This document shows, in pieces, positions 1 through 64,000 of a DNA stretch of 64,000 nt. Within the stretch, counting starts at the first letter, position 1, and the number at the start of each line of letters is the position of its first letter. Under the pieces are notes generated by a model, which saw nothing but the letters and a program-made list of their open reading frames with translations, had not been told where the DNA came from and did not search any database. Made by a program: the position numbers and the translations under genes. Source of the stretch: Bacteroidales bacterium (lineage in GTDB: Bacteria; Bacteroidota; Bacteroidia; Bacteroidales; Tenuifilaceae); contig JAFGDZ010000079.1 in the NCBI GenBank assembly GCA_016931855.1, forward strand, positions 1 through 64,000. The letters run 5' to 3'.

Positions 1-1576
1 CGACGTATCTAACCCAATGCCTACATTTTTTAGGAATATGCCATTTTACTATTCCAGCTATCTCCACTCCGACTACTACACCCAAATTGAACAAATCTGG
101 TCTAAAAAGCCACAGATTGATTGGGATTATATTTATCTATCAAACTCCAAAAATCTGTTTACCACTTACGATGCCTAAGGCGTACCAGGCAATACCGTTA
201 CTGCAAATAAAGCCCGTTACATTATATCGAATAATAATGTTGATGTTACCGATTTGCACCTTACATCCCATTTTACCTACGCCATTAACAGCAACACCAC
301 GCTAACAGGCGGATTCTACGCTCAGCATAAGCAGTGGGATGCATACAAAACCATGCACAGCCTTCTAAATGCCGATTACTACTTAGACAATCGCATTCAC
401 CCATACCTATTCACCCTAATACACAGCGACATTAGAATCCCCAACAACATAATTTACCAAGGCGAAACCTTTGGCTACAGCTACACTGCAACCACCAACA
501 TGTACCGTGGATTTGCTGGTATAGTGTACCAAACCAACGCCCTTAACCTTAAGCTAAACGGCAGCATTGGTTACAATACGCTACAACGCGAAGGTAAAAT
601 GGATAACCAAACACAGGGAAATAACTCCCTTGGTAAAAGCGCGCAAAAAGGATTTTTAGGCTATCAGGTTAATGCCAGTATGGGCTATGCAATACGTAAC
701 AACCATAAAGTTGAGCTAAGCGGATTTGTCCTTAACCAAGCGCCCAGCTTCTACAACCTATTCCCATTGTCACAGGTATCAAACCTAATGGGAAACAGCA
801 GCGTAAGCAGCAGGTACGGAATTAGCGCCTCGCATTCCCTACAGCTAAATCAACTAAAAACCTATTTAGCAGCCTACTACACGGCAATGCTTAACCAAAC
901 CCAAAACAGCATAAGGTTTAACGAGGAGGTTAACGTAATTGCAACAAGCTCGTTGAGTAACCTTAATCAGGTAAACATGGGAGTTGAAGCAGGCGTTGAT
1001 TTTGATGTTAACCAATACCTAACCCTTAAGTTTGCTGGTAGCCACGGAAAGTACTACTATACCTCGCACCCCACGCTAAATACCTACGCAAACATTTTTA
1101 CTAGTGCAATAATACAGAACCAAAAGGTTAACGCCGATAACTTTAGGGTTCCCAACGTACCACAAACGCTACTAAGCGGCGGCGTTGAGGTTAATATCCC
1201 TAAGGGATGGACTGCCCGTATAATGGCAAACTACTATGACAATGCGTATGCCGATTTCACCGCAGAATCGAGGCTTGAGAACAGCTTTAACGAAGTTAAC
1301 ATCGCTCTGAGCGATATGGAAGCCTTCTTTGGTCAGCAAAAGCTGGACGATGGCTTTACTGTGGATGTTGCCCTTGGCAAATCGTGGCAGCTGTTTAAGC
1401 AGAAAAGCAGGCTAAACCTCTACCTACAGGTTAATAACCTACTCAACAATCAGGATATTATGCTTGCCGGACGTGAGCAGTATGGTTTCACTGCCCATAG
1501 CCGCGAAATGGCAGCCAACCAGTACCTATTTATGCTTGGGCGCAGCATGTTTGTTAACCTCGCCTTTAGCTTCTAA
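1..1576 (+). pseudogene. TonB-dependent receptor, C-terminal beta-barrel part, with in-frame stop
   Basis: The frame beginning at base 2 is open into this window and reads like the inner part of a TonB-dependent outer-membrane receptor (FRNMPFYYSSYLHSDYY). It meets a TAA at 176-178, then continues in the same frame for over 450 codons with barrel-like alternating strands. It ends FVNLAFSF, a typical C-terminal beta-strand signal with terminal Phe. The stop reads DA*GVPGN, which a single C-to-T change in a CAA codon would explain. The first ATG after the stop is at 254, giving a 440-residue piece with no plug domain or signal peptide, so it is unlikely to work alone. Such receptors import siderophores, vitamins or glycans. 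I call it a pseudogene, but a sequencing error is possible. The 5' end lies outside the window. Confidence 0.7.
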
Positions 1577-1590
1577 CAAAAGTAAATGCC

Positions 1591-1986
1591 ATGGTAACCA
1601 TTAGGAAGTACAGCAAGCAGCACGATGAGGCAAACGTAATGCAGCTAATTGCCAACGAGGATGGCTGGGACTACGCCAACAGCGATATGGCCAAGCAGTA
1701 CAAAGCGGCACTGGAGCAATCTGTTACCTACGTTGCCTACTACGACAACCAAATTTGTGGCTACTCCCGCTCCCTAAACGATTGCGGCTTTTACATATAC
1801 GTTTGCGACCTCCTTGTTTCTCCTACCTACAGAGGGCACTCCATTGGCAAGCAGCTAATGGAGTGCATATACGCCCACTACCCCAACCACGTAGTGTACG
1901 TAATGAGTGGCGTTGATGGGTACTACGAAAAGGTTGGCTATAGCAAGGAAGGCTCCATATATTTAGTTCCCAATCCCAGTGTGTAG
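1591..1986 (+). CDS. GNAT-family N-acetyltransferase
   Basis: A 131-residue single-domain protein of the GNAT fold, which moves an acetyl group from acetyl-CoA to an amine on a small molecule or protein. The acetyl-CoA motif A is clear around residues 70-90 (VCDLLVSPTYRGHSIGKQLM), with the Arg-Gly-x-x-Ile-Gly pyrophosphate loop. The C-terminal GYYEKVGY segment is the usual last strand-helix of the fold. It starts 14 bases after the receptor frame, so the two may share a transcript, though functional linkage is doubtful. The substrate cannot be read from the sequence. The family call is firm; any more specific name would be a guess. Confidence 0.85.
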   Translation: MVTIRKYSKQHDEANVMQLIANEDGWDYANSDMAKQYKAALEQSVTYVAYYDNQICGYSRSLNDCGFYIYVCDLLVSPTYRGHSIGKQLMECIYAHYPNHVVYVMSGVDGYYEKVGYSKEGSIYLVPNPSV

Positions 1987-2435
1987 CGGTGGCTGGGATG
2001 AGTGGAATTAATACAACTATAATTCAAAAAAGATAATTCGCCCTAACTGGGGTCGGATGTTTTAAATAGGGCTGGATTTCTATAAACATAAGACTCCTCT
2101 GGAGTCAAGCCCTCTTTACCAAAGTAAAATTGAAAAATCAAACCGAAAGCGCCTTATTCTGTGTCTTAATATCTGCGTTTTGGCAAAGCAACTGGGGTGA
2201 AATTAATTGTTTGATTTTTAGAAAAGAGAGGGTATATTAGGGGTAGAAATGAATTAAAAGTTTATAGAGCAAATGAAAAGATATGAGAGCAGCCAATACT
2301 ATTACCAAAAGATTTCATCAATAAAAGAGGTTAAAAACAGATAATAAACTGAATACCAAATGCATGAGAAAATTCTAATTAGTAAAACATCCCAGCAATC
2401 ATTAATAACCCTCAACTTAGAAATAACCACCCAAA
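1987..2435 (+). other. Gene-free spacer of about 450 bases
   Basis: No open frame longer than about a dozen codons and no tRNA-like fold seen. The only structure noticed is the inverted repeat at 2068-2113, listed separately. The rest is A/T-rich and probably contains the promoter of the gene starting at 2436, but no convincing -7/-33 pair was found. Confidence 0.5.
2068..2113. repeat. Palindromic element, REP-like
   Basis: A perfect 6-bp hairpin GACTCC-TCT-GGAGTC (2092-2106) sits inside a wider inverted pair AGGGCT (2068-2073) and AGCCCT (2108-2113), with TTTCTATAAACAT between left arm and hairpin. From memory, short palindromes preceded by a similar 'TTTCTA-AAA-AT' segment are scattered through many Bacteroidales genomes. 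Only one copy was noticed here, so calling it a repeat is inference. Confidence 0.35.
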
Positions 2436-3746
2436 ATGAAAAGAATCCTTCCCCTACTTTATCTAACCATTTTTGCAACGTTAACGGGAGTTTCGCAGCA
2501 AACGCTATGCATTAAAGGCTCTGTTTTTGAAGCCAACAGTAAAAAGCCAATTAGCTTTGCAGCTATTTGTATTAGCGGTAAGCCCATAGGGACAGTATCA
2601 AACGACACGGGAGACTTCTCGTTCCACTTCCCTGTTGATTATAAAAACGATACGCTTACAATATCAAGTCTTGGCTTTAAATCTTACAAACACCCCATAG
2701 CCAAAATTCTTCGCGATTCTGTTACTCTCTTTTACCTTGATACAACAAGTATTCCCATTAAGCCCATAGTTGTGCTATCGAAAGGGGAAACAGCAAAGCA
2801 AATTGTAGAAAAGGCTGCTAAGAAGATTAGGAAGAACTACCCCACTAAAATGTACTATTTAAACGCCTTCTATAGGGAACTATGCATGAGGGATAACAAG
2901 TACGCAAGGCTAATTGAGGCCGCAGTAAACATTCAGGATTTTGGTTACGATACCGACTTGAATACAACCCGACTAAGAATAAACGAGATTCGTAAAAGTG
3001 ACAGTTACCTTGAATACGACCTAAAGTCCAAAATATACAGCGCTCTTTTTGGGTCTAACAACCTTTTGCTAAACGCATACAGCTCCGATTTTGTGCGAGC
3101 AAAACAAAACAACTGTCGCAACCGAAATTTCCTTTGCATGGAAAATATCGATAGGCATGCCTTTACGCTAGAAGAGTGTAAGTACATAGACAATCAGCTG
3201 ATATACATTATAAGCTACAAGGACACCCTTGGCGACGGTGAAAACACCAAACAATCCAGCAACATCGGAGGGAGTATCCATATTCAAGCCGATAACTATG
3301 CAATTGTTAAATTCGATTGGGGCATTTACGCGGTAAACAACAGCAAGCAAGGAGTAGATTACTATTTCAACAACAAGTACTTTTACTACTACAGCGTAAG
3401 GTATAGGGAATTTGAAGGCAAATACTACCCCGATCTTATCCAGAACATAGAACCCGTAAATGGTGCATTTAAAACAAACTCGTCCGATACCATTCAGGGC
3501 AAACAGTATGTTACCTCAACTCTAATGATAAACACAATACTCACCAAGCGCAGAGAATTTGCCAAAATAAAAATTAAGGAAAAAGAGATCCCTACAGAGG
3601 ACATTTACAAAAAGACGTTCCCATACAACCCATCGTTTTGGAAGAACTACAATATTATACTACTTAATCCCTTAATGGAAAGCATAAATAACGACCTACA
3701 AAAGGATAAACCACTTGAAGAACAATTTAAAAATAACGGAGAATGA
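2436..3746 (+). CDS. Exported protein with carboxypeptidase-regulatory-like domain
   Basis: A 436-residue exported protein. Residues 1-20 form a signal peptide (MKRILPLLYLTIFATLTGVS). Residues about 25-100 form a CarboxypepD_reg-like beta-sandwich, recognisable from the KPISFAAI and LTISSLGFKSY strands, as found at the N-terminus of many Bacteroidota envelope proteins and TonB receptors. The remaining 330 residues match no catalytic family I recognise; they begin with a Lys-rich segment (AKQIVEKAAKKIRKNYPTK) common to this class, which I know only as uncharacterised Bacteroidota surface or periplasmic proteins. The last codon overlaps the next gene as ATGA, so the two are translationally coupled. 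Role unknown; location outside the inner membrane is well supported. Confidence 0.75.
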   Translation: MKRILPLLYLTIFATLTGVSQQTLCIKGSVFEANSKKPISFAAICISGKPIGTVSNDTGDFSFHFPVDYKNDTLTISSLGFKSYKHPIAKILRDSVTLFYLDTTSIPIKPIVVLSKGETAKQIVEKAAKKIRKNYPTKMYYLNAFYRELCMRDNKYARLIEAAVNIQDFGYDTDLNTTRLRINEIRKSDSYLEYDLKSKIYSALFGSNNLLLNAYSSDFVRAKQNNCRNRNFLCMENIDRHAFTLEECKYIDNQLIYIISYKDTLGDGENTKQSSNIGGSIHIQADNYAIVKFDWGIYAVNNSKQGVDYYFNNKYFYYYSVRYREFEGKYYPDLIQNIEPVNGAFKTNSSDTIQGKQYVTSTLMINTILTKRREFAKIKIKEKEIPTEDIYKKTFPYNPSFWKNYNIILLNPLMESINNDLQKDKPLEEQFKNNGE

Positions 3747-4366
3747 GAAGTAAATACCTAAACCTAATACAAGAGAAGGAAAATTTTTGGTATCTATTTG
3801 TATTTCTGTGCCTAATTAATGTTCTATCGCTATACGTTATTCACGACATTATCATCACAGATCCGCAGTATTTTACTGGAGGAAAGCAAAGTTCAGTAGA
3901 TCTCTACAGAACCATATCTAAAGCTATTTACATTATTCACCCTCTTTACTGTTTTATTAAAATTGCCATTATCTCTACTCTACTTCTTATGGGACTTAGG
4001 CTATGGAGAATAGAAATACCCTTTAGGCAACTAATGGTAGTTAGCATTATTGCAGAAATTGCTTACTGGATACAAGATTTAGCCCAGATTATATGGTTCC
4101 TAGTTATACATCCAGACTATACAATGAAGGAGGTTGACAATTTTTCATTCCTCTCGTTGCAATTCATTGCAGGTACAAATACAAGTGATACAACCAAGGC
4201 TCTGCTAAATCTGATTAGCGTTCCCGAGGTGCTTTTTATACTAGCACTTATATATGGGCTAAAAACCATTACCAGTGAGACTACACGCCGTGTTGTAACA
4301 ATTGTACTAGGCACCTACGGAATATCGTATGTAGCATTTGTTTTAGTAAAAGAATCCCTTTTTTAA
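3743..4366 (+). CDS. Multi-pass inner-membrane protein, function unknown
   Basis: A 207-residue protein with about five hydrophobic segments (around residues 17-35, 67-88, 95-120, 155-175 and 185-202), therefore an integral cytoplasmic-membrane protein. It begins by a 4-base ATGA overlap with the preceding exported protein, which suggests a coupled pair. No catalytic motif or conserved polar pattern was seen. The topology resembles Yip1-type small membrane proteins, but that resemblance is weak and I do not name it on that basis. A thioredoxin-like anchored protein follows 62 bases later and may belong to the same transcript. Confidence 0.7.
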   Translation: MRSKYLNLIQEKENFWYLFVFLCLINVLSLYVIHDIIITDPQYFTGGKQSSVDLYRTISKAIYIIHPLYCFIKIAIISTLLLMGLRLWRIEIPFRQLMVVSIIAEIAYWIQDLAQIIWFLVIHPDYTMKEVDNFSFLSLQFIAGTNTSDTTKALLNLISVPEVLFILALIYGLKTITSETTRRVVTIVLGTYGISYVAFVLVKESLF

Positions 4367-4428
4367 ACATGAAATAACTGTTACAAACAGACAATAAGCA
4401 AGTTATAAATTAAACTAACCTCATAATA

Positions 4429-4956
4429 ATGCAAACACAACCAAAACAAAAACGTAAGTTTCTAATAGCAATTGCAGCAATTCTAGTTCTTATTTCACTT
4501 GCATATGTACTTACAAAATCGCACGATAATAACGATAAGTATGCCACAACATTTCCTAACCTAAGTTTAAAATCGCTAAATGGCAATGCCATTACATCCC
4601 TACCCATTTTAAATAACACACAAACCATTATAATGCTCTACCAATCGGAGTGCAGTAGTTGCTATGGTACTTTCGATCAAATAGTTAATAACTTATACGA
4701 CATACCAAGAGTTCAGGTGCTTATGGTTAGTCCTGATTCCCTTGAATCAATCAGAAACTTCAAGAACAGATTTGACCTTGATCCCGATATGCCCATTTCA
4801 TTCTACCAGTGCAACAAAATGGAAGCGAAAAAACTATTTGGAAATTTTCTGTATCCAACTATACTCCTGTATAGCAGTGAACAACAGCTTCTTCTAAAAA
4901 TGGACGAGATAATTGATGTTGATGAACTTTTTGCCAAAATAGCTCCAAACCTATAA
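4429..4956 (+). CDS. Membrane-anchored thioredoxin-fold protein
   Basis: A 175-residue protein with a basic N-terminus and one hydrophobic segment (residues about 10-26, LIAIAAILVLISLAYVL) that should anchor it in the inner membrane with the rest in the periplasm. The body looks like a TlpA/redoxin-type thioredoxin fold: a strand IIMLYQSECSSCYGTF carries a Cys-x-x-Cys (CSSC) active site, and a later strand has the expected proline position (LYPTILLY). It probably exchanges thiols or disulfides with envelope proteins. Partner unknown; the two upstream envelope genes on the same strand are candidates. It ends at a bidirectional terminator. Confidence 0.75.
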   Translation: MQTQPKQKRKFLIAIAAILVLISLAYVLTKSHDNNDKYATTFPNLSLKSLNGNAITSLPILNNTQTIIMLYQSECSSCYGTFDQIVNNLYDIPRVQVLMVSPDSLESIRNFKNRFDLDPDMPISFYQCNKMEAKKLFGNFLYPTILLYSSEQQLLLKMDEIIDVDELFAKIAPNL

Positions 4957-4971
4957 CCTCCGCCAAACAAA

Positions 4972-5000
4972 AAGGCCAATCCTTCTGCAAGATTGGCCTT
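4972..5000. terminator. Bidirectional terminator between convergent genes
   Basis: A perfect 10-bp stem, AAGGCCAATC (4972-4981) and GATTGGCCTT (4991-5000), with a 9-base loop, lies between the convergent thioredoxin-like and flavoprotein genes. Confidence 0.85.
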
Positions 5001-5024
5001 CTTATATTACAGTATGTTCTGCTG

Positions 5025-6224
5025 TTACCTCAACGCCTTTAGCTTATCGGCCATGCCCTTGGCAACCTTATCGCACTGGGCTAGTTTATCGATATTGGGC
5101 TGGCCAAAGATTTCCGATGGGTCGGAAACCATTTCCCACTGAATCTCCTCGGCAAACTTCATTAAGTTTTTAACACCACCGCCATTCCAGCTGTAGCTAC
5201 CAAATAGGCCAAGTAGATGATCCTTTACTCCCATGTGTACCAGCTCACGGGTAAACTGCTCCATTAGCGGGAACATCTGCGAGTTGTAAGCGCAGCTGCC
5301 CAAAATCACCCCTTTGTACTTCCAAACCTCGTTTATTAGGTGGCTAATGTGGGTGCGCGACACATCGTGAACGCGGATATTGCGAATTCCCTCCTCGGAG
5401 AGCTTACGGGCAATGTAATCGGCCATCTCCTCGGTGTTGCCATACATAGAGGCAAACACAACAAGTACTCCCTCCTCGGTCTCATAGCGGCTCCACTTAT
5501 CGTAAAGACCAAGCACCTTCTCGGGGTTGGTGCGCCATACTGGGCCGTGCGTTGGAGCAACCACTTTTACGGGTACACCTTGCAGCTTGGCAAAGGCCTT
5601 TTGCACCATGTTGCAGTACTTACCCACAATGTTGGAGAAGTAACGACGCATCTCCTCCTCAAAGTACTCAAAGTTAATCTCATCGTCAAAAATACCACCA
5701 TCAAGGGTACCAAAGCTACCAAAAGCATCGGCCGAGAAAAGAATCTGCTCGGTAACGTCGTAGGTCATCATGGTTTCGGGCCAGTGAACCCAAGGGGTCA
5801 TCACAAACTGTAGCTTGTGATAGCCCAAATCGAGGGTGTCGCCATCCTCAACCTGGTGTAGCATATCCTTACCAAAACCCCAGTAGCCCTCAACCATTTT
5901 AAAGGTTTTAAGGTTACCCACAATTTTAACGTTAGGCCAACGCTTCACAATATCCTTAGCCTCGCCAGAGTGATCGGGCTCCATGTGGTTAATGATAAGG
6001 TAATCCAGCTCACGACCTTGTAGCAAGCTCTCTATACGCTCAATGTAGTTACCTGCAGCACGATCCTCAACGGTATCAACCAGTGCTGTTTTATCATCAA
6101 CAATAAGGTACGAGTTGTAGGCAACTCCCCTATCCAATGGCCAAATGTTCTCGAACAAACGCTTACGGCGATCGTTAACGCCAATCCAATGAACCTTGCC
6201 TTTAACGGGTACTGTAAAATGCAT
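5025..6224 (-). CDS. A-type flavoprotein (FprA family, diiron flavo-oxidoreductase)
   Basis: A 399-residue cytoplasmic enzyme with an N-terminal metallo-beta-lactamase domain (about 1-250) and a C-terminal flavodoxin domain (about 255-399; FMN loop ASMYGNTEEMAD). All six expected diiron ligands are visible: H80, E82, D84 (NHMEPDHSG), H147 (WVHWPE), D166 (SADAFGS) and H227 (PTHGPVW). Family members reduce O2 to water or NO to N2O using electrons from rubredoxin, and protect anaerobes. No rubredoxin is fused or adjacent. The frame could start 16 codons earlier, but MHFTVPVKGK is the usual family start and has a -7 box about 36 bases upstream. O2 versus NO preference cannot be decided from sequence. 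Confidence 0.92.
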   Translation of the reverse strand: MHFTVPVKGKVHWIGVNDRRKRLFENIWPLDRGVAYNSYLIVDDKTALVDTVEDRAAGNYIERIESLLQGRELDYLIINHMEPDHSGEAKDIVKRWPNVKIVGNLKTFKMVEGYWGFGKDMLHQVEDGDTLDLGYHKLQFVMTPWVHWPETMMTYDVTEQILFSADAFGSFGTLDGGIFDDEINFEYFEEEMRRYFSNIVGKYCNMVQKAFAKLQGVPVKVVAPTHGPVWRTNPEKVLGLYDKWSRYETEEGVLVVFASMYGNTEEMADYIARKLSEEGIRNIRVHDVSRTHISHLINEVWKYKGVILGSCAYNSQMFPLMEQFTRELVHMGVKDHLLGLFGSYSWNGGGVKNLMKFAEEIQWEMVSDPSEIFGQPNIDKLAQCDKVAKGMADKLKALR

Positions 6225-6259
6225 ATATTTAATCGATTTTAATTCGAAATTTAGCAACA

Positions 6260-6267
6260 CAAATATA
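6260..6267 (-). promoter_or_regulatory. -7 box of the flavoprotein gene
   Basis: TATATTTG on the minus strand fits the Bacteroidota TAnnTTTG consensus 36 bases before the chosen start. No good -33 TTG at the ideal distance. Confidence 0.4.
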
Positions 6268-6510
6268 GCCAAAAGGTTCTCATGATTGGGTTGCTATAAA
6301 GCATGTTTATGATTTTTTAGAATGCAGCGGGTAAAAAACTTACCCTTGCGCACCTTGCTGCCCAGCTACCTTCTATCCCACTTACAACGTGATGGTTACC
6401 CTGCAGCAACGGCACATAAAACGCACCAACATGTTCCTTTGAGCAAACCCTTTATTTGCATAGCCCTACAAAAATAAGTATCTTGAGAAATCAAGAAAAT
6501 CAATGCATTA

Positions 6511-7668
6511 ATGTCTTTATATCCTGTTACAAAAAGTACACTAGTTACATTCCGAAAAGAGCTTCACAAAAACCCTGAGCTTTCGGGTTACGAAAAGCGC
6601 ACCAGCCAAGCAATAGTCAACTTTATTGCACCCACAAACCCAACAAAAATCATTACCAACATTGGCGGTTATGGCGTTGCTGCAGTTTACGATTCGGGAC
6701 TACCTGGCCCTACCGTTCTGTTTAGAGCCGATATGGATGCGCTACCCATTCAGGAGTCAAACCAATTCCCCCACCGCTCCAGCAGTAAGGGTGTAGCCCA
6801 TTTGTGTGGGCACGATGGTCATGCCACAATACTTGCAGGCTTTAGCTATAGCCTGCTAAAGAACCCGCCACCAAAGGGGAAGGTAGTTCTACTTTTTCAG
6901 CCTGCCGAGGAAACAGGCGAAGGTGCAGCACGCGTTATTGCCGATACTCTTTTTAGTGAGATAAAACCGAGCTACGCCTTTGGCCTTCACAACTTACCGG
7001 GCTTTGAGCAGGGAACATTCTTTGTTAGGGATGGCGCTTTTGCATCGGCATCAAAGGGAATGGTTATTGAGCTTAAGGGTTTGCCATCGCATGCAGCGCA
7101 CCCCGAGGATGGCAATAACCCCGACCAAGCCTTGGCTCAACTTATTCTAGGGCTAAACTCATTGGTACCAGCCAACAACCAGTTTAGCAACTTTACACTG
7201 GTAACCGTTATACACGCTAAGCTAGGCGAGGTAGCCTTTGGCACAACACCAGGTAATGCTGTGGTAATGGCCACACTCCGCTCCTTTGAGAATCCCGATA
7301 TGGACACACTCACCTTACTGGCCGAAAAACTTGTGCATAGTGTGTGTACCCAGTACGGCATCTCCTATAAGGTATCGTACCAAGAGGAGTTTCCGGCAAC
7401 CACAAACAGTGCGCAGTGCGTAAATATGGTTAGAGCTGCTTGCCAGCAGCTCAACCTCCCCTTGATGGAGCTAGATTCTCCCTTTAGGTGGAGCGAGGAT
7501 TTTGGACACTTTTCCAAGCTATGCAGCACCGCCTTTTTTGGTGTTGGTGCTGGTGTAAATCACCCGCAGCTCCATAACGAGAACTACGATTTCCCCGACG
7601 ATATCATCCCAAAAGCCATTCAAGTTTTTGAGGCCATTCTGAATCAACTTTTAGTTAACACAAAATAG
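6511..7668 (+). CDS. M20-family amidohydrolase (N-acyl amino acid hydrolase type)
   Basis: A 385-residue zinc-dependent amidohydrolase of the M20D (IAA-amino acid hydrolase / hippuricase) type. Metal and catalytic motifs run in order: FRADMDALPI (Asp), HLCGHDGHA (Cys/His), QPAEETGEGA (catalytic and ligand Glu), FGLHNLPG (His) and a C-terminal GVNHPQLHNE (His). A dimerisation insert starts near residue 170 (KGMVIELKGLPSHAAHP). Such enzymes cleave N-acyl groups from amino acids or small dipeptides. No signal peptide, so cytoplasmic. Alanine racemase starts 7 bases after the stop, so the two are almost certainly one transcript. A role in amino-acid or cell-wall peptide turnover is plausible; the substrate is unknown. 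Confidence 0.88.
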   Translation: MSLYPVTKSTLVTFRKELHKNPELSGYEKRTSQAIVNFIAPTNPTKIITNIGGYGVAAVYDSGLPGPTVLFRADMDALPIQESNQFPHRSSSKGVAHLCGHDGHATILAGFSYSLLKNPPPKGKVVLLFQPAEETGEGAARVIADTLFSEIKPSYAFGLHNLPGFEQGTFFVRDGAFASASKGMVIELKGLPSHAAHPEDGNNPDQALAQLILGLNSLVPANNQFSNFTLVTVIHAKLGEVAFGTTPGNAVVMATLRSFENPDMDTLTLLAEKLVHSVCTQYGISYKVSYQEEFPATTNSAQCVNMVRAACQQLNLPLMELDSPFRWSEDFGHFSKLCSTAFFGVGAGVNHPQLHNENYDFPDDIIPKAIQVFEAILNQLLVNTK

Positions 7669-7675
7669 CAACAGC

Positions 7676-8827
7676 ATGAATCAAACATCATACATAGAAA
7701 TAAGCAAATCGGCATACAAGCACAATATAAGCTACTTACGGGGACTAATAGGCAAAAATGTACGCATAACCTCCGTGGTTAAGGGAAATGCTTACGGACA
7801 TGGTGTAGAGAACATTGTTCCCTTGGCCGAAAAGTCTAAAATCAACCACTTTGCCGTTTTCTCAGCCAGCGAAGCCCTTGATGTGCATAGGGTTGCCAGC
7901 AGCAAGTCGGACATAATGGTTATGGGCTACCTAAGCGACGATCAAATGGCTTGGGCCATTGAGCACGGCATTGAGTTCTACGTTTTTGACATTGACAGGC
8001 TAAACAAAGCGGTTGAAATAGCCAAGCGCATTAAAAAGCCAGCTAGAATCCACATTGAAGCCGAAACGGGTTTTAACCGTACAGGATTTGAGTTTGATAA
8101 GCTTCCTGCGGTAGTAGATATAATCAATAGTAACCACTCCCACCTAATTCTAGAAGGGCTTTGCACGCACTATGCGGGTGCCGAAACAATAACAAACCAC
8201 TTTAGAGTAATAAACCAAATTGAATCGTTTAGCAATTTTGCCAAATACTTAAAAGCTCACGACCTATCTCCTAGGTACATGCACACTGCCGGCTCGGCAG
8301 CATCCTTAACCTACCCACAAACCATAATGGACATGGTGCGAATGGGGATTGCGCAGTACGGATTTTGGCCTAGTCAGGAAACCTTTATCCACCAGTATAA
8401 AACCAACATGGCAAAGGATAGCGACTTAAAAAGGGTAATATCGTGGAAATCGAGAGTGATGACCGTTAAAGACGTTTCCCCAGGCGATTTTGTGGGGTAT
8501 GGCACATCGTTCCTTGCCAACAAGAAGCTAAAGGTAGCCATTGTTCCCGTAGGCTACTCCAACGGCTACAGCCGCTCACTTAGCAACATGGGCAGGGTGC
8601 TAATCCAAGGCAAGAGGGTTCCTGTAATTGGATCGGTAACCATGAATACCATGAGCGTTAACGTAACTGATATTCCAAACGTTAACCGTAACGACGAGGT
8701 TGTGCTAATTGGCCGCCAAAAAAGGGAATCCATAACCGTTGCCTCCTTTTGCGAGATGAGCAACATGCTAAACTACCAAATATTAGCCCGCCTACCAGGC
8801 AATATTCCACGGGTTATTGTTGATTAA
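7676..8827 (+). CDS. alr: Alanine racemase
   Basis: A 383-residue fold-type III PLP enzyme converting L-alanine to D-alanine for peptidoglycan. The PLP lysine is K36 in the motif SVVKGNAYGHG. The opposite catalytic tyrosine lies in FVGYGTSF, and the second active-site tyrosine exactly 19 residues later in PVGYSNGYSR, the spacing seen in characterised Alr. The conserved VTMNTMSVNVTDI strand of the C-terminal beta domain is present. In many Bacteroidota Alr is fused to a MurF domain; here it is the free enzyme. It follows the amidohydrolase by 7 bases. A broader amino-acid racemase is possible. Confidence 0.93.
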   Translation: MNQTSYIEISKSAYKHNISYLRGLIGKNVRITSVVKGNAYGHGVENIVPLAEKSKINHFAVFSASEALDVHRVASSKSDIMVMGYLSDDQMAWAIEHGIEFYVFDIDRLNKAVEIAKRIKKPARIHIEAETGFNRTGFEFDKLPAVVDIINSNHSHLILEGLCTHYAGAETITNHFRVINQIESFSNFAKYLKAHDLSPRYMHTAGSAASLTYPQTIMDMVRMGIAQYGFWPSQETFIHQYKTNMAKDSDLKRVISWKSRVMTVKDVSPGDFVGYGTSFLANKKLKVAIVPVGYSNGYSRSLSNMGRVLIQGKRVPVIGSVTMNTMSVNVTDIPNVNRNDEVVLIGRQKRESITVASFCEMSNMLNYQILARLPGNIPRVIVD

Positions 8828-8830
8828 GCA

Positions 8831-8864
8831 AAAAGGCCTCTGCCGTTAAAGCAGAGGCCTTTTT
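8831..8864. terminator. Bidirectional terminator, alr / GH13 lipoprotein
   Basis: Strong stem AAAAGGCCTCTGC (8831-8843) with GCAGAGGCCTTTTT (8851-8864), 7-base loop, T/A tracts on both sides, between convergent genes. Confidence 0.92.
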
Positions 8865-8897
8865 TGTAAAAATGCAAACCAACTTTAAGGATGGATG

Positions 8898-10283
8898 CTA
8901 TTTTGTTAGCACAAAAAACTGCCAAGGTGCCAGTTCAAGGGTATCGGAACCGGTAAACGTTTGAGCTTCGCCAGTAAGGTAGTTGGTATAATCGCCCACA
9001 AACTCATCGCCCTGTAGGGTAATTGTTTGCACCAGCGGCGACAGGTTGAATATAGAGAATACCTCATCGTTCTCGGCTCTGCGAATTAGAGCAAAAACGT
9101 TAACATCGTTAGATGTTTTAACCCGAATCACCTCCCCGCCATCGGGGCCAGCAGCCAGAGCGGTGTTCTCCTCCTTGAGCTGGTTTAGCTTGGTGTAAAA
9201 GTTGGTCATTTCGGCATTCTCCGTCCAATCAATCAGGTCTTTCTCAAAGAATTGCAGCCTACGGTTAAAACCAACCTCCTGTCCGTTGTAAATAAGCGGC
9301 ATGCCAGGCATAACATAGGTTAGCGCGGTAAACGCTTTTACGCCCTCGCCCAAGCGTTCAAACTCGGTTCCATTCCATGAGTTCTCATCGTGATTCGATG
9401 TAAAGTTCATCTTAATGGTATTGCGTGGGTAAGTTGATTCGCTCTTTAGCACATACTGGTCGAGATCCATTACCGTTTTCTTTCCTTTGGCAATCTCGTT
9501 CTTAATGTGGTGGAACTCCCAGCCATAATCAGCATCAAAAGCGTATTCCTGTAGCTCGGGCTTTTCGGCCTCGGCAAGCATAAACATGGGTTTAACCTCA
9601 TCAAGCTCACGGCGCGCCTTGTTCCAGAACTCGGTAGGAACCTCACCAGCCACGTCGCAGCGGAAACCGTCGATATCGGCCTCCTCAACCCAGTACTTCA
9701 TGGCATCAATCATGGCATCCCACAGCTTCTTGTTCTCAAAGTCCAGCTCGGCCACATCGGTCCAGTCAAATGGAGAGATTAGGTTGCCAACGGAATCGCG
9801 AGTGTAAAACTCGGGGTTGGAGGTTACCCAAACCGCATCGTGCGATGTGTGGTTTGCCACCCAGTCGATAATAACCTTCATGTCTAGGCTATGGGCCTCA
9901 TCAACCATTGCCTTAAAATCATCAAAAGTTCCAAACTCCGGATTGGTACCCTTATAGTCCTTAATGGAGTAGTAGCTACCCAAGGTTCCCTTACGATTCT
10001 CAACGCCAATGGGGTGAACTGGCATAAACCAAAGCACATCAACGCCAAGCTCCTTAAGCCTAGGCAAACTTTGGGCAAAAGCGTTAAATGTACCCTCGGG
10101 GGTAAACTGGCGCACGTTTACCTCATAAATGGTAGCGGTACTAACCCAATCGAGATGCTCTACAGCAAAGGGCTCTTGAACCTTTTCCTGCCTCTGCATG
10201 CAAGAGGAGAAGGAGATTGATGCCCCTAGAAGTACTAATAGCATACTTGTAAAGGCAGTAAACGAAAGCTTTCTTTTCATCAT
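8898..10283 (-). CDS. GH13 alpha-amylase-family lipoprotein
   Basis: A 461-residue glycoside hydrolase family 13 enzyme. The N-terminus is a lipoprotein signal peptide (MMKRKLSFTAF, hydrophobic core, then FSSC as lipobox). GH13 regions are visible: region I DWVANHTS, region II GFRCDVAGEV with the nucleophile Asp, region III MLAEAEKPEL with the acid/base Glu, and region IV FTSNHDENSW with the transition-state Asp. It should hydrolyse alpha-glucans or malto-oligosaccharides at the envelope. I chose the ATG pair at 10283/10280; an extended frame reaches 10310 but would bury the signal peptide. No SusC/SusD pair is nearby, so this is not a polysaccharide utilisation locus. Linkage specificity unknown. 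Confidence 0.9.
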   Translation of the reverse strand: MMKRKLSFTAFTSMLLVLLGASISFSSCMQRQEKVQEPFAVEHLDWVSTATIYEVNVRQFTPEGTFNAFAQSLPRLKELGVDVLWFMPVHPIGVENRKGTLGSYYSIKDYKGTNPEFGTFDDFKAMVDEAHSLDMKVIIDWVANHTSHDAVWVTSNPEFYTRDSVGNLISPFDWTDVAELDFENKKLWDAMIDAMKYWVEEADIDGFRCDVAGEVPTEFWNKARRELDEVKPMFMLAEAEKPELQEYAFDADYGWEFHHIKNEIAKGKKTVMDLDQYVLKSESTYPRNTIKMNFTSNHDENSWNGTEFERLGEGVKAFTALTYVMPGMPLIYNGQEVGFNRRLQFFEKDLIDWTENAEMTNFYTKLNQLKEENTALAAGPDGGEVIRVKTSNDVNVFALIRRAENDEVFSIFNLSPLVQTITLQGDEFVGDYTNYLTGEAQTFTGSDTLELAPWQFFVLTK

Positions 10284-10395
10284 AACAAAAAATATTAGTG
10301 ATTGAACCATTAGATTTCACTCGTTTGCACTGGGTATTTTGCGGGAAATCAGCGTTTTTATAGGCAGTCCACGTGATGAACTATGGTTTTTTTTG

Positions 10396-10403
10396 TACTT
10401 TTG
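10396..10403 (+). promoter_or_regulatory. -7 box upstream of pfkA
   Basis: TACTTTTG matches TAnnTTTG about 110 bases before the gene start, leaving a long leader. The -33 region is not clearly conserved. Confidence 0.5.
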
Positions 10404-10513
10404 CTTTCGTGCAGAAAAATCGACTCGTTAAAAGTACAACTTTAAAACAAATCTGCAAATACAAAGCTTAAATGCTTGTAAACAAAGTTTTTAAACTGTA
10501 ATTCATTTTGTCT

Positions 10514-11608
10514 ATGAAAAGAGTATTAGTTGCCACCGGCGGCGGCGATTGTCCTGGGTTAAATGCTGTAATTAGGGCAATTGTTAAGCGTGCTGCACAG
10601 GAACGCGACTGGGAAGTGATAGGGAGTATCTCATCATTTGATGGCATACTTCGTGAGCCCACCGAAATTAGGGTGTTAGACGAAAGATCTGTTGCTGGTA
10701 TTCACGTACAAGGCGGTACCATAATTGGTACAACCAACAAGGGAGGCCCCTTTGCATGGCCAGTTAAGAACAAGGATGGCTCTTGGGGATCGGTTGACCG
10801 CTCCGATGAGATGATCCGTAAACTGCAGTACCTTGGCATTGATGCTGTTATTAGCATTGGTGGCGATGGTTCGCAAAAAATATCGCAGGCACTCTATGAG
10901 AAGGGTCTTAATATTATTGGCGTTCCCAAAACCATTGACAACGACCTTTCTGCAACCGATTTCACCTTCGGGTTCCAAACCGCAGTTCAAATTGCCACCG
11001 AAGCTGTTGATAAGCTTGTTACCACTGCTGCCAGCCACAACCGTGTGCTTATTCTTGAGGTTATGGGACGTTACGCAGGCTGGATTGCCCTACATGCGGC
11101 TATTGCTGGTGGTGCCGAGGTTTGCTTAATTCCAGAAATTCCTTACGACATTAAGAAGGTAGCAGAGAAGCTATCGAGCCGTTTCAACAAGGGTAAAGGC
11201 CATGCCATTTGCGTTGTAGCAGAGGGTGCTGTTCCTGTTGGTGGGTCACTTACATCTGAGGAGAGCAGTGAGGTAGGCTATGCTAACCTACGCCTTGGTG
11301 GTGTTGCCCGTAAGCTGGAAATGGAGCTTAAAAAATCTGGCTTTGAGGCCGACATGCGCGAAACGGTTCTTGGTCACCTTCAGCGAGGTGGTATTCCAGT
11401 TGCATACGACCGTATTCTAGCCACTCAATTTGGCGTTAAGGCCTTTGAGATGGTGCTGGAAGGCAGATTCGGTGAGATGGTTGCATATCGTCATCCAGAT
11501 ATTATTGCTGTACCGCTAGTTGACGCAGTAAACCGTCCTAACTTTGTTGATCCGGGTTGCGACCTTGTTCGCACAGCAAAAGGTGTAGGTATTAGCTTTG
11601 GCGACTAA
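10514..11608 (+). CDS. pfkA: 6-phosphofructokinase
   Basis: A 364-residue phosphofructokinase phosphorylating fructose 6-phosphate in glycolysis. Signature motifs: TGGGDCPGLNAVIRA (nucleotide loop), SIGGDGSQKIS, GVPKTIDNDLSATD with the catalytic Asp, EVMGRYAGWIA, and LGHLQRGG near the C-terminus. GGDG, rather than GGDD, argues for ATP as donor, while Lys in PKTIDND is the residue found in pyrophosphate enzymes; the combination defines the 'mixed-substrate' group III PFKs, many of which use ATP. An in-frame TTG occurs two codons earlier, but ATG at 10514 begins the canonical MKRVLVATGG. The gene has its own -7 box and terminator, so it is monocistronic. Confidence 0.93.
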   Translation: MKRVLVATGGGDCPGLNAVIRAIVKRAAQERDWEVIGSISSFDGILREPTEIRVLDERSVAGIHVQGGTIIGTTNKGGPFAWPVKNKDGSWGSVDRSDEMIRKLQYLGIDAVISIGGDGSQKISQALYEKGLNIIGVPKTIDNDLSATDFTFGFQTAVQIATEAVDKLVTTAASHNRVLILEVMGRYAGWIALHAAIAGGAEVCLIPEIPYDIKKVAEKLSSRFNKGKGHAICVVAEGAVPVGGSLTSEESSEVGYANLRLGGVARKLEMELKKSGFEADMRETVLGHLQRGGIPVAYDRILATQFGVKAFEMVLEGRFGEMVAYRHPDIIAVPLVDAVNRPNFVDPGCDLVRTAKGVGISFGD

Positions 11609-11646
11609 GCTAAGCCTCCCCTTTTTTCTCAAAATTTACTGATCTG

Positions 11647-11672
11647 CCGGCTCTGTTTGGGGTCGGTTTTTT
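11647..11672 (+). terminator. Terminator of pfkA
   Basis: Stem CCGGCTC (11647-11653) with GGGTCGG plus G (11660-11666), two G-U pairs, 6-base loop, followed by six T then ATTT. Confidence 0.7.
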
Positions 11673-11729
11673 ATTTATAATTGTGCAGCAAAGCGAAGAT
11701 TAAGACGCACGCCTTATATCGTGGGATTA

Positions 11730-12845
11730 ATGGGTAGAATCAAGGGTTCATATAACGCAGTATGGCATTGGATGGTAGCACAAAAGTACCTTCTTATCGT
11801 TCTCCTGTTTACACCCCTTTGCGCCAACGCAAAGCCTGACACTACTGCGCATAATTCATCCCTATACGCATCGGTTAGTGCAGGAAAGGTTATTGCGCAC
11901 CACACCATACTTTCCTCCTTAAACAACGGAATTACTCTTGGTACAGAGATATCCTACAAAAGCACTCTTAAGCAGCACGATAATCTTGCCAAATACTGGG
12001 GATTACACCTAAACGCCTCCCGCTATGGCAACGCTAATTTGGGCTATAGCATTAGCATTACCCCCATTGTTACTGCGCCTATTCTATCGGCAAAACGTAC
12101 CAAGGTGTTTCTATCGGTAGGGTCGGGAATTGGATTGGTAACAAAGAGGTACAATCCCATTAGCAATCCAACCAACTACTCCTTTTCCACTCCAATTAAT
12201 ATTGCAGCTAAGGTTGAACTAGAGACTAATGTGCAGATAAGCCCAAGGCGCATTGCTTTTGTAAAAGTAGTAGCACACCACATATCAAACGGCAACACAA
12301 AAAAGCCCAACTACGGTTTAAATAGCATATCCCTTGCTGCGGGCGTACAGCTGGGCTCTCCCTGGCCAAATGCTCCAGTAAAAGAGGCTAGGCTAAATTT
12401 TCCAAGTCAAGGCCAATTCAGCATAACTGCTTCGGCTGGATACCGAGAAGCGGGAGACTACGGTGGGAAAAGGTATGCGGTTGGCAGCGTAAAGCTCAGC
12501 TACAAGCTCTTACAATGGGAAAACAACGGCCTTTTAACGGGTACCGATTTGATGCTAGATAAGGCCAGTCTATTTCACCTAGAACGAGATGGGACAAGCC
12601 ACTCTGGGAATATTGATGCATTTAAGCTAGGGCTAAACGCTGGAATTGAGAAGCAAATTAATAGAATTAGCCTTTCGGCTAGCTGCGGGGTTTACGTACA
12701 CCGAAAGGATACAACGGGCGGATTTCTTTACCAACATATTGCAATTAACTACTGGATAACGCGTTACCTTGCCACGCAGCTATCGCTAAAAACGCACTGG
12801 ACTACTGCCGATTACCTTGAGCTAGGCCTCCGGGTTAGAATTTAA
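11730..12845 (+). CDS. PagL-like acyloxyacyl hydrolase (lipid A 3-O-deacylase family)
   Basis: A 371-residue predicted outer-membrane protein. A signal peptide core YLLIVLLFTPLCANA is followed by barrel-like amphipathic strands. The segment HHISNGNTKKPNYGLNS contains the PagL catalytic His-x-Ser followed by the conserved Asn and Gly residues; in PagL these belong to a Ser-His-Glu triad that removes an ester-linked acyl chain from lipid A. The protein is about twice PagL size: residues about 30-225 hold the PagL-like domain and the C-terminal half (about 230-371) is an extra barrel-like region I cannot assign. The start could be ATG 11730 or ATG 11772; the frame also reaches a GTG at 11721. 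It overlaps the convergent DUF3108 gene by 11 bases. Confidence 0.7.
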   Translation: MGRIKGSYNAVWHWMVAQKYLLIVLLFTPLCANAKPDTTAHNSSLYASVSAGKVIAHHTILSSLNNGITLGTEISYKSTLKQHDNLAKYWGLHLNASRYGNANLGYSISITPIVTAPILSAKRTKVFLSVGSGIGLVTKRYNPISNPTNYSFSTPINIAAKVELETNVQISPRRIAFVKVVAHHISNGNTKKPNYGLNSISLAAGVQLGSPWPNAPVKEARLNFPSQGQFSITASAGYREAGDYGGKRYAVGSVKLSYKLLQWENNGLLTGTDLMLDKASLFHLERDGTSHSGNIDAFKLGLNAGIEKQINRISLSASCGVYVHRKDTTGGFLYQHIAINYWITRYLATQLSLKTHWTTADYLELGLRVRI

Positions 12846-13653
12846 CCTCCTTTAATGGGTACTTACTTCCCTTAACGCCTGTAAGGATCGCTTTTACTGA
12901 ACCAACCAGTATTTTTGCCTCAACCAGAACGGGAATCCTATTCTTATCATCGGTAACCCAAACGGTTAAATCCTCGCCTCCTTTAAAAATCGTACCCTCA
13001 ACCAGCATTGCCGAGAACTTAATGGTATTGTACTTCTCCCCGCTTCGCAGCTCCAGCTTTTCCTTACCCTTATACCGAAGAAAAAGGTCGAAAACCTCAT
13101 TGTCAATCACCATTCGCAACGGAATTTTCTCGTTCGGTTTCCTATTATCAAAATCGAGGTTACGGCAGTAGTAAATGGCGCTAAGCACATCAAAAGTGCA
13201 ACCAGACAGCTTATGAATATCGCGCTTAAAGGCTCTTTTGCTCGTTTTGCTAATAATATCTACGTTTCCTTTCTCGTAGTTAAACACATACCTATTATAG
13301 GTTTCAAAGCCACCCTCCGATGTTTCCCGCTCAAACCAGTAGGGTTTTAGGTTTACTGTATCAATAATAGACTCGAACCTATCGCGCACCTTAAAAAACC
13401 AATCGTACTCCTTTAGGCTCCATCCCTTCGACACCAGATGCAAAGCCTTTTCTCCATTGTAAGTGGTATCGGATACGCTAAAAAACACATCGCCTGCGTT
13501 AAGCCATATAAACCCCCAATTGTAAACTGCCCTATAGGTAATGTACTCGCCCGACTTAAAGGTGTAGTCGCCCAAACACTCATCCCTTTGCGCCATAGCA
13601 ATGGTGCTAAGGAATAACAGGAGCAGAAAAACTAAGCCGTGTACGTTTCTCAT
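12835..13653 (-). CDS. DUF3108 periplasmic protein
   Basis: A 272-residue exported protein with a signal peptide (HGLVFLLLLFLSTIAMAQ). The body matches DUF3108: a conserved opening with GEYITYRAVYNWGFIWLNAGD, where the family pattern is 'Y.V.Y..+..GT..', and late strands with VEGTIFKGGEDLTVWVTDD and RIPVLVEAKILVGSVKA. The family is widespread in the Gram-negative envelope, without an established biochemical function. The 3' end overlaps the PagL-like gene on the other strand by 11 bases, so both transcripts must run into each other or end within coding sequence. The spacer upstream has no good promoter box. Confidence 0.85.
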   Translation of the reverse strand: MRNVHGLVFLLLLFLSTIAMAQRDECLGDYTFKSGEYITYRAVYNWGFIWLNAGDVFFSVSDTTYNGEKALHLVSKGWSLKEYDWFFKVRDRFESIIDTVNLKPYWFERETSEGGFETYNRYVFNYEKGNVDIISKTSKRAFKRDIHKLSGCTFDVLSAIYYCRNLDFDNRKPNEKIPLRMVIDNEVFDLFLRYKGKEKLELRSGEKYNTIKFSAMLVEGTIFKGGEDLTVWVTDDKNRIPVLVEAKILVGSVKAILTGVKGSKYPLKEVKF

Positions 13654-13744
13654 ATGGTGCAGGGGGAATATCCCCCAATCAAATTATTATATACAAAAGC
13701 CAATGAATGGAACAGCTGAATTTAGCGAAAGTTTAATAAACAAA

Positions 13745-13776
13745 CCGCCCGCTTAGGAAATAATCCTAGCGGGCGG
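13745..13776 (-). terminator. Terminator of the chemoreceptor gene
   Basis: GC-rich stem CCGCCCGCTTAGGA (13745-13758) with TCCTAGCGGGCGG (13764-13776), one bulged T. On the minus strand it is followed by TTTGTTTATT. Confidence 0.8.
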
Positions 13777-13807
13777 CAGGTACTTTGCTCTATGGTTTTA
13801 AATCTGT

Positions 13808-15982
13808 TTAAAAGCGTTCGTAACCATCATCGGCCTTATTGTCGGAAAGGAAGTTGAGCTTTGTGCCCTTGTTTCCTTTAGGTTTTAGCTCAGTAGCAGG
13901 ACTTGCTTTAGGCGATGAAACGCTTGGCTTTGGTTGCTCCTTTTTCTTTTCATCCAAAGGTTTCTCCCCTTTGCTTGCAGCAACAGGTTTACTCATAACC
14001 TTAACCGCTGGTTTTGGCGCACTTTTGTCTATTTCGGCAAATTGAGTTTCACTCTTTACCTTTACCATGTGCTGCTTTGCGGATGTGGCCTTAGCTGCAT
14101 CAACCTTAAAGAATCCAACAATCTGCTTCATCTGTTCGGCCTGGCTGCTTAGCTCCTCGGAACTAGTTGCCAGCTCCTCCGATGCGGCAGCATTCTGCTG
14201 CGTAACCTGATTTAGCTGCTGTATGGCGTTGTTTATTTGATCGGCACCGCTGTTCTGCTCAATACTTGCAGCGGTAATCTCCTGTACAAGCTGAGCGGTA
14301 CGCTCAATTTCAGGAACCATTTTATCCATCAACACAGCAGCCTCTTCAGTAATATTTAGGCTGGTTTTTGAGAGCATCGATATTTCGTCGGCAGCAACCT
14401 TGCTACGCTCGGCTAGCTTACGAACCTCGGCAGCCACTACGGCAAAGCCCTTTCCGTACTCCCCTGCCCTTGCGGCCTCAACAGCAGCATTTAGAGCCAG
14501 TATATTGGTTTGGAATGCGATATCGTTAACAATGGTAATCTTATCGGCAATAAGCCTCATGGAGCTTAGGCTGTCCTTGGCCTTTTTGCCAACCTCCTCT
14601 ATGCTGGTTGCAGCGCTGTGTGCAATTACCTCGGTTTGCTTTGAGTTATCGGTGTTCTGCTGAATATTGGCCGCCATCTCCTCCATGGAGCTGGATACCT
14701 CCTCGGCCGATGAGGCCTGCTCATTAGCTCCCTGCGAGAGCTGCTCGGAGCTGGAGCTAATTTGGCTGGATGCCGAGGCAATATGGTCGGCACCCTGTTT
14801 AATTCCCGAAACTACATCGCGCAGCTGAACCACCATTCGATCTAGCGACTCGGAGAGCAAGCCCAGCTCATCGTTAGAGTAGGTTGATGAGGTAACGGTT
14901 AAATCGCCATCGGCTATTCTCTTTGTGGTATCGACCATGGCTACAATTGGGCGCACAAGCCTTACCATAAACACCCACAAAATGAGTAGGCTTATTGCCA
15001 TTAGCAGCAGCCCGGCAATTACCATCCTATAGGTCATTCCCATTGCCTCTTCCTGAATAATGCTGGTAGGAACCTGTATGTTTACCTGCCAAGGGCTATC
15101 GGTCTCAGCAAAGTAGATGGGAACAGAAACCTCAATAATATCGCCCATTTGCACAACAGACTCTTTACCTGCTTTAATATCGGAAAGCTTGCGCTGAGAT
15201 ACATCGGAGGCGTAGAGCTCGGTTAAGCTTTTGGCCGCAACCGACTCGTTGTTCTTCTCGGCTACAATGGTACCGTTATTTGAGATTACGTTGATATTGG
15301 AACGACCCTCAAATATATTGCTCTCATCCACCATTTTTTGGATAAAGGTGCTTGAGATATCGGCACCCACAATTCCATAAAACGTATTGTTGTTTACAAT
15401 TGGGAAAATGGTTGATACAAGAATCACTTTATTTCCCTGCACATTCCAGTAAGGATTTGAAACAAAGGGCTTTTTGGTATTCCTTGGAACTAAGTAGTAA
15501 TCCTGATCGTTATAACCAGCACCAGTAACAAGAATAGCTCCTCCATCGCGGCGATTCCAGTAAGGAATAAACCTACCAGTTTGGTCGTGCCCCTGCTGGT
15601 TAACAAACTGGGCATCCAAACCATCAAACTGATTTGGTTCCCACATGGTATAAGTAGTAAAAAGAACGCCGTTATCTACCAATACCTTTTCAAGCATTGC
15701 ATTAGCCTCTGCACGAGATAAGCTAACGGGATTCTCTTTCGATTTTATTGTTGAAAATGCATTTGCCAAGTAACGGGTTGCATTTAGGGCACGCTCAACC
15801 TCAAGTTTTATATTTTGCGCATAATCGCGCGAGGTCAGCAGCGCCTGATTCTCTGCATTAGCAACGGCTCTTTCCCATGCAATGTAGGAGCTTACGGTTA
15901 CTAGCGTTGCAACGGTTAAAAAGATACCAATCCCAACAATAAACTGAAGCTTCACCTTAAATGACACAAAACGTTTCTTCAT
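13808..15982 (-). CDS. Methyl-accepting chemotaxis protein with double Cache sensor
   Basis: A 724-residue transmembrane chemoreceptor. TM1 spans about 13-36. A periplasmic double-Cache (dCache_1) ligand domain spans about 40-315, with the typical [14 protein letters not shown] and a later ISNPYW-like stretch. TM2 lies around 322-345, then HAMP (about 345-400), then a long signalling coiled coil with the conserved hairpin tip [21 protein letters not shown] Lys/Pro/Ser-rich linker of about 80 residues ends in GYERF, which resembles the NWETF pentapeptide that tethers CheR and CheB. The amino-acid-binding Cache motif was not evident, so the ligand is unknown. It is the only receptor in the window and could feed the CheA/CheW system encoded 38 kb away. 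Confidence 0.93.
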
Positions 15983-16021
15983 TACTCTCTATTTTAGTTA
16001 CTACAACTTCCTAAAATCAAT

Positions 16022-16705
16022 CTAAAAAACCCACTTTGCACCAAGTGTTGGACACGCCTTAAAGCCTTCTACTCCACCAAAATTACTGCTTAGCTCAACT
16101 TCGCCTCCCAATGAGAAGTGCTTGTTAAAGTTGTACCAGATCTGAGGTTCAGAAAGGAATATGTATGAGGTTGTTTTTGCGAGGTTGTCCTCTCTCCAAA
16201 AATCAGCGAATCCAGAAAAAGTAACCTTACCCTCTAGGAAATGCATGTACCAAACAGCGGTTAGCTGAAACGATGCATCGTGCTTATCGGTAATATACTT
16301 GTACAAAGCCTGAAAGGTAATACCGCGAGTAAAGTTTTCGTTGTTCCAAGAATAGGCAGGACCAAACAGATAGGCATTATTAATTGTATAAGCAAGATCT
16401 GTTCCTCCTAATTTAAACTGGCCAAATCCACCATCAAACTCAAGGTGAGCAGTAAATGGGCCTTCCCAGAATTTTAGGTCGCGAGAAATTTCCCAGTATG
16501 CTAAGCCTACACCTCCTTTATCAGCAGAATAGTCCATATCTACAAAGAAGAAAGTACTACCGTACTGGTCGGGCTTAAACATTTCAAGGGTGGTTGTAAA
16601 AAACTCACGGTCTTCTCCAAAATCGTAGTGTAGCTGTAAATTCTGTGCATTTGCGGCTAGCCCTGCTATTGCAAGGAGTGCAACAAGAGTAAACTTCCTT
16701 AACAT
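16022..16705 (-). CDS. DUF5020-family outer-membrane protein
   Basis: A 227-residue protein with a clear signal peptide (MLRKFTLVALLAIAGLAANA) and a barrel-like remainder of alternating strands ending in Phe (LGAKWVF), as expected for an outer-membrane protein. The pattern NLQLHYDFGEDREFFTTTLE followed by FFFVDMDYS is that of DUF5020, related to the nucleoside-channel (Tsx-like) fold. Its substrate is unknown. It lies 39 bases upstream of the chemoreceptor gene on the same strand; co-transcription is possible, which would pair a barrel protein with a receptor, but no evidence beyond spacing supports this. Confidence 0.82.
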   Translation of the reverse strand: MLRKFTLVALLAIAGLAANAQNLQLHYDFGEDREFFTTTLEMFKPDQYGSTFFFVDMDYSADKGGVGLAYWEISRDLKFWEGPFTAHLEFDGGFGQFKLGGTDLAYTINNAYLFGPAYSWNNENFTRGITFQALYKYITDKHDASFQLTAVWYMHFLEGKVTFSGFADFWREDNLAKTTSYIFLSEPQIWYNFNKHFSLGGEVELSSNFGGVEGFKACPTLGAKWVF

Positions 16706-16864
16706 ATTGGTTTATTTTTAGGTTAATAAATTGCTTATTAGCTAGTACCTGCAAATAAACGACAAAAAAAATTGTCCGTTTCAACATTTAGAATGATCTT
16801 AATCATCGCTATAGGACAATAAAACTCACCATACACCTAGGAATCTGCATATAAATACCAAAAA

Positions 16865-16890
16865 ACCGCAACTTCGTTACAAGTTGCGGT
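16865..16890 (-). terminator. Terminator of the DUF368 gene
   Basis: Perfect 10-bp stem ACCGCAACTT (16865-16874) and AAGTTGCGGT (16881-16890), loop CGTTAC. The minus strand continues into a T tract. Confidence 0.85.
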
Positions 16891-16957
16891 CGTCAAAAAA
16901 AAATGAAATATCAAAAAATCAGCATACGCCTTACCAAAGGCTCTCTCCGTTTCTATT

Positions 16958-17896
16958 CTACTTTTTAAGCTTTTTACCTAAAAATTCAAATCCAAAAACC
17001 AGCAGCGCACCAAAGCAGGCAATAGCAATGGCTTGTACTGTATGTGGCTCTAACCCGTTAACCGAAAGGTACGTGTTGGGCAAAACGTTACTCTCAACCA
17101 ATGGCTTTACTACTCCATGAGAGTCAATGTAGGTTTGAACCGATACCTTCCAAGGCCAAACCTTATTTAACGAGCCAACCATAAAGCCAGTAAGTACGGC
17201 TATGGTAATATTATGGTACTTAGCAAGCATCCACGATAGCAAATTAGAAAAAGCTACAATTCCAATTGCTGCGCCCGAAAGGAAGATTAGAATTATAGGA
17301 ATATCCAAACTTGATATGGCGGTCATCATAAACAGGTACTTACCTAGCAGCAACAGAATAAAACTTCCTGAAATACCTGGCAGTATCATTGCGCAAATGG
17401 CTATTGCACCCGAAAGGAATATAAACCAGTAGCTATTTGAGGTTTCGGTTGGCGATGCTGCTGTTATAAAATAGCCTATGGCAACGCCTAAAACAATAGC
17501 CACAATGGGACTTACAGACCATTTTGTAACCTTTTTCCCAATAAACCAAGTGGATGATAGAATAAGCCCAAAAAAGAAGGACCAAACAAGAATTGGATGA
17601 TTACTTAGCAGGTACTGCATTAGCTTTGCCAGCGAAAATACGCTTGTACCAATTCCCAGCACAACGCTAAGCAGGAAGTTCCCATTTATATCGGCCCAAA
17701 ACTCAGAGATTCCACCCTTTTTAAAAATCTTAAGAATAGACTTTGAACCTACTGATTTTATTGATGAGATAAGCTCCTCGTATATGCCCGTAATAAAAGC
17801 AATGGTACCACCAGACACCCCTGGAATTACATCGGCAGCCCCCATACCTGCTCCTTTAATGTACAGGAGAAGGTAGTCGCTAAATTTTCTTTTCAT
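16958..17896 (-). CDS. DUF368 membrane protein (PopT-like polyprenyl-phosphate translocase)
   Basis: A 312-residue polytopic inner-membrane protein with about nine hydrophobic segments. The N-terminal signature KGAGMGAADVIPGVSGGTIAF and a second, inverted-repeat-like copy in the middle (AICAMILPGISGSFILLLLG) are diagnostic of DUF368. Members have recently been linked to recycling of undecaprenyl phosphate across the cytoplasmic membrane (PopT), which supports peptidoglycan and surface-glycan synthesis. The two PG[VI]SG loops probably form the substrate site. Neighbouring genes do not add to this. The gene has its own terminator, and the upstream ComA-like gene also has one, so it is probably transcribed alone. 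The family call is firm; the PopT function is transferred from literature. Confidence 0.88.
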   Translation of the reverse strand: MKRKFSDYLLLYIKGAGMGAADVIPGVSGGTIAFITGIYEELISSIKSVGSKSILKIFKKGGISEFWADINGNFLLSVVLGIGTSVFSLAKLMQYLLSNHPILVWSFFFGLILSSTWFIGKKVTKWSVSPIVAIVLGVAIGYFITAASPTETSNSYWFIFLSGAIAICAMILPGISGSFILLLLGKYLFMMTAISSLDIPIILIFLSGAAIGIVAFSNLLSWMLAKYHNITIAVLTGFMVGSLNKVWPWKVSVQTYIDSHGVVKPLVESNVLPNTYLSVNGLEPHTVQAIAIACFGALLVFGFEFLGKKLKK

Positions 17897-17935
17897 CTAA
17901 AAAATAATTGTGAAATTGTGATTTGTGAAACGAAA

Positions 17936-17954
17936 GGCTGACTTGCAGTCAGCC
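17936..17954 (-). terminator. Terminator of the phosphosulfolactate synthase gene
   Basis: Perfect 8-bp stem GGCTGACT (17936-17943) and AGTCAGCC (17947-17954) with a 3-base loop. The minus strand continues TTTCGTTT. Confidence 0.7.
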
Positions 17955-17967
17955 AATCCGTGTTGTG

Positions 17968-18729
17968 CTATTTAGGCAAAAACTGGAAAAAGGTATCGCC
18001 TCTTAGGCCTAAACGAAGCGTTTCCAGCGATATTACCTCATTGGGAGCAATATTACCTAGGTTTACGTTTGCTCCTAAGAGCTTAATAAACCATGCCTGC
18101 TGACTTTTTATTGGTGCTTCCCAAAGCACGTTTTCATTTTTAACATTGTGCACAATGTCGTCTATCAAATCGGTATTGGCAGAGTGATCGGCATTATAAA
18201 TCCCAATGTTACCGCTCTCGCGGGCTTCGGCAATAACTTTCCAAGCACCAGCGTCAAGCTCCTTCTTCATCATGCTCACCCACTTATCCTGAGGGATATG
18301 AACCCCTGCTTGCTTTGAACCCACTTCCGAAATTACCGTTGCGTGCTTTGCAAGCTCCGATATGTACTTGCACTTAAGGTCGTGATCCAGTTCCATTGAA
18401 CCATCCGATACCTCAAGTAGATCCAGCTCGTACTCATCAATAAAGCGCTTGTAATCGTCAACCATATTCCTAATAAGGAAAGCCTCAAATAGGGTGCCCC
18501 CAAAGTATGTACGGATATTTGCCTGACGATACACCCTAATTTTCTCCTTTAAACGCGGGGTTATGATTGATGTGCCAAAGCCAAATTTCACAAAGTCGAT
18601 AAATTCGCCAGAGCCATCAACAAGATCCTCGGCTTCGCGAAGGCTAAGCCCTTTGTCCATAACCATAGTTACCCCTGAGTTACGAGGTTTAACTTCCCTT
18701 GAGGGAATATGAGGTAGATTAAAGTTCAT
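17968..18729 (-). CDS. comA: Phosphosulfolactate synthase (ComA family)
   Basis: A 253-residue TIM-barrel protein of the ComA family (PF02679), which adds sulfite to phosphoenolpyruvate to give (R)-phosphosulfolactate. Family landmarks: a conserved start LPHIPSREVKPRNSGVTMVM, DFVKFGFGTS, TYFGGTLFEAF and LLEVSDGSMEL, then EVGSKQAG. The length equals that of archaeal ComA. In methanogens this is the first step of coenzyme M synthesis; in Bacteroidota the homologue has no settled role, and no other sulfolactate or CoM gene lies nearby. A -7 box precedes it and a terminator follows, so it is a single-gene unit. The family is certain, the physiological product is inference. Confidence 0.88.
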   Translation of the reverse strand: MNFNLPHIPSREVKPRNSGVTMVMDKGLSLREAEDLVDGSGEFIDFVKFGFGTSIITPRLKEKIRVYRQANIRTYFGGTLFEAFLIRNMVDDYKRFIDEYELDLLEVSDGSMELDHDLKCKYISELAKHATVISEVGSKQAGVHIPQDKWVSMMKKELDAGAWKVIAEARESGNIGIYNADHSANTDLIDDIVHNVKNENVLWEAPIKSQQAWFIKLLGANVNLGNIAPNEVISLETLRLGLRGDTFFQFLPK

Positions 18730-18754
18730 AATGCTTTTTGCTTAATTAGAAACT

Positions 18755-18762
18755 CAAATGTA
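18755..18762 (-). promoter_or_regulatory. -7 box of the phosphosulfolactate synthase gene
   Basis: TACATTTG on the minus strand fits TAnnTTTG 26 bases before the start codon. Confidence 0.45.
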
Positions 18763-18823
18763 TTCGCTTTTTTTGGGTTTACAAAGGCAATGGGGATAAG
18801 TGTTGGCACTACAAAACAAAAAA

Positions 18824-18843
18824 GCTGGACTTTAAGGTCCAGC
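18824..18843 (-). terminator. Terminator of the TPR protein gene
   Basis: GCTGGAC (18824-18830) and GTCCAGC (18837-18843) form a stem. The minus strand continues TTTTTTGTTTTG. Confidence 0.85.
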
Positions 18844-18864
18844 CAGTAAGGTTATGCTAATGGG

Positions 18865-20262
18865 CTATAGCCGCTTAGCTTGTGTAATAAACTCATCGTC
18901 GTTAATAATTGAAACAATGCTAAAGAAATCGTCAACGGAAAGAGGATCAACCTTTTTAGCAGCCTTTAAGGCATCAAGGGCTTCCTTCCTGCGCTTGGTA
19001 AGGTAAAGCGCTGCGGCTTTAATAACGTTCATAGAGGCATTCGCTTCAAACTTTCCGCCAACCTCATCAAACAGGGTATCCACCTCTTTAAACTTCTCTT
19101 GGTAAAGATAGATTTCGGCAAGAGCAAGGTAGGCCTCTGCCTCATCGGGATTAATAAGTACAGCCTCTCGGTATGCCTTAAGCGCCTCCTCTTGCTGGCC
19201 TATTTCAAAGTTAACCTTGCCTAAGCCCAGCCAGAAATCGTACTGTTCTGGATCAAGGGAAATGGCTTTCTGTATAAAGTCGAGCGACAGGGTTGGCTGT
19301 CCCGTTTCCATCATAACAACGCCAATGCCATAGTATGCCTCGGCATAGTTAGGATCCAGCGATATTGCCGTACGGTAGCTCTCCATTGCCTTTTCGTAAA
19401 CCTCCTGCTTCTCATAGCACTCCCCCAGCGAGCACCAAACTCTTACGTTCTCCTTCTCTAGCAGAACCAGTTCCTGAAATGCAGCAAGTGCTTCGGGGTA
19501 TCGCTCAAGGGTTGCTAATGTATTGGCCTTATTGTGTAGCGCCGATTCGTACTCGGGGTCAATGGCCAAACAAAAATCGTAAGCATCAAGAGCTTTATCG
19601 AAATGGCCTTTTTTGGTATGTACTATGGCGATGTTGTACCATACGCTGGCAGCAAATGGATTTATATCGAGGTAGTAATTATAAAAGTAAATGCTACGGT
19701 CTAAATCGTTCATACGCTCATAGCAAAAGCCCAAATCGAATAGCACAAACAGATTATCGGGCTGGAGCGCAAACGCTTTTAGCAGATACTTGCAACCAAG
19801 GTTAATCTCATCCATATCAAGCAATGGCGTAGATATACGGGTAAGCGTATCAACCCGGTCCTCAACGCTAAGCTCAACCGCTCTATCAAAGGCCTCTTCG
19901 GCAAGGTTTAGCTGCCCTGTTTCAAGAAATGCTTGTCCCTTAATTAGGAACACCTCAAAGTTACGCGGCTCTACACTCTCAAGGAAACGGAGGGTTGTAA
20001 AGGCCTCCTCGTAGTTCTGCAACATCACGTTCATATCGGCCTTACGCAGCAGAATTTCCGAGGAGTTGGGATACATTTTAAGTGCAATAGAAACAGCCTC
20101 AGAAGCCTTTACCCCATCGTTCTCCGCCATATAGTAGTCTATAATACCTTCGTACTCTATGGCATCGAAAAAGGGATTCTGGTTCTGAAGCAAGCGCTCC
20201 TCATATCGGCGTACAATGCTAAGCGTTTCCTCGTAGCTTAAATAATCTCCTTCGTCTCTCAT
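18865..20262 (-). CDS. Tetratricopeptide-repeat protein
   Basis: A 465-residue cytoplasmic protein built almost wholly of TPR units (about eleven), for example SVWYNIAIVHTKKGHFDKAL, YAEAYYGIGVVMMETGQP and EAYLALAEIYLYQEKF, each with the Ala/Gly at positions 8 and 20 and Pro near 32. There is no signal peptide, membrane segment or enzyme domain. TPR proteins of this size act as scaffolds. It is a common single-copy gene in Bacteroidota but I do not know an assigned role. It may be read from the same transcript as the dihydroorotate dehydrogenase-like gene 102 bases upstream, although a -7 box sits just before its own start. Confidence 0.88.
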   Translation of the reverse strand: MRDEGDYLSYEETLSIVRRYEERLLQNQNPFFDAIEYEGIIDYYMAENDGVKASEAVSIALKMYPNSSEILLRKADMNVMLQNYEEAFTTLRFLESVEPRNFEVFLIKGQAFLETGQLNLAEEAFDRAVELSVEDRVDTLTRISTPLLDMDEINLGCKYLLKAFALQPDNLFVLFDLGFCYERMNDLDRSIYFYNYYLDINPFAASVWYNIAIVHTKKGHFDKALDAYDFCLAIDPEYESALHNKANTLATLERYPEALAAFQELVLLEKENVRVWCSLGECYEKQEVYEKAMESYRTAISLDPNYAEAYYGIGVVMMETGQPTLSLDFIQKAISLDPEQYDFWLGLGKVNFEIGQQEEALKAYREAVLINPDEAEAYLALAEIYLYQEKFKEVDTLFDEVGGKFEANASMNVIKAAALYLTKRRKEALDALKAAKKVDPLSVDDFFSIVSIINDDEFITQAKRL

Positions 20263-20281
20263 GTAAAAATTCCTCCACCTG

Positions 20282-20289
20282 CAAACTTA
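20282..20289 (-). promoter_or_regulatory. -7 box of the TPR protein gene
   Basis: TAAGTTTG followed by C on the minus strand, 20 bases before the start codon. The -33 region is not clear. Confidence 0.45.
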
Positions 20290-20364
20290 GCAATAAAAAC
20301 AACAATGTTAGTAACCGATAACCTTTCAACATTTAAACAATATTAAAAACATATCAACAGGATC

Positions 20365-21354
20365 CTACTCGCGCTCCCTAAAGTATTTCATAAACTGAAC
20401 GCGTTCAAACGCTGCGGGATTATACGTTTTGGACTGGCTCATCTTTCCTTTAAACTCGCCAATGCTATTGTACCCATTATCCTTCATCCACTGCTCAACT
20501 TGGCGAAGCATTAGCGAGATGTGACCAAAGCCGTTACGGTAAAGCGCAGAGCTAACCTGAATGGCATTGGCTCCGGCAAGCAGCTGCTTAACTACGCCAT
20601 CGCCATCGTGTACGCCGGTTGATGCGGCTAGGTCGCAATCTACTCTATCGGACATAAGGGCAATCCAGCGTAACGGAAGGGCAATTTCGGCAGGAGTGCT
20701 AAACACGTTGGTTGAGGTAAATTCAAGGCTGTGAATATCAAAATCGGTATTATAAAACCTGTTGAATAGCACTATACCTTTAATTCCTGTGCGGCTAAGT
20801 CTCTGTATAAACGACGCTAGGCTTGAGTGGTAAGGGCTAATTTTTATGGCAACTGGAATGGTAACTACTTTAAGCACTTTTTCAATTACCTCAAAGTATA
20901 TCCGCTCGTTGTCATCGCTGGATCTATCTAGGTCGGTAGGAAGCACAAAGAGGTTAAGCTCAATGGCATCGGCACCGGCATCCTGAATGCGCTTCGCAAA
21001 ATCGGTCCACTTATCGGCGCTAACGCAGTTTACGCTGGCAATAATTGGGATTTTAACCTTTGCCTTGGCATCGGTAATAAGCTTAAGGTAATCGAAAACA
21101 GGGTCGCCCATTTCGTCATAGTTAAAATACTCCATGGTTTCGGGGTAAACAAAGCCCTGTGCGGTCATCTTGTTAAAGTTATCCTCGGCTTCAAGCCTAA
21201 TCTCCTCCTCAAAAATTGATTTTATTACAACGGCTGCAGCGCCATTAGCCTCAAGCTCAACTATGTTTGATAGGCTATTGGTTAATCCGGAGCTTGCGGC
21301 AATAATGGGATTCTTAAGCTGAAGCCCTAGGTAATTTGTGGTTAGTGTGCTCAT
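20365..21354 (-). CDS. Dihydroorotate dehydrogenase-like flavoprotein
   Basis: A 329-residue FMN-binding TIM-barrel protein of the DHODH/PreA group. The N-terminus TTNYLGLQLKNPIIAASSGL matches class 1 dihydroorotate dehydrogenases. Mid-barrel IPIIASVNCVSADKW holds the Cys at the catalytic-base position, IELNLFVLP follows, and VAIKISPY holds the FMN-contacting Lys. Unlike PyrD it carries the stretch STGVHDGDGVVKQLLAGANAIQ common to 'dihydroorotate dehydrogenase-like' proteins, which usually occur beside a true pyrD and whose substrate is not established. No ferredoxin domain is fused. No pyrimidine genes are adjacent, so I do not assign pyrD. Confidence 0.82.
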   Translation of the reverse strand: MSTLTTNYLGLQLKNPIIAASSGLTNSLSNIVELEANGAAAVVIKSIFEEEIRLEAEDNFNKMTAQGFVYPETMEYFNYDEMGDPVFDYLKLITDAKAKVKIPIIASVNCVSADKWTDFAKRIQDAGADAIELNLFVLPTDLDRSSDDNERIYFEVIEKVLKVVTIPVAIKISPYHSSLASFIQRLSRTGIKGIVLFNRFYNTDFDIHSLEFTSTNVFSTPAEIALPLRWIALMSDRVDCDLAASTGVHDGDGVVKQLLAGANAIQVSSALYRNGFGHISLMLRQVEQWMKDNGYNSIGEFKGKMSQSKTYNPAAFERVQFMKYFRERE

Positions 21355-21462
21355 ATCTGGGTTATTAGTTATTGGTTCTTTCTAAAAGTAACAAATAATG
21401 GGGAATAATCAAAAGATTGGGATTACTCATACAGCTACAGTACATCACTTAAAACCACAAAA

Positions 21463-21487
21463 AAAGCTGGTTTGTTCAACCAGCTTT
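21463..21487 (-). terminator. Terminator of the ligA-dapA operon
   Basis: AAAGCTGGTT (21463-21472) pairs with AACCAGCTTT (21478-21487), loop TGTTC. The minus strand continues into seven T. Confidence 0.88.
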
Positions 21488-21507
21488 GTAATATTGTGAA
21501 ACAATTG

Positions 21508-22386
21508 CTAAAAATTCTCAACAAGTAGTGAGAGCTTATAGTTTGCCGACTCGCTAATTGGCACCAAGGGTAGGCGCAGTGAGTTTTCCATTAGCCCTAG
21601 GATGTTAAGGGCTGCCTTTACGCCCCCTGGAGAGCCCTCGGCAAATAGAGCATCTATAATCTCTATCATCTTAAGATGAATTTTTGATGCCTCGGTAAAG
21701 TTTCCCTCTAGGCCAAGCTTAACCATGCGCGAGAACTGCTTTGGAAATGCATTTCCCACAACGGAGATAACACCATCTATTCCCATTGCTAGCTGGGGTA
21801 GGGTAAGGCCATCGTCTCCTGAAATTACAAGAAAGTTTTCTGGCCTATCCCTTAAAATGTACGACATCTGGTTTAGGTTTCCCGAGGCCTCTTTTATGGC
21901 AATAATATTTGAGTGATCGTGTGCCAGCTTAAGGGTAGTTTCGGCGGTCATGTTTACTCCTGTTCTTCCGGGAACGTTGTACAGAATAACTGGCACAGGC
22001 GATTGCGCAACAATGGCTTTGTAATGCATCTCAAGCCCTTTTTGCGTGGGTTTATTGTAGTATGGGGTAACGCTTAAAATTGCATCGATACCCTTAAAGT
22101 TGTAATCATCAATGGATTCTAGTACACTAGAGGTGTTATTCCCTCCTATCCCAACAACAACGGGAACCCGCTCATCGTTTTTATCAACAATAAAGCGTAT
22201 TAGATCCTCACGCTCATCGGCGCTAAGGGTGGCCGATTCTCCTGTTGTTCCCATAACAACAAGGTAATCAACCCCGTTACCAATTAGGTGCTCAACGAGC
22301 CGTTCGACGGCATCAAAATCAATGCTCTTGTCGTGTTTAAAGGGTGTAACCATGGCTACACCCAATCCTCGGAAGTTCTCAATCAT
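21508..22386 (-). CDS. dapA: 4-hydroxy-tetrahydrodipicolinate synthase
   Basis: A 292-residue TIM-barrel aldolase that condenses pyruvate with aspartate semialdehyde, the first committed step of lysine and diaminopimelate synthesis. The Schiff-base Lys is K165 (IIAIKEASG), the catalytic Tyr is Y136 (ILYNVPGRTG), and the paired Thr are T47/T48 in GTTGESATL. All residues of the proton relay are in place and the length is standard. It is the third gene of a tight ligA, DUF6913-like, dapA run with 32 bases to its upstream neighbour and a strong terminator after it. Other N-acetylneuraminate-lyase family activities are possible but the motif set fits DapA best. Confidence 0.94.
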   Translation of the reverse strand: MIENFRGLGVAMVTPFKHDKSIDFDAVERLVEHLIGNGVDYLVVMGTTGESATLSADEREDLIRFIVDKNDERVPVVVGIGGNNTSSVLESIDDYNFKGIDAILSVTPYYNKPTQKGLEMHYKAIVAQSPVPVILYNVPGRTGVNMTAETTLKLAHDHSNIIAIKEASGNLNQMSYILRDRPENFLVISGDDGLTLPQLAMGIDGVISVVGNAFPKQFSRMVKLGLEGNFTEASKIHLKMIEIIDALFAEGSPGGVKAALNILGLMENSLRLPLVPISESANYKLSLLVENF

Positions 22387-22418
22387 TTTTCGTTTTATTT
22401 TCGGGTTACAGCGTTTAG

Positions 22419-22988
22419 CTATGCAGTTTCCTCTGTTGCAAATCTATTGTTTATTACTGATAAGTAATGCTTTGCCTGTTCTACTAAATGAGTTATGCCT
22501 TTGGTTTTATCTATACTTAGAATTAGGTCGTTGGGATTCCCCTCGTAATCTAAGCAGCCCACTTTAAACTTTGCCTTCGAGGTAGAAATAACCCAACGCA
22601 AAGGGAAGTAATGCTCAAGGGAAAGGTCTATAAGTATATCAAAATCGGTGTTGGCAAACTCATCAACCACTTCTGACTTTGGCTTATCGTACCAGTTTAG
22701 CTCCTTTGCCGTAAAGATGTTTGTACCCTGCCTCATAATAAAATGTTGGGGCAGCTCCTTTCCGGGGAAGTACCCTAGAATGCATATCTCAAGATTCTTA
22801 GAGCGAAGGTAGTCCGAGAACTTTATTGCAATGTCAAAATCGGACTGGCTTACAAGGGGCAGCACAATACCAACCCTTCTTGCCGTATCAAGGTTATAAA
22901 CTAGCTTGCGCCTGGTAAAATTCTTTAGTGCATTACTTAGAGCAGACACCCCTATACTGAAACGTAGCTTTTGAAATGGCTTTCCCAT
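22419..22988 (-). CDS. Conserved Bacteroidota protein, DUF6913-like
   Basis: A 189-residue cytoplasmic protein between ligA (17 bases upstream) and dapA (32 bases downstream). It has a basic N-terminus, a Rossmann-like core with RVGIVLPLVSQSDFDIAIKF, LEICILGYFPGKE and FDILIDLSLEHYFPLRWVIS, and a C-terminal helix. I recognise the pattern from uncharacterised Bacteroidota proteins that sit next to dapA, annotated as DUF6913. No catalytic motif was found. The constant position between a DNA ligase and a lysine-pathway gene gives no firm functional hint. Function unknown. Confidence 0.7.
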   Translation of the reverse strand: MGKPFQKLRFSIGVSALSNALKNFTRRKLVYNLDTARRVGIVLPLVSQSDFDIAIKFSDYLRSKNLEICILGYFPGKELPQHFIMRQGTNIFTAKELNWYDKPKSEVVDEFANTDFDILIDLSLEHYFPLRWVISTSKAKFKVGCLDYEGNPNDLILSIDKTKGITHLVEQAKHYLSVINNRFATEETA

Positions 22989-23005
22989 TGATTATAATAT
23001 TATTA

Positions 23006-25012
<2,007 letters not shown>

Positions 25013-25257
25013 TTACAAAAATTTGTGCTAAATATAGTAAGAAAACGGTAATGAAGCATGTTTGTTGCAAGCAGTACTCCAAGGTTATATTAACGTTTAA
25101 CACCCCCAATAGGGCATACCAAGCTATTAAGCTATTATTGCAACGAATGCTACATGCAACGTTTCTACGCAAGGTGGTATTATATCATAGCCAAAAATAG
25201 CCCCCTTTAACATGTCACTTTTTCTTATATTTACAGTTCACCTAATTGACTTATGCA

Positions 25258-27459
25258 ATGAACCAGTTAGAGTTTACAGAGAAGGAGCGGAAAGCAATAG
25301 TTACCCGCTACAGGGGCTTACTACGTGCGGCAAAGGTCACTTTATCGCCAGCCGACATAAAGGTGATTAGAAAAGCGTTCTCGCTGGTTTCAAAATTTTA
25401 TGGGAGTAGCAGGAAAGGCTCTGGCGAACCATACATCTATCACCTTATTGATGTTGCAAGAATTTGCGTTGATGAGATTGGTTTGGGGACAACAGCAGTT
25501 GTTTGCTCCCTTCTACACGAAACCATTGAGCTAGGCTTTTTAAACGCAATAGAAATAGAAAAGGAGTTTGATAAAACCGTTGCCGAGATTGTTGAAAACC
25601 TAACCAAAATATCGAGCCTTGACCCCAAAGACCATAAAACACAGTCGGAGAACTTTAGGCAGCTAATTTTTACCCTGGCAAAGGATGCTAGGGTTATCCT
25701 TATTAAGCTAGCCGACAGGCTAGAGGTTATGCGCTCGCTAAGCTATGAGCCAAGCGACGCGCAGCTTAAGCGCTCGTGGGAAACGTTCTACCTTTACGCT
25801 CCCCTTGCCCATCGATTAGGACTATACCGATTAAAATCGGAAATGGAAGACCTTTCCATGAAATACACCAATAATGATGAGTACAAGGAGATTATAAAGA
25901 AGCTTAAGAACACCACAACTAAACGCAACAGGTTTATCCGAGAGTTTATTCCCCCTATTGAGGACGAGCTAAAAAGACGTGGATTTGACTTTGAAATAAA
26001 AGGACGCACAAAATCCATATTCTCAATATGGAAAAAATTGCAGCAAAAAGGAGTTGAGTTTGAAGATGTAATGGACGTTTTTGCCATACGAATAATACTT
26101 AACAGCCCTCCAGAAAAAGAGAAGTCTGATTGTTGGCAAGTTTACTCCATTATTACCGACTGGTACACACCTAATCCAGAGCGGCTTAGGGACTGGGTTT
26201 CTGTACCCAAAAGCAACGGATACGAATCGTTACACACCACCGTTGTTGGCCCTGAGAAAAAGTGGGTTGAGGTTCAAATTCGCTCCCGCCGAATGGACGA
26301 AATTGCCGAAAAGGGGCTTGCCGCACACTGGAAGTATAAAGGGGTTAGGCAAGAGCAGGGAATAGACGATTGGCTTGCCCAAATACGTGACTTTATTGAG
26401 AATACCGAGGCTACCCATGAGGATTTTGTTGACACATTCAAGCTAAATCTGTATAACAAGGAAATTTTTGTGTTTACCCCTAAGGGAGACTTACGCAAGC
26501 TCCCAGCGGGTGCAACCGTTCTCGACTTTGCCTTCGATATTCACTCACAAATAGGGAGCCAGTGCGTTGGCGGAAAGGTTAACAACAAGAACGTATCCAT
26601 AAAGCACACGCTCCAAAATGGCGATGTGGTTGAGATTATCACATCAAAAAACCAAAAACCAAAGAACGACTGGCTAAGCATTGTAACCACATCAAAGGCC
26701 AAATCAAAAATCAAGCAGAGCATTCGCGAAGAGGAGTTTAAACTAGTTATGCATGGGCGCGAGCTTCTCCTGCGCAGGTTAAAAAACTGGAAAATGCCCG
26801 ATGCCGAGGAGAGCATACGCTTTCTGCAAAAGCACCTTAAACTGAAAAGTTCCAGTGAACTCTACGAAATGGTAGCAAGTGGCAAGTTTGATATTACACA
26901 GGTAAAGGCGCTGCTTTCCCAACCCGAAAAAGTAGCTGCCGATGATAAAATACCCGAACCGCCTAAAGTATCGCAACCTGCACAAGAACCCATTTCCGAC
27001 GACTTTTTAGTTATTGATGAGCGGCTGGTAAACATCGACTTTAAGCTGTCAAAATGCTGTAACCCCATTTTTGGCGACGATGTTTTTGGCTTTGTAACCA
27101 TTAACGAAGGGATAAAGATACACCGTACTAACTGCCCCAACGCAGCTCAGCTATTAGCAAAGTATGGCTATAGAGTTGTTAATGCCAAATGGAAGGAAAG
27201 CGCAACCTCTAGCTCATTCCAAACCACAATTAAAATTACTGGAATTGATGAGCTGGGCTTAGTTAACCGAATATCGGAGGTTATTAGCCGCGATTTAAAG
27301 GTTAACATGCGAAGCGTGTCTTTCTCGTCAAGCAACGGGGTATTCGAGGGTAAGATTCAGGTTTTAATCTCCGATACCAAACACCTTGACATGCTCCTGC
27401 ATAGGCTAATGCGCATAAAGGGCGTTCAAAAGGCAGTAAGACTAAACCACGAAGAGTAA
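25258..27459 (+). CDS. relA: RelA/SpoT-family (p)ppGpp synthetase with degenerate HD domain
   Basis: A 733-residue long RSH protein that makes (p)ppGpp from ATP and GTP/GDP. Domains: HD hydrolase region (about 40-190), synthetase (about 225-380), TGS (about 395-455), helical and zinc-finger region with SKCCNP, and a C-terminal ACT domain. Synthetase motifs are intact: RTKSIFSIWKK, DVMDVFAIRI and VEVQIRSRRMDEIAEKGLAA. In the hydrolase, H62, H87 and D153 remain, but the HD pair is H87-E88, the following ED is E91-L92, and the Asn of RLHNMR is V157. I infer a synthetase with little or no hydrolase activity, that is RelA-like. The frame also opens at a TTG four codons earlier; ATG 25258 is preferred. 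Confidence 0.92.
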   Translation: MNQLEFTEKERKAIVTRYRGLLRAAKVTLSPADIKVIRKAFSLVSKFYGSSRKGSGEPYIYHLIDVARICVDEIGLGTTAVVCSLLHETIELGFLNAIEIEKEFDKTVAEIVENLTKISSLDPKDHKTQSENFRQLIFTLAKDARVILIKLADRLEVMRSLSYEPSDAQLKRSWETFYLYAPLAHRLGLYRLKSEMEDLSMKYTNNDEYKEIIKKLKNTTTKRNRFIREFIPPIEDELKRRGFDFEIKGRTKSIFSIWKKLQQKGVEFEDVMDVFAIRIILNSPPEKEKSDCWQVYSIITDWYTPNPERLRDWVSVPKSNGYESLHTTVVGPEKKWVEVQIRSRRMDEIAEKGLAAHWKYKGVRQEQGIDDWLAQIRDFIENTEATHEDFVDTFKLNLYNKEIFVFTPKGDLRKLPAGATVLDFAFDIHSQIGSQCVGGKVNNKNVSIKHTLQNGDVVEIITSKNQKPKNDWLSIVTTSKAKSKIKQSIREEEFKLVMHGRELLLRRLKNWKMPDAEESIRFLQKHLKLKSSSELYEMVASGKFDITQVKALLSQPEKVAADDKIPEPPKVSQPAQEPISDDFLVIDERLVNIDFKLSKCCNPIFGDDVFGFVTINEGIKIHRTNCPNAAQLLAKYGYRVVNAKWKESATSSSFQTTIKITGIDELGLVNRISEVISRDLKVNMRSVSFSSSNGVFEGKIQVLISDTKHLDMLLHRLMRIKGVQKAVRLNHEE

Positions 27460-27547
27460 TTCCAAACGATTAAAGCAATACTTTGCTTTTTTAAAATGCA
27501 TTGTATAGCTTGCGTAAAAACAAAACAGTTGCTTAACAATATGAACC

Positions 27548-28624
27548 ATGAAAAACCTAAACACAGTAATTACAGGAACAGGCTCTGTTACTCCTGATAT
27601 TTCTATATCAAACACTGATTTTCTTGAGCATAGTTTTTATGGAGCAGATAAACTCGAAATTAACACCCCAATTAGTGAGGTTATTGATAAGTTTAAAGAC
27701 ATTACAGGAATTAAGTTCCGCCGCTACGCCAACAACAATCAAACTGCCTCCGATTTAGCCACACAAGCCGCACTAAAAGCCATAGAAAGCGCAGGTATAA
27801 ACCCAGAGGAGCTAGATCAAATAATTGTAGCGCACAACTTTGGCGATATCACCTATGGTTCCAATCAATCCGATGCAGTTCCCAGCCTTGCATCGAGGGT
27901 TAAACATAAATTGGGCATTAAAAACCCAAGCTGCGTTCCCTTCGACATACTTTTTGGATGCCCAGGCTGGATTCAAGCCCTTATACAAGCTGATGCTTTT
28001 ATACGCGCAGGAATGGCCAATAAGTGCTTGGTAATTGGTGCCGAAACGCTATCGCGAACCATTGACAAGAACGATAGGGATTCAATGATTTTTTCCGATG
28101 GCGCAGGTGCAGTAATTCTGGAAAAAGAGCTAAGCGACACGCAAAGGGGAATAATTAGCACTGCGGTTGCTGCTCACTCCCAAGAGGAGGTTGACTATAT
28201 TTACATGGGTAAGACTAACAATCCGACCAACGACAGCTCAACCAAGTACATAAAAATGCTTGGACGGAAAGTATATGAGTACGCACTTTCCAATGTGCCC
28301 GCTGCCATGAAAACGGCTTACGACAAAACGGGGCTACCAGTAGAAGAACTCACAAAAATTATTATCCATCAGGCTAACGAGAAAATGGACGAGGCCATTG
28401 TTCAGAGATTCTTTAAGCTGTACAAGCTTAAGTGCGACCTTAGCAAGGTAATGCCCATGAATATTGCCGAAATGGGGAACAGCTCTGTGGCTACAATCCC
28501 TACGCTGTACGACATGATACTTCGCAAAAACCACAATGGCCATGCTATTAGCAGCGGCGATATTATTATGTTTGCATCAGTAGGAGCTGGAATGAACATT
28601 AATGCAGTTGTGTATAAACAGTAA
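27548..28624 (+). CDS. 3-oxoacyl-ACP synthase III (KAS III) family protein
   Basis: A 358-residue thiolase-fold condensing enzyme of the KAS III/FabH group. The catalytic triad is visible: Cys in DILFGCPGWIQ, His in IIIHQANEKM, and Asn in AEMGNSSVATIP. Such enzymes join an acyl-CoA or acyl-ACP to malonyl-ACP. No other fatty-acid gene is adjacent, so this may be an accessory KAS III for a special primer (branched chain, aryl polyene or similar) rather than the main FabH; the Gly-Cys-Pro active site in place of the usual Ala-Cys context supports a side family. An alternative ATG at 27541 is out of frame. Family firm, substrate unknown. Confidence 0.88.
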   Translation: MKNLNTVITGTGSVTPDISISNTDFLEHSFYGADKLEINTPISEVIDKFKDITGIKFRRYANNNQTASDLATQAALKAIESAGINPEELDQIIVAHNFGDITYGSNQSDAVPSLASRVKHKLGIKNPSCVPFDILFGCPGWIQALIQADAFIRAGMANKCLVIGAETLSRTIDKNDRDSMIFSDGAGAVILEKELSDTQRGIISTAVAAHSQEEVDYIYMGKTNNPTNDSSTKYIKMLGRKVYEYALSNVPAAMKTAYDKTGLPVEELTKIIIHQANEKMDEAIVQRFFKLYKLKCDLSKVMPMNIAEMGNSSVATIPTLYDMILRKNHNGHAISSGDIIMFASVGAGMNINAVVYKQ

Positions 28625-28655
28625 GCCACATCTTTTTTCGTTGTGGCGTTATTAG

Positions 28656-28663
28656 TACTTTTG
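28656..28663 (+). promoter_or_regulatory. -7 box of the cyclophilin gene
   Basis: TACTTTTG matches TAnnTTTG 34 bases before the start codon. A TTG occurs at 28641 but is closer than the ideal spacing. Confidence 0.5.
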
Positions 28664-28697
28664 CAATCTAATTCTAACAATATAAACGATAAGCATA

Positions 28698-29156
28698 ATG
28701 AGAACAGCCGAAATCCATACCGCTAAAGGTATTATGAAGGTTAAATTCTACGAAGAGGATGCCCCAAATACCGTTGATAACTTTTGCAAGCTTGCAAACG
28801 AAGGCTTTTACAACGGCTTAGCATTCCACCGGGTTATCCCAAACTTTGTAATCCAAGGCGGATGCCCCTTCTCAAAGGAGATTAAGGATCCTAGAGTTGG
28901 AACTGGCGGACCAGGATACAAGATTAACTGCGAGCTAACTGGTGAAAATCAGTTTCACGACAAGGGGGTTCTCTCAATGGCTCATGCTGGAAGAAATACT
29001 GGAGGGTCTCAATTCTTCATTTGCCACTCAAGAGCCAATACCAGCCATTTAGATAGGCAGCATACTTGCTTTGGTAAAGTTTACGAGGGTATTGAGGTTA
29101 TTGATGAGATACGTGCTGGTGATAAGATTGAGAAAATTGTTATCAACCAAGAGTAA
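28698..29156 (+). CDS. Peptidyl-prolyl cis-trans isomerase, cyclophilin type
   Basis: A 152-residue single-domain cyclophilin that speeds proline isomerisation during protein folding. Active-site motifs: FHRVIPNFVIQGG (catalytic Arg and Phe), GSQFFICHS, and HLDRQHTCFGKV, with His in place of the Trp of human CypA, as is common in bacterial cyclophilins. No signal peptide, so it acts in the cytoplasm. It has its own -7 box and ends at a strong convergent terminator. The length is that of the minimal bacterial PpiB type. Confidence 0.94.
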   Translation: MRTAEIHTAKGIMKVKFYEEDAPNTVDNFCKLANEGFYNGLAFHRVIPNFVIQGGCPFSKEIKDPRVGTGGPGYKINCELTGENQFHDKGVLSMAHAGRNTGGSQFFICHSRANTSHLDRQHTCFGKVYEGIEVIDEIRAGDKIEKIVINQE

Positions 29157-29170
29157 TTGTTCTAAAGTAA

Positions 29171-29203
29171 AAAATAGGGTATCCATGCTGGATACCCTAT
29201 TTT
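29171..29203. terminator. Bidirectional terminator after the cyclophilin gene
   Basis: AAAATAGGGTATCC (29171-29184) pairs with GGATACCCTATTTT (29190-29203), loop ATGCT, T tract after; convergent genes on both sides. Confidence 0.92.
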
Positions 29204-29233
29204 TTTTACCTAAAGTAAGCCTGACCACATTAC

Positions 29234-29479
29234 TTAAGTAAGCAATCCCTCTTTTTTCATCCTAGCCTGAATCTCGTCCAAGCTAAACGTAGAATTTGGA
29301 AGAATATAATCGGGGCACGAGCCAAACTTCTCAGAAGCCATATACCGCTTACAGCTAGTCCATTTAGACTGACCTGCCTTACAATATAAGGTTCGGTAAG
29401 TTTCAGCAGATTCCGCTCTTTTTAGAATTTGATTATTAAACAAGCGACATTTGGCTACTTTTGGGCAATTGTCATCCAT
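29234..29479 (-). CDS. Small cysteine-rich protein, function unknown
   Basis: An 81-residue soluble protein with five cysteines at 5, 11, 33, 43 and 55 (CPKVAKC, LYCKAG, SCKRYM, SCPDY). The layout C-x5-C ... YC-x9-C-[KR]-Y ... CPDY followed by LPNS and a C-terminal helix resembles a class of small proteins seen in many anaerobes (typically starting 'CP..+C.FF') without known function. The Cys spacing suggests a metal or iron-sulfur site. It is monocistronic with a perfect palindrome just upstream of the start codon. Function unknown; that it is a real gene is supported by the Cys pattern and the flanking terminator and palindrome. Confidence 0.72.
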   Translation of the reverse strand: MDDNCPKVAKCRLFNNQILKRAESAETYRTLYCKAGQSKWTSCKRYMASEKFGSCPDYILPNSTFSLDEIQARMKKEGLLT

Positions 29480-29484
29480 AGCAG

Positions 29485-29510
29485 TAATTTTAGTTTGCCC
29501 ACTAAAATTA
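29485..29510 (-). promoter_or_regulatory. Perfect palindrome just before the Cys-rich gene
   Basis: TAATTTTAGT (29485-29494) and ACTAAAATTA (29501-29510) form a perfect 10-bp inverted repeat with a 6-base spacer, ending 5 bases before the start codon. It could be an operator or a leader hairpin over the ribosome binding region. Confidence 0.5.
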
Positions 29511-29583
29511 CAAAATATCAGGTAAAGGATTAATAGTTAGGTGCTTTTTCCATATTGAAAAAATTGCACTGTACTCACAATAC

Positions 29584-29628
29584 CTCCAGAGCTGCTGGGC
29601 AACCAGTGGAGTAGCAAAAACTTGCTAC
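29584..29628. other. Two adjacent hairpins, possible structured RNA
   Basis: Plus-strand reading: CTCCA (29584-29588), 6-base bulge, CTGG, loop GCAA, CCAGTGGAG (29603-29611), immediately followed by GTAGCAA, loop AAAC, TTGCTAC (29611-29628). It lies between the CoA-transferase terminator and the Cys-rich gene, with no coding frame. It could be part of a leader or a small RNA. Confidence 0.3.
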
Positions 29629-29654
29629 CACAGCTTACTAGTTCCCCTAAAGCA

Positions 29655-29688
29655 AAAAAGCTCCGCCGATAAATCAGCGAAGCTTTTT
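29655..29688 (-). terminator. Terminator of the CoA-transferase gene
   Basis: AAAAAGCTCCGC (29655-29666) pairs with GCGAAGCTTTTT (29677-29688) with one mismatch; the minus strand ends in a T tract. Confidence 0.85.
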
Positions 29689-29707
29689 CTGCATAACCAA
29701 AAGTATA

Positions 29708-31015
29708 TTAAAACATAAACTTAAAGTGCGAACCAAATCGTTCAAAAGCGGCTTTATCAAGCGCTTCTCTATGGTCTGGATGCGCCACGCTAATAAGTAA
29801 ACGGGCACGCTCTTGCAGGGTTTTACCGTAAAGGTTAACAGCGCCATGCTCTGTAACAAACCAATGAATGTGGTTACGAGTAGTTACCACGCCTGCACCA
29901 TCGGCTAGGGTTGGAGCAATTTTGCTAATCCCCTTATTGGTTACCGAAGGCATTGCAATAATAGCTTTTCCACCAATGGAGCGTGAAGCACCGTAAATAA
30001 AGTCAACCTGACCACCTACTCCTGAGAAGAACTTAGTTCCCAACGAGTCGGCACAAACCTGACCAGTTAAATCTACCTGAAGAGCAGAGTTAATGGCTGT
30101 TACACGAGGATTTTTGGCAATAATAAACGGATCGTTGGTGTAACCAACATCCATCATAAGAACCAATGGGTTATTGTGAATAAAGTCGTAAACCTTTTGC
30201 GAGCCCATTAGGAAGGTTGATACCATTTTCCCCTTATCAATTCCTTTGCAAGCGCCATTAATTACCCCCTTCTCAACAAGAGGAAGTACGCCATCAGCAA
30301 ACATCTCGGTATGGATACCAAGATTTTTGTGGTTTCCTAACTGCGCCAGTACGGCGTTAGGAATAGCACCAATACCCATTTGAAGGGTAGCACCATCTTC
30401 AATAAGAGCAGCGCAGTGCTTGCCTATTGCAGTCTCTATCTCATCAGGCTGCGTAAAGTGCGCAGGCTCCAACGGTTCATTCCCCTCTACAAAAATGTCA
30501 ATCATGCTAAGCGGAATAAGCGCATCGCCAAAAGCGCGCGGAACGTTTGGATTAACCACCGCAATAACATAATCGGCTGTTTCAACAGCTGCAAGAGTAG
30601 CGTCAACCGATGTTCCTAGGGAAACAAAGCCATGCTCATCGGGAGGGCAAACCTGAATCATTGCCACATTACACTTAATGTAGCCCTCACGGTATAGCTT
30701 TTGGGTTTCGCTAAGGAAAATGGGAATATAGTCGGCATAACCAGCTTGAGTGGACTTACGAACATTTGAACCAACAAAGAACGAGTCCATTTGGAATATC
30801 CCCTCAAACTCAGGCTCTGCATAGGGCGCAGGGCCTTCTGTGTGAAGATGATGGATATGCACATTTTTTAGTTCGCCAGCTCTTCCCCTCTCGCACATTG
30901 CGTTAATTAACGAGTGAGGAGCGCTTGCAACGCTACTTAAATGTACATGATCCCCAGATTTTATAACCTTTACTGCCTCTTGAGGCGAAACGGTTTTGAT
31001 AGTTTTGTTTAGCAT
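29708..31015 (-). CDS. Acetyl-CoA hydrolase/transferase family protein (4-hydroxybutyrate CoA-transferase type)
   Basis: A 435-residue class I CoA-transferase that swaps CoA between an acyl-CoA and a carboxylate, usually acetate. Signatures: GDHVHLSSVASAPHSL near the N-terminus, the glycine-rich ATLQMGIGAIPNAVL, the catalytic Glu in GIHTEMFADG, and GGQVDFIYGASRSIGGKAII followed by HWFVTEHGAVNLYG in the C-terminal domain. This fits fermentation of acids such as butyrate, propionate or 4-hydroxybutyrate. The frame runs 17 codons further upstream, but MLNKTIK matches the family start and a -7 box lies 24 bases before it, inside that extension. The carboxylate preference cannot be read. Confidence 0.9.
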   Translation of the reverse strand: MLNKTIKTVSPQEAVKVIKSGDHVHLSSVASAPHSLINAMCERGRAGELKNVHIHHLHTEGPAPYAEPEFEGIFQMDSFFVGSNVRKSTQAGYADYIPIFLSETQKLYREGYIKCNVAMIQVCPPDEHGFVSLGTSVDATLAAVETADYVIAVVNPNVPRAFGDALIPLSMIDIFVEGNEPLEPAHFTQPDEIETAIGKHCAALIEDGATLQMGIGAIPNAVLAQLGNHKNLGIHTEMFADGVLPLVEKGVINGACKGIDKGKMVSTFLMGSQKVYDFIHNNPLVLMMDVGYTNDPFIIAKNPRVTAINSALQVDLTGQVCADSLGTKFFSGVGGQVDFIYGASRSIGGKAIIAMPSVTNKGISKIAPTLADGAGVVTTRNHIHWFVTEHGAVNLYGKTLQERARLLISVAHPDHREALDKAAFERFGSHFKFMF

Positions 31016-31038
31016 CGTAGTAGCTTTTAAAACGGAAA

Positions 31039-31066
31039 CAAATGTATTAATCCTAGTAATACTCAA
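31039..31066 (-). promoter_or_regulatory. Promoter of the CoA-transferase gene
   Basis: TACATTTG (31039-31046, minus strand) with TTG at 31064-31066, spacing 17. Its position supports the start at 31015. Confidence 0.55.
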
Positions 31067-31277
31067 TGCTTATAGTTGCTTTACAACATGATGCTGTTCA
31101 ACATTATTCTGACATAAAAAAGTTCCAGAACAAGAGTTTATAGCTACTTAAAACAACCATTAAAGTGCAATTTTTGTTATAAACCCAACGCATACTGTTA
31201 AAATGCCTTAGTAACATTATTAATAAGCCCATTTTTATCTATTTTAGCATCCATGTTGGTGTTTAAAAACTGAAGCC

Positions 31278-31916
31278 ATGAAAAAAATTGCACTTCTGAT
31301 AATAAGCCTTACTCTCATTTCTGGAGCAAAGGCTCAATTGGTGAGAGATTTAGACCGATTGTTTTACCCAACCAACCATAAATTTGAACCAACCGACAGC
31401 CTAATCTTTGCAGAAGACGGCATTGTTAAACCAGCTAAAACCGATTTTAGCTTTAGCGTAGGAACCAGTTACACATCATTGGGAAGCGGTTCTGGCTTTT
31501 CTAGCTCATATGTAGCCCCAAGTTTTTTATACGCACCAAACGAGCGGTTCCAAATGGTTATTGGAGCATCAATAGGATACAACTCGTATAACAATGTTAT
31601 AGTGCATTCAGGTTTCCCTTCAGGCAATCAGCTAAACAACAATATGGGTAACCCAACAGAAGCGTTTGCATACGGCAAGTACCATATAAATAAAAATCTA
31701 AGCCTATACGGCTATGGGGCGTATGCAAAAAACCAGCTTTACTTTTCGCCCTACCAAGCAGGTTTAGGAAAAGCGGATTATGGAAACTTTGGGGTTGGTT
31801 TCGATTATAAGATTAGCGAGAAAACCTCAATAGGAGCCTCCTTTGGCTTCTCAAATGGGCCTGCATTTGGACTATCTCCCTTTGGGAACCAGTTCTCCAG
31901 ACCCTTCTTTCCTTAA
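31278..31916 (+). CDS. Exported protein, predicted outer-membrane, function unknown
   Basis: A 212-residue protein with a signal peptide (MKKIALLIISLTLISGAKA). The mature part has alternating polar and hydrophobic strands rich in Gly, Ser and Tyr (FSFSVGTSYTSLGSGSGFSS, RFQMVIGASIGYNSY, KTSIGASFGFSNG), like a small beta-barrel of about eight strands, with a Pro/Phe-rich end. I do not recognise the family. The LapA-like gene starts 59 bases later on the same strand and ends at a shared terminator, so they may be co-transcribed. Confidence 0.7.
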   Translation: MKKIALLIISLTLISGAKAQLVRDLDRLFYPTNHKFEPTDSLIFAEDGIVKPAKTDFSFSVGTSYTSLGSGSGFSSSYVAPSFLYAPNERFQMVIGASIGYNSYNNVIVHSGFPSGNQLNNNMGNPTEAFAYGKYHINKNLSLYGYGAYAKNQLYFSPYQAGLGKADYGNFGVGFDYKISEKTSIGASFGFSNGPAFGLSPFGNQFSRPFFP

Positions 31917-31975
31917 ACCAGAGGCTAGTTTAATAAACCCTATTGTATCAGAGAGAAACGTTAACCTACAGTACT

Positions 31976-32242
31976 ATGAGCAAATTTTTTGATAAGATAA
32001 ACCTAACGCCAAAGCAGCTACTTAATATTATATTACTAATAGTGCTAATTGCTTTTATTGGTCAAAACATTGATAGTGTTCCCATTAACTTCTTAATATG
32101 GACATTTAACCTACCGCTAATCATCATAATTCTAATCACATTCTTTATTGGCTTTTTTACAAAAGCCGTTTTCACCAATAGAAAACGATTACCCAAGGCA
32201 CACTCAAAAGATGCTGAGAAACCAGTAACAGCAGAGAAATAG
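31976..32242 (+). CDS. LapA-domain (DUF1049) small membrane protein
   Basis: An 88-residue protein with two hydrophobic helices (about 14-30 and 38-60) joined by NIDSVPINFLIWTFNLPL, the hallmark of LapA/YciS-type proteins. The C-terminal tail is basic. In proteobacteria LapA is paired with LapB in control of lipopolysaccharide synthesis; no LapB is nearby, so only the fold is transferred. The frame opens at a TTG 11 codons earlier, but ATG 31976 directly precedes the hydrophobic part. It ends before the terminator shared with folD. Confidence 0.8.
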   Translation: MSKFFDKINLTPKQLLNIILLIVLIAFIGQNIDSVPINFLIWTFNLPLIIIILITFFIGFFTKAVFTNRKRLPKAHSKDAEKPVTAEK

Positions 32243-32262
32243 CGCTCCATGCACCAAATACA

Positions 32263-32291
32263 AACCCCCTACCTTATTAGGATAGGGGGTT
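32263..32291. terminator. Bidirectional terminator, LapA-like gene / folD
   Basis: AACCCCCTACCT (32263-32274) pairs with AGGATAGGGGGTT (32279-32291) with one bulged A, between convergent genes. Confidence 0.85.
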
Positions 32292-32313
32292 ATTTATATG
32301 GATAAAAGAAATT

Positions 32314-33198
32314 CTACTTCCCGTAAATAGCACCTTTGCCTGCAAGAAGCGTATTTTTCATTAACGAGATAATGGTTAGTGGGCCAACACCACCCGGAAC
32401 GGGGGTAATGTATGAGCATTTTGGCGCTACCTCATCAAACTTAACATCACCTAGAAGCTTCCAACCCGACTTAGTTTTATCGCTTTTTACGCGGGTAATA
32501 CCTACATCTATAACAACGGCTCCTTCTTTAACCATTTCGGCAGTTACAAACTCAGCAGAACCAAGAGCAGCGATAAGAATATCGGCAGTACGAGTTATCT
32601 CCGCTAAGTTTTTGGTGCGACTATGGCACATGGTTACGGTACAATCGCCAGGGTATGCCTTTTGCGAAAGCAGGTTGGCAATGGGGCGACCAACAATGTT
32701 ACTTCTGCCCAAAACAACGCAGTGCTTGCCTGCCGTTTCAATTTTATAGCGACGTAGCAGCTCAATAATACCATCGGGGGTTGCCGAAACGTAGGCAGGC
32801 AAACCAATGGTCATACGTCCCACGTTTACAGGGTGAAAGCCATCCACGTCCTTACGAGGGTCAATGGCCTCAATCACCTTCTGATCGGAGATGTGCTTAG
32901 GCAAGGGCATCTGCACAATAAACCCGTCAATATCAGGGTTATTGTTCAAATCGGCAACCGCGTTAAGCAGCTCCTCCTCGGTAATGGTATCCTCAAAACG
33001 AAGCACTGTTGATTTAAAACCAACCTGGCTGCAGGCTTTCTCTTTGTGCCCAACATAGGTCTCACTTGCACCATCGTGACCAACAAGAACTGCGGCCAAA
33101 TGAGGGGTCTTCCCTCCTGCTTTTACAATTGCCTCAACTTCGGCTGCAATTTCTTGCTTCACCTCGTCGGCAATACGTTTTCCATCGAGTAGTTCCAT
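32314..33198 (-). CDS. folD: Methylenetetrahydrofolate dehydrogenase / methenyl cyclohydrolase
   Basis: A 294-residue bifunctional folate enzyme that interconverts methylene-, methenyl- and 10-formyl-tetrahydrofolate. Key motifs: [12 protein letters not shown] with the catalytic Tyr and Lys, [12 protein letters not shown], the NADP-binding [17 protein letters not shown], and the C-terminal [15 protein letters not shown]. The length is normal. It is the last of a minus-strand group after argS and ffh, with 143 bases to ffh, and ends at a convergent terminator. Confidence 0.96.
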
Positions 33199-33341
33199 TA
33201 TAATAGTGTTTGTTGGTTGGTGTTTAGTAACTAGTGATTAGGATAGTTAGGTAACAAGTTAGCTCGCATATAGTTAAACGCAAAAAAATGAGTTTAAGAA
33301 AAGTGCCTATTTATTTACCCACTATCCTTTGTAATCCACCA

Positions 33342-34676
33342 TTAGCGACGTGGCATTGAGCCCATCATGCGGGAAAGATTTTTTGCACCACCACCAGATA
33401 CCATCTTCATCATCTTCCGCATATCGTCAAACTGCTTAATAAGCCTATTTACCTCTTGAATAGAGGTACCGCTACCATCGGCTAAGCGCTTGCGGCGGCT
33501 ACCGTTTAAAACGGTTGGGTTTTCGCGCTCATAGGGAGTCATTGACTGTATAATTGCCTCAACGCCTTTAAATGCATTATCGTCAATATCAATATCCTTT
33601 AGTACCTTACCCATGCCAGGAATCATGCCTGCAAGATCCTTAAGGTTACCCATTTTTTTGATTTGGGCAATTTGCGAAAGGAAGTCGTTAAAGTTAAACT
33701 GATCCTTAACAATCTTCTTATGTAGCTTGCGGGCTTCGTCGGCATCGTACTGTTCCTGAGCGCGTTCAACAAGAGAAACAATGTCTCCCATACCCAGAAT
33801 ACGATCGGCCATACGCTCAGGGTGGAACACATCAAGCGCTTCCATTTTCTCGCCCATGCTAACAAACTTAATGGGCTTGTCAACAACAGAGCGAATGGAA
33901 AGGGCTGCACCACCACGGGTATCACCATCGAGCTTAGAGAGAACAACACCGTTAAAGTTGAGCCTGTCGTTAAACTCCTTGGCGGTATTAACCGCATCCT
34001 GACCAGTCATTGAGTCCACAACAAAGAGGATCTCCTGAGGAGAAACCGCTTTTTTTATGGCAGCCACTTCTTGCATCATGGCCTCATCAACGGCTAAACG
34101 GCCAGCGGTATCTATAATAACAACGTTATTGCCGTTTGATTTTGCGTGCTTAATTGCATCTTTAGCAATGGCTACAGGATCTTTGCTTCCCTCAACGGTA
34201 AAAACGGGTACGCCAATTTGCTCGCCAAGAACCTTTAGCTGGTCTATAGCAGCCGGACGATAAACGTCGCCAGCAACAAGCAGCGGCTGACGCCCTTTTT
34301 TTGTTTTTAGGTAGCTTGCTAATTTGCCTGAGAATGTGGTTTTACCTGAACCCTGCAAACCGGCAATAAGTATTACGGTTGGAGTGCCTGAGAGATCAAT
34401 CTCAGCGGCTTTTCCTCCCATAAGTTCGGCTAGCTCATCATGAACTATCTTAACTAGAAGCTGACCTGGCTTAATGGCATTTAGCACATTCATTCCAAGC
34501 GCCTTTTGCTTTACCAGATCGGTAAACTGCTTGGCTACTCTATAGTTAACGTCGGCATCAAGTAATGCCTTACGAACATCTTTAAGGGTTTCGGCAACAT
34601 TAATCTCGCTAATTTTGCCCTCGCCTTTTAACAGCTTAAATGACCGTTCTAACCGTTCCGATAAATTCTCAAACAT
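33342..34676 (-). CDS. ffh: Signal recognition particle protein Ffh
   Basis: A 444-residue SRP54-type GTPase that binds signal sequences of nascent membrane proteins together with the SRP RNA. N domain (about 1-90), G domain with P-loop GLQGSGKTTFSGKLA, DTAGRL, SKLDGDTRGG, and a C-terminal M domain with the RNA-binding GSRRKRLADGSG and Met-rich helices. The end GGAKNLSRMMGSMPRR is typical. It has a possible -7 box upstream and lies 55 bases after argS. Confidence 0.97.
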   Translation of the reverse strand: MFENLSERLERSFKLLKGEGKISEINVAETLKDVRKALLDADVNYRVAKQFTDLVKQKALGMNVLNAIKPGQLLVKIVHDELAELMGGKAAEIDLSGTPTVILIAGLQGSGKTTFSGKLASYLKTKKGRQPLLVAGDVYRPAAIDQLKVLGEQIGVPVFTVEGSKDPVAIAKDAIKHAKSNGNNVVIIDTAGRLAVDEAMMQEVAAIKKAVSPQEILFVVDSMTGQDAVNTAKEFNDRLNFNGVVLSKLDGDTRGGAALSIRSVVDKPIKFVSMGEKMEALDVFHPERMADRILGMGDIVSLVERAQEQYDADEARKLHKKIVKDQFNFNDFLSQIAQIKKMGNLKDLAGMIPGMGKVLKDIDIDDNAFKGVEAIIQSMTPYERENPTVLNGSRRKRLADGSGTSIQEVNRLIKQFDDMRKMMKMVSGGGAKNLSRMMGSMPRR

Positions 34677-34699
34677 ATTGATAGTAATGATCGTTTTTA

Positions 34700-34707
34700 C
34701 AAAAATA
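34700..34707 (-). promoter_or_regulatory. -7 box of ffh
   Basis: TATTTTTG on the minus strand, 24 bases before the ffh start codon, fits TAnnTTTG. It is A/T-rich, so chance match is possible. Confidence 0.35.
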
Positions 34708-34731
34708 TAAACTTATCCCCTAATAGCAAGG

Positions 34732-36522
34732 TTACATGCGCTCTGGTACATCAATTCCAAGTAACCACATGGCTTTTCTTATTATGCTACCCACCTCTTT
34801 CGATAGCATAAGGCGTAGCAGCTTAACATCAGCATTCTCCTCTTTAAGAATAGAGAAATCGTGGTAAAACTGGTTAAACTCCTTGGCTACCTCAAATGCG
34901 TAGTTTGCAATAAGCGCTGGGCTAAAGCTGGCACCTGCTTGGGCTACAACCTCTGGGAAGGATACTATTTGCTTTAGCAGCTCTTTCTCCTTAGCGCCTA
35001 AAGCATTGGGATTAATTGTGCCGCTTATGCTAATTCCCGCATCGGCAGCCTTGCGGAGTACCGACTGGATACGAGCATGTGTGTACTGAATAAATGGCCC
35101 CGTATTCCCATTAAAATCAATGGATTCCTTTGGATTAAAGGTCATGCTTTTTTTAGGGTCAACCTTAAGAATAAAGTACTTAAGAGCGCCTAATCCTACC
35201 ATACGGTACACCTTCTCGGCCTCATCGGGGGTTAGGTTATCTAGCTTACCCAGCTCCTCGGCCATGCCTTTAGCTGTGGCAATCATCTCCTCTACCAAAT
35301 CGTCGGCATCTACAACTGTTCCCTCACGCGATTTCATTTTCCCTTCGGGCAGCTGAACCATTCCGTACGATAGGTGGAATAGGTGCTCGCTCCACTCGTA
35401 TCCTAACTTTTTAAGGATAAGCTTAAGTACCTGAAAATGGTACTCCTGCTCATTCCCTACAACGTATATATGATCGTTTAAATGAAACTCCGAGAAACGC
35501 TGAAGAGCAGTTCCTATATCCTGGGTTATGTAAACCGATGTTCCATCGCCACGAAGGAGCAGCTTCTCATCAAGTCCATCGTTGGTTAGGTTAATCCAAA
35601 CAGAACCATCGGGGCGTTTGTAAAACACGCCTTTCTCAAGTCCTTCGTTTACTATTGATTTTCCTAGAATATAGGTTTGCGATTCGTAGTAAACCTTGTC
35701 GAACTCGATGCCCAAATCGGCGTAGGTTTTGGCAAAGCCATCGTAAACCCATCCGTTCATGGTTTCCCAAAGGGAATAAACCTCTGGATCCTTGGCTTCC
35801 CATTGGCGAAGCATATCCTGTGCTTCCAACATGATTGGAGCCTTGGCTTTTGCATCATCCTCGGTTAAGCCCTGTAATTTCTGAACCTCTATCTGCTTTT
35901 TGTACTCCTTGTCAAATCGTACGTAGTAATCGCCCACAAGATGGTCACCCTTTTTCCCTGTGCTTTCTGGAGTTTCGCCTTTGCCAAATTTTTGCCATGC
36001 AAGCATCGATTTGCAGATGTGGATACCCCTATCGTTAACCAGATTTACCTTATGGACGTTATTTCCATTTGCCTCAATGATTCGTGAAACGGAATACCCC
36101 AAAAGGTTATTCCTAATGTGCCCAAGGTGAAGGGGTTTATTGGTATTTGGCGAGGAGTACTCCACCATAACGGTTTTTCCGGTTGATCCCTTTGGCGCAA
36201 AACCATAGCTTGAGTCAGCCGAAACAGCTGCTAGCAAACCCGACCAGAAAGAGTGTGATAGGCTAAGGTTTAAAAATCCTTTAACCACATTAAATGCTTC
36301 AATTTCGGGGTTTGCTTGTACCAAATAAGCTCCAAGTTCCTGAGCCGTATCCTCTGGCTTTTTCTTGGATATTTTAAGTAAAGGGAAGGCAACAATGGTG
36401 TAATCGCCCTCAAAATCCTTACGGGTAAGCTGAACTTGAATTTGCGAATTATCGGGTTTCACCCCGTATAGGGCATCAACAGCCTTTTGGCATGCATCAA
36501 AAATAAATCCTTCTACAGTCAT
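34732..36522 (-). CDS. argS: Arginyl-tRNA synthetase
   Basis: A 596-residue class I aminoacyl-tRNA synthetase. The N-terminal Add-1 domain (about 1-110) contacts the tRNA D-loop. The HIGH motif is PLHLGHIRN, preceded by VEYSSPNTNKPLH. The KMSK-like loop is LPEGKMKSREG, a standard ArgRS variant. The C-terminal DALR anticodon-binding domain ends GIDVPERM. Length and motifs are as expected. It is probably read first in an argS-ffh group, with -7 boxes upstream. Confidence 0.97.
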   Translation of the reverse strand: MTVEGFIFDACQKAVDALYGVKPDNSQIQVQLTRKDFEGDYTIVAFPLLKISKKKPEDTAQELGAYLVQANPEIEAFNVVKGFLNLSLSHSFWSGLLAAVSADSSYGFAPKGSTGKTVMVEYSSPNTNKPLHLGHIRNNLLGYSVSRIIEANGNNVHKVNLVNDRGIHICKSMLAWQKFGKGETPESTGKKGDHLVGDYYVRFDKEYKKQIEVQKLQGLTEDDAKAKAPIMLEAQDMLRQWEAKDPEVYSLWETMNGWVYDGFAKTYADLGIEFDKVYYESQTYILGKSIVNEGLEKGVFYKRPDGSVWINLTNDGLDEKLLLRGDGTSVYITQDIGTALQRFSEFHLNDHIYVVGNEQEYHFQVLKLILKKLGYEWSEHLFHLSYGMVQLPEGKMKSREGTVVDADDLVEEMIATAKGMAEELGKLDNLTPDEAEKVYRMVGLGALKYFILKVDPKKSMTFNPKESIDFNGNTGPFIQYTHARIQSVLRKAADAGISISGTINPNALGAKEKELLKQIVSFPEVVAQAGASFSPALIANYAFEVAKEFNQFYHDFSILKEENADVKLLRLMLSKEVGSIIRKAMWLLGIDVPERM

Positions 36523-36549
36523 CTATCTACAGGTAATTTTAAAACTCGG

Positions 36550-36566
36550 CAAAGATAACAAACTTA
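36550..36566 (-). promoter_or_regulatory. Two -7 boxes of argS
   Basis: TATCTTTG (36550-36557) and TAAGTTTG (36559-36566) on the minus strand, 28-44 bases before argS, both fit TAnnTTTG. Confidence 0.45.
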
Positions 36567-36677
36567 GGGGTAAGAGCCATAGCGTTTTGCATAAGATTAT
36601 AGGCTGTTTTACTATTGCTTTCTATTGCTACCCCAAACGTAAGGGGGTACGCAGCTAGCGCAAATCCCCTAAAACTG

Positions 36678-36707
36678 CTGAAGCGAGAATAATCATCCTC
36701 GCTTCAG
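36678..36707 (-). terminator. Terminator of secA
   Basis: Perfect 10-bp stem CTGAAGCGAG (36678-36687) and CTCGCTTCAG (36698-36707), 10-base loop. The T tract on the minus strand is weak (CAGTTTTAG). Confidence 0.75.
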
Positions 36708-36731
36708 TGGCTATATCGATATAAGTGCTTA

Positions 36732-39700
36732 CTATTCTAGGTCGCGACCATGACAGTTCTTAAACTTCTTTCCGCTTCCGCAAGGGCAAGGCTCGTTTCG
36801 GCCTACGCGCTTCTCTGCCTTAACGGGCTCGTTGCTACGATGCTGAGTGTTTGCGGCAGCATTAAGAGCATCGGTTCTGGAAGTTTCGTACTTGCTCATA
36901 TCAAGCTTACGCTGCTGACGCGCCTCTTGCACCTGACTAGGATCGCGAAGTGGAATATGTGCCTTCATAAGTATTGAGGCCACATCACGATTCATTCTGT
37001 CGAGCATTACCTTAAACAGCTCGTAAGCCTCAAACTTGTATATAAGCAATGGATCCTTCTGCTCGTAGGTGGCATTCTGAACGCTCTGTTTCAGCTCGTC
37101 CATCTCGCGCAGGTGCTCTTTCCAGTACTCGTCTATGGTAATTAAACTAGATGTTTTGGCAAAACCACGAATAAGATCCTTTCCTGCTGTTTCGTACGAT
37201 TTCTTAAGGTTTACAACAATTTGGTAAATGCGCTGGCCATCGGAAATAGGCACAACAATATTCTCGTAAACAGCCGCTTGCTTTTCAAATACGTCTTTTA
37301 TTACAGGATAAGCCTGACGGGCAATACTTGTACCCTTAAACTCATAGTTTTCAAGGGCTGCTTTATAAAGGCTCTCGGTTAGCTCATCAATACTATTGGA
37401 AGCAAATTCCTTTTCGGTAAATGGAACTTCTATGGATAGGCTACGGATTACATCAAGTTTAAACTCGTCAAACTCTAAATTGCCATGTCCCTGTGCTACT
37501 ATTGATGCACAAACATCGTAAATCATGTTTGCCACATCAATATCAATACGCTCTCCAAATAGTGCGTGGCGGCGACGTGTGTAGATAACCTCACGCTGCG
37601 AGTTCATAACATCATCGTACTCCAACAAACGCTTACGAATACCGAAGTTATTTTCCTCAACCTTTTTCTGTGCGCGCTCAATTGATTTAGAGATCATGGA
37701 GTGCTGAATAACCTCGCCCTCTTCAAGCCCTAAGCGATCCATAATACGGGCAATACGGTCGGATCCGAATAGGCGCATCAAATCGTCCTCAAGCGAAACA
37801 AAGAACTGTGATGTACCGGGGTCTCCCTGACGACCTGCACGACCACGCAGCTGACGGTCAACGCGACGAGACTCGTGGCGCTCTGTACCAATAATGGCCA
37901 AACCTCCAGCGGTTTTTGTTTCAGCCGTAAGCTTAATGTCGGTACCACGACCTGCCATGTTGGTAGCAATGGTTACGGTTCCTGGGCGACCAGCCTCTGC
38001 AACAATCTCTGCCTCGCGCTGGTGTAGCTTAGCGTTAAGTACGTTGTGCCTAATGCCCTTAAGCTTAAGCATACGGCTAAGCAGCTCCGAAACCTCAACC
38101 GAGGTTGTACCTACTAGTACTGGGCGATTTTCGCCTACCAGGCGAACGCACTCATCAATTACAGCGTTGTACTTTTCGCGCTTGGTTTTATATACCAAGT
38201 CCTCCATATCCTTACGAACAATGGGGCGATTGGTAGGAATTACAACTACATCAAGTTTGTAGATAGTCCAGAACTCCCCTGCTTCGGTCTCGGCAGTACC
38301 CGTCATACCAGCAAGTTTATGGTACATACGGAAGTAGTTCTGGAGGGTAACGGTTGCAAAGGTTTGCGTTGCCGCTTCAACCTTTACGCGTTCCTTTGCC
38401 TCAATGGCTTGGTGAAGACCATCGGAGTAACGGCGCCCCTCAAGGATACGACCAGTTTGCTCATCAACAATCTTTACCTTATTGTCCATAACCACGTACT
38501 CTACATCGCGCTCAAACATGGCGTATGCTTTAAGCAGCTGGTGTACGGTGTGAACGCGTTCCGATTTAATGGCATAATCGCGAAGCATCTCCTCCTTTGC
38601 GGTAAGCATCTCCTGACCAACTTTGCCACTCTTATCAAGTTCTGCAATGGATGAGCCTATATCGGGAAGGATAAAGAACTGAGCGTCCTCAGAGGCCGAT
38701 GTCATAAGGTCAATACCTTTATCAGTAAGCTCTACAGAGTTCTGCTTCTCGTCAATAACAAAGAACAGGTCATCGGTTACGATGTGCATATTCTTGTTAT
38801 TCTCCTGCATGTAAAAGTTCTCCGTTTTAAGAAGCAATGCCTTTACACCCTGCTCACTTAAATACTTAATAAGGGGTTTATACTTGGGAAGCCCTTTATG
38901 TGCACGCAGAAGCAGTTTGCCACCCTCTTCGTTGTTCCCCTCGCTAATTAGCTTTTTAGCATCGGCTAAGAGTTTGGTAACCAGGGTACGCTGAACGGTT
39001 ACCAGTTTCTCAACCTTTGGCTTAAACTCCTCGAACATTTGGTCGTCGCCCTTTGGTACGGGACCAGAGATTATAAGCGGCGTACGAGCATCGTCAATCA
39101 ACACGGAGTCAACCTCATCCACAATGGCAAAGTGGTGTTTGCGCTGCACTAAATCGTCGGGCGACAACGCCATATTGTCACGTAGATAATCGAAACCAAA
39201 CTCGTTATTTGTACCAAAGGTAATGTCGGCAAGGTAGGCTGCCCTACGTGCGCTTGAGTTAGGGTCGTGCCTATCTATACAATCAACGCTAAGTCCATGG
39301 AACTCATACAATGGCCCCATCCACTCAGAGTCACGACGGGCAAGGTAATCGTTAACGGTTACCACGTGTACGCCTTTTCCGGCCAATGCGTTTAGGAATA
39401 CAGGGAGTGTTGCTACAAGCGTTTTACCCTCACCTGTAGCCATCTCGGAAATTTTGCCTTGGTGAAGCACAACACCGCCAATAAGCTGAACATCGTAGTG
39501 CACCATATCCCAAACAACCTCATTACCACCTGCTTTCCAACGATTTTTATATATTGCCTTATCGCCCTCAATGGTTACAAAGTCTTTTTTAGCCGCAAGG
39601 GTTCTGTCAAAGTCTGTGGCCGTAACCTCTATAGTAGCATTCTCAGTAAGCCTACGGGCAGTTTCCTTAACAATTGAAAATGCTTCGGGTAGTATTTTTA

Positions 39701-40019
39701 GCAGTATCTCCTCAATCTTGTCATCAATACCCTTTTCTAGCTTATCAACCTCTGCAAAAAGGCTCTCCTTCTGATTGTAATTCAGCTCATCGGAATCCAT
39801 TTTGGACTTAAGTTCAACCACGCTTGCCTGGTCGGCAGCAATGTAATCCCTAATTTGCTGGCGTAACTTTGCTGTTTCTGCGCGTAGCTCATCGTTACTC
39901 AAATTCACAAAGCGGGGATATGCAGCTTGAATTAGCTGAACAATAGGCATTAGCTCTTTTAAATCTCGTTCTGATTTAGACCCAAAAAGCTTTGTAACTA
40001 GCTGATTGATAAAACTCAT
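36732..40019 (-). CDS. secA: Protein translocase ATPase SecA
   Basis: A 1095-residue SecA, the motor that drives preproteins through SecYEG. Walker A is in [14 protein letters not shown], Walker B region in [15 protein letters not shown], and helicase motif VI in [14 protein letters not shown]. Compared with E. coli SecA (901 residues) it is longer mainly in the first half (around residues 60-110 and 320-420), as usual for Bacteroidota. The C-terminal zinc-binding SEC-C tail [15 protein letters not shown] is intact. It is monocistronic with a -7 box 44 bases upstream and a hairpin terminator. Confidence 0.97.
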
Positions 40020-40062
40020 TGTGTTGATATTTAGTATTTTAATATTTCGACTTGACAGCCAG

Positions 40063-40070
40063 CAAATTTA
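40063..40070 (-). promoter_or_regulatory. -7 box of secA
   Basis: TAAATTTG followed by C on the minus strand, 44 bases before secA. No clear -33 box. Confidence 0.4.
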
Positions 40071-40239
40071 ACCGTTTTTTTGAATTATCCCTGACTTTTG
40101 TGTACATATCACGGTTTAGGGCATTTTTACGAGATTATTTAACTGGTCAAGTGTGCATTACTTAGCAAAAAGAAAGCCATGTGTTTTGTCGGACAACATG
40201 TCATACAAGCTATGCTTAGTGTAACAGAACCCACAAAAA

Positions 40240-40261
40240 AACCCGGAATCACTTCCGGGTT
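40240..40261 (-). terminator. Terminator of the ferritin gene
   Basis: Perfect 9-bp stem AACCCGGAA (40240-40248) and TTCCGGGTT (40253-40261), 4-base loop. The minus strand runs into TTTTTTTG. Confidence 0.92.
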
Positions 40262-40306
40262 AACTAAAACAAATCAAATTTCATCTGGAGAAATTAATTT
40301 GGCTTG

Positions 40307-40819
40307 TTATTCTGCAGTGCTAGGATCAACAAAAACGCGTTGTTTTAGCTCTCTATCTAACATAAATATGCCATTTCCCTTAACATCAACTAGTTTTAAG
40401 CTATCTATAATTTCCTGTACGCTTGCTTCTTCTTCAACTTGCTCGTCAACAAACCACTGCAGGAAGCTCTTTGTTGCATGATCCTTCTCCTCAATGGCAA
40501 TGTCCATTAAATTGTTGATTAGGGCAGTAACATGCTCCTCATGCTTAAGCACTTCTTCAAATGCATTAAGAGGCCCCTCCCAGCGTGCAGGGACGTCAGC
40601 AATTGGCTTTAAGAGAACACGGCCACCACGCTCTGCCAAGTAGCCAAAGAACTTCATGGCGTGAGCGGTTTCCTCTTGCCACTGAATGCGCATCCAGTTT
40701 GCAAATCCGTTCAACCCAACCTCATTAAAGTAAGCAGACATAGATAGGTAAAGGTATGCCGACCAAAGTTCAGCATTAATCTGCTCATTAATAGCAGTTT
40801 CTACTCTTTTGTTAATCAT
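40307..40819 (-). CDS. ftnA: Non-haem ferritin
   Basis: A 170-residue four-helix-bundle ferritin that oxidises Fe(II) and stores iron in a 24-mer shell. The first helix has INEQINAELWSAYLYLSMSAYF with the ferroxidase Glu. The second helix holds WQEETAHAMKFFGYLAERGG with the Glu-x-x-His centre ligands, and helix D carries EEKDHATKSFLQWFVDEQVEEE. No haem-binding Met of bacterioferritin was evident. It is a single-gene unit with its own -7 box and terminator, as expected for an iron- or oxygen-controlled gene, although no Fur-like box was identified. Confidence 0.94.
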   Translation of the reverse strand: MINKRVETAINEQINAELWSAYLYLSMSAYFNEVGLNGFANWMRIQWQEETAHAMKFFGYLAERGGRVLLKPIADVPARWEGPLNAFEEVLKHEEHVTALINNLMDIAIEEKDHATKSFLQWFVDEQVEEEASVQEIIDSLKLVDVKGNGIFMLDRELKQRVFVDPSTAE

Positions 40820-40887
40820 ATCAACATTATTTATGTTAAACTCGAATTAATATACTTATAGTCCAATACCTTTTATTGCAAGGCAAA

Positions 40888-40895
40888 CAAAGATA
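40888..40895 (-). promoter_or_regulatory. -7 box of the ferritin gene
   Basis: TATCTTTG on the minus strand, 69 bases before the ferritin start, fits TAnnTTTG. Confidence 0.4.
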
Positions 40896-40915
40896 CCAAA
40901 ATAAAGGGTAACCGC

Positions 40916-42697
40916 CTACGAAAAATCAAGATTTAGCTGCTGCCTAAGCTTAACTAGAGTAGGATTTTTCTGGCACATAAACTTGAATTTATCGTCAGCA
41001 GTATAAGGTTTAGCTGAGCCTACTGTTTTCTCGTCCACCACCTCAATAATATCAATAAGGTTATTGTGAAGCGCTTTACGTAAGTGCTTAATTAAATCGC
41101 CTTTTGATTGGCTAAACAGCTCCTGCTGGATGGTGCTCTCTAGGGTAATGGTTATATGAAAGCTATCGGTAACTACAGGGCTATACATCTCTAAAAGGCT
41201 GTGCAGGCTCGCTTTCGACGTTTTTATTAGCGCGGCATACCTCTTCCACTCCCGCTCCAAATCCTGCTGGGTAAACTCTATCACCTCGGTGGTGAGAGGC
41301 AAATCGTCGGTATCATCAATATCGTCAGCCGAGTCGGAAGCAAGCTCGCTATGTGCATCTACTGCTGACGCCTGAGCAGCTCGGGACTCTTCTCCCTTTG
41401 GCTTGGTTGCCTCCGGAGCAGCCTTGCCGCTCATAGCATCGCGTATGGAGATAGATTTGGGCGCTACTTTGGGAATTGGCTTTACTGCCTCGCTCCCTCC
41501 GCCTGTAGCAGAATGGTACGCTCTACTTGCCACTGATTGCGGAGCTTGAGGAGCATCAGCCTTTGGCTCACTAACCTGATTATCGGTTAGCTCATTTTTT
41601 TTTTGCTGATTCAGCTCGCTTAGCCGAATCAGCATCAATTCTACATGTAAACGCTGGTTACTACTCTGCCTAAATGTCACATCGCACTGGTTGGCCACAT
41701 CCAGCGCTCTAATGAGAAAGTTGGGTGGAGCCTGCGAGGCCATTTGCTTATATCGCTCGGCAATGGCCGCCCCTACCTCCAGCAGCTGTAGGGTTTGCGG
41801 ATTTTTGCAAACCAGCAGGTTGCGCAGGTGAATGCTAAGCCCCGAAACGAATTGCTGTGCATCGAACCCTTTAGAAAGAAGCTCATCGAAAATGCGAAGC
41901 GCATCGCCAAAATCACCAGCAATAAAATCTTCCGTTAGCTTAAAGTAGTACTGATAATCGAGCACATTAAGGTTATCTATAACCTTTTGATAGGTAATGT
42001 GCCCATCGCTAAAGCTAACAACTTGGTCGAATATTGAGAGCGCATCGCGCATAGCGCCATCGGCCTTCTGCGAGATAATGTTAAGTGCCTCTACCTCGTA
42101 GGTTACGTTTTCCTTTTGCGAGATTTGGGCCAAAAAGCCAACCATATCCTCAACCCTAATCCGGTTAAAGTCAAAAATTTGGCAACGGGAAAGGATGGTG
42201 GGTATAATTTTATGCTTTTCGGTAGTTGCTAAAATAAACACCGCATGGGCTGGTGGTTCCTCCAAGGTTTTAAGGAACGCGTTAAACGCTGCGGTGGTTA
42301 GCATGTGAACCTCATCAATAATATAAACGCTGTAACGACCTAGCTGGGGAGGAATGCGAACCTGATCTATCAGGTTCCGAATTCCATCTACAGAGTTATT
42401 TGATGCGGCATCGAGCTCATGTATGTTGAACGACCTTGATGAGTTAAAAGCCTTGCAGCTCTCGCACTCATTACAGGCCTCCATATCGGCAGTGGGTGTA
42501 AGGCAGTTTATGGTTTTTGCGAAAATACGGGCACAAGTTGTTTTACCAACCCCCCTAGGGCCACAGAACAGGTAGGCTTGTGCTAGCTGCTTGCGCTGTA
42601 TTGCATTTTTAAGAGTAGTGGTAATAGATGTTTGACCAACAACGCTTATAAATGTTGAAGGGCGATACTTCCGAGCAGATACAACAAAATTCTCCAT
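40916..42697 (-). CDS. dnaX: DNA polymerase III subunit gamma/tau
   Basis: A 593-residue clamp-loader ATPase. Walker A GPRGVGKTTCARIF, a zinc module with CNECESC, Walker B YIIDEVHMLTTAAF, sensor ATTEKHKIIPTILSRCQIF, then domain III to about residue 360. After that comes a linker and a tau-type C-terminal domain. At 41595-41604 the coding strand has ten consecutive A (codons 365-368, QKKN). One extra A would place TGA directly after the run, and one missing A gives ATG AGC TAA, so slippage in either direction ends the protein at about 368 residues, just after the clamp-loader core, as a gamma form. Preceded by a -7 box, it stands alone. Confidence 0.95.
   Translation of the reverse strand: MENFVVSARKYRPSTFISVVGQTSITTTLKNAIQRKQLAQAYLFCGPRGVGKTTCARIFAKTINCLTPTADMEACNECESCKAFNSSRSFNIHELDAASNNSVDGIRNLIDQVRIPPQLGRYSVYIIDEVHMLTTAAFNAFLKTLEEPPAHAVFILATTEKHKIIPTILSRCQIFDFNRIRVEDMVGFLAQISQKENVTYEVEALNIISQKADGAMRDALSIFDQVVSFSDGHITYQKVIDNLNVLDYQYYFKLTEDFIAGDFGDALRIFDELLSKGFDAQQFVSGLSIHLRNLLVCKNPQTLQLLEVGAAIAERYKQMASQAPPNFLIRALDVANQCDVTFRQSSNQRLHVELMLIRLSELNQQKKNELTDNQVSEPKADAPQAPQSVASRAYHSATGGGSEAVKPIPKVAPKSISIRDAMSGKAAPEATKPKGEESRAAQASAVDAHSELASDSADDIDDTDDLPLTTEVIEFTQQDLEREWKRYAALIKTSKASLHSLLEMYSPVVTDSFHITITLESTIQQELFSQSKGDLIKHLRKALHNNLIDIIEVVDEKTVGSAKPYTADDKFKFMCQKNPTLVKLRQQLNLDFS
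41595..41604 (-). promoter_or_regulatory. A10 slippage run inside dnaX
   Basis: Ten A in the dnaX coding strand, with stop codons immediately downstream in both other frames. This is a candidate transcriptional slippage or frameshift site making a gamma subunit. Confidence 0.65.
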
Positions 42698-42750
42698 AAA
42701 CTAGTTCTGAATCAGCACAAAATGGCTGTATTTTTTTACATGCTTGCATA

Positions 42751-42758
42751 CAAAAATA
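42751..42758 (-). promoter_or_regulatory. -7 box of dnaX
   Basis: TATTTTTG on the minus strand, 54 bases before dnaX, fits TAnnTTTG in an A/T-rich region. Confidence 0.35.
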
Positions 42759-42863
42759 GCAAAAAGGAATTTGCATCTAGGTTTTATGTAACAGTTTTTA
42801 AATGTTTTTAGATTTAGGTATTGATTATCAAGTGTATTTAAGGCTAAGGGGAGCAGAATAATA

Positions 42864-42891
42864 AAGCCCAATACGCTCAGGTATTGGGCTT
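42864..42891 (-). terminator. Terminator at the end of the chemotaxis gene run
   Basis: Perfect 11-bp stem AAGCCCAATAC (42864-42874) and GTATTGGGCTT (42881-42891), loop GCTCAG; the minus strand continues TATTATT. Confidence 0.88.
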
Positions 42892-42913
42892 ATTTTATTA
42901 TAAAGGGTGTAAC

Positions 42914-45196
42914 TTAGAATAGATCCACAGAGATATTCTGAACAAAGGCTGTATATGTAACCTCACGACCCATTTTTGCCTCGGATAAAAGCATAAGAAC
43001 GGGTATCTCCTCGCCGGAATTTGTAGTTATGGTTATCTCCCGGCGTTGGCCAACAATTTTTTGCTTTGATGAGTCTAAATAAGCGCTAAGGAACTCGTCG
43101 GACTCTCCCGCATCGGCAGGGAAAAGGATTTTTATGTTCTGGCCAAGGATATCGGCCCGGGATACCTCAAACAGCTCCTCTGCTGCTTTATTAAAGAACT
43201 GTACAACGCCATCCTGATCGGTAGCAATAATTGCATCAAGGAACCCTTCAAGCGTTTTTTCATTTCTAATTTTGGACTTCTCAATCTCCTTAAATTGCTG
43301 CTTAACCTCTTCGCGAGCTTCGCGGAGCTTTTTGTTAAGCTCAATTTCGTTCTGACGGAGCATCTCCTCCTGCTGCTTTAGCTGCAGGGTTTGAGCGTTG
43401 GATTCAATCTCCATCAGCTTTTCACGAGTAATATCGTTGGCAATAAACACAACTTTTGCCACCTCGCCATACATATCGTTAACAGAGGTAAAAGTGCCGC
43501 GCAGCCATTTTTCCTCTGCGTTTTTGCCCACTATTTTAATCTGCCCCTCAAACGGAATTCCATGGGTAACATCGTCCCAGATTCGCTCAATTAGCTTTCT
43601 ATCCTGATCGGATACGAGGTCGTAAACCGTTTTGGTTTTGGCTTCGGCAAGTATATAGTTTACTGCCGAAAGGAAGTTCTCGTTAGAGTCTATAATATCG
43701 CCAGTTGGGGAGAACTCCACCTTAATGCTTGAACGGTTAAGCGCTTCAATTTGCCCTTCGTAGTCAAGGCTTAGCTTCTTTTGTTCGGTGGTATCAATTG
43801 CTAGGAAAAGGATTTTCTCTACCCCACCATACTGGTTGCGAACACAGGTGTAGGTAGCAATGGTCCACAAATCCTTTCCGCTTTGGGTAACGTGCTTCAT
43901 ATCACCCTCAAAGTGCTTACCTCCCTTTGCTAGGCTCTGCCAAATCTCATCAAACCAAACCCTATCCTTTTTGTTAATAAACATGGAGATATGCTTACCC
44001 TCAACATCGGAATTGCTGTTATACTCCAGCTTGCTAAGGAATTTGGTGTTTGCATACAAAAGAACGCCATTTACATCGTACTCTGCCCTAATAAGGGTAT
44101 GGTTTACGGAGTTTGTAAAGCTAACAAACTTCTCGGCTTGGCGCGCAGCCTCTTCCTGAGTGGCTTGCAGCTCTTCCATGTTCTGACGCATTTGCTCCTC
44201 TTGCGATGCAAGGGCGTCAGCCTGTAACCGCGACTCTTTAAGTAGCTGTGCTGTGCGAATATTGATTTTTACGCCAGATATTGTGGAGGCTATGCTCTCG
44301 GCTACTTTCTCTATAAAATCGACTTGATGCCTTTCAAAGATATTAAAGGAGGCAACTTCCAGAACTCCGTGAACCTCATCATTAACCTTTAAGGGAACCA
44401 TCAACAGGCTCTTGGGGTTTGCATGCCCCAAACCCGATGTGATGTTTAGGTACCCATTGGGAATGCGGGTAAGGAGGGTAGTTTCCTGCTCAAGTGCACA
44501 TGAACCAACAAGCCCTTCGCCCCAATCAACACGCTGGTCGGCGTACTTTCTGCGCTCGTAAGCGTAGCACGCCATAAGCTTAAAGTGTACATCGCCCGGG
44601 TCGTTATCCTCAATTAAGTAGAATCCGCCTTGGTTCGCGTTAACGTACTTTACAAGGTTGCTAATTATTTTATAGGAAAGCTCTTCAATGTTATCGTTAT
44701 CGGCTCTAAGTATTTCGCCAAACTTAGCAAGACCTTCGGCAATCCAGTTGCGCTGCTCATCCTCTTTCCTACGCTCCTCTTCTTCCTGCTTGCTGCGCTT
44801 AAGGTTGTCGCGTAGGTTTACAATGGCTTTACCTAGCACATCGGTTTCCTCAGCGTGATAATCGGCATCAATTTCTCCTGTGCGCAGCTTTTCAACAAAT
44901 CGGTACAGCTTACGTTGCTTTGAAAGTTCGTGCTCAGAAAAAGTTGAAGATTCTAGGTTGAGCATCGAGTAGCGCGAGGCAGCGTACCAAACAATAACGG
45001 CTATAACAAATGGGGTAAAGTCTAATAGGTAGAATAGGGGTATTCTCTGGTGTAGGGTTATTACACCTGAAAAGGTAAACGCAATATTGTGATGTAGTGC
45101 CTCAAAGAATAGTGCTACAAGCAGAAGCACTACCCCCATTAGAAAACCCAATAGGGTGTATTTGTACACAAAGGACTTAGAGTATTTTCCTTCCAT
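42914..45196 (-). CDS. Membrane-bound GAF/PAS sensor protein without output domain
   Basis: A 760-residue protein. Two transmembrane helices (about 12-32 and 55-72) with a short loop, then a HAMP-like linker (about 88-140), a GAF domain (about 155-310; QGGFYLIEDND, GEGLVGSCALEQ), coiled coil (about 320-360), and three PAS domains (about 365-480, 485-600 and 645-760), of which the second and third are separated by another coiled coil. It has no kinase, cyclase, MA or regulator domain and stops right after the last PAS (NISVDLF). It is the last gene of the chemotaxis run, 78 bases after the DUF4407 gene. It may act as a sensory scaffold that works through protein contact. The architecture is clear, the role inferred. 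Confidence 0.82.
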   Translation of the reverse strand: MEGKYSKSFVYKYTLLGFLMGVVLLLVALFFEALHHNIAFTFSGVITLHQRIPLFYLLDFTPFVIAVIVWYAASRYSMLNLESSTFSEHELSKQRKLYRFVEKLRTGEIDADYHAEETDVLGKAIVNLRDNLKRSKQEEEERRKEDEQRNWIAEGLAKFGEILRADNDNIEELSYKIISNLVKYVNANQGGFYLIEDNDPGDVHFKLMACYAYERRKYADQRVDWGEGLVGSCALEQETTLLTRIPNGYLNITSGLGHANPKSLLMVPLKVNDEVHGVLEVASFNIFERHQVDFIEKVAESIASTISGVKINIRTAQLLKESRLQADALASQEEQMRQNMEELQATQEEAARQAEKFVSFTNSVNHTLIRAEYDVNGVLLYANTKFLSKLEYNSNSDVEGKHISMFINKKDRVWFDEIWQSLAKGGKHFEGDMKHVTQSGKDLWTIATYTCVRNQYGGVEKILFLAIDTTEQKKLSLDYEGQIEALNRSSIKVEFSPTGDIIDSNENFLSAVNYILAEAKTKTVYDLVSDQDRKLIERIWDDVTHGIPFEGQIKIVGKNAEEKWLRGTFTSVNDMYGEVAKVVFIANDITREKLMEIESNAQTLQLKQQEEMLRQNEIELNKKLREAREEVKQQFKEIEKSKIRNEKTLEGFLDAIIATDQDGVVQFFNKAAEELFEVSRADILGQNIKILFPADAGESDEFLSAYLDSSKQKIVGQRREITITTNSGEEIPVLMLLSEAKMGREVTYTAFVQNISVDLF

Positions 45197-45274
45197 AATC
45201 AGCCGAAAATTTGACTAAAAATATATAATTTTTTGGAGACACTTAACTATTCCCCCTTTTTTTGTCCGAGTTAT

Positions 45275-46714
45275 TTAGACTGCACCCCGTTCCTTGCTCA
45301 GTGTTGTGTCAATAAGACTATCTAAATCGTCTGGTTTAAAGGACGTTTCTACAGAGTCACTAGCATTTTTAGCTAGAATGGTTGCATTGCCTTCACTCGT
45401 CAAATCATCAAAACTATTTTTATTGTTAGGGGGCAACTCATCGGCAATGTTATCGGTAGGACTATTTGCCAAAGCGGGTTCTTCCGTAGGTACACCAAAA
45501 GACTGATCCGCTTGGAGATTACTCTCTACAGTGAGCTCCAGCTTCTCTTTCTCGTTAGTAAGCCACTTTTCTACCTTTAGCCTGTTTACCTCGCGCATTG
45601 CAGATGCCTGACTCATAATATACTCCAGCTCAACCTCCTGAAATGCCTTACTCTTTTCCTGAGCAAGCATGTAGGCAAAGCGTGCTTGCTGATCGTTAAT
45701 ACGCTCAACGCTGCTTAGCTGCTTCTGAATACTGATGCTCATTTCCTGCTCCTCTGATTCGAGCAGCTCATCGTAAGGGCCACGAGCACTCATGAGCTTT
45801 ACAATAACGGGAGAGCACTCAATTACAATAAAAAGAATGATAATAAACCAGTTAGCGAATGCTACCCTTGGATTATCGCTTGCTAGTTGCCCCAAAGCAT
45901 CGAGCCGTGCCAAGAATCCATCAGCATTACGGTTTACCACGTTTGCTGACTTTGCCTGCTGATCGCGCTCTTGCTTGAGTAGCGCTATTCGCTGATTATT
46001 TAAATTGTGTTGATTTGCTGTAGATGCACTTAACCGGTGAAGCTCTTCGTCAAGCCTATCCAGCTCCGCCTTTTTCTCTCTATAAACAGGCCCTTTCCCT
46101 AGCCTATTTGTTGGGCTTCGCCCCTCCGCTTCGGCAATAACCATAGAGAACAGCTGATTTCTGTAGGCCTCCTTTTTTGTGAGATTATCCTGCAGCTCCT
46201 TATTCTGATTTTCAAGCTTTGCTATTTCGGCATAGTTATTATCAAGGGCAAGGCCATACTGCGCTGTTTTTGCCTCCTGAACAAAAAGGAGCTGCCGTTC
46301 AATCTCCTTCTCAAAAAGTTTAATTTCTAAAGGTTTAGATATTACAACAGAGATTAGTATAGCCAAAACCAGCCGAGGTAGTGCAGCAAAGAACTCTTTT
46401 TGGGGATTGTGTTGCTTTCTTATGCTTGAAACGATATACCAGTCGAGTGAGAAGATTAAGAATCCCCAGAGCGCTCCAAAGGCAGCGGCAAGGTAAAGTG
46501 AGTTAAACACAGTAAACATAGCATACCCACCAGATAATGATGCCATTACACCCGTAAGTAAAACAATAACGCCTATTCCATAATACTTGTTAAACTCAGT
46601 AGGGCAACGCTCTATTAAGTAGAGTCTTGCTCCTGAGCACCAACAAAAAAACCTGTAAATTCGCGATAACTTGCTGGGTTTGCTTCTATTAATATTGTTT
46701 TCGAAATCAGGCAT
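45275..46714 (-). CDS. DUF4407 membrane protein
   Basis: A 479-residue inner-membrane protein of DUF4407. The start FFCWCSGARLYLIERCPTEF with KYYGIGVIVLLTGVMASLSG is characteristic. Two N-terminal membrane helices (about 48-70 and 76-100) are followed by a third (about 115-137) and, after a long periplasmic or cytoplasmic coiled coil (about 150-270; Gln/Leu/Lys heptads), a fourth (about 280-305). The C-terminal 170 residues are coiled coil and then acidic and disordered. The family has no established function. It begins 9 bases after cheB stops and so belongs to the chemotaxis transcript, which suggests a receptor-like or structural role there. Confidence 0.85.
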   Translation of the reverse strand: MPDFENNINRSKPSKLSRIYRFFCWCSGARLYLIERCPTEFNKYYGIGVIVLLTGVMASLSGGYAMFTVFNSLYLAAAFGALWGFLIFSLDWYIVSSIRKQHNPQKEFFAALPRLVLAILISVVISKPLEIKLFEKEIERQLLFVQEAKTAQYGLALDNNYAEIAKLENQNKELQDNLTKKEAYRNQLFSMVIAEAEGRSPTNRLGKGPVYREKKAELDRLDEELHRLSASTANQHNLNNQRIALLKQERDQQAKSANVVNRNADGFLARLDALGQLASDNPRVAFANWFIIILFIVIECSPVIVKLMSARGPYDELLESEEQEMSISIQKQLSSVERINDQQARFAYMLAQEKSKAFQEVELEYIMSQASAMREVNRLKVEKWLTNEKEKLELTVESNLQADQSFGVPTEEPALANSPTDNIADELPPNNKNSFDDLTSEGNATILAKNASDSVETSFKPDDLDSLIDTTLSKERGAV

Positions 46715-46723
46715 TAAAATTTA

Positions 46724-47797
<1,074 letters not shown>

Positions 47798-47819
47798 CTA
47801 GTATCTGTTTGCTAAAGAT

Positions 47820-48299
47820 TTACTGACTTTGTCCCAGCGTTTTCTCTATGTAACGCTGTTTTACTTCTCCTGTTGCAGTATCGTATTCGATTTTTCTACC
47901 AAGTTTACCTCCCACGCTCTTAGCTAATATTGGAATCCTAAGATCCTCAAGGGCTTCAAAGGCAAGCTGAATGTTTCTGGCGCCAATGTTAAACTGAGAG
48001 ATTGTAGTTTCAATAACCTCTCCCCCTCCAAAGACCTTTGCCTGTAAATTTGAGCGCTTTGCTCCAAGTGAGACCATTTTCTCAACCAAACGCTCAATGG
48101 CTATATTACCGTACTTAGGACTAGCTAAGCCCTGACCATTCCATAGAGGAAGCATATAGTGATTAATGCCGCCTATCTTACTAATGGGGTCGTAAAGGCA
48201 AACGGCCACGCATGATCCCAGAATTGTTGAAACCTTATGCGGAGTAGCACTGGCAAACAACGCTGCAGGATACAGGAAATGTAAAGGTTTATCTTCCAT
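47820..48299 (-). CDS. cheD: Chemoreceptor glutamine deamidase CheD
   Basis: A 159-residue deamidase that converts specific receptor glutamines to methylatable glutamates. The catalytic Cys is in TILGSCVAVCLYD, the His in GGINHYMLP, and the Thr/Ser-containing KVFGGGEV loop follows. In other bacteria CheD is stimulated or sequestered by the phosphatase CheC; no CheC is encoded here, which makes the partner question interesting. It lies 11 bases after the histidine-kinase-like gene and 25 before cheB. Confidence 0.95.
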   Translation of the reverse strand: MEDKPLHFLYPAALFASATPHKVSTILGSCVAVCLYDPISKIGGINHYMLPLWNGQGLASPKYGNIAIERLVEKMVSLGAKRSNLQAKVFGGGEVIETTISQFNIGARNIQLAFEALEDLRIPILAKSVGGKLGRKIEYDTATGEVKQRYIEKTLGQSQ

Positions 48300-48310
48300 C
48301 CCTGCTTAAT

Positions 48311-49249
48311 TTAAAATGTTTCTTCGTTACTAAAGAATGTTTCGTTAGCATCGGAAGCAAAGTCGTTGGTAGATTCCTCTGCTTCGGGAATGGTTACTGT
48401 AAACGTTGAGCCTTCGCCAAGTTCACTGGCCACCTCCATTCTCCCTTTAAGCATATCAATAATTGCCTTATTTACAGATAGGCCTAACCCATGTCCCCTA
48501 TTTAAAGAGTTAATACCTGAATCAACCCGCCTAAACCTATCGAATATGATTTTTTGGTTCTCCTTGGAAATACCAATACCATAATCCTTTACGCTTATTT
48601 TAAGATCAGTCCCCTCTATCCAGGTAGTTACCTCAATGGCTCCTCCCTCAAAGCTAAAGTTTACGGCGTTGCTTAGCAGGTTGGAAAGAACCATTCTAAG
48701 CTTTTCTGGGTCGGTTTTAAAGGTAAACAGCTGGCTTTCGGATTTTACAGTAAAGTTGTGGGTGGCAGTAATCCGCTTCTTCTTTGTCTCAAACTTAAAC
48801 GACTCTACAACGCTATCGATAAGGTTATGGATGTCAACATTAAAAATCTCGGGAAAGATTTCGCCTGCCTCTATTTTGGCTGCAACAAAAATGTTGCGGA
48901 ACTGAAAATCGAGATGAAAAGCCTCCGAATGAATTAGCGCTACCATAGAGATTACCTTTTTCCAGTTCTCCTTGTCAACAGAGAGTATGGCTCTGGATAA
49001 TCCAAGTATTGATGTAAAGGGGTTAATAATCTCATTGGTGATGTTGGATATAAAGTGGCTTTTAAGCGACTCTGATTCTTCCAACTTTTTATTTACATTC
49101 CTAAGCTCATCGTTAAGATTCTTAAGCTCAAGAACCGCATTCTTATTCTGCTCAAAGCGTCGCCTAAGCTCATCTAGCAGTTCGGTATCAGTTAATCGTT
49201 GCTCCATATCGTTTTCGGTTTGTAAATAACTGTAGTTGAATAAATTCAT
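48311..49249 (-). CDS. Histidine-kinase-like protein lacking the phospho-acceptor histidine
   Basis: A 312-residue soluble protein. An N-terminal coiled coil (about 15-60) leads into a HisKA-like helix pair and a GHKL ATPase domain (about 150-290). The H-box reads SNITNEIINPFTS, where SHExRTP would be expected, so the acceptor His is Asn (N72, codon AAT read directly). The ATP site appears complete: N box SNLLSNAVNFS, G1 VKDYGIGIS, F box FDRFRR and G2 RGHGLGLS. There is no receiver domain. It lies between cheR and cheD. It may be a pseudokinase that binds ATP, or it may phosphorylate or dephosphorylate something in trans. A start at 49207 (MEQRL) is equally possible. Confidence 0.85.
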   Translation of the reverse strand: MNLFNYSYLQTENDMEQRLTDTELLDELRRRFEQNKNAVLELKNLNDELRNVNKKLEESESLKSHFISNITNEIINPFTSILGLSRAILSVDKENWKKVISMVALIHSEAFHLDFQFRNIFVAAKIEAGEIFPEIFNVDIHNLIDSVVESFKFETKKKRITATHNFTVKSESQLFTFKTDPEKLRMVLSNLLSNAVNFSFEGGAIEVTTWIEGTDLKISVKDYGIGISKENQKIIFDRFRRVDSGINSLNRGHGLGLSVNKAIIDMLKGRMEVASELGEGSTFTVTIPEAEESTNDFASDANETFFSNEETF

Positions 49250-49339
49250 TTACCGCTACTTCTTTTTACATACCAGCCTGCGAGGCTGTATGTAGCTAGA
49301 TTGGATTTGAACCTGCACTGGTTCAAAAAGGTAATTTAG

Positions 49340-50197
49340 CTATAATCGTTGAAATATGGTAGGCTTTATCTGTTTTAGTGGCACATCCATGTTCATTATT
49401 GACTCGGAATGCCCCAAAAAGAAGTATCCTCCAGACTTGAGCTTGCTGCAAAGCTTATTAATAACCTTTTCCTGTGTAGCTCTATCAAAATAAATTAGCA
49501 CGTTACGACAAAATACTACATCAAATGTCTCGGGCAAATCGTAGTAGGCATCCATAAAATTTAGCCTACCAAACCTAACCTTCCTGCGTAGCTCTGGAAT
49601 AACTTTAACGGTAGGGTTTGTTCTATCCTTGCTTTTTAGAAAGTACTTACGCTTAATCTCTATGGGAATATTTGCTACCCTATCCTCTTTATAAACGGCA
49701 TCTACCGATTTTTGGAGGATTTGGGTTGAGATATCGGTACCAACAATACTGTAATCCATTCCAGAGTTAGCATTAGCAAACTCCTGAAGTACAATGGCTA
49801 TTGTGTAGGGCTCCTCGCCACTGGAGCATCCTGCGCTCCAAATTTTTACGGTACTATTTGATCGCCTGTTCTCATAAAGGGCGGGTAGCACCTCCTTAGA
49901 TAGAAAGTCGAAATGAATGGGCTCTCTAAAAAAGTCTGTTTTATTTGTGCTCACCACATCAAGCATATGGATAATTTCAATGCCTGTATTATCCTTATGA
50001 AAAACGTAATCGCAGTAATCCTTAAACGAGGTCATTTTAAGCTCCCTAAGCCGCTTTTGAAGGCGGCTTTGGAGCATAATCTTCTTAACCTGAGGCATTT
50101 TAATGCCACTCTCTTTGTAAATGAAGCTACTAAGCTTATCAAACTCATCCTGAGAGAGCTGGGCTCGGTATATCTCATTCAAATTAGGATCGAACAT
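49340..50197 (-). CDS. cheR: Chemotaxis protein methyltransferase CheR
   Basis: A 285-residue S-adenosylmethionine-dependent methyltransferase that methylates receptor glutamates. The N-terminal helical domain (about 10-90) has the LSSFIYKESGIKMPQVKKIM pattern. The catalytic domain has the SAM loop IWSAGCSSGEEPYTIA, IVGTDIS and VVFCRNVLIYF, followed by GYFFLGHSES at the end. Domain content and length are standard. It lies 24 bases downstream of the porin-like gene and 90 upstream of the kinase-like gene. Confidence 0.96.
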   Translation of the reverse strand: MFDPNLNEIYRAQLSQDEFDKLSSFIYKESGIKMPQVKKIMLQSRLQKRLRELKMTSFKDYCDYVFHKDNTGIEIIHMLDVVSTNKTDFFREPIHFDFLSKEVLPALYENRRSNSTVKIWSAGCSSGEEPYTIAIVLQEFANANSGMDYSIVGTDISTQILQKSVDAVYKEDRVANIPIEIKRKYFLKSKDRTNPTVKVIPELRRKVRFGRLNFMDAYYDLPETFDVVFCRNVLIYFDRATQEKVINKLCSKLKSGGYFFLGHSESIMNMDVPLKQIKPTIFQRL

Positions 50198-50221
50198 CGC
50201 TAATATATCTTCGTTTGATGT

Positions 50222-51496
50222 CTAAAAGTCGTACTGTAATGCGAACAGGAATCGTGTGTTCCCTACTAAATCGCTATTAATAACCTTTGCTTTATTGGCA
50301 ATGTCAATAGCGCCATAAGCAGCGGCGGTGTACTCAACTTCAAATGCAAATAAGTACTGGTTCTTGCGGTACATAATATTGGGTGCTACGCGGAACATGT
50401 AGTCAATATCGGCACCTCTGCCGTAAATGCTTGTGGTTGCAACAACATTATCCTGGGCTCCTAAGTTTTTAGCGTATCCACCAAATAGGCCAACCTGAAA
50501 ATCTTTGCCGTATGTAACATTTGCAAATGCAAAGAGGTGGCGAAGCGAGGTATAGGTTTCGGCTCCGGTTTGGGCATCAACGGTTGCCACGCCGTAACCA
50601 CCAAGCATTAGATGGTCTGCAAGGTTTTGCCCGTACATTACCTTTGTTCTAATAGTTAGCATATCGGCCTGAACCTTAAGGTATGCCATACCCGATAACG
50701 TGTTAATGCGCTCAGATGTAACGTACTTTGAGGTTCCGTCGGCAGGCGAAACGGTAAAAAGCCTAGGACGAAGGCTCTTAAAATCGGCAGCAAGGCCAGC
50801 TGTTACGGAGCTACTCTTCACCTGTAGCTGAGCAAAAAGGTTGGGTATTGTGGAGTTTCTTAAAAAAGAGGATGAGGCTATTGCTTTGCCTGGGGTTTCG
50901 GGGTCGGGGCCAAAGCTTTTATAATCGCTCTGGTGAATGGCCGATATGGTACCAAATAGCCCTGGGGTAATCTCGTGAGTAAGCGTAAGCTGTGGGCTAC
51001 GGTTAAAACTTTGGAAAGGAGCACCAGTGCTTAGCCCTACTAAGTAAGGGTAAACATCGGTAACAAACATGGGATGCCACGTTTGGCCGGCCATAAGCTT
51101 TGTTTTGCCCCAATTTAGCGTAGCAAGAGCATGCCTAAAACGGAAATGAACGTTAGAGCTAAGTCCGGTAAAATCGGCCTCAACGAGTATTGTGGACTTT
51201 GCGCCAAAAATATTGGGCATAGTAATGCTTGTACGTAGGCGAGTGGCCATGGCCAACGAGTTAAACCCTGGAGCGGCTAAAATATCTTCACCATTAGCAT
51301 CTGCCATAGGTGCTTTAGGATACAGAAGGAATAGCCCATCAATGGCTTCTACGTTTTGCCTAGTATCGTACCAGTACTCTACGCGAAAGAAGCCTCCAAA
51401 ATCTAGCTTGGGCTTGGTTATAGTAGTTGTATCGGTTAAAGCAAAAGCACTGCTAGCAAGCGTGCTTACAAATAGAAATAGGTATAATTTCCTCAC
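50222..51496 (-). CDS. Porin-like outer-membrane protein in the chemotaxis locus
   Basis: A 424-residue protein with a signal peptide (MRKLYLFLFVSTLASSAFA) and a barrel-like body ending in Phe (NTRFLFALQYDF). It resembles DcaP-like or other 16-stranded porins, with GGFFRVEYWYDTRQNVE as the first strand and TKLMAGQTWHPMFV typical of that group. GTG is the start codon at 51496; an in-frame TAA four codons upstream excludes a longer form and no ATG gives a signal peptide. It lies between cheW and cheR, after a long inverted repeat. Solute unknown; a link to chemotactic sensing is inferred only from position. Confidence 0.75.
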   Translation of the reverse strand: MRKLYLFLFVSTLASSAFALTDTTTITKPKLDFGGFFRVEYWYDTRQNVEAIDGLFLLYPKAPMADANGEDILAAPGFNSLAMATRLRTSITMPNIFGAKSTILVEADFTGLSSNVHFRFRHALATLNWGKTKLMAGQTWHPMFVTDVYPYLVGLSTGAPFQSFNRSPQLTLTHEITPGLFGTISAIHQSDYKSFGPDPETPGKAIASSSFLRNSTIPNLFAQLQVKSSSVTAGLAADFKSLRPRLFTVSPADGTSKYVTSERINTLSGMAYLKVQADMLTIRTKVMYGQNLADHLMLGGYGVATVDAQTGAETYTSLRHLFAFANVTYGKDFQVGLFGGYAKNLGAQDNVVATTSIYGRGADIDYMFRVAPNIMYRKNQYLFAFEVEYTAAAYGAIDIANKAKVINSDLVGNTRFLFALQYDF

Positions 51497-51529
51497 GGTT
51501 AAACTTTAGTAAATTGTATTAAACAATAA

Positions 51530-51602
51530 AAAGGCTGTTCAAAAAGATTTCCAGACATCAACTCCTAAGCAAAGCTTAAGAGCGACTTTTTGAACAGCCT
51601 TT
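51530..51602. repeat. 73-base element with 17-bp terminal inverted repeats
   Basis: AAAGGCTGTTCAAAAAG (51530-51546) is exactly mirrored at 51586-51602. The 39-base core holds a second hairpin CTCCTAAGC/GCTTAAGAG with one mismatch. It lies between cheW and the porin-like gene. It could be a terminator or attenuator with the T tract in the stem, or a miniature inverted-repeat element; no target duplication was found. Confidence 0.55.
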
Positions 51603-51675
51603 AGGTGGGATGCACTACAACTATGGCAATTGCTGTGCACCAAAGCATCAAACAAATATTGCAATAACAGTAGAA

Positions 51676-52197
51676 CTAGCCAATCTCCTCTATCTCACTA
51701 GTTTTCTCGGTTTCTACGGCTTTATCTTTCATGCTAGAGAGCTCATCAGATGAGAACACTGAGTCCATATTCAGGATCATGATAAAGCGATCGTCGATAT
51801 TGGCTACGCCCTCAATAAATTCCGACTTATACTTACTCCCTATGCTTGGTGCAGGTAGAAGAGTGTTCTCGTCCAGTTCAAGAACGGCTTGAACAGAGTC
51901 AACAAGTGCTCCTACGTGAATTGATTCCCCATCCATCTCAATGTCAAGAACAATAATACAGGTGTTAGTTGTATATACCGTTGGAGCCATTCCAAATTTA
52001 ATACGGGTATCAATAACAGGCAGTACGGTTCCCCTAAGGTTAATAACACCCTTCATGTACTCGGGAGCCTTAGGGACCTCTGTTATTTTAGTCATTTCCA
52101 AAATATTAAGCACCTTACCTACATGTGCCGCAAATTCTTCTTCTCCTAGCTTAAATGAGAGGTAGGAGTTTATTCTCGATAAATTTTCCTGATTCAT
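51676..52197 (-). CDS. cheW: Chemotaxis coupling protein CheW
   Basis: A 173-residue scaffold that joins receptors to CheA. It is a single CheW domain (about 8-150), with the two SH3-like barrels marked by SYLSFKLGEEEFAAHVGKV, MKGVINLRGTVLPVIDTR and IEGVANIDDRFIMILNMD. The C-terminal 20 residues are charged and probably flexible. It starts 29 bases after cheA stops. Standard length with no fused receiver, so CheW rather than CheV. Confidence 0.96.
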   Translation of the reverse strand: MNQENLSRINSYLSFKLGEEEFAAHVGKVLNILEMTKITEVPKAPEYMKGVINLRGTVLPVIDTRIKFGMAPTVYTTNTCIIVLDIEMDGESIHVGALVDSVQAVLELDENTLLPAPSIGSKYKSEFIEGVANIDDRFIMILNMDSVFSSDELSSMKDKAVETEKTSEIEEIG

Positions 52198-52226
52198 AGT
52201 CTTCCTCCTGTTTTTAACCCAATTAG

Positions 52227-54266
52227 TTACTTATTAGTTGTTACTTGCTTACTGGCGAATTGCTTTATTATCTTATTTGTATCTACAACCAGAGCTACCG
52301 TTCCGTCGCCCAGAATTGTTGCTCCCGATACCATTTCCTGACTCTTATAGTGCTTTCCTAGCGGTTTAAGAACTGCCTGGTACTCACCAACAACATGATC
52401 AACCACTAGGCCAACGCGTTTCTCCTCGTAGTTAACTACAACAACTTGCATAAACTCGCTATCAACGTTGCCAACATTAAACTCTTCGCGCAAGTTAAAG
52501 AACGATACCTGACGACCATCAAGAATTACTACGTTGTTGTACTTCTCATATATCTCCTTAGTAGGAACTGCGTAAATTTTATCTATTGCCGATAGTGGAA
52601 CTACGTAGTGCGTATCGTCAATCTTTACCAGAAGTCCATCAATAATAGAAAGTGTAAGCGGAAGCTTAATGGTAATGGTAGTTCCAACACCCTTTTCAGA
52701 GTCAATCTCAACCTCGCCGCGTATATCGGCTATCTTACGGCGTACCACGTCCATTCCAACTCCTCTACCCGACACATCGGTTACCTTTTTGGCTGTTGAG
52801 AAGCCTGGAAGGAATACAAGGTCGAGTGTTTCGCGTAGTGAGAGCTTTCTATCGGCGGCAATAATGCCCTTTGCAATGGCCTTTTCGCGGATAAGCTCAG
52901 GGTCGATACCCGCACCATCGTCACTTACCTGAATTAGCACGCTAGCACCAGAATAGAAGGCTTTTAGGATAATTTTCCCCTGGCGAGGCTTACCTAGCTT
53001 TTGGCGAACATCGGCATCCTCAATACCATGGTCGAGACTATTACGAAGGATGTGCATTAGTGGATCGGCAAGGCTCTCGATTATGGTTTTATCCAGCTCT
53101 GTATCTGAGCCTTCTGTAATAAATACAACATCCTTGTGCAGCTCGTTAGACAAATCGCGAACCAGCCTTTGGAAACGGGTTAGCATATTCTCAATAGGAA
53201 TTAGCACAATGCTAAATGCCGTATCCCTTAGCTGCCGCGATAGTTTCTGCACATTTTCTGCTATAGCAGTTAGCCCGGGAATGGCATTCTGCTCAGCAAA
53301 AAGGCTTAGGCGGGCTTGGGTTGTTACCAGCTCCGATACAAGATTCATCAGAACATCTAGTTTTTCTGACGAAACCCTGATGCTTGAAATGGTAGTATCC
53401 TTAACAGTAATTTTTTCGCGCTTAATTATGTCGGCCTGCTTCTGCTGCTGCTGCTTCATTACTTTCTCTGCTAAAGTTTGAAGCATATTGTACCCAATAT
53501 CCTCTTTCTCTGCAGCAATACGCTTGGCCTCGGCAACAAATGTTGAATCATTCAACAGATTCAAATCGGCAAGTTTCTGTATATCAAGACTTGACTCATC
53601 CTCAACAAAGATGAATACATCGTTTATAGCGTTGGTTCCCTCTTTGGTAACCAGTATTATTTCCCAGTAAGTATAGCAGTTCTCTGGGTTGATATCCTTA
53701 AGCTTAGGTACTCTATTCAGGTGTGCAAAAACTAGGCTATTCCCTAGCGAGGCAACCTCATCAATAAGGTATAAAGGATTGGTTCCGTTAGAAAAAATCT
53801 CCTTACGTGGTTCAAAAAGGATGTAGTAGGTACACTCATCGGCATTTGACAGTACCGATACCGATTCTGCAGCCTGCTCTAGTGCTTGTGGGGTATCAAT
53901 AAGTGAGGCTACGCGCAGCGTAAGCTGCTCATGAGCCCTAATAAAGTCCTTATCGGAGTAGTTATCCTCGTTAAGCAGCAGCTTAAGATGATCAACAGCG
54001 GCAAGGGTAACATCAAGTACTTGGCGAGTTACACGGAGACTTCCATTACGAATAAGGTCGTAAACTGTTTCCAAATCGTGAGTAAAGCGGTCTATTAAAT
54101 CGAAGCCAAACATACCGCTATTACCTTTTAGCGTATGCATAACCCGGAACACCTGCTGAATAAGAGCGGGATCGTCGGAATTCTCTTCCAGCGCAAGTAG
54201 AGCCTTTTCAAGACCGTCAATTAGATCGGTGGCCTCTTCTATGAATTTCTTTTTAAAGTTATCCAT
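52227..54266 (-). CDS. cheA: Chemotaxis histidine kinase CheA
   Basis: A 679-residue CheA that phosphorylates CheY and CheB. P1 Hpt domain (1-110) has the phospho-acceptor H44 in VMHTLKGNSGMFGF. Residues about 140-250 form an alternative P2-like regulator-binding domain. After a Gln-rich linker comes P3 dimerisation (about 300-355), P4 ATPase with HILRNSLDHGIED and SDDGAGIDPE, and a P5 CheW-like domain to the end. The ATG overlaps the cheY stop as TAATG, so they are translationally coupled. All key residues are present, so active signalling is expected, in contrast to the nearby His-less kinase-like protein. Confidence 0.97.
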   Translation of the reverse strand: MDNFKKKFIEEATDLIDGLEKALLALEENSDDPALIQQVFRVMHTLKGNSGMFGFDLIDRFTHDLETVYDLIRNGSLRVTRQVLDVTLAAVDHLKLLLNEDNYSDKDFIRAHEQLTLRVASLIDTPQALEQAAESVSVLSNADECTYYILFEPRKEIFSNGTNPLYLIDEVASLGNSLVFAHLNRVPKLKDINPENCYTYWEIILVTKEGTNAINDVFIFVEDESSLDIQKLADLNLLNDSTFVAEAKRIAAEKEDIGYNMLQTLAEKVMKQQQQKQADIIKREKITVKDTTISSIRVSSEKLDVLMNLVSELVTTQARLSLFAEQNAIPGLTAIAENVQKLSRQLRDTAFSIVLIPIENMLTRFQRLVRDLSNELHKDVVFITEGSDTELDKTIIESLADPLMHILRNSLDHGIEDADVRQKLGKPRQGKIILKAFYSGASVLIQVSDDGAGIDPELIREKAIAKGIIAADRKLSLRETLDLVFLPGFSTAKKVTDVSGRGVGMDVVRRKIADIRGEVEIDSEKGVGTTITIKLPLTLSIIDGLLVKIDDTHYVVPLSAIDKIYAVPTKEIYEKYNNVVILDGRQVSFFNLREEFNVGNVDSEFMQVVVVNYEEKRVGLVVDHVVGEYQAVLKPLGKHYKSQEMVSGATILGDGTVALVVDTNKIIKQFASKQVTTNK

Positions 54267-54631
54267 TATCTAAGCACTTTATTGAGAGCAGCTATGAGTT
54301 TTGCCGGAACAAATGGCTTTATAATCCAACCAGTAGCTCCAGCTTCCTTTGCCTCCATTTTCTTAGCGGCTTGCGACTCTGTTGTTAAAAAGAGTATGGG
54401 AACACGTTGGTAAGCCTCCATTTTTCTCACCTCCTTAATTAAAGCTATACCATCCATTTCTGGCATATGTAGGTCGGTAATGATAAGGTCTATAGGCGTT
54501 CCGTTTAAGAAGCGTAGCGCATCTTTGCCATCAACGGCAACGAGCACATTATACCCTTCGTTTTCAAGGGTAAAGCTAACTACCTCCCTAATACTTTCAG
54601 AGTCGTCAACTATGAGAATCGTTTTGGCCAT
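54266..54631 (-). CDS. cheY: Response regulator CheY
   Basis: A 121-residue single receiver domain. Acidic pair D9/D10 (LIVDDSESI), phospho-acceptor D53 (LIITDLHMPEMDG), Thr in LFLTTESQ and Lys in WIIKPF. There is no output domain, so it signals by direct contact, as in CheY, and its coupling to cheA (TAATG overlap) makes it the prime target of that kinase. A TTG three codons upstream is in frame, but ATG at 54631 is the natural start. The motor or partner it binds is not encoded in this window. Confidence 0.95.
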   Translation of the reverse strand: MAKTILIVDDSESIREVVSFTLENEGYNVLVAVDGKDALRFLNGTPIDLIITDLHMPEMDGIALIKEVRKMEAYQRVPILFLTTESQAAKKMEAKEAGATGWIIKPFVPAKLIAALNKVLR

Positions 54632-54666
54632 AATATGCAATATTTGTTTGTTGGCTAATGGGTTTA

Positions 54667-54999
54667 CTATTTGGTTATGATTAGGTTCTCTAATCCCGAA
54701 CGAGACAATAGCAGGGCTTGCTCACTACTGAGTTTAAACTCAGACTCAACCTTTTTTCCTTGCTCTGCAGCGGTTCGTTTTAGAGAGAAGATAAGCTGGA
54801 TAAGGCCTAGGTCTATGGCCTCCACGTTGTTAATCTTCACGGAAAGCTCTTTGTATTTAGTGAGGTTCTCTAACAAAAAATCTTTAATGGATACTATTTG
54901 ATCCAAAGAAAGGTCGCCTTGTAACATAAGGGTTGCCGATGCTCCCCCTTTTGCTTTTGAGGGCGATACTTTTAATGTGGCTTTTTTACTCTTATTCAT
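54667..54999 (-). CDS. STAS-domain protein
   Basis: A 110-residue protein with a basic N-terminal tail and one STAS domain (about 20-108), recognised by ATLMLQGDLSLDQI and VKINNVEAIDLGLIQLIFSL. In anti-anti-sigma factors this loop carries a phosphorylatable Ser (DSSG); here it is IDLG, so Ser-based switching is not expected, as in MlaB-like non-phosphorylated STAS proteins. STAS genes next to cheY and cheA also occur in chemosensory loci of other phyla, which suggests an adaptor role in the array. It lies 35 bases upstream of cheY and 19 downstream of the CheZ-like gene. Confidence 0.82.
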   Translation of the reverse strand: MNKSKKATLKVSPSKAKGGASATLMLQGDLSLDQIVSIKDFLLENLTKYKELSVKINNVEAIDLGLIQLIFSLKRTAAEQGKKVESEFKLSSEQALLLSRSGLENLIITK

Positions 55000-55018
55000 G
55001 GTTTCTATGGGCTTAGGG

Positions 55019-56833
55019 TTAGAAGAGCTCTATGTCGTCTTGCTGTTTCTTGCTGCTGGAGGAGTTATCGTCGAAAAGGTCAACATCGCCATCGGAGTCT
55101 ATCACCTTTTGGTGAATCTCATGCTCGCTGGCCATGGTGTAAAGCCTTTTAATTGAGTCCAGCTCCTCTGCACTCTTTTGGTCTCCACCAGTTCCTTGTA
55201 GCTGGTTATAAACCTTGTTTAGCTCTCCAATTATTTCAACAATAACCTTTTCAAAAAAGTCGTAGTACTTAATTTTACCAATAGCAGAGCTAACCTCGTG
55301 TGCAACGCTTTGCCCTAGTTCCAAGGTTTGGCTCAGCGTAAACTTAATACGGTCGTTCTTACTCTTAAGCACAACCATGATGCTATTTGTGCTCTCAACT
55401 ACCTGCGTAAAGTAGCTCTGTGGCCCATTGGCTTTTCTAAAATGCTCGTCGTTTGAGCATAGGCTATTAGCTGCATCGCATATGGAATTATATACGGAAG
55501 TTATTACCGCATGGTTCTTCTTTATTCCATTCAAAATAGAATGGGTTTGCTGTTGGGCCATTTCCTTATCAAGCGACATGGAAATAAGCTGGGTAAAATG
55601 CACGCTAGTTGGCTGGAAGTGGGATAGTAAATCCTCAATATTCTTGTTGAATCGGAATATCTCATCGCAAGCAGAAACGTTGTTCCGCTCAATTACCGTT
55701 ACAGAGTATGAGAAGTCTTGTATTTTCCCTACAAACGACGAGAGTACAGATGCAGCATTCTCAAGGTTGGTTAGGATATTTACTAGGTGTAGCTCATCGG
55801 TGTTTTCCTGCGATGCGCTTATCCTATTGCACATATCAGAAATGCTTACCATATCGTTACCAATTGCTTGGAAGCGCTGGGTAATTATTTCAATTGCCGA
55901 CTGGTACTCTTTATTTGCGAAAACGAGCTGTGCCGCTTGCAATCCTGCAATTTCACGAATTTGGGAGTACAGCTTTGCTACATCCTCCGACTTATCGTTA
56001 CCCGCATCAAAGGCTTCCAACCCTTCTATTATTCTCCTGTGTGTAGCCTGTATATGCTCCATCTTTTGGCGAATAATATCCTGATACTGAAGGTTGGTTA
56101 TAATCTCTGCTATGTTGGCCGAGCTGCTCTCGGTTTTAGCTGTAAGCTCTGGTATTAGCATTATAGCCTCTTCGTGCTTTTCGGCAAAAAGAATAATACC
56201 ATAGTGTATTTGATCTAGTATGGTATCAATTTCCCCAAGATTTCGTGATTGAAGAGAGCTTAATGAGTCGTACGCCTCTTTAACCCCTTTGCTAAGTGTT
56301 GCAATGTTATTCTCCGCTTGGTAGCTAGATATTTTTAACGTGTTGATAACCCCATTAAGCAGATTGAGCGCCGCGTTATACTCCTCTGTAACCTGTCTGC
56401 TGGGATCTGATCCAGACACCTTTATGTTTGCAAGTAAGAACTTAAGGGTCATTAAATCCTGGTTCAAGTTCTTAACGGGGATAAACAGCTGGTCGAAAAG
56501 ACCGACCATCCCCTTTAAATTATCAGAGCATCTGCCAATGCTTTGGGCAAACTGATTTCGAGTACTCTTAATGTCTTTGTACAGATTCTTTAGCTCCGAG
56601 AGTAATTTGGAGTGCTCCGTTTCCGTGAGAGTTTCAAAAATTTCTTTTGCGTTATCGGAAATGGTTTTTGCTTTGCGGTAACAGGACTTAAAATCCCCGT
56701 TTAACCCAAGGAAATCATCGGAAGAGCACTTATGTAGCTCTATTATTTGCTCATCAATCCTTCGGAAAAGCGACGAGATCTCTTTTACCGAAAAATCTGA
56801 ATTTACGCCTATTTTCTTCTCCTCTTTAGCCAT
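55019..56833 (-). CDS. Large helical chemotaxis-locus protein, candidate CheZ-like phosphatase
   Basis: A 604-residue cytoplasmic protein, almost all helix and coiled coil, with no receptor MA tip or membrane segment. One helix reads TNLQYQDIIRQKMEHIQ: D252 and Q256 have the Asp-x3-Gln spacing of the CheZ active site (QDLTGQ in E. coli), with the preceding Gln-Tyr-Gln-Asp like its F-Q-D. A related, degenerate helix IKYYDFFEKVIVEII lies at about 521-535. The C-terminus, after a Ser/Lys linker, is acidic and hydrophobic (DVDLFDD ... QDDIELF), reminiscent of the CheZ tail that docks on CheY. It is encoded two genes upstream of cheY. I infer a CheY-phosphate phosphatase, not proven; otherwise an array scaffold. 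Confidence 0.72.
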   Translation of the reverse strand: MAKEEKKIGVNSDFSVKEISSLFRRIDEQIIELHKCSSDDFLGLNGDFKSCYRKAKTISDNAKEIFETLTETEHSKLLSELKNLYKDIKSTRNQFAQSIGRCSDNLKGMVGLFDQLFIPVKNLNQDLMTLKFLLANIKVSGSDPSRQVTEEYNAALNLLNGVINTLKISSYQAENNIATLSKGVKEAYDSLSSLQSRNLGEIDTILDQIHYGIILFAEKHEEAIMLIPELTAKTESSSANIAEIITNLQYQDIIRQKMEHIQATHRRIIEGLEAFDAGNDKSEDVAKLYSQIREIAGLQAAQLVFANKEYQSAIEIITQRFQAIGNDMVSISDMCNRISASQENTDELHLVNILTNLENAASVLSSFVGKIQDFSYSVTVIERNNVSACDEIFRFNKNIEDLLSHFQPTSVHFTQLISMSLDKEMAQQQTHSILNGIKKNHAVITSVYNSICDAANSLCSNDEHFRKANGPQSYFTQVVESTNSIMVVLKSKNDRIKFTLSQTLELGQSVAHEVSSAIGKIKYYDFFEKVIVEIIGELNKVYNQLQGTGGDQKSAEELDSIKRLYTMASEHEIHQKVIDSDGDVDLFDDNSSSSKKQQDDIELF

Positions 56834-56939
56834 TTAGTTAATTAGATTTTTCCGGTATAGCGCTTAACCCGGACATAGTAAACTATGATGCTTACCACAT
56901 TACCATCAGTACAGTATGGATAGTAAAATGTTAACATGC

Positions 56940-57314
56940 CTATGCAAAAACCGTTTTAATTTCTTCCAGGAAGAGCGGTATATCTATTGGCTTGCTAAAT
57001 AAGCTACGTGCACCTAGTGTTTTAACCAGCTCCTCATTTTCAGGCGATCCCACTGCAGAAACCACTATAACTGGTATATTAGCAAATGCGGAAGTGGCTT
57101 TAACCTTTTTCAAAAAGTCAAATCCACTAACCTGAGGCATTAGTAAATCTAAAAGGACTAAATCGAAATGGTTCTTTTCCATTAATCGTAATGCATCAAC
57201 TGCACCAAAGGCCGTTTGAGCACTATAGCCCTCCTCTTCAAGTATTGCTTCAAGGAGAACTTGATTTGTTGTAGAATCATCAACAATGAGAATCTTTTTT
57301 TCTGAATTGGCCAT
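56940..57314 (-). CDS. Single-domain response regulator
   Basis: A 124-residue receiver with acidic pair in ILIVDDSTTNQ, phospho-acceptor Asp in LVLLDLLMPQVSG, Ser in VIVVSAVGS and Lys in LFSKPID. No output domain. It heads the minus-strand chemotaxis run: a good promoter lies 17 bases upstream, and 106 bases separate it from the CheZ-like gene. It could be a second CheY, perhaps a phosphate sink, or target of a different kinase such as the convergent hybrid kinase. A GTG three codons further upstream is in frame; ATG at 57314 is preferred. Confidence 0.92.
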   Translation of the reverse strand: MANSEKKILIVDDSTTNQVLLEAILEEEGYSAQTAFGAVDALRLMEKNHFDLVLLDLLMPQVSGFDFLKKVKATSAFANIPVIVVSAVGSPENEELVKTLGARSLFSKPIDIPLFLEEIKTVFA

Positions 57315-57330
57315 AGGAATCACTTTTTCT

Positions 57331-57361
57331 CAAAAGTACATAGACATTTTTCTTATAGCAA
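57331..57361 (-). promoter_or_regulatory. Promoter of the chemotaxis run
   Basis: On the minus strand TTTTG ending at 57359, 20-base spacer, then TACTTTTG (57338-57331). This is a near-ideal Bacteroidota promoter in front of the response regulator. Confidence 0.75.
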
Positions 57362-57365
57362 AACA

Positions 57366-57391
57366 TTTTTAGTGAGTTTGCTTACTAAAAA
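57366..57391. promoter_or_regulatory. Inverted repeat in the divergent spacer
   Basis: TTTTTAGTGAG (57366-57376) and CTTACTAAAAA (57381-57391) pair with one mismatch, spacer TTTG. It lies upstream of the -33 region of the minus-strand promoter and abuts the CRP-type site. Confidence 0.5.
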
Positions 57392-57413
57392 GTGGTGATT
57401 TAGATCACTTTTT
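57387..57413. promoter_or_regulatory. CRP/FNR-type operator
   Basis: GTGA-TTTAGA-TCAC (57395-57408), also read as TGAT-N4-ATCA, nested in AAAAAGTG/CACTTTTT (57387-57413). Directly upstream of a Crp/Fnr-family gene whose recognition helix keeps Glu and Arg; likely autoregulation or dual control. Confidence 0.68.
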
Positions 57414-57426
57414 CAATTGCTTTTCC

Positions 57427-57434
57427 TATTTTAG
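57427..57434 (+). promoter_or_regulatory. Weak -7 box of the Crp/Fnr gene
   Basis: TATTTTAG has 5 of the 6 defined positions of TAnnTTTG. If used, the operator centre would lie near -40, a class II activator position. Confidence 0.35.
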
Positions 57435-57462
57435 GGAACCAATAAAGACAAAAAAAGAGTGT

Positions 57463-58158
57463 ATGGAGCAGCTGAATGTACTTACAAATGAAAGCGATAT
57501 GCTAGAAAACGTACCGTTCGCTTCGCTGTTAAGCCAAGCAGAGAAGGAGCTGTTACTGGGTAACTCTACACTTGTTGAGTACTCAAGACGCGATACTATT
57601 ATAAAGCAAAACGCGAGAACATCACATGTGCTATACGTGTACTCTGGATTAGTAAAGGTATCGAGGGAGATGCGAAAAGGAAAAAACCTGTTACTCCGAA
57701 TTGACAAAGGTGGTGCGTTTATTGGCCTTTCATCAGTTTTTAGCGGCGAGGTTTACCACTACTCGGCTTCGGTGCTTGAGCCTGCAACTATACTTTCTAT
57801 TGACCCCAAGTGCTTTATGCAGCTTATTAAAACCAACGGAGAGTTTGCGTCAAACATTATACAGCAGCTAAGTGCCGACGGTATTTCGGATCTTTTTCGT
57901 GTATCGAGCCTCCTTTACAAGCAGCTGCCAGGTAGGGTTGCCGACATTATCCTATACTTTTCGGAGGAGATTTACCATTCAACCACGTTCTCGTTCCCTT
58001 TAACCCGACAAGAGCTGGCAGAGCTGGCTGGAACAACCAAGGAAAGCCTTATTAGAACCATGTCGGAGTTTAAGCACGATAAAATTATTGAAATGGACAG
58101 GAACCAAATCACCATAACTAGTCCCAAAATCATTAATACCCTAAGCCGCTTGGGTTAA
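57463..58158 (+). CDS. Crp/Fnr-family transcription regulator
   Basis: A 231-residue regulator with an N-terminal cyclic-nucleotide-binding-type beta-roll (about 15-120) and a C-terminal winged helix (about 150-225). The recognition helix GTTKESLIRTM has the Glu and Arg used by CRP/FNR to read GTGA half-sites, and a GTGA-N6-TCAC palindrome lies 55 bases upstream of the gene. Only one Cys occurs, so it cannot hold an FNR iron-sulfur cluster, and the cAMP-contacting residues of CRP were not evident; the effector is unknown. It is divergent from the chemotaxis run and 19 bases upstream of a response regulator. Confidence 0.92.
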   Translation: MEQLNVLTNESDMLENVPFASLLSQAEKELLLGNSTLVEYSRRDTIIKQNARTSHVLYVYSGLVKVSREMRKGKNLLLRIDKGGAFIGLSSVFSGEVYHYSASVLEPATILSIDPKCFMQLIKTNGEFASNIIQQLSADGISDLFRVSSLLYKQLPGRVADIILYFSEEIYHSTTFSFPLTRQELAELAGTTKESLIRTMSEFKHDKIIEMDRNQITITSPKIINTLSRLG

Positions 58159-58177
58159 TCTTTTTACTCTCACCTTT

Positions 58178-58564
58178 ATGGATCGTAAATTTAGACTTCT
58201 GATTGTTGATGACATTTTTGTAAATCGCTTCCTGCTTGCAGAAATTGTAAAGAAGGTATGCGATTATTACGTTGAAGCGCAGAACGGGAAAGAGGCTATA
58301 GATAAGCTTAGCCAGCAGGAGTTTGATGCCATCTTAATGGATATTGAGATGCCTGTTATGAATGGGCTCGAAACCACTAGGTACATTAGGAATAACTTTC
58401 CAGCTCCCAAGAATAAGATTCCAATTATTGCGCTTACCGCGCATAACCCTGCAACTTTTTTCGACGACTTTAAGGATGCAGGGTTCGATCAGCTAATGAC
58501 TAAACCCTATTCTGTTGATAAAGTCCTTAGGCTAATAGAGGAGGTTTGCGCCCCAACAAAATAG
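58178..58564 (+). CDS. Single-domain response regulator
   Basis: A 128-residue receiver with LLIVDDIFVNR (acidic pair), AILMDIEMPVMNG (phospho-acceptor), IIALTAHNP (Thr) and LMTKPYS (Lys). The form resembles receivers that follow hybrid kinases (IEMPVMNGLETTR). It has no output domain. It is co-transcribed with the Crp/Fnr gene (19-base gap) and is convergent with the hybrid kinase gene, whose end is 10 bases away; that kinase is a plausible phospho-donor. Confidence 0.92.
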   Translation: MDRKFRLLIVDDIFVNRFLLAEIVKKVCDYYVEAQNGKEAIDKLSQQEFDAILMDIEMPVMNGLETTRYIRNNFPAPKNKIPIIALTAHNPATFFDDFKDAGFDQLMTKPYSVDKVLRLIEEVCAPTK

Positions 58565-58574
58565 CCAGCACCTA

Positions 58575-61190
58575 TTACCCTTTGCTGTTTCGCCATGTAT
58601 GTAGCAGGTGAAACAGCTTTTCTTTACTTATGGGCTTATTTACCACCTGGTTACAACCCGCTGCTTTTAGCATATTGATATTTGCCGTTTCCCCCTGGTT
58701 AAGCTGCGCACAAAAACCTTTGCTTTTATACTCTGGCCAACGGTGCTTAACCTCCTTAATAAACGATTCGATGGTCCACGGCTGAGGCATTCTGTTATCG
58801 AGAATAATTAGAGCAAAGGGCTTACCGTATGTTGCGGAGCTGGCTACAATACTTAAGGCCGCATTTCCATCGCGAGCAACCGTTACCTCGGCATAGTTAA
58901 CCAATAGGTTTTGCAAGTAAAAGCGGGTGTAGGCATTCGATTCTACTATAAGCACTTTGGGCTTAACTCCCTTTTGAGACCGACCAAGGGTAGATGCTTT
59001 TTTTGTTTGCTTATGCACCTCGAATACCGACTCGTTGCGCTTAATTAGAAATGAGATTACTACCTGAGTACCAACCCTTTTCCTAGAAACAACTTCAATT
59101 CGCCCCCCCATAAGATGCAGCAATCTTTTTGCAAGGGGCAATCCTAACCCTGCCCCTTGGTAGGATCTATTCAAACCAAAGCTCTCCTGTCTAAAGGGTT
59201 CAAAAATGTATGGTAAATAATCAGCATCAATACCAATTCCCTTATCCTCAACCACAATGCTAACCTCACCTTTAGCCTCATTAAAGGAGGAGGCAACTTG
59301 TATTGGCTCACTATGACTATACTTTATTGCGTTATTTATAACAATGGACAATACGCGAGTAAGATTTTCGGGGTCGGCCATAATTACTGGTAGTGCCTCC
59401 AGCTTAGACTCTACTCGTATCCCCTTCTGGCGTAAATCAAGCTGATTTTGCTCAATGGCACTAGCAATAACCCGGTTAAGCTCACAGGGTAAAATTCGTA
59501 GGCGTATGTTGTTTGACTCGGCTCTGCTTATATCAACCAAATTATTGAGTAGGTGCATAAGCCTATTGCTGCTATTGTTAATCTCCTCAATATAACGTTG
59601 AAAAGGGCTGTCTTCTGGAATCTCGTTACTCAACAACGATGAGAATCCCATTATACCATTAAGGGGAGTGCGAATTTCGTGGCTTATATTTGCCAAAAAG
59701 GCGTTTTTAAGGTTATTGGCCTCTTCGGCCACTGCTAGTGCATTGCTTAAGTCCTTGGTACGTGTCTCTACCCGTACCTCAAGGCTCTTGTTCATTTCTA
59801 GCAGTGTGCGGTTTGACTTTGCCTTAGCCCTATAAAGCATATATATTAAAACGGCAAACATTATTGCAACAATGGCAATGGCAACAATTAGAATATACCA
59901 GTACTGCTGGGATCTAAAGCGCATATCGGCTATTTCCTTGTTTTGCCTCAAAAGGTAGTTCTCCGATTCTTTTTGCTCTAACCTATACAAAATTTGATAC
60001 TCGGCAAACGCACTTTTTAGCTGGGTATCCTTAATGGAGTCGCTAATTTGATTTGCCAACACATAATGATTATACGCTTTAAGGAAGTTCCCCTTTCGCT
60101 CATAGAACTGGGAGAACTTTTGGTGAGCCTCGGCCATTTTTTTTGCATCGGCAGAGCTATTTGCTGCAGAAACAGCTAGCTTAAGGTACTTGTCGGCTTG
60201 TGAATTCCTTTTCTCCATATAAAAATCGGCAATTACAAGATAGAGCTCCGCCAAATTGGTGTAATTCCCCTTCTCCCGCCAATAAGCCTCAATATGCGTA
60301 ACCAAAGGAGCAGCTTGCTCCCACTTATCCTCCTTTATATGCACACTAGCCAGTAAGAAAGCGTAGCTGTACTCATCATCCTGTGTGGCCTCTACGCATT
60401 TAAACCTGTTGCCACTCTGTATATACACTAAGGCCGAATCAACATTGCTTTGCTGCAGATAAATATTAGCAATGGCAAACGACGACGACATTGCCCCCAA
60501 AGAATCGCCATTGGCAGCAGAAATAGAAAATGATTTTTTGAACGAGCTCGTGGCCTCTCTATAGTTCTCTAGGTTGGAGTTTATTACACCTAAATTATAG
60601 CGTGTTGTAGCCACCCCCTTCCAATCGTTAAGCCCTTCTTTAAGTTTTAATGATTGACGCAAACAAAGCAACGCCTTCTCGTAATTACCCAGCTCAATAA
60701 AAATTAGCCCTATATTATTGTATGCACGGCCTATTGCAATAGTAATGGCTCGCTCTTCGTCCTTAGTAATTCTTACGGGCTTAACAAAATCGAGCTTATC
60801 AAGATCCGATGAGACCGACATAAGATCCAGCGGAAGAATTTCTAGCTCCCGAACCTCAGCCCTGTTTGCATACGATAAAACCTGAAAATAGCTATTTAAA
60901 GACTCGGCATACTGCTTTCGGACTAGGGCAACATAACCTAAATTATTGTAGGACAAAACAATGCCCTTAAGATAAAGAGCATCCTTGGCTTCATGCAGCG
61001 CAACCGAAGCAATTGCAAATGTTGAGTCAAGATTTTTACTCCGATACTCCTCCGCTAACCTATTCTTAGCATCAATGCTACTTTTTACACTTATTACTGG
61101 CTCGTCTGCTTGCACATTAGCAAAAACAGAGCAGCTCATTAAACAAGCAATAAACCCAAATTTTACAGCTGATATTAAAGATATACCCAC
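58575..61190 (-). CDS. TPR-containing hybrid sensor histidine kinase
   Basis: An 871-residue envelope sensor. A signal peptide (KFGFIACLMSCSVFANV) leads to a periplasmic TPR region (about 35-395), one transmembrane helix (about 420-442), a coiled coil, HisKA with FLANISHEIRTPLNG, an ATPase domain with VINNAIKYS, EDKGIGID and GAGLGLPLAKR, and a C-terminal receiver (about 735-870). In the receiver the acidic pair is VESN (only Glu), the Asp of LIILDNRMP and Lys of VNKPIS remain, and the usual Thr/Ser strand reads GFCAQL, so it may be poorly phosphorylated. GTG at 61190 is taken as start because a stop lies just upstream and the first ATG (61139) would destroy the signal peptide. Confidence 0.92.
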   Translation of the reverse strand: MGISLISAVKFGFIACLMSCSVFANVQADEPVISVKSSIDAKNRLAEEYRSKNLDSTFAIASVALHEAKDALYLKGIVLSYNNLGYVALVRKQYAESLNSYFQVLSYANRAEVRELEILPLDLMSVSSDLDKLDFVKPVRITKDEERAITIAIGRAYNNIGLIFIELGNYEKALLCLRQSLKLKEGLNDWKGVATTRYNLGVINSNLENYREATSSFKKSFSISAANGDSLGAMSSSFAIANIYLQQSNVDSALVYIQSGNRFKCVEATQDDEYSYAFLLASVHIKEDKWEQAAPLVTHIEAYWREKGNYTNLAELYLVIADFYMEKRNSQADKYLKLAVSAANSSADAKKMAEAHQKFSQFYERKGNFLKAYNHYVLANQISDSIKDTQLKSAFAEYQILYRLEQKESENYLLRQNKEIADMRFRSQQYWYILIVAIAIVAIMFAVLIYMLYRAKAKSNRTLLEMNKSLEVRVETRTKDLSNALAVAEEANNLKNAFLANISHEIRTPLNGIMGFSSLLSNEIPEDSPFQRYIEEINNSSNRLMHLLNNLVDISRAESNNIRLRILPCELNRVIASAIEQNQLDLRQKGIRVESKLEALPVIMADPENLTRVLSIVINNAIKYSHSEPIQVASSFNEAKGEVSIVVEDKGIGIDADYLPYIFEPFRQESFGLNRSYQGAGLGLPLAKRLLHLMGGRIEVVSRKRVGTQVVISFLIKRNESVFEVHKQTKKASTLGRSQKGVKPKVLIVESNAYTRFYLQNLLVNYAEVTVARDGNAALSIVASSATYGKPFALIILDNRMPQPWTIESFIKEVKHRWPEYKSKGFCAQLNQGETANINMLKAAGCNQVVNKPISKEKLFHLLHTWRNSKG
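58584..58617 (+). terminator. Terminator inside the convergent kinase gene
   Basis: GCTGTTTCGCC (58584-58594) pairs with GGTGAAACAGC (58607-58617), one G-U pair, followed by TTTTCTTTACTT on the plus strand. It probably ends the Crp/response-regulator transcript within the 3' end of the opposite gene. Confidence 0.6.
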
Positions 61191-61238
61191 ACTAAACCTA
61201 TTAAATTATTGATGCAATATATTTCAAAAACGACAATG

Positions 61239-61246
61239 CAAAAGTA
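61239..61246 (-). promoter_or_regulatory. -7 box of the hybrid kinase gene
   Basis: TACTTTTG on the minus strand, 49 bases before the GTG start, fits TAnnTTTG. Confidence 0.45.
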
Positions 61247-61304
61247 CTACATCTTTTATATTTTGCTAAATGCAACTCTTTATGCAACCAAAACCCTTTT
61301 TTGG

Positions 61305-61334
61305 TTGACAAGAAAAAAAAATGTTTTACTTTTG
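61305..61334 (+). promoter_or_regulatory. Promoter of the HU-like/SPOR gene
   Basis: TTGACA (61305-61310) and TACTTTTG (61327-61334), with 19 bases between TTG and TA, fit the Bacteroidota consensus and imply a leader of about 120 bases. Confidence 0.72.
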
Positions 61335-61461
61335 ATAGTTGATAAAAGTACTAAAGCATCACATCAAAGTACACACTACTGACGCAAAGCAACTTACAAG
61401 AGATTCACCTCAAAAAATAGTTACTTATTTTAAAGGCGCATTTCTTCGAAAAATAACTCAC

Positions 61462-62664
61462 ATGACAAACAAGGAACTTTCAGAACTGATAAAGCAAAAT
61501 ACCAGAACAATACTTCCTGGTTTTGGCGCATTTTTGGTTAAGGATAGCGACAAAGGTTTTTTGGCTGAAAATGTGACATTTAGCCCGTTTTTAAGGTATA
61601 ACGATGGCATGTTAGAGGATTACCTAGCCAAGAACAAGGGCATATCAAAAGATGAAGCGGGCAAACAAATCTCAAGCCTCACAGAAATAATTAAGGACGA
61701 ACTTCTTAACAAAGGGTTCTTTCAAATTGGAGAGCTAGGTTTTTTAAATAGGGATTCGCGCGGAACCGTTAGCTTTACTGTTGGTAAAGCAACCAATAGC
61801 GTAGCCGAAAAGACAAAAGAAGAGAAACCTGCTACTCCCCCAAAACAAGAAGCTACAGCAGAAGGAAATGCGTCCGGTAGCACCCTCAATTCCTCGGAAT
61901 CGGGATCGGATACGTTAGATATAATCTCTGAAACGGAACTTGTCCAAGAGGAGACAAAGAGACAGGAAGCCATGGAGAATAAAAAAACGATTGAATCCTC
62001 TGCTAAAGTAGAACCAAAGACTAAACCCCATACTGCAAGCAAAAAGGTACAAGGAAGTGAGAGGAAACACCCCTTGCCAAAGCCTAAAGCAACCAAATCT
62101 GTAACTACAGAACCTTCCAAAAGAAGAAAAACATCGCCTATAGTTTACATTGTTGCTTTTGCTGGAATAATTGTAGCCATTGCGGCTAGTATGCTCCTTA
62201 TTAAAACCCTTGTTTTAGATACCGATAGCACCCCATTGATAGATAACAGCGCAAAAGAAAAAGCGGCTTTTGCCAAAGAGATGGAAAAGGTTGATAAGGA
62301 GCTAGGAACTCCTAAAGAAGAGCCCAATACAGAACAAAAACCCACTCAAGCACCCGAGCCTAAAACAGAGAAGGTACAGCCTAACGAATTAGCAAAACCA
62401 GCATCAGAAAAGGTTATTTCCCAAACACAAGAAGTTGCTACTTCTGGCAATTTTCATTTAGTAGTAGGCAGCTTTCAGAATGCCGATTATGCAAGCAGCT
62501 ACGCAAAAGAGCTTAGCGAAAAAGGGTTTGGCGCACGTGTAATTCTACGTTCCAATGGAATGAGCGCGGTTACCATTGGAAGTTTTGCCACATACGAGGC
62601 AGCAAAAGAAGACTTAGCAAGAAAAAAGAAAGCTTTTCCTAATGGTTGGGTTCTTAAGCAGTAA
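61462..62664 (+). CDS. HU-like (HU-CCDC81) and SPOR domain membrane protein
   Basis: A 400-residue bitopic protein. The cytoplasmic part begins with an HU/CCDC81-type domain (about 1-115; ILPGFGAFLVKD and GELGFLNRDS mark the repeated fold), then a charged, low-complexity linker (about 120-230), a transmembrane helix (about 232-255, VYIVAFAGIIVAIAASMLL), a Pro/Glu/Lys-rich periplasmic linker, and a C-terminal SPOR domain (about 325-400; FHLVVGSFQNADYASSYA). SPOR domains bind denuded septal peptidoglycan, so it probably works at the division site and may link it to DNA or a cytoplasmic partner. The longer open frame from a TTG at 61339 starts inside the mapped promoter region, so ATG 61462 is preferred. 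Confidence 0.9.
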   Translation: MTNKELSELIKQNTRTILPGFGAFLVKDSDKGFLAENVTFSPFLRYNDGMLEDYLAKNKGISKDEAGKQISSLTEIIKDELLNKGFFQIGELGFLNRDSRGTVSFTVGKATNSVAEKTKEEKPATPPKQEATAEGNASGSTLNSSESGSDTLDIISETELVQEETKRQEAMENKKTIESSAKVEPKTKPHTASKKVQGSERKHPLPKPKATKSVTTEPSKRRKTSPIVYIVAFAGIIVAIAASMLLIKTLVLDTDSTPLIDNSAKEKAAFAKEMEKVDKELGTPKEEPNTEQKPTQAPEPKTEKVQPNELAKPASEKVISQTQEVATSGNFHLVVGSFQNADYASSYAKELSEKGFGARVILRSNGMSAVTIGSFATYEAAKEDLARKKKAFPNGWVLKQ

Positions 62665-63382
62665 ACCAGTAAATAAAGTGGTAGTTAAGGATTACCCTGA
62701 GATTGGATCCGTAACCTACAAACGAAATAGAAGAGCAAAAAGGTTAACGCTCTCAATTAAAGCAGGAACAGAAATCCGGGTAACAATACCCGGATTTTTG
62801 CCTTTAAAAAGCGCTGAGCAGTTTGTTCTATCCAAAGCGGAATGGATAAAGGAGAAAAAGGAGATACGAAAAAGCCGCTCCCCTATAGTAACACCCGAAA
62901 CGGGTTATTGCACAAAGTTGCACCAATTAGCCTTTATCCCTATTGCAGGAGAATCTGTACTAATAAAGCGCAGAATGCCAAGCATAGAAATTTACTACCC
63001 CAAGACATGGAATGCGGATGAGCCTCTATTCCAAAACGCAGTAGAAACGGCAATAGAAACAGCATGGAGAGCAGAAGCAAAGGCATTACTCCCACAAAGG
63101 GTAGATGAACTTGCCAGAATATTTGGCTACACCTACGCCTCTGTTAGCATAAAAAAAACCAAGAGTAGATGGGGAAGCTGCTCAAGCAGAAATAACATAA
63201 ACCTTAGCATATACCTAATGAAGCTTCCTGATGAACTAGTAGATTACATTATTCTGCACGAGCTGGCTCACACAAAGGAGAAAAATCACGGGCCAAAGTT
63301 CTGGGAGGAGCTAAATAGGGTAACTAACGGTAACGCCAAGGTGCTAGCAAAAATGGTAAAGGCGCACAGAACAGGTTTGTAG
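62642..63382 (+). CDS. YgjP-like (DUF45) metallopeptidase
   Basis: A 246-residue SprT/YgjP-type zinc peptidase. The C-terminal domain has KKTKSRWGSCSSRNNINLS, the classic family lead-in, followed by IILHELAHTKEKNHGPKFW with HExxH zinc ligands and a later third His. The N-terminal part is an all-beta region typical of DUF45 (SVTYKRNRRAKRLTLSI). No signal peptide. The start overlaps the previous gene by 23 bases in another frame, so the two are probably coupled. Cellular substrate unknown. Confidence 0.9.
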   Translation: MVGFLSSKPVNKVVVKDYPEIGSVTYKRNRRAKRLTLSIKAGTEIRVTIPGFLPLKSAEQFVLSKAEWIKEKKEIRKSRSPIVTPETGYCTKLHQLAFIPIAGESVLIKRRMPSIEIYYPKTWNADEPLFQNAVETAIETAWRAEAKALLPQRVDELARIFGYTYASVSIKKTKSRWGSCSSRNNINLSIYLMKLPDELVDYIILHELAHTKEKNHGPKFWEELNRVTNGNAKVLAKMVKAHRTGL

Positions 63383-63390
63383 TGCGCCTT
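63359..63390. terminator. Hairpin at the end of the metallopeptidase gene
   Basis: AAGGCGCAC (63359-63367) pairs perfectly with GTGCGCCTT (63382-63390), straddling the stop codon. The T tract is short, so termination strength is uncertain. Confidence 0.5.
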
Positions 63391-63403
63391 ATAACAGCGG
63401 TAG

Positions 63404-63931
63404 TTACAACCCGTTAAAGGAGAGTATTGAATCTAAAGGCTTCCGTTGCTTGCCATGCCTGTTAGTGTCGGGTAAATCGGCTGGATAGCCCAAGGGGATT
63501 AGGGCTATTGGCGACAGATGCTTGGGCAGATTCAGAATCTCGGCGCATTTAAACGCATCAAACTTACAAATCCAACAAGTGGCAAGCCCCATATCGGTAG
63601 CAGCAAGGGTTAAATGATCAATGGCAATGGCCAAATCAACATCAACATGCTCTTTGCCATCGGCGCGCCTCCACGACTCGGTATGGTTGCCTAGTGCAAC
63701 AACCACAACTGGAGCCGATTGCACCCAATGCTTTGCATAGCAAGACTTTACTTGGTTTAGTAGCGGCTGCTGATTTACAACCACAAAATGCCAAGGTTGA
63801 GCATTTGCTGCCGACGGAGAAACCCTTACGGTTTCAAACAGATCAATAAGGGTATCCTTATCAATAGCCTTATTGAGGTAGCTTCTACAGCTGTACCGCC
63901 TTATTGCCAAGTTATGAAATAATGTGCTCAT
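63404..63931 (-). CDS. Nitroreductase-family protein
   Basis: A 175-residue FMN-binding nitroreductase-fold protein. The start AIRRYSCRSYLNKAIDKDTL has the Arg-Arg-Ser/Tyr-x-Arg phosphate loop, SPSAANAQPWHFVVV follows, and ATDMGLATCWICKFDA and LIPLGYPAD occur later. Such enzymes use NAD(P)H to reduce nitro compounds, quinones or flavins; this short form is common in anaerobes with unknown physiological substrate. The start codon lies 2 bases after the stop of the gene entering from the window end, so both are one transcript. Confidence 0.92.
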   Translation of the reverse strand: MSTLFHNLAIRRYSCRSYLNKAIDKDTLIDLFETVRVSPSAANAQPWHFVVVNQQPLLNQVKSCYAKHWVQSAPVVVVALGNHTESWRRADGKEHVDVDLAIAIDHLTLAATDMGLATCWICKFDAFKCAEILNLPKHLSPIALIPLGYPADLPDTNRHGKQRKPLDSILSFNGL

Positions 63932-63933
63932 TG

Positions 63934-64000
63934 CTAAAATTCAAGGGAGTTTAACCGCTCTGTAAGCTCAACCACTCTGTCGTAAAATTCTATCGCCAAA
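63934..64000 (-). CDS. 3' end of a gene continuing beyond the window
   Basis: A minus-strand frame enters from the window end and stops at TAG (63936-63934). Its last residues are LAIEFYDRVVELTERLNSLEF, which look like an amphipathic helix. The spacing of 2 bases to the nitroreductase start supports a real gene in the same operon. Too little is visible to name it. Confidence 0.5.
   Translation of the reverse strand, partial: LAIEFYDRVVELTERLNSLEF

Follow-up and report, generated by a model that had tools for sequence, protein, structure and literature searches.

Closest described systems

CheZ and the chemoreceptors both contain long four-helix bundles that resemble each other, and the acidic residue of CheZ that pairs with the lysine of the response regulator is D143. 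This type of pairing is described together with the insertion of a glutamine of CheZ, Q147, that orients water (PMC3035606). In E. coli CheZ, a pair of hairpins makes up a four-helix bundle, followed by a linker and a C-terminal helix; an AXXFQ motif has also been reported for CheZ (PMC7750401). Remote phosphatases of the CheZ type have been described before. CheT of Sinorhizobium meliloti carries a DXXXQ motif outside the recognised CheZ family, has a CheZ-like predicted structure and speeds the dephosphorylation of one of two CheYs. A STAS protein, CheS, is encoded in the same che cluster (PMC12654446). A route in which the receiver domain of CheA acts as a phosphate sink is discussed in PMC10542144.

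Two other systems are relevant. DosM, found in F9 systems, is a single soluble chain with two signalling domains of methyl-accepting chemotaxis protein (MCP) type (PMC7534058, PMC9321776). The F7 stage-1 cluster has the order STAS, cheY, cheA, cheW, (receptor), cheR, cheD, cheB, and the organisms that carry it are described as having cheZ only in their F6 systems (PMC7184735).

The locus and its gene order

The window is the whole stretch of DNA that was analysed, 64,000 nucleotides of a Bacteroidales genome. It encodes a 604-residue protein, for which the original prediction had proposed a new, CheZ-like phosphatase. The ORF is found at 55019-56833 as predicted; its strand, previously unstated, is minus according to the ORF list, and the plus-strand frame at these positions contains many stops. 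The gene is present in one copy in the genome. No Pfam family is found above cut-off in the protein, no Pfam match to CheC, CheX or CheZ, and no NCBIfam match (NCBIfam CheZ included) even at E 1.

The predicted linkage with cheY and cheA holds: the gene is directly upstream of STAS-cheY-cheA. The minus-strand order is the 604-residue gene, a STAS-domain gene (54667-54999), cheY (54266-54631), cheA (52227-54266), cheW (51676-52197), a porin-like ORF, then cheR, a histidine kinase-like gene, cheD and cheB (46724-50197). The STAS protein (PF13466, 29.9 bits, cut-off 29.2) is CheS-like by its position. CheY (PF00072; ATG at 54631), the proposed substrate, keeps D57, T87 and K109 of E. coli CheY. 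CheA has Hpt, H-kinase_dim, HATPase and CheW domains above cut-off and no receiver domain; CheW has a single CheW domain (Pfam). The last four genes and the porin-like ORF were named by reading their sequence and served as blast references for the other loci; the order of the four is kept in L001-L004. A single-domain response regulator (PF00072; 56940-57323, minus strand) is encoded upstream of the 604-residue gene and has a counterpart upstream in L001-L004 and L017. By gene order alone, the cluster is like the F7 stage-1 cluster; unlike the latter, it adds the 604-residue gene ahead of the STAS gene.

Some features of the operon are given as separate observations. The porin-like ORF (424 residues, 50222-51496) has no Pfam match; it is 55% identical to its counterpart in L001, and no blast match was found at that place in L002-L004. 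Sporulation-type STAS proteins usually have a phosphorylatable serine. The window STAS protein reads AIDLGLIQL at this site and is perhaps a non-phosphorylated, CheS-like partner of CheA. Two tandem cheY genes are found between STAS and cheA in L021, L022, L023 and L026.

The locus was predicted to contain no CheC, CheX or canonical CheZ. None was found, and family searches of the whole 4.08-Mb assembly, rated 98% complete, found none either. The CheA, CheB, CheD, CheR, CheW and CheY set and 17 chemoreceptor frames with MCPsignal matches (20 match rows) are accompanied by no CheZ, CheC or CheX match. As a route for ending the CheY-P signal, the CheA-receiver sink does not apply here because the window CheA has no receiver domain; a phosphate sink in another response regulator is possible. 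As a separate observation, chemoreceptors of the same genome (L053, L057 and the one at 13808-15982 of the window) end in YERF, which resembles the aromatic-x-x-F pentapeptides that tether CheR or CheB.

Homologues and conservation

A first set of homologues was obtained by pattern search with six patterns, none of which used the D252 motif described below as bait. One pattern was KYYDFFEK, so the conservation of this word in the first set is biased. The set consists of 27 relatives at 27-43% identity; their records carry the name Bacteroidales or Bacteroidetes, apart from one Rikenella MAG. When 395 genomes of the phylum were searched by profile, four distant homologues, each of about 600 residues, were added (L037-L040, refetched as L067-L070). 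Among the 14 genomes matched in that search, five have the family, one has a CheZ-like frame (L043) and the other eight have partial matches inside residues 290-552. A profile search of 295 genomes of the order gave matches in 44. One of these (G438, row L131) was rejected as spurious and its row dropped: the match covers 352-510 and the frame ends without the tail. L071, a copy of the query, was also dropped. Plasmid relatives were examined in two of the four records of one search, one new record of 13 of another and one new record of 60 of a third. The alignment used for conservation has 76 rows, including the Methylosinus plasmid protein L062, and forms 57 clusters at <90% identity (pairwise identity: median 22.6%, lowest 10.4%).

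Only five residues, Q249, D252, Q256, H260 and F604, are invariant (57/57 clusters, 76/76 rows); all five are also invariant in A5, an alignment of 54 rows. The profiles that found the later rows contain the motif, which makes these rows dependent on it; most of them matched nearly the whole profile length. Four of the five residues lie in or next to the motif LQYQDIIRQK (residues 248-257; 56063-56092, minus strand), in which the predicted D252-x3-Q256 is present (codons at 56078-56080 and 56066-56068, respectively). The fifth ends the acidic-aromatic C-terminal tail DDIELF (residues 599-604; 55022-55039, minus strand), which the original prediction had described as acidic-hydrophobic and which is confirmed as conserved (F604 in 76/76 rows, E602 in 74/75). 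Another conserved element, YTMASEHEIH (residues 565-574; 55112-55141, minus strand), precedes the linker, with Y565 in 74/76, T566 in 73/76 and H574 in 72/76 rows.

This pattern bears on whether the protein acts on CheY-P or only binds it. As a scaffold or output target, it would bind CheY through its motif and tail and would not speed hydrolysis; it would be a pseudo-phosphatase localising CheY or relaying the signal. Motif and tail are both invariant, as such binding would have it, and H260 and Q249, for which CheZ chemistry does not account, are as conserved as the catalytic pair; the signal could then be removed by CheA and the STAS protein, as reported for CheA/CheS of S. meliloti (PMC12654446). 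However, both catalytic-type residues are kept in 76/76 rows, whereas a pure binder is expected to lose one of them somewhere, and the second copy of the motif (Gln at position 529 in 5/76 rows) shows that drift is possible. Mere binding of CheY-P is thus unlikely, and a phosphatase activity is the preferred reading.

Relationship of the motif to CheZ

The plain D-x3-Q spacing was rejected as evidence. Such words occur twice in the query, 2.6 times on average in family members and at least once in all eight same-genome chemoreceptors checked (in six of the eight as DIAFQ at the receptor tip). Even the longer word (L/I)Q-x2-D-x3-Q is found in three of the eight ordinary MCPs of this genome. The D252/Q256 motif stands above chance by its conservation, not by its spacing.

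The family was compared with an alignment made of E. coli CheZ, seven CheZ of the phylum over the Pfam cut-off and L043, a 218-residue CheZ-like frame just under it (28.1 bits, cut-off 30.7). L043 had been matched unasked by the profile A1, at LQFHDIVTQK (E 2e-4). A 13-row family alignment matched the CheZ alignment at 68%, with D252/Q256 on D143/Q147 of CheZ. For A5, hhalign gave 59.9% over the whole length and 77.6% for residues 140-345, with the catalytic residues in register. The score of A5 was 40.5; the best of 40 column-shuffled CheZ controls reached 16.8 and reversed CheZ gave 0.3%. Chemoreceptors and the C half are the fairer controls, since column shuffling destroys helical periodicity: the family against the chemoreceptors of its own genome scored 25.5 (1.1%) and the C half against CheZ 16.8 (0.6%). 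In this HMM-HMM check of the original prediction, D252 and Q256 are in register with CheZ at 60-78%; the values are lower when the four distant rows are left out (20% and 51%). A1 alone aligned with CheZ at about 7% (6.7%), off the motif.

A 55-column HMM of the motif (A7), which includes no CheZ row, was searched against 483 sequences (Z=10,000). It matched eight of nine CheZ-type proteins at E<=0.65 (seven of nine at E<=0.02), always covering the D-x3-Q segment. The best CheZ-type match is L043 (2e-6), and the seven phylum CheZ over the cut-off range from 4e-5 to 0.65. A further L029 frame, apparently a second CheZ there, was also matched. E. coli CheZ was missed by this HMM, both in the 483 sequences and in a PDB search. 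Without the four distant rows, the HMM still matched seven of nine CheZ-type proteins at E<=1.3. None of the eight same-genome MCPs matched A7 at E 10.

Pfam CheZ (PF04344) matches none of 54 members at E 0.001, and a Pfam scan of isolated motif segments brought up no relevant family. NCBIfam CheZ touches the motif in two of seven relatives scanned, L064 (204-297, 2.5e-5) and L067 (221-277, 0.009), with scores far below its cut-off of 350 bits. Of the AXXFQ motif reported for CheZ, the FQ (or YQ) has its match in the aromatic-Gln/His ahead of D252; the Ala is absent in the query.

The family resembles CheZ (PF04344, NF041271) in its D-x3-Q pair, which follows (F/Y)-(Q/H) and lies on a returning hairpin helix, and in the subsequent linker and tail, the latter predicted here to be of CheY-binding type. 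It differs from CheZ by its size (604 against 214 residues), two hairpins per chain, an MCP-type scaffold and a degenerate second site. CheT is similar in its DXXXQ motif outside the CheZ family and in the STAS protein of its cluster; it was set against the 604-residue protein by description only, and no MCP duplication is mentioned in the available part of PMC12654446. A separate observation concerns CheZ-family proteins of the phylum (L031 at 1210-2217, also L030, L032 and L036), which carry one to five C-terminal SQDEIDALF-like words. These resemble the N-terminal CheY-binding peptide of FliM and are possibly several CheY-docking sites on one phosphatase.

A duplicated chemoreceptor hairpin

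The remainder of the protein is related to chemoreceptors. L037-L040 score 43-57 bits on MCPsignal (PF00015; cut-off 34.6), three of them (L037, L039, L040) in two stretches; in L037 and L039, the best stretch lies in the N half (110-256 and 104-243, respectively). At E 0.001, PF00015 matches four of 54 members, and it does not match the window protein. Searched against the PDB, the A5 profile, which includes the four distant rows, gave as its best three matches a Thermotoga maritima chemoreceptor (2ch7, 3ja6; E about 1e-14), aligned with the C half (profile positions 323-565); designed coils and myosins rank below. The N half matched MCP 3g67 at 2e-5 to 3e-5, among coiled coils. Alignments with the chemoreceptors of the same genome are negative (A1 2.2%, alignment A3 8.3%, whole family 1.1%). 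The relation to MCPs is drawn from the MCPsignal matches of distant members and single-hairpin relatives and from the A5 matches in the PDB, not from these alignments.

The two halves of the protein are related to each other. Aligned by hhalign, the N and C halves gave 92% (88% without the four distant rows) and a score of 52.5; none of 40 column shuffles scored above 16.1. This alignment places D252 on D525 and Q256 on K529. The degenerate second copy of the motif that had been predicted near residue 525 is thus explained by an internal duplication: it corresponds to KYYDFFEK (residues 522-529; 55247-55270, minus strand), whose position 529 is K in 50/76 and Q in 5/76 rows.

Structure prediction agrees with two hairpins. 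A full-length AF2 model, made from the A1 rows (first pattern-search set only), has a mean pLDDT of 77.7 and a pTM of 0.58. Its helix breaks at 141-145 and 417-420 coincide with the two MCP-tip-like stretches of the distant members in A3; pLDDT is <50 across residues 548-604, the stretch ahead of and including the conserved tail. The model of the N half (pLDDT 86.0, pTM 0.55) is a long antiparallel hairpin. This N-terminal hairpin (residues 72-277; 56003-56620, minus strand), which also corresponds to the PF00015 stretches of L037 and L039, turns at residues 141-149 (56387-56413, minus strand), the position of the MCP tip in L037-L040, and bears the motif on its returning helix of 127 residues. 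The second MCP-like hairpin comprises residues 349-544 (55202-55789, minus strand), as delimited by AF2 and the A5 match to 2ch7, and includes the break at 417-420.

Fold searches were less specific. Full-length searches returned generic helical bundles, TTYH channels and pore-forming proteins, read as a common arrangement. Chemoreceptors, among them Tsr (1qu7; Z 10.0, rmsd 4.8, 214 aligned), were matched by the N half; this supports the relation weakly because unrelated bundles reach equal Z. CheZ is not among the 50 matches listed by any of the four fold searches, full-length or N-half. The 14 matches of a single-sequence PDB search (13 haemagglutinin chains and one endoglucanase) were rejected as chance.

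Judged from its profile matches, the body of the protein is a tandem duplicate of a chemoreceptor signalling hairpin and not simply an enlarged CheZ. The earlier proposal of a distant, much larger CheZ is retained for the catalytic segment and not for the remainder. By the Pfam definition, the protein is not a CheZ; it is best described as belonging to a chemoreceptor-derived family that shares the catalytic segment of CheZ.

Two readings give the MCP likeness a more direct meaning. The protein could be a cytoplasmic array scaffold like DosM, whose two signalling tips would link one CheA/CheW layer to another. DosM is also two signalling domains in one soluble chain (PMC7534058, PMC9321776), and two MCPsignal stretches are found in L037, L039 and L040; in the window protein, only the duplication is seen. 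A regular expression for the MCP tip matches only L062 and L067-L070 of the 76 rows, and not the window protein; the invariance is on the motif, not on the tips. Unlike DosM, to which the family is likened by description only, the Bacteroidales rows have lost the tip consensus and keep the CheZ-like motif and an ELF/EFF tail. The window cheW encodes one CheW domain, whereas a triple CheW is described in the literature for F9 systems. Such a scaffold is improbable. A cytoplasmic input protein resembling a chemoreceptor, in which the motif would be a structural feature of the receptor class, is harder still to credit. Relatives with a single hairpin score on PF00015 and have been annotated as methyl-accepting chemotaxis proteins, and the (L/I)Q-x2-D-x3-Q and DIAFQ words of ordinary MCPs would fit, but the members scanned (Pfam tally, 54 members) have no sensory domain above cut-off, the motif HMM matches none of the same-genome MCPs, and the motif persists in proteins whose tip has eroded.

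Relatives carried by plasmids

A 343-residue protein of a Methylosinus plasmid (L064, 6608-7639), annotated as an MCP, has an MCPsignal domain (101-204, 3.7e-17) directly followed by the NCBIfam CheZ match at 204-297. Its sequence includes SIQFQDIVRQQVEQL and YVTEEQRNVH, and ends in RIELF. A Methylobacterium plasmid protein likewise combines an MCP tip with the motif and a terminal IELF. The gene order there is cheA, STAS-like protein (19.7 bits, cut-off 29.2), ParA, response regulator, motif protein. As a side observation, the motif is also found, together with stretches resembling the MCP tip and an acidic aromatic C-terminus, in plasmid proteins of about 575 residues in Agrobacterium (L066, 5737-7467) and Methylosinus (L062, 5989-7716). 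They are annotated as 'chemotaxis protein' and 'hypothetical protein' and are encoded near cheW-cheR-cheB genes.

Association with CheA and distribution of other phosphatases

Ten of the 27 loci of the first set have the gene followed by STAS, cheY and cheA. For the remaining 17, a group that is mainly from rumen Bacteroidales and includes short loci, no neighbouring cheY-cheA was found; in L007 and L025, a cheW-like gene directly follows the family gene. CheA was found in all 13 genomes tested, which were taken from loci without adjacent cheY-cheA and from other loci. Each of the four distant homologues immediately precedes cheY-cheA on the same strand; in L068, a STAS gene intervenes. In some rumen-type loci (L005, L007, L012, L016), the gene was observed to follow a glycosyltransferase-like ORF, DI(S/T)VIVPV(Y/F)NEDES, and a small membrane-protein-like ORF.

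Across the order, CheA is found in 80 of 295 genomes and in 43 of the 44 matched by the family profile, the exception being the spurious G438 (Fisher p 3e-28, relatedness ignored). The family gene is at most 6 kb from a CheA domain in 39 of the 44; in 38 of these it shares the strand of cheA and lies 1.6-3.5 kb upstream.

The known phosphatases are rare in the 80 CheA genomes: CheX is found in three (one with the family), CheC in two (none with the family) and CheZ over the cut-off in none. A CheZ match under the cut-off in G457 covers model positions 29-110 and leaves the motif part uncovered. The family is absent from 37 of the 80, and 35 of these 37 also have no CheC, CheX or CheZ over cut-off. 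CheA systems can thus run without a known CheY phosphatase, and a one-for-one replacement of other phosphatases by the family is unsupported.

Proposed function

The 604-residue protein is probably a soluble phosphatase of CheY-P that works by CheZ chemistry, with a pseudo-dimer derived from a chemoreceptor as its scaffold. Through the tandem duplication of the hairpin, one chain could form the four-helix bundle that CheZ builds from two chains. Hairpin, motif, linker and tail follow each other as in CheZ, except that here the hairpin is present twice and the second of the two sites is degenerate; an intramolecular pseudo-dimer with one active site is proposed on this ground. Gln256, which the first hairpin carries on its returning helix, would enter the active site of CheY and orient the water for attack on the phosphoaspartate, as Q147 of CheZ does, and Asp252 would pair with the CheY lysine in the manner of D143. 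The KYYDFFEK site of the second hairpin, having lost the Gln, would have a structural role; the 5/76 rows with Gln at the second position may differ from this one-active-site scheme. The acidic-aromatic tail, on its flexible linker, would tether CheY as a docking peptide.

A common origin of CheZ and this family in a chemoreceptor signalling hairpin is proposed tentatively, as a possibility somewhat short of an even chance. CheZ would then be a shortened hairpin keeping the catalytic segment. The 343-residue Methylosinus 'MCP' and proteins like it would represent surviving intermediates, and a fused, self-dimerised branch would be seen in the Bacteroidales protein.

Significance

No description of the family was recognised in the open-access PMC literature, a coverage outside which most subscription journals lie. 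The 604-residue protein is a specific, testable candidate for ending the CheY-P signal. A CheZ-type site on a chemoreceptor scaffold would account for the likeness of the CheZ and chemoreceptor bundles and would make the origin of CheZ directly testable. Some genes of alphaproteobacterial plasmids named 'methyl-accepting chemotaxis protein' or 'hypothetical protein' may encode phosphatases, not receptors.
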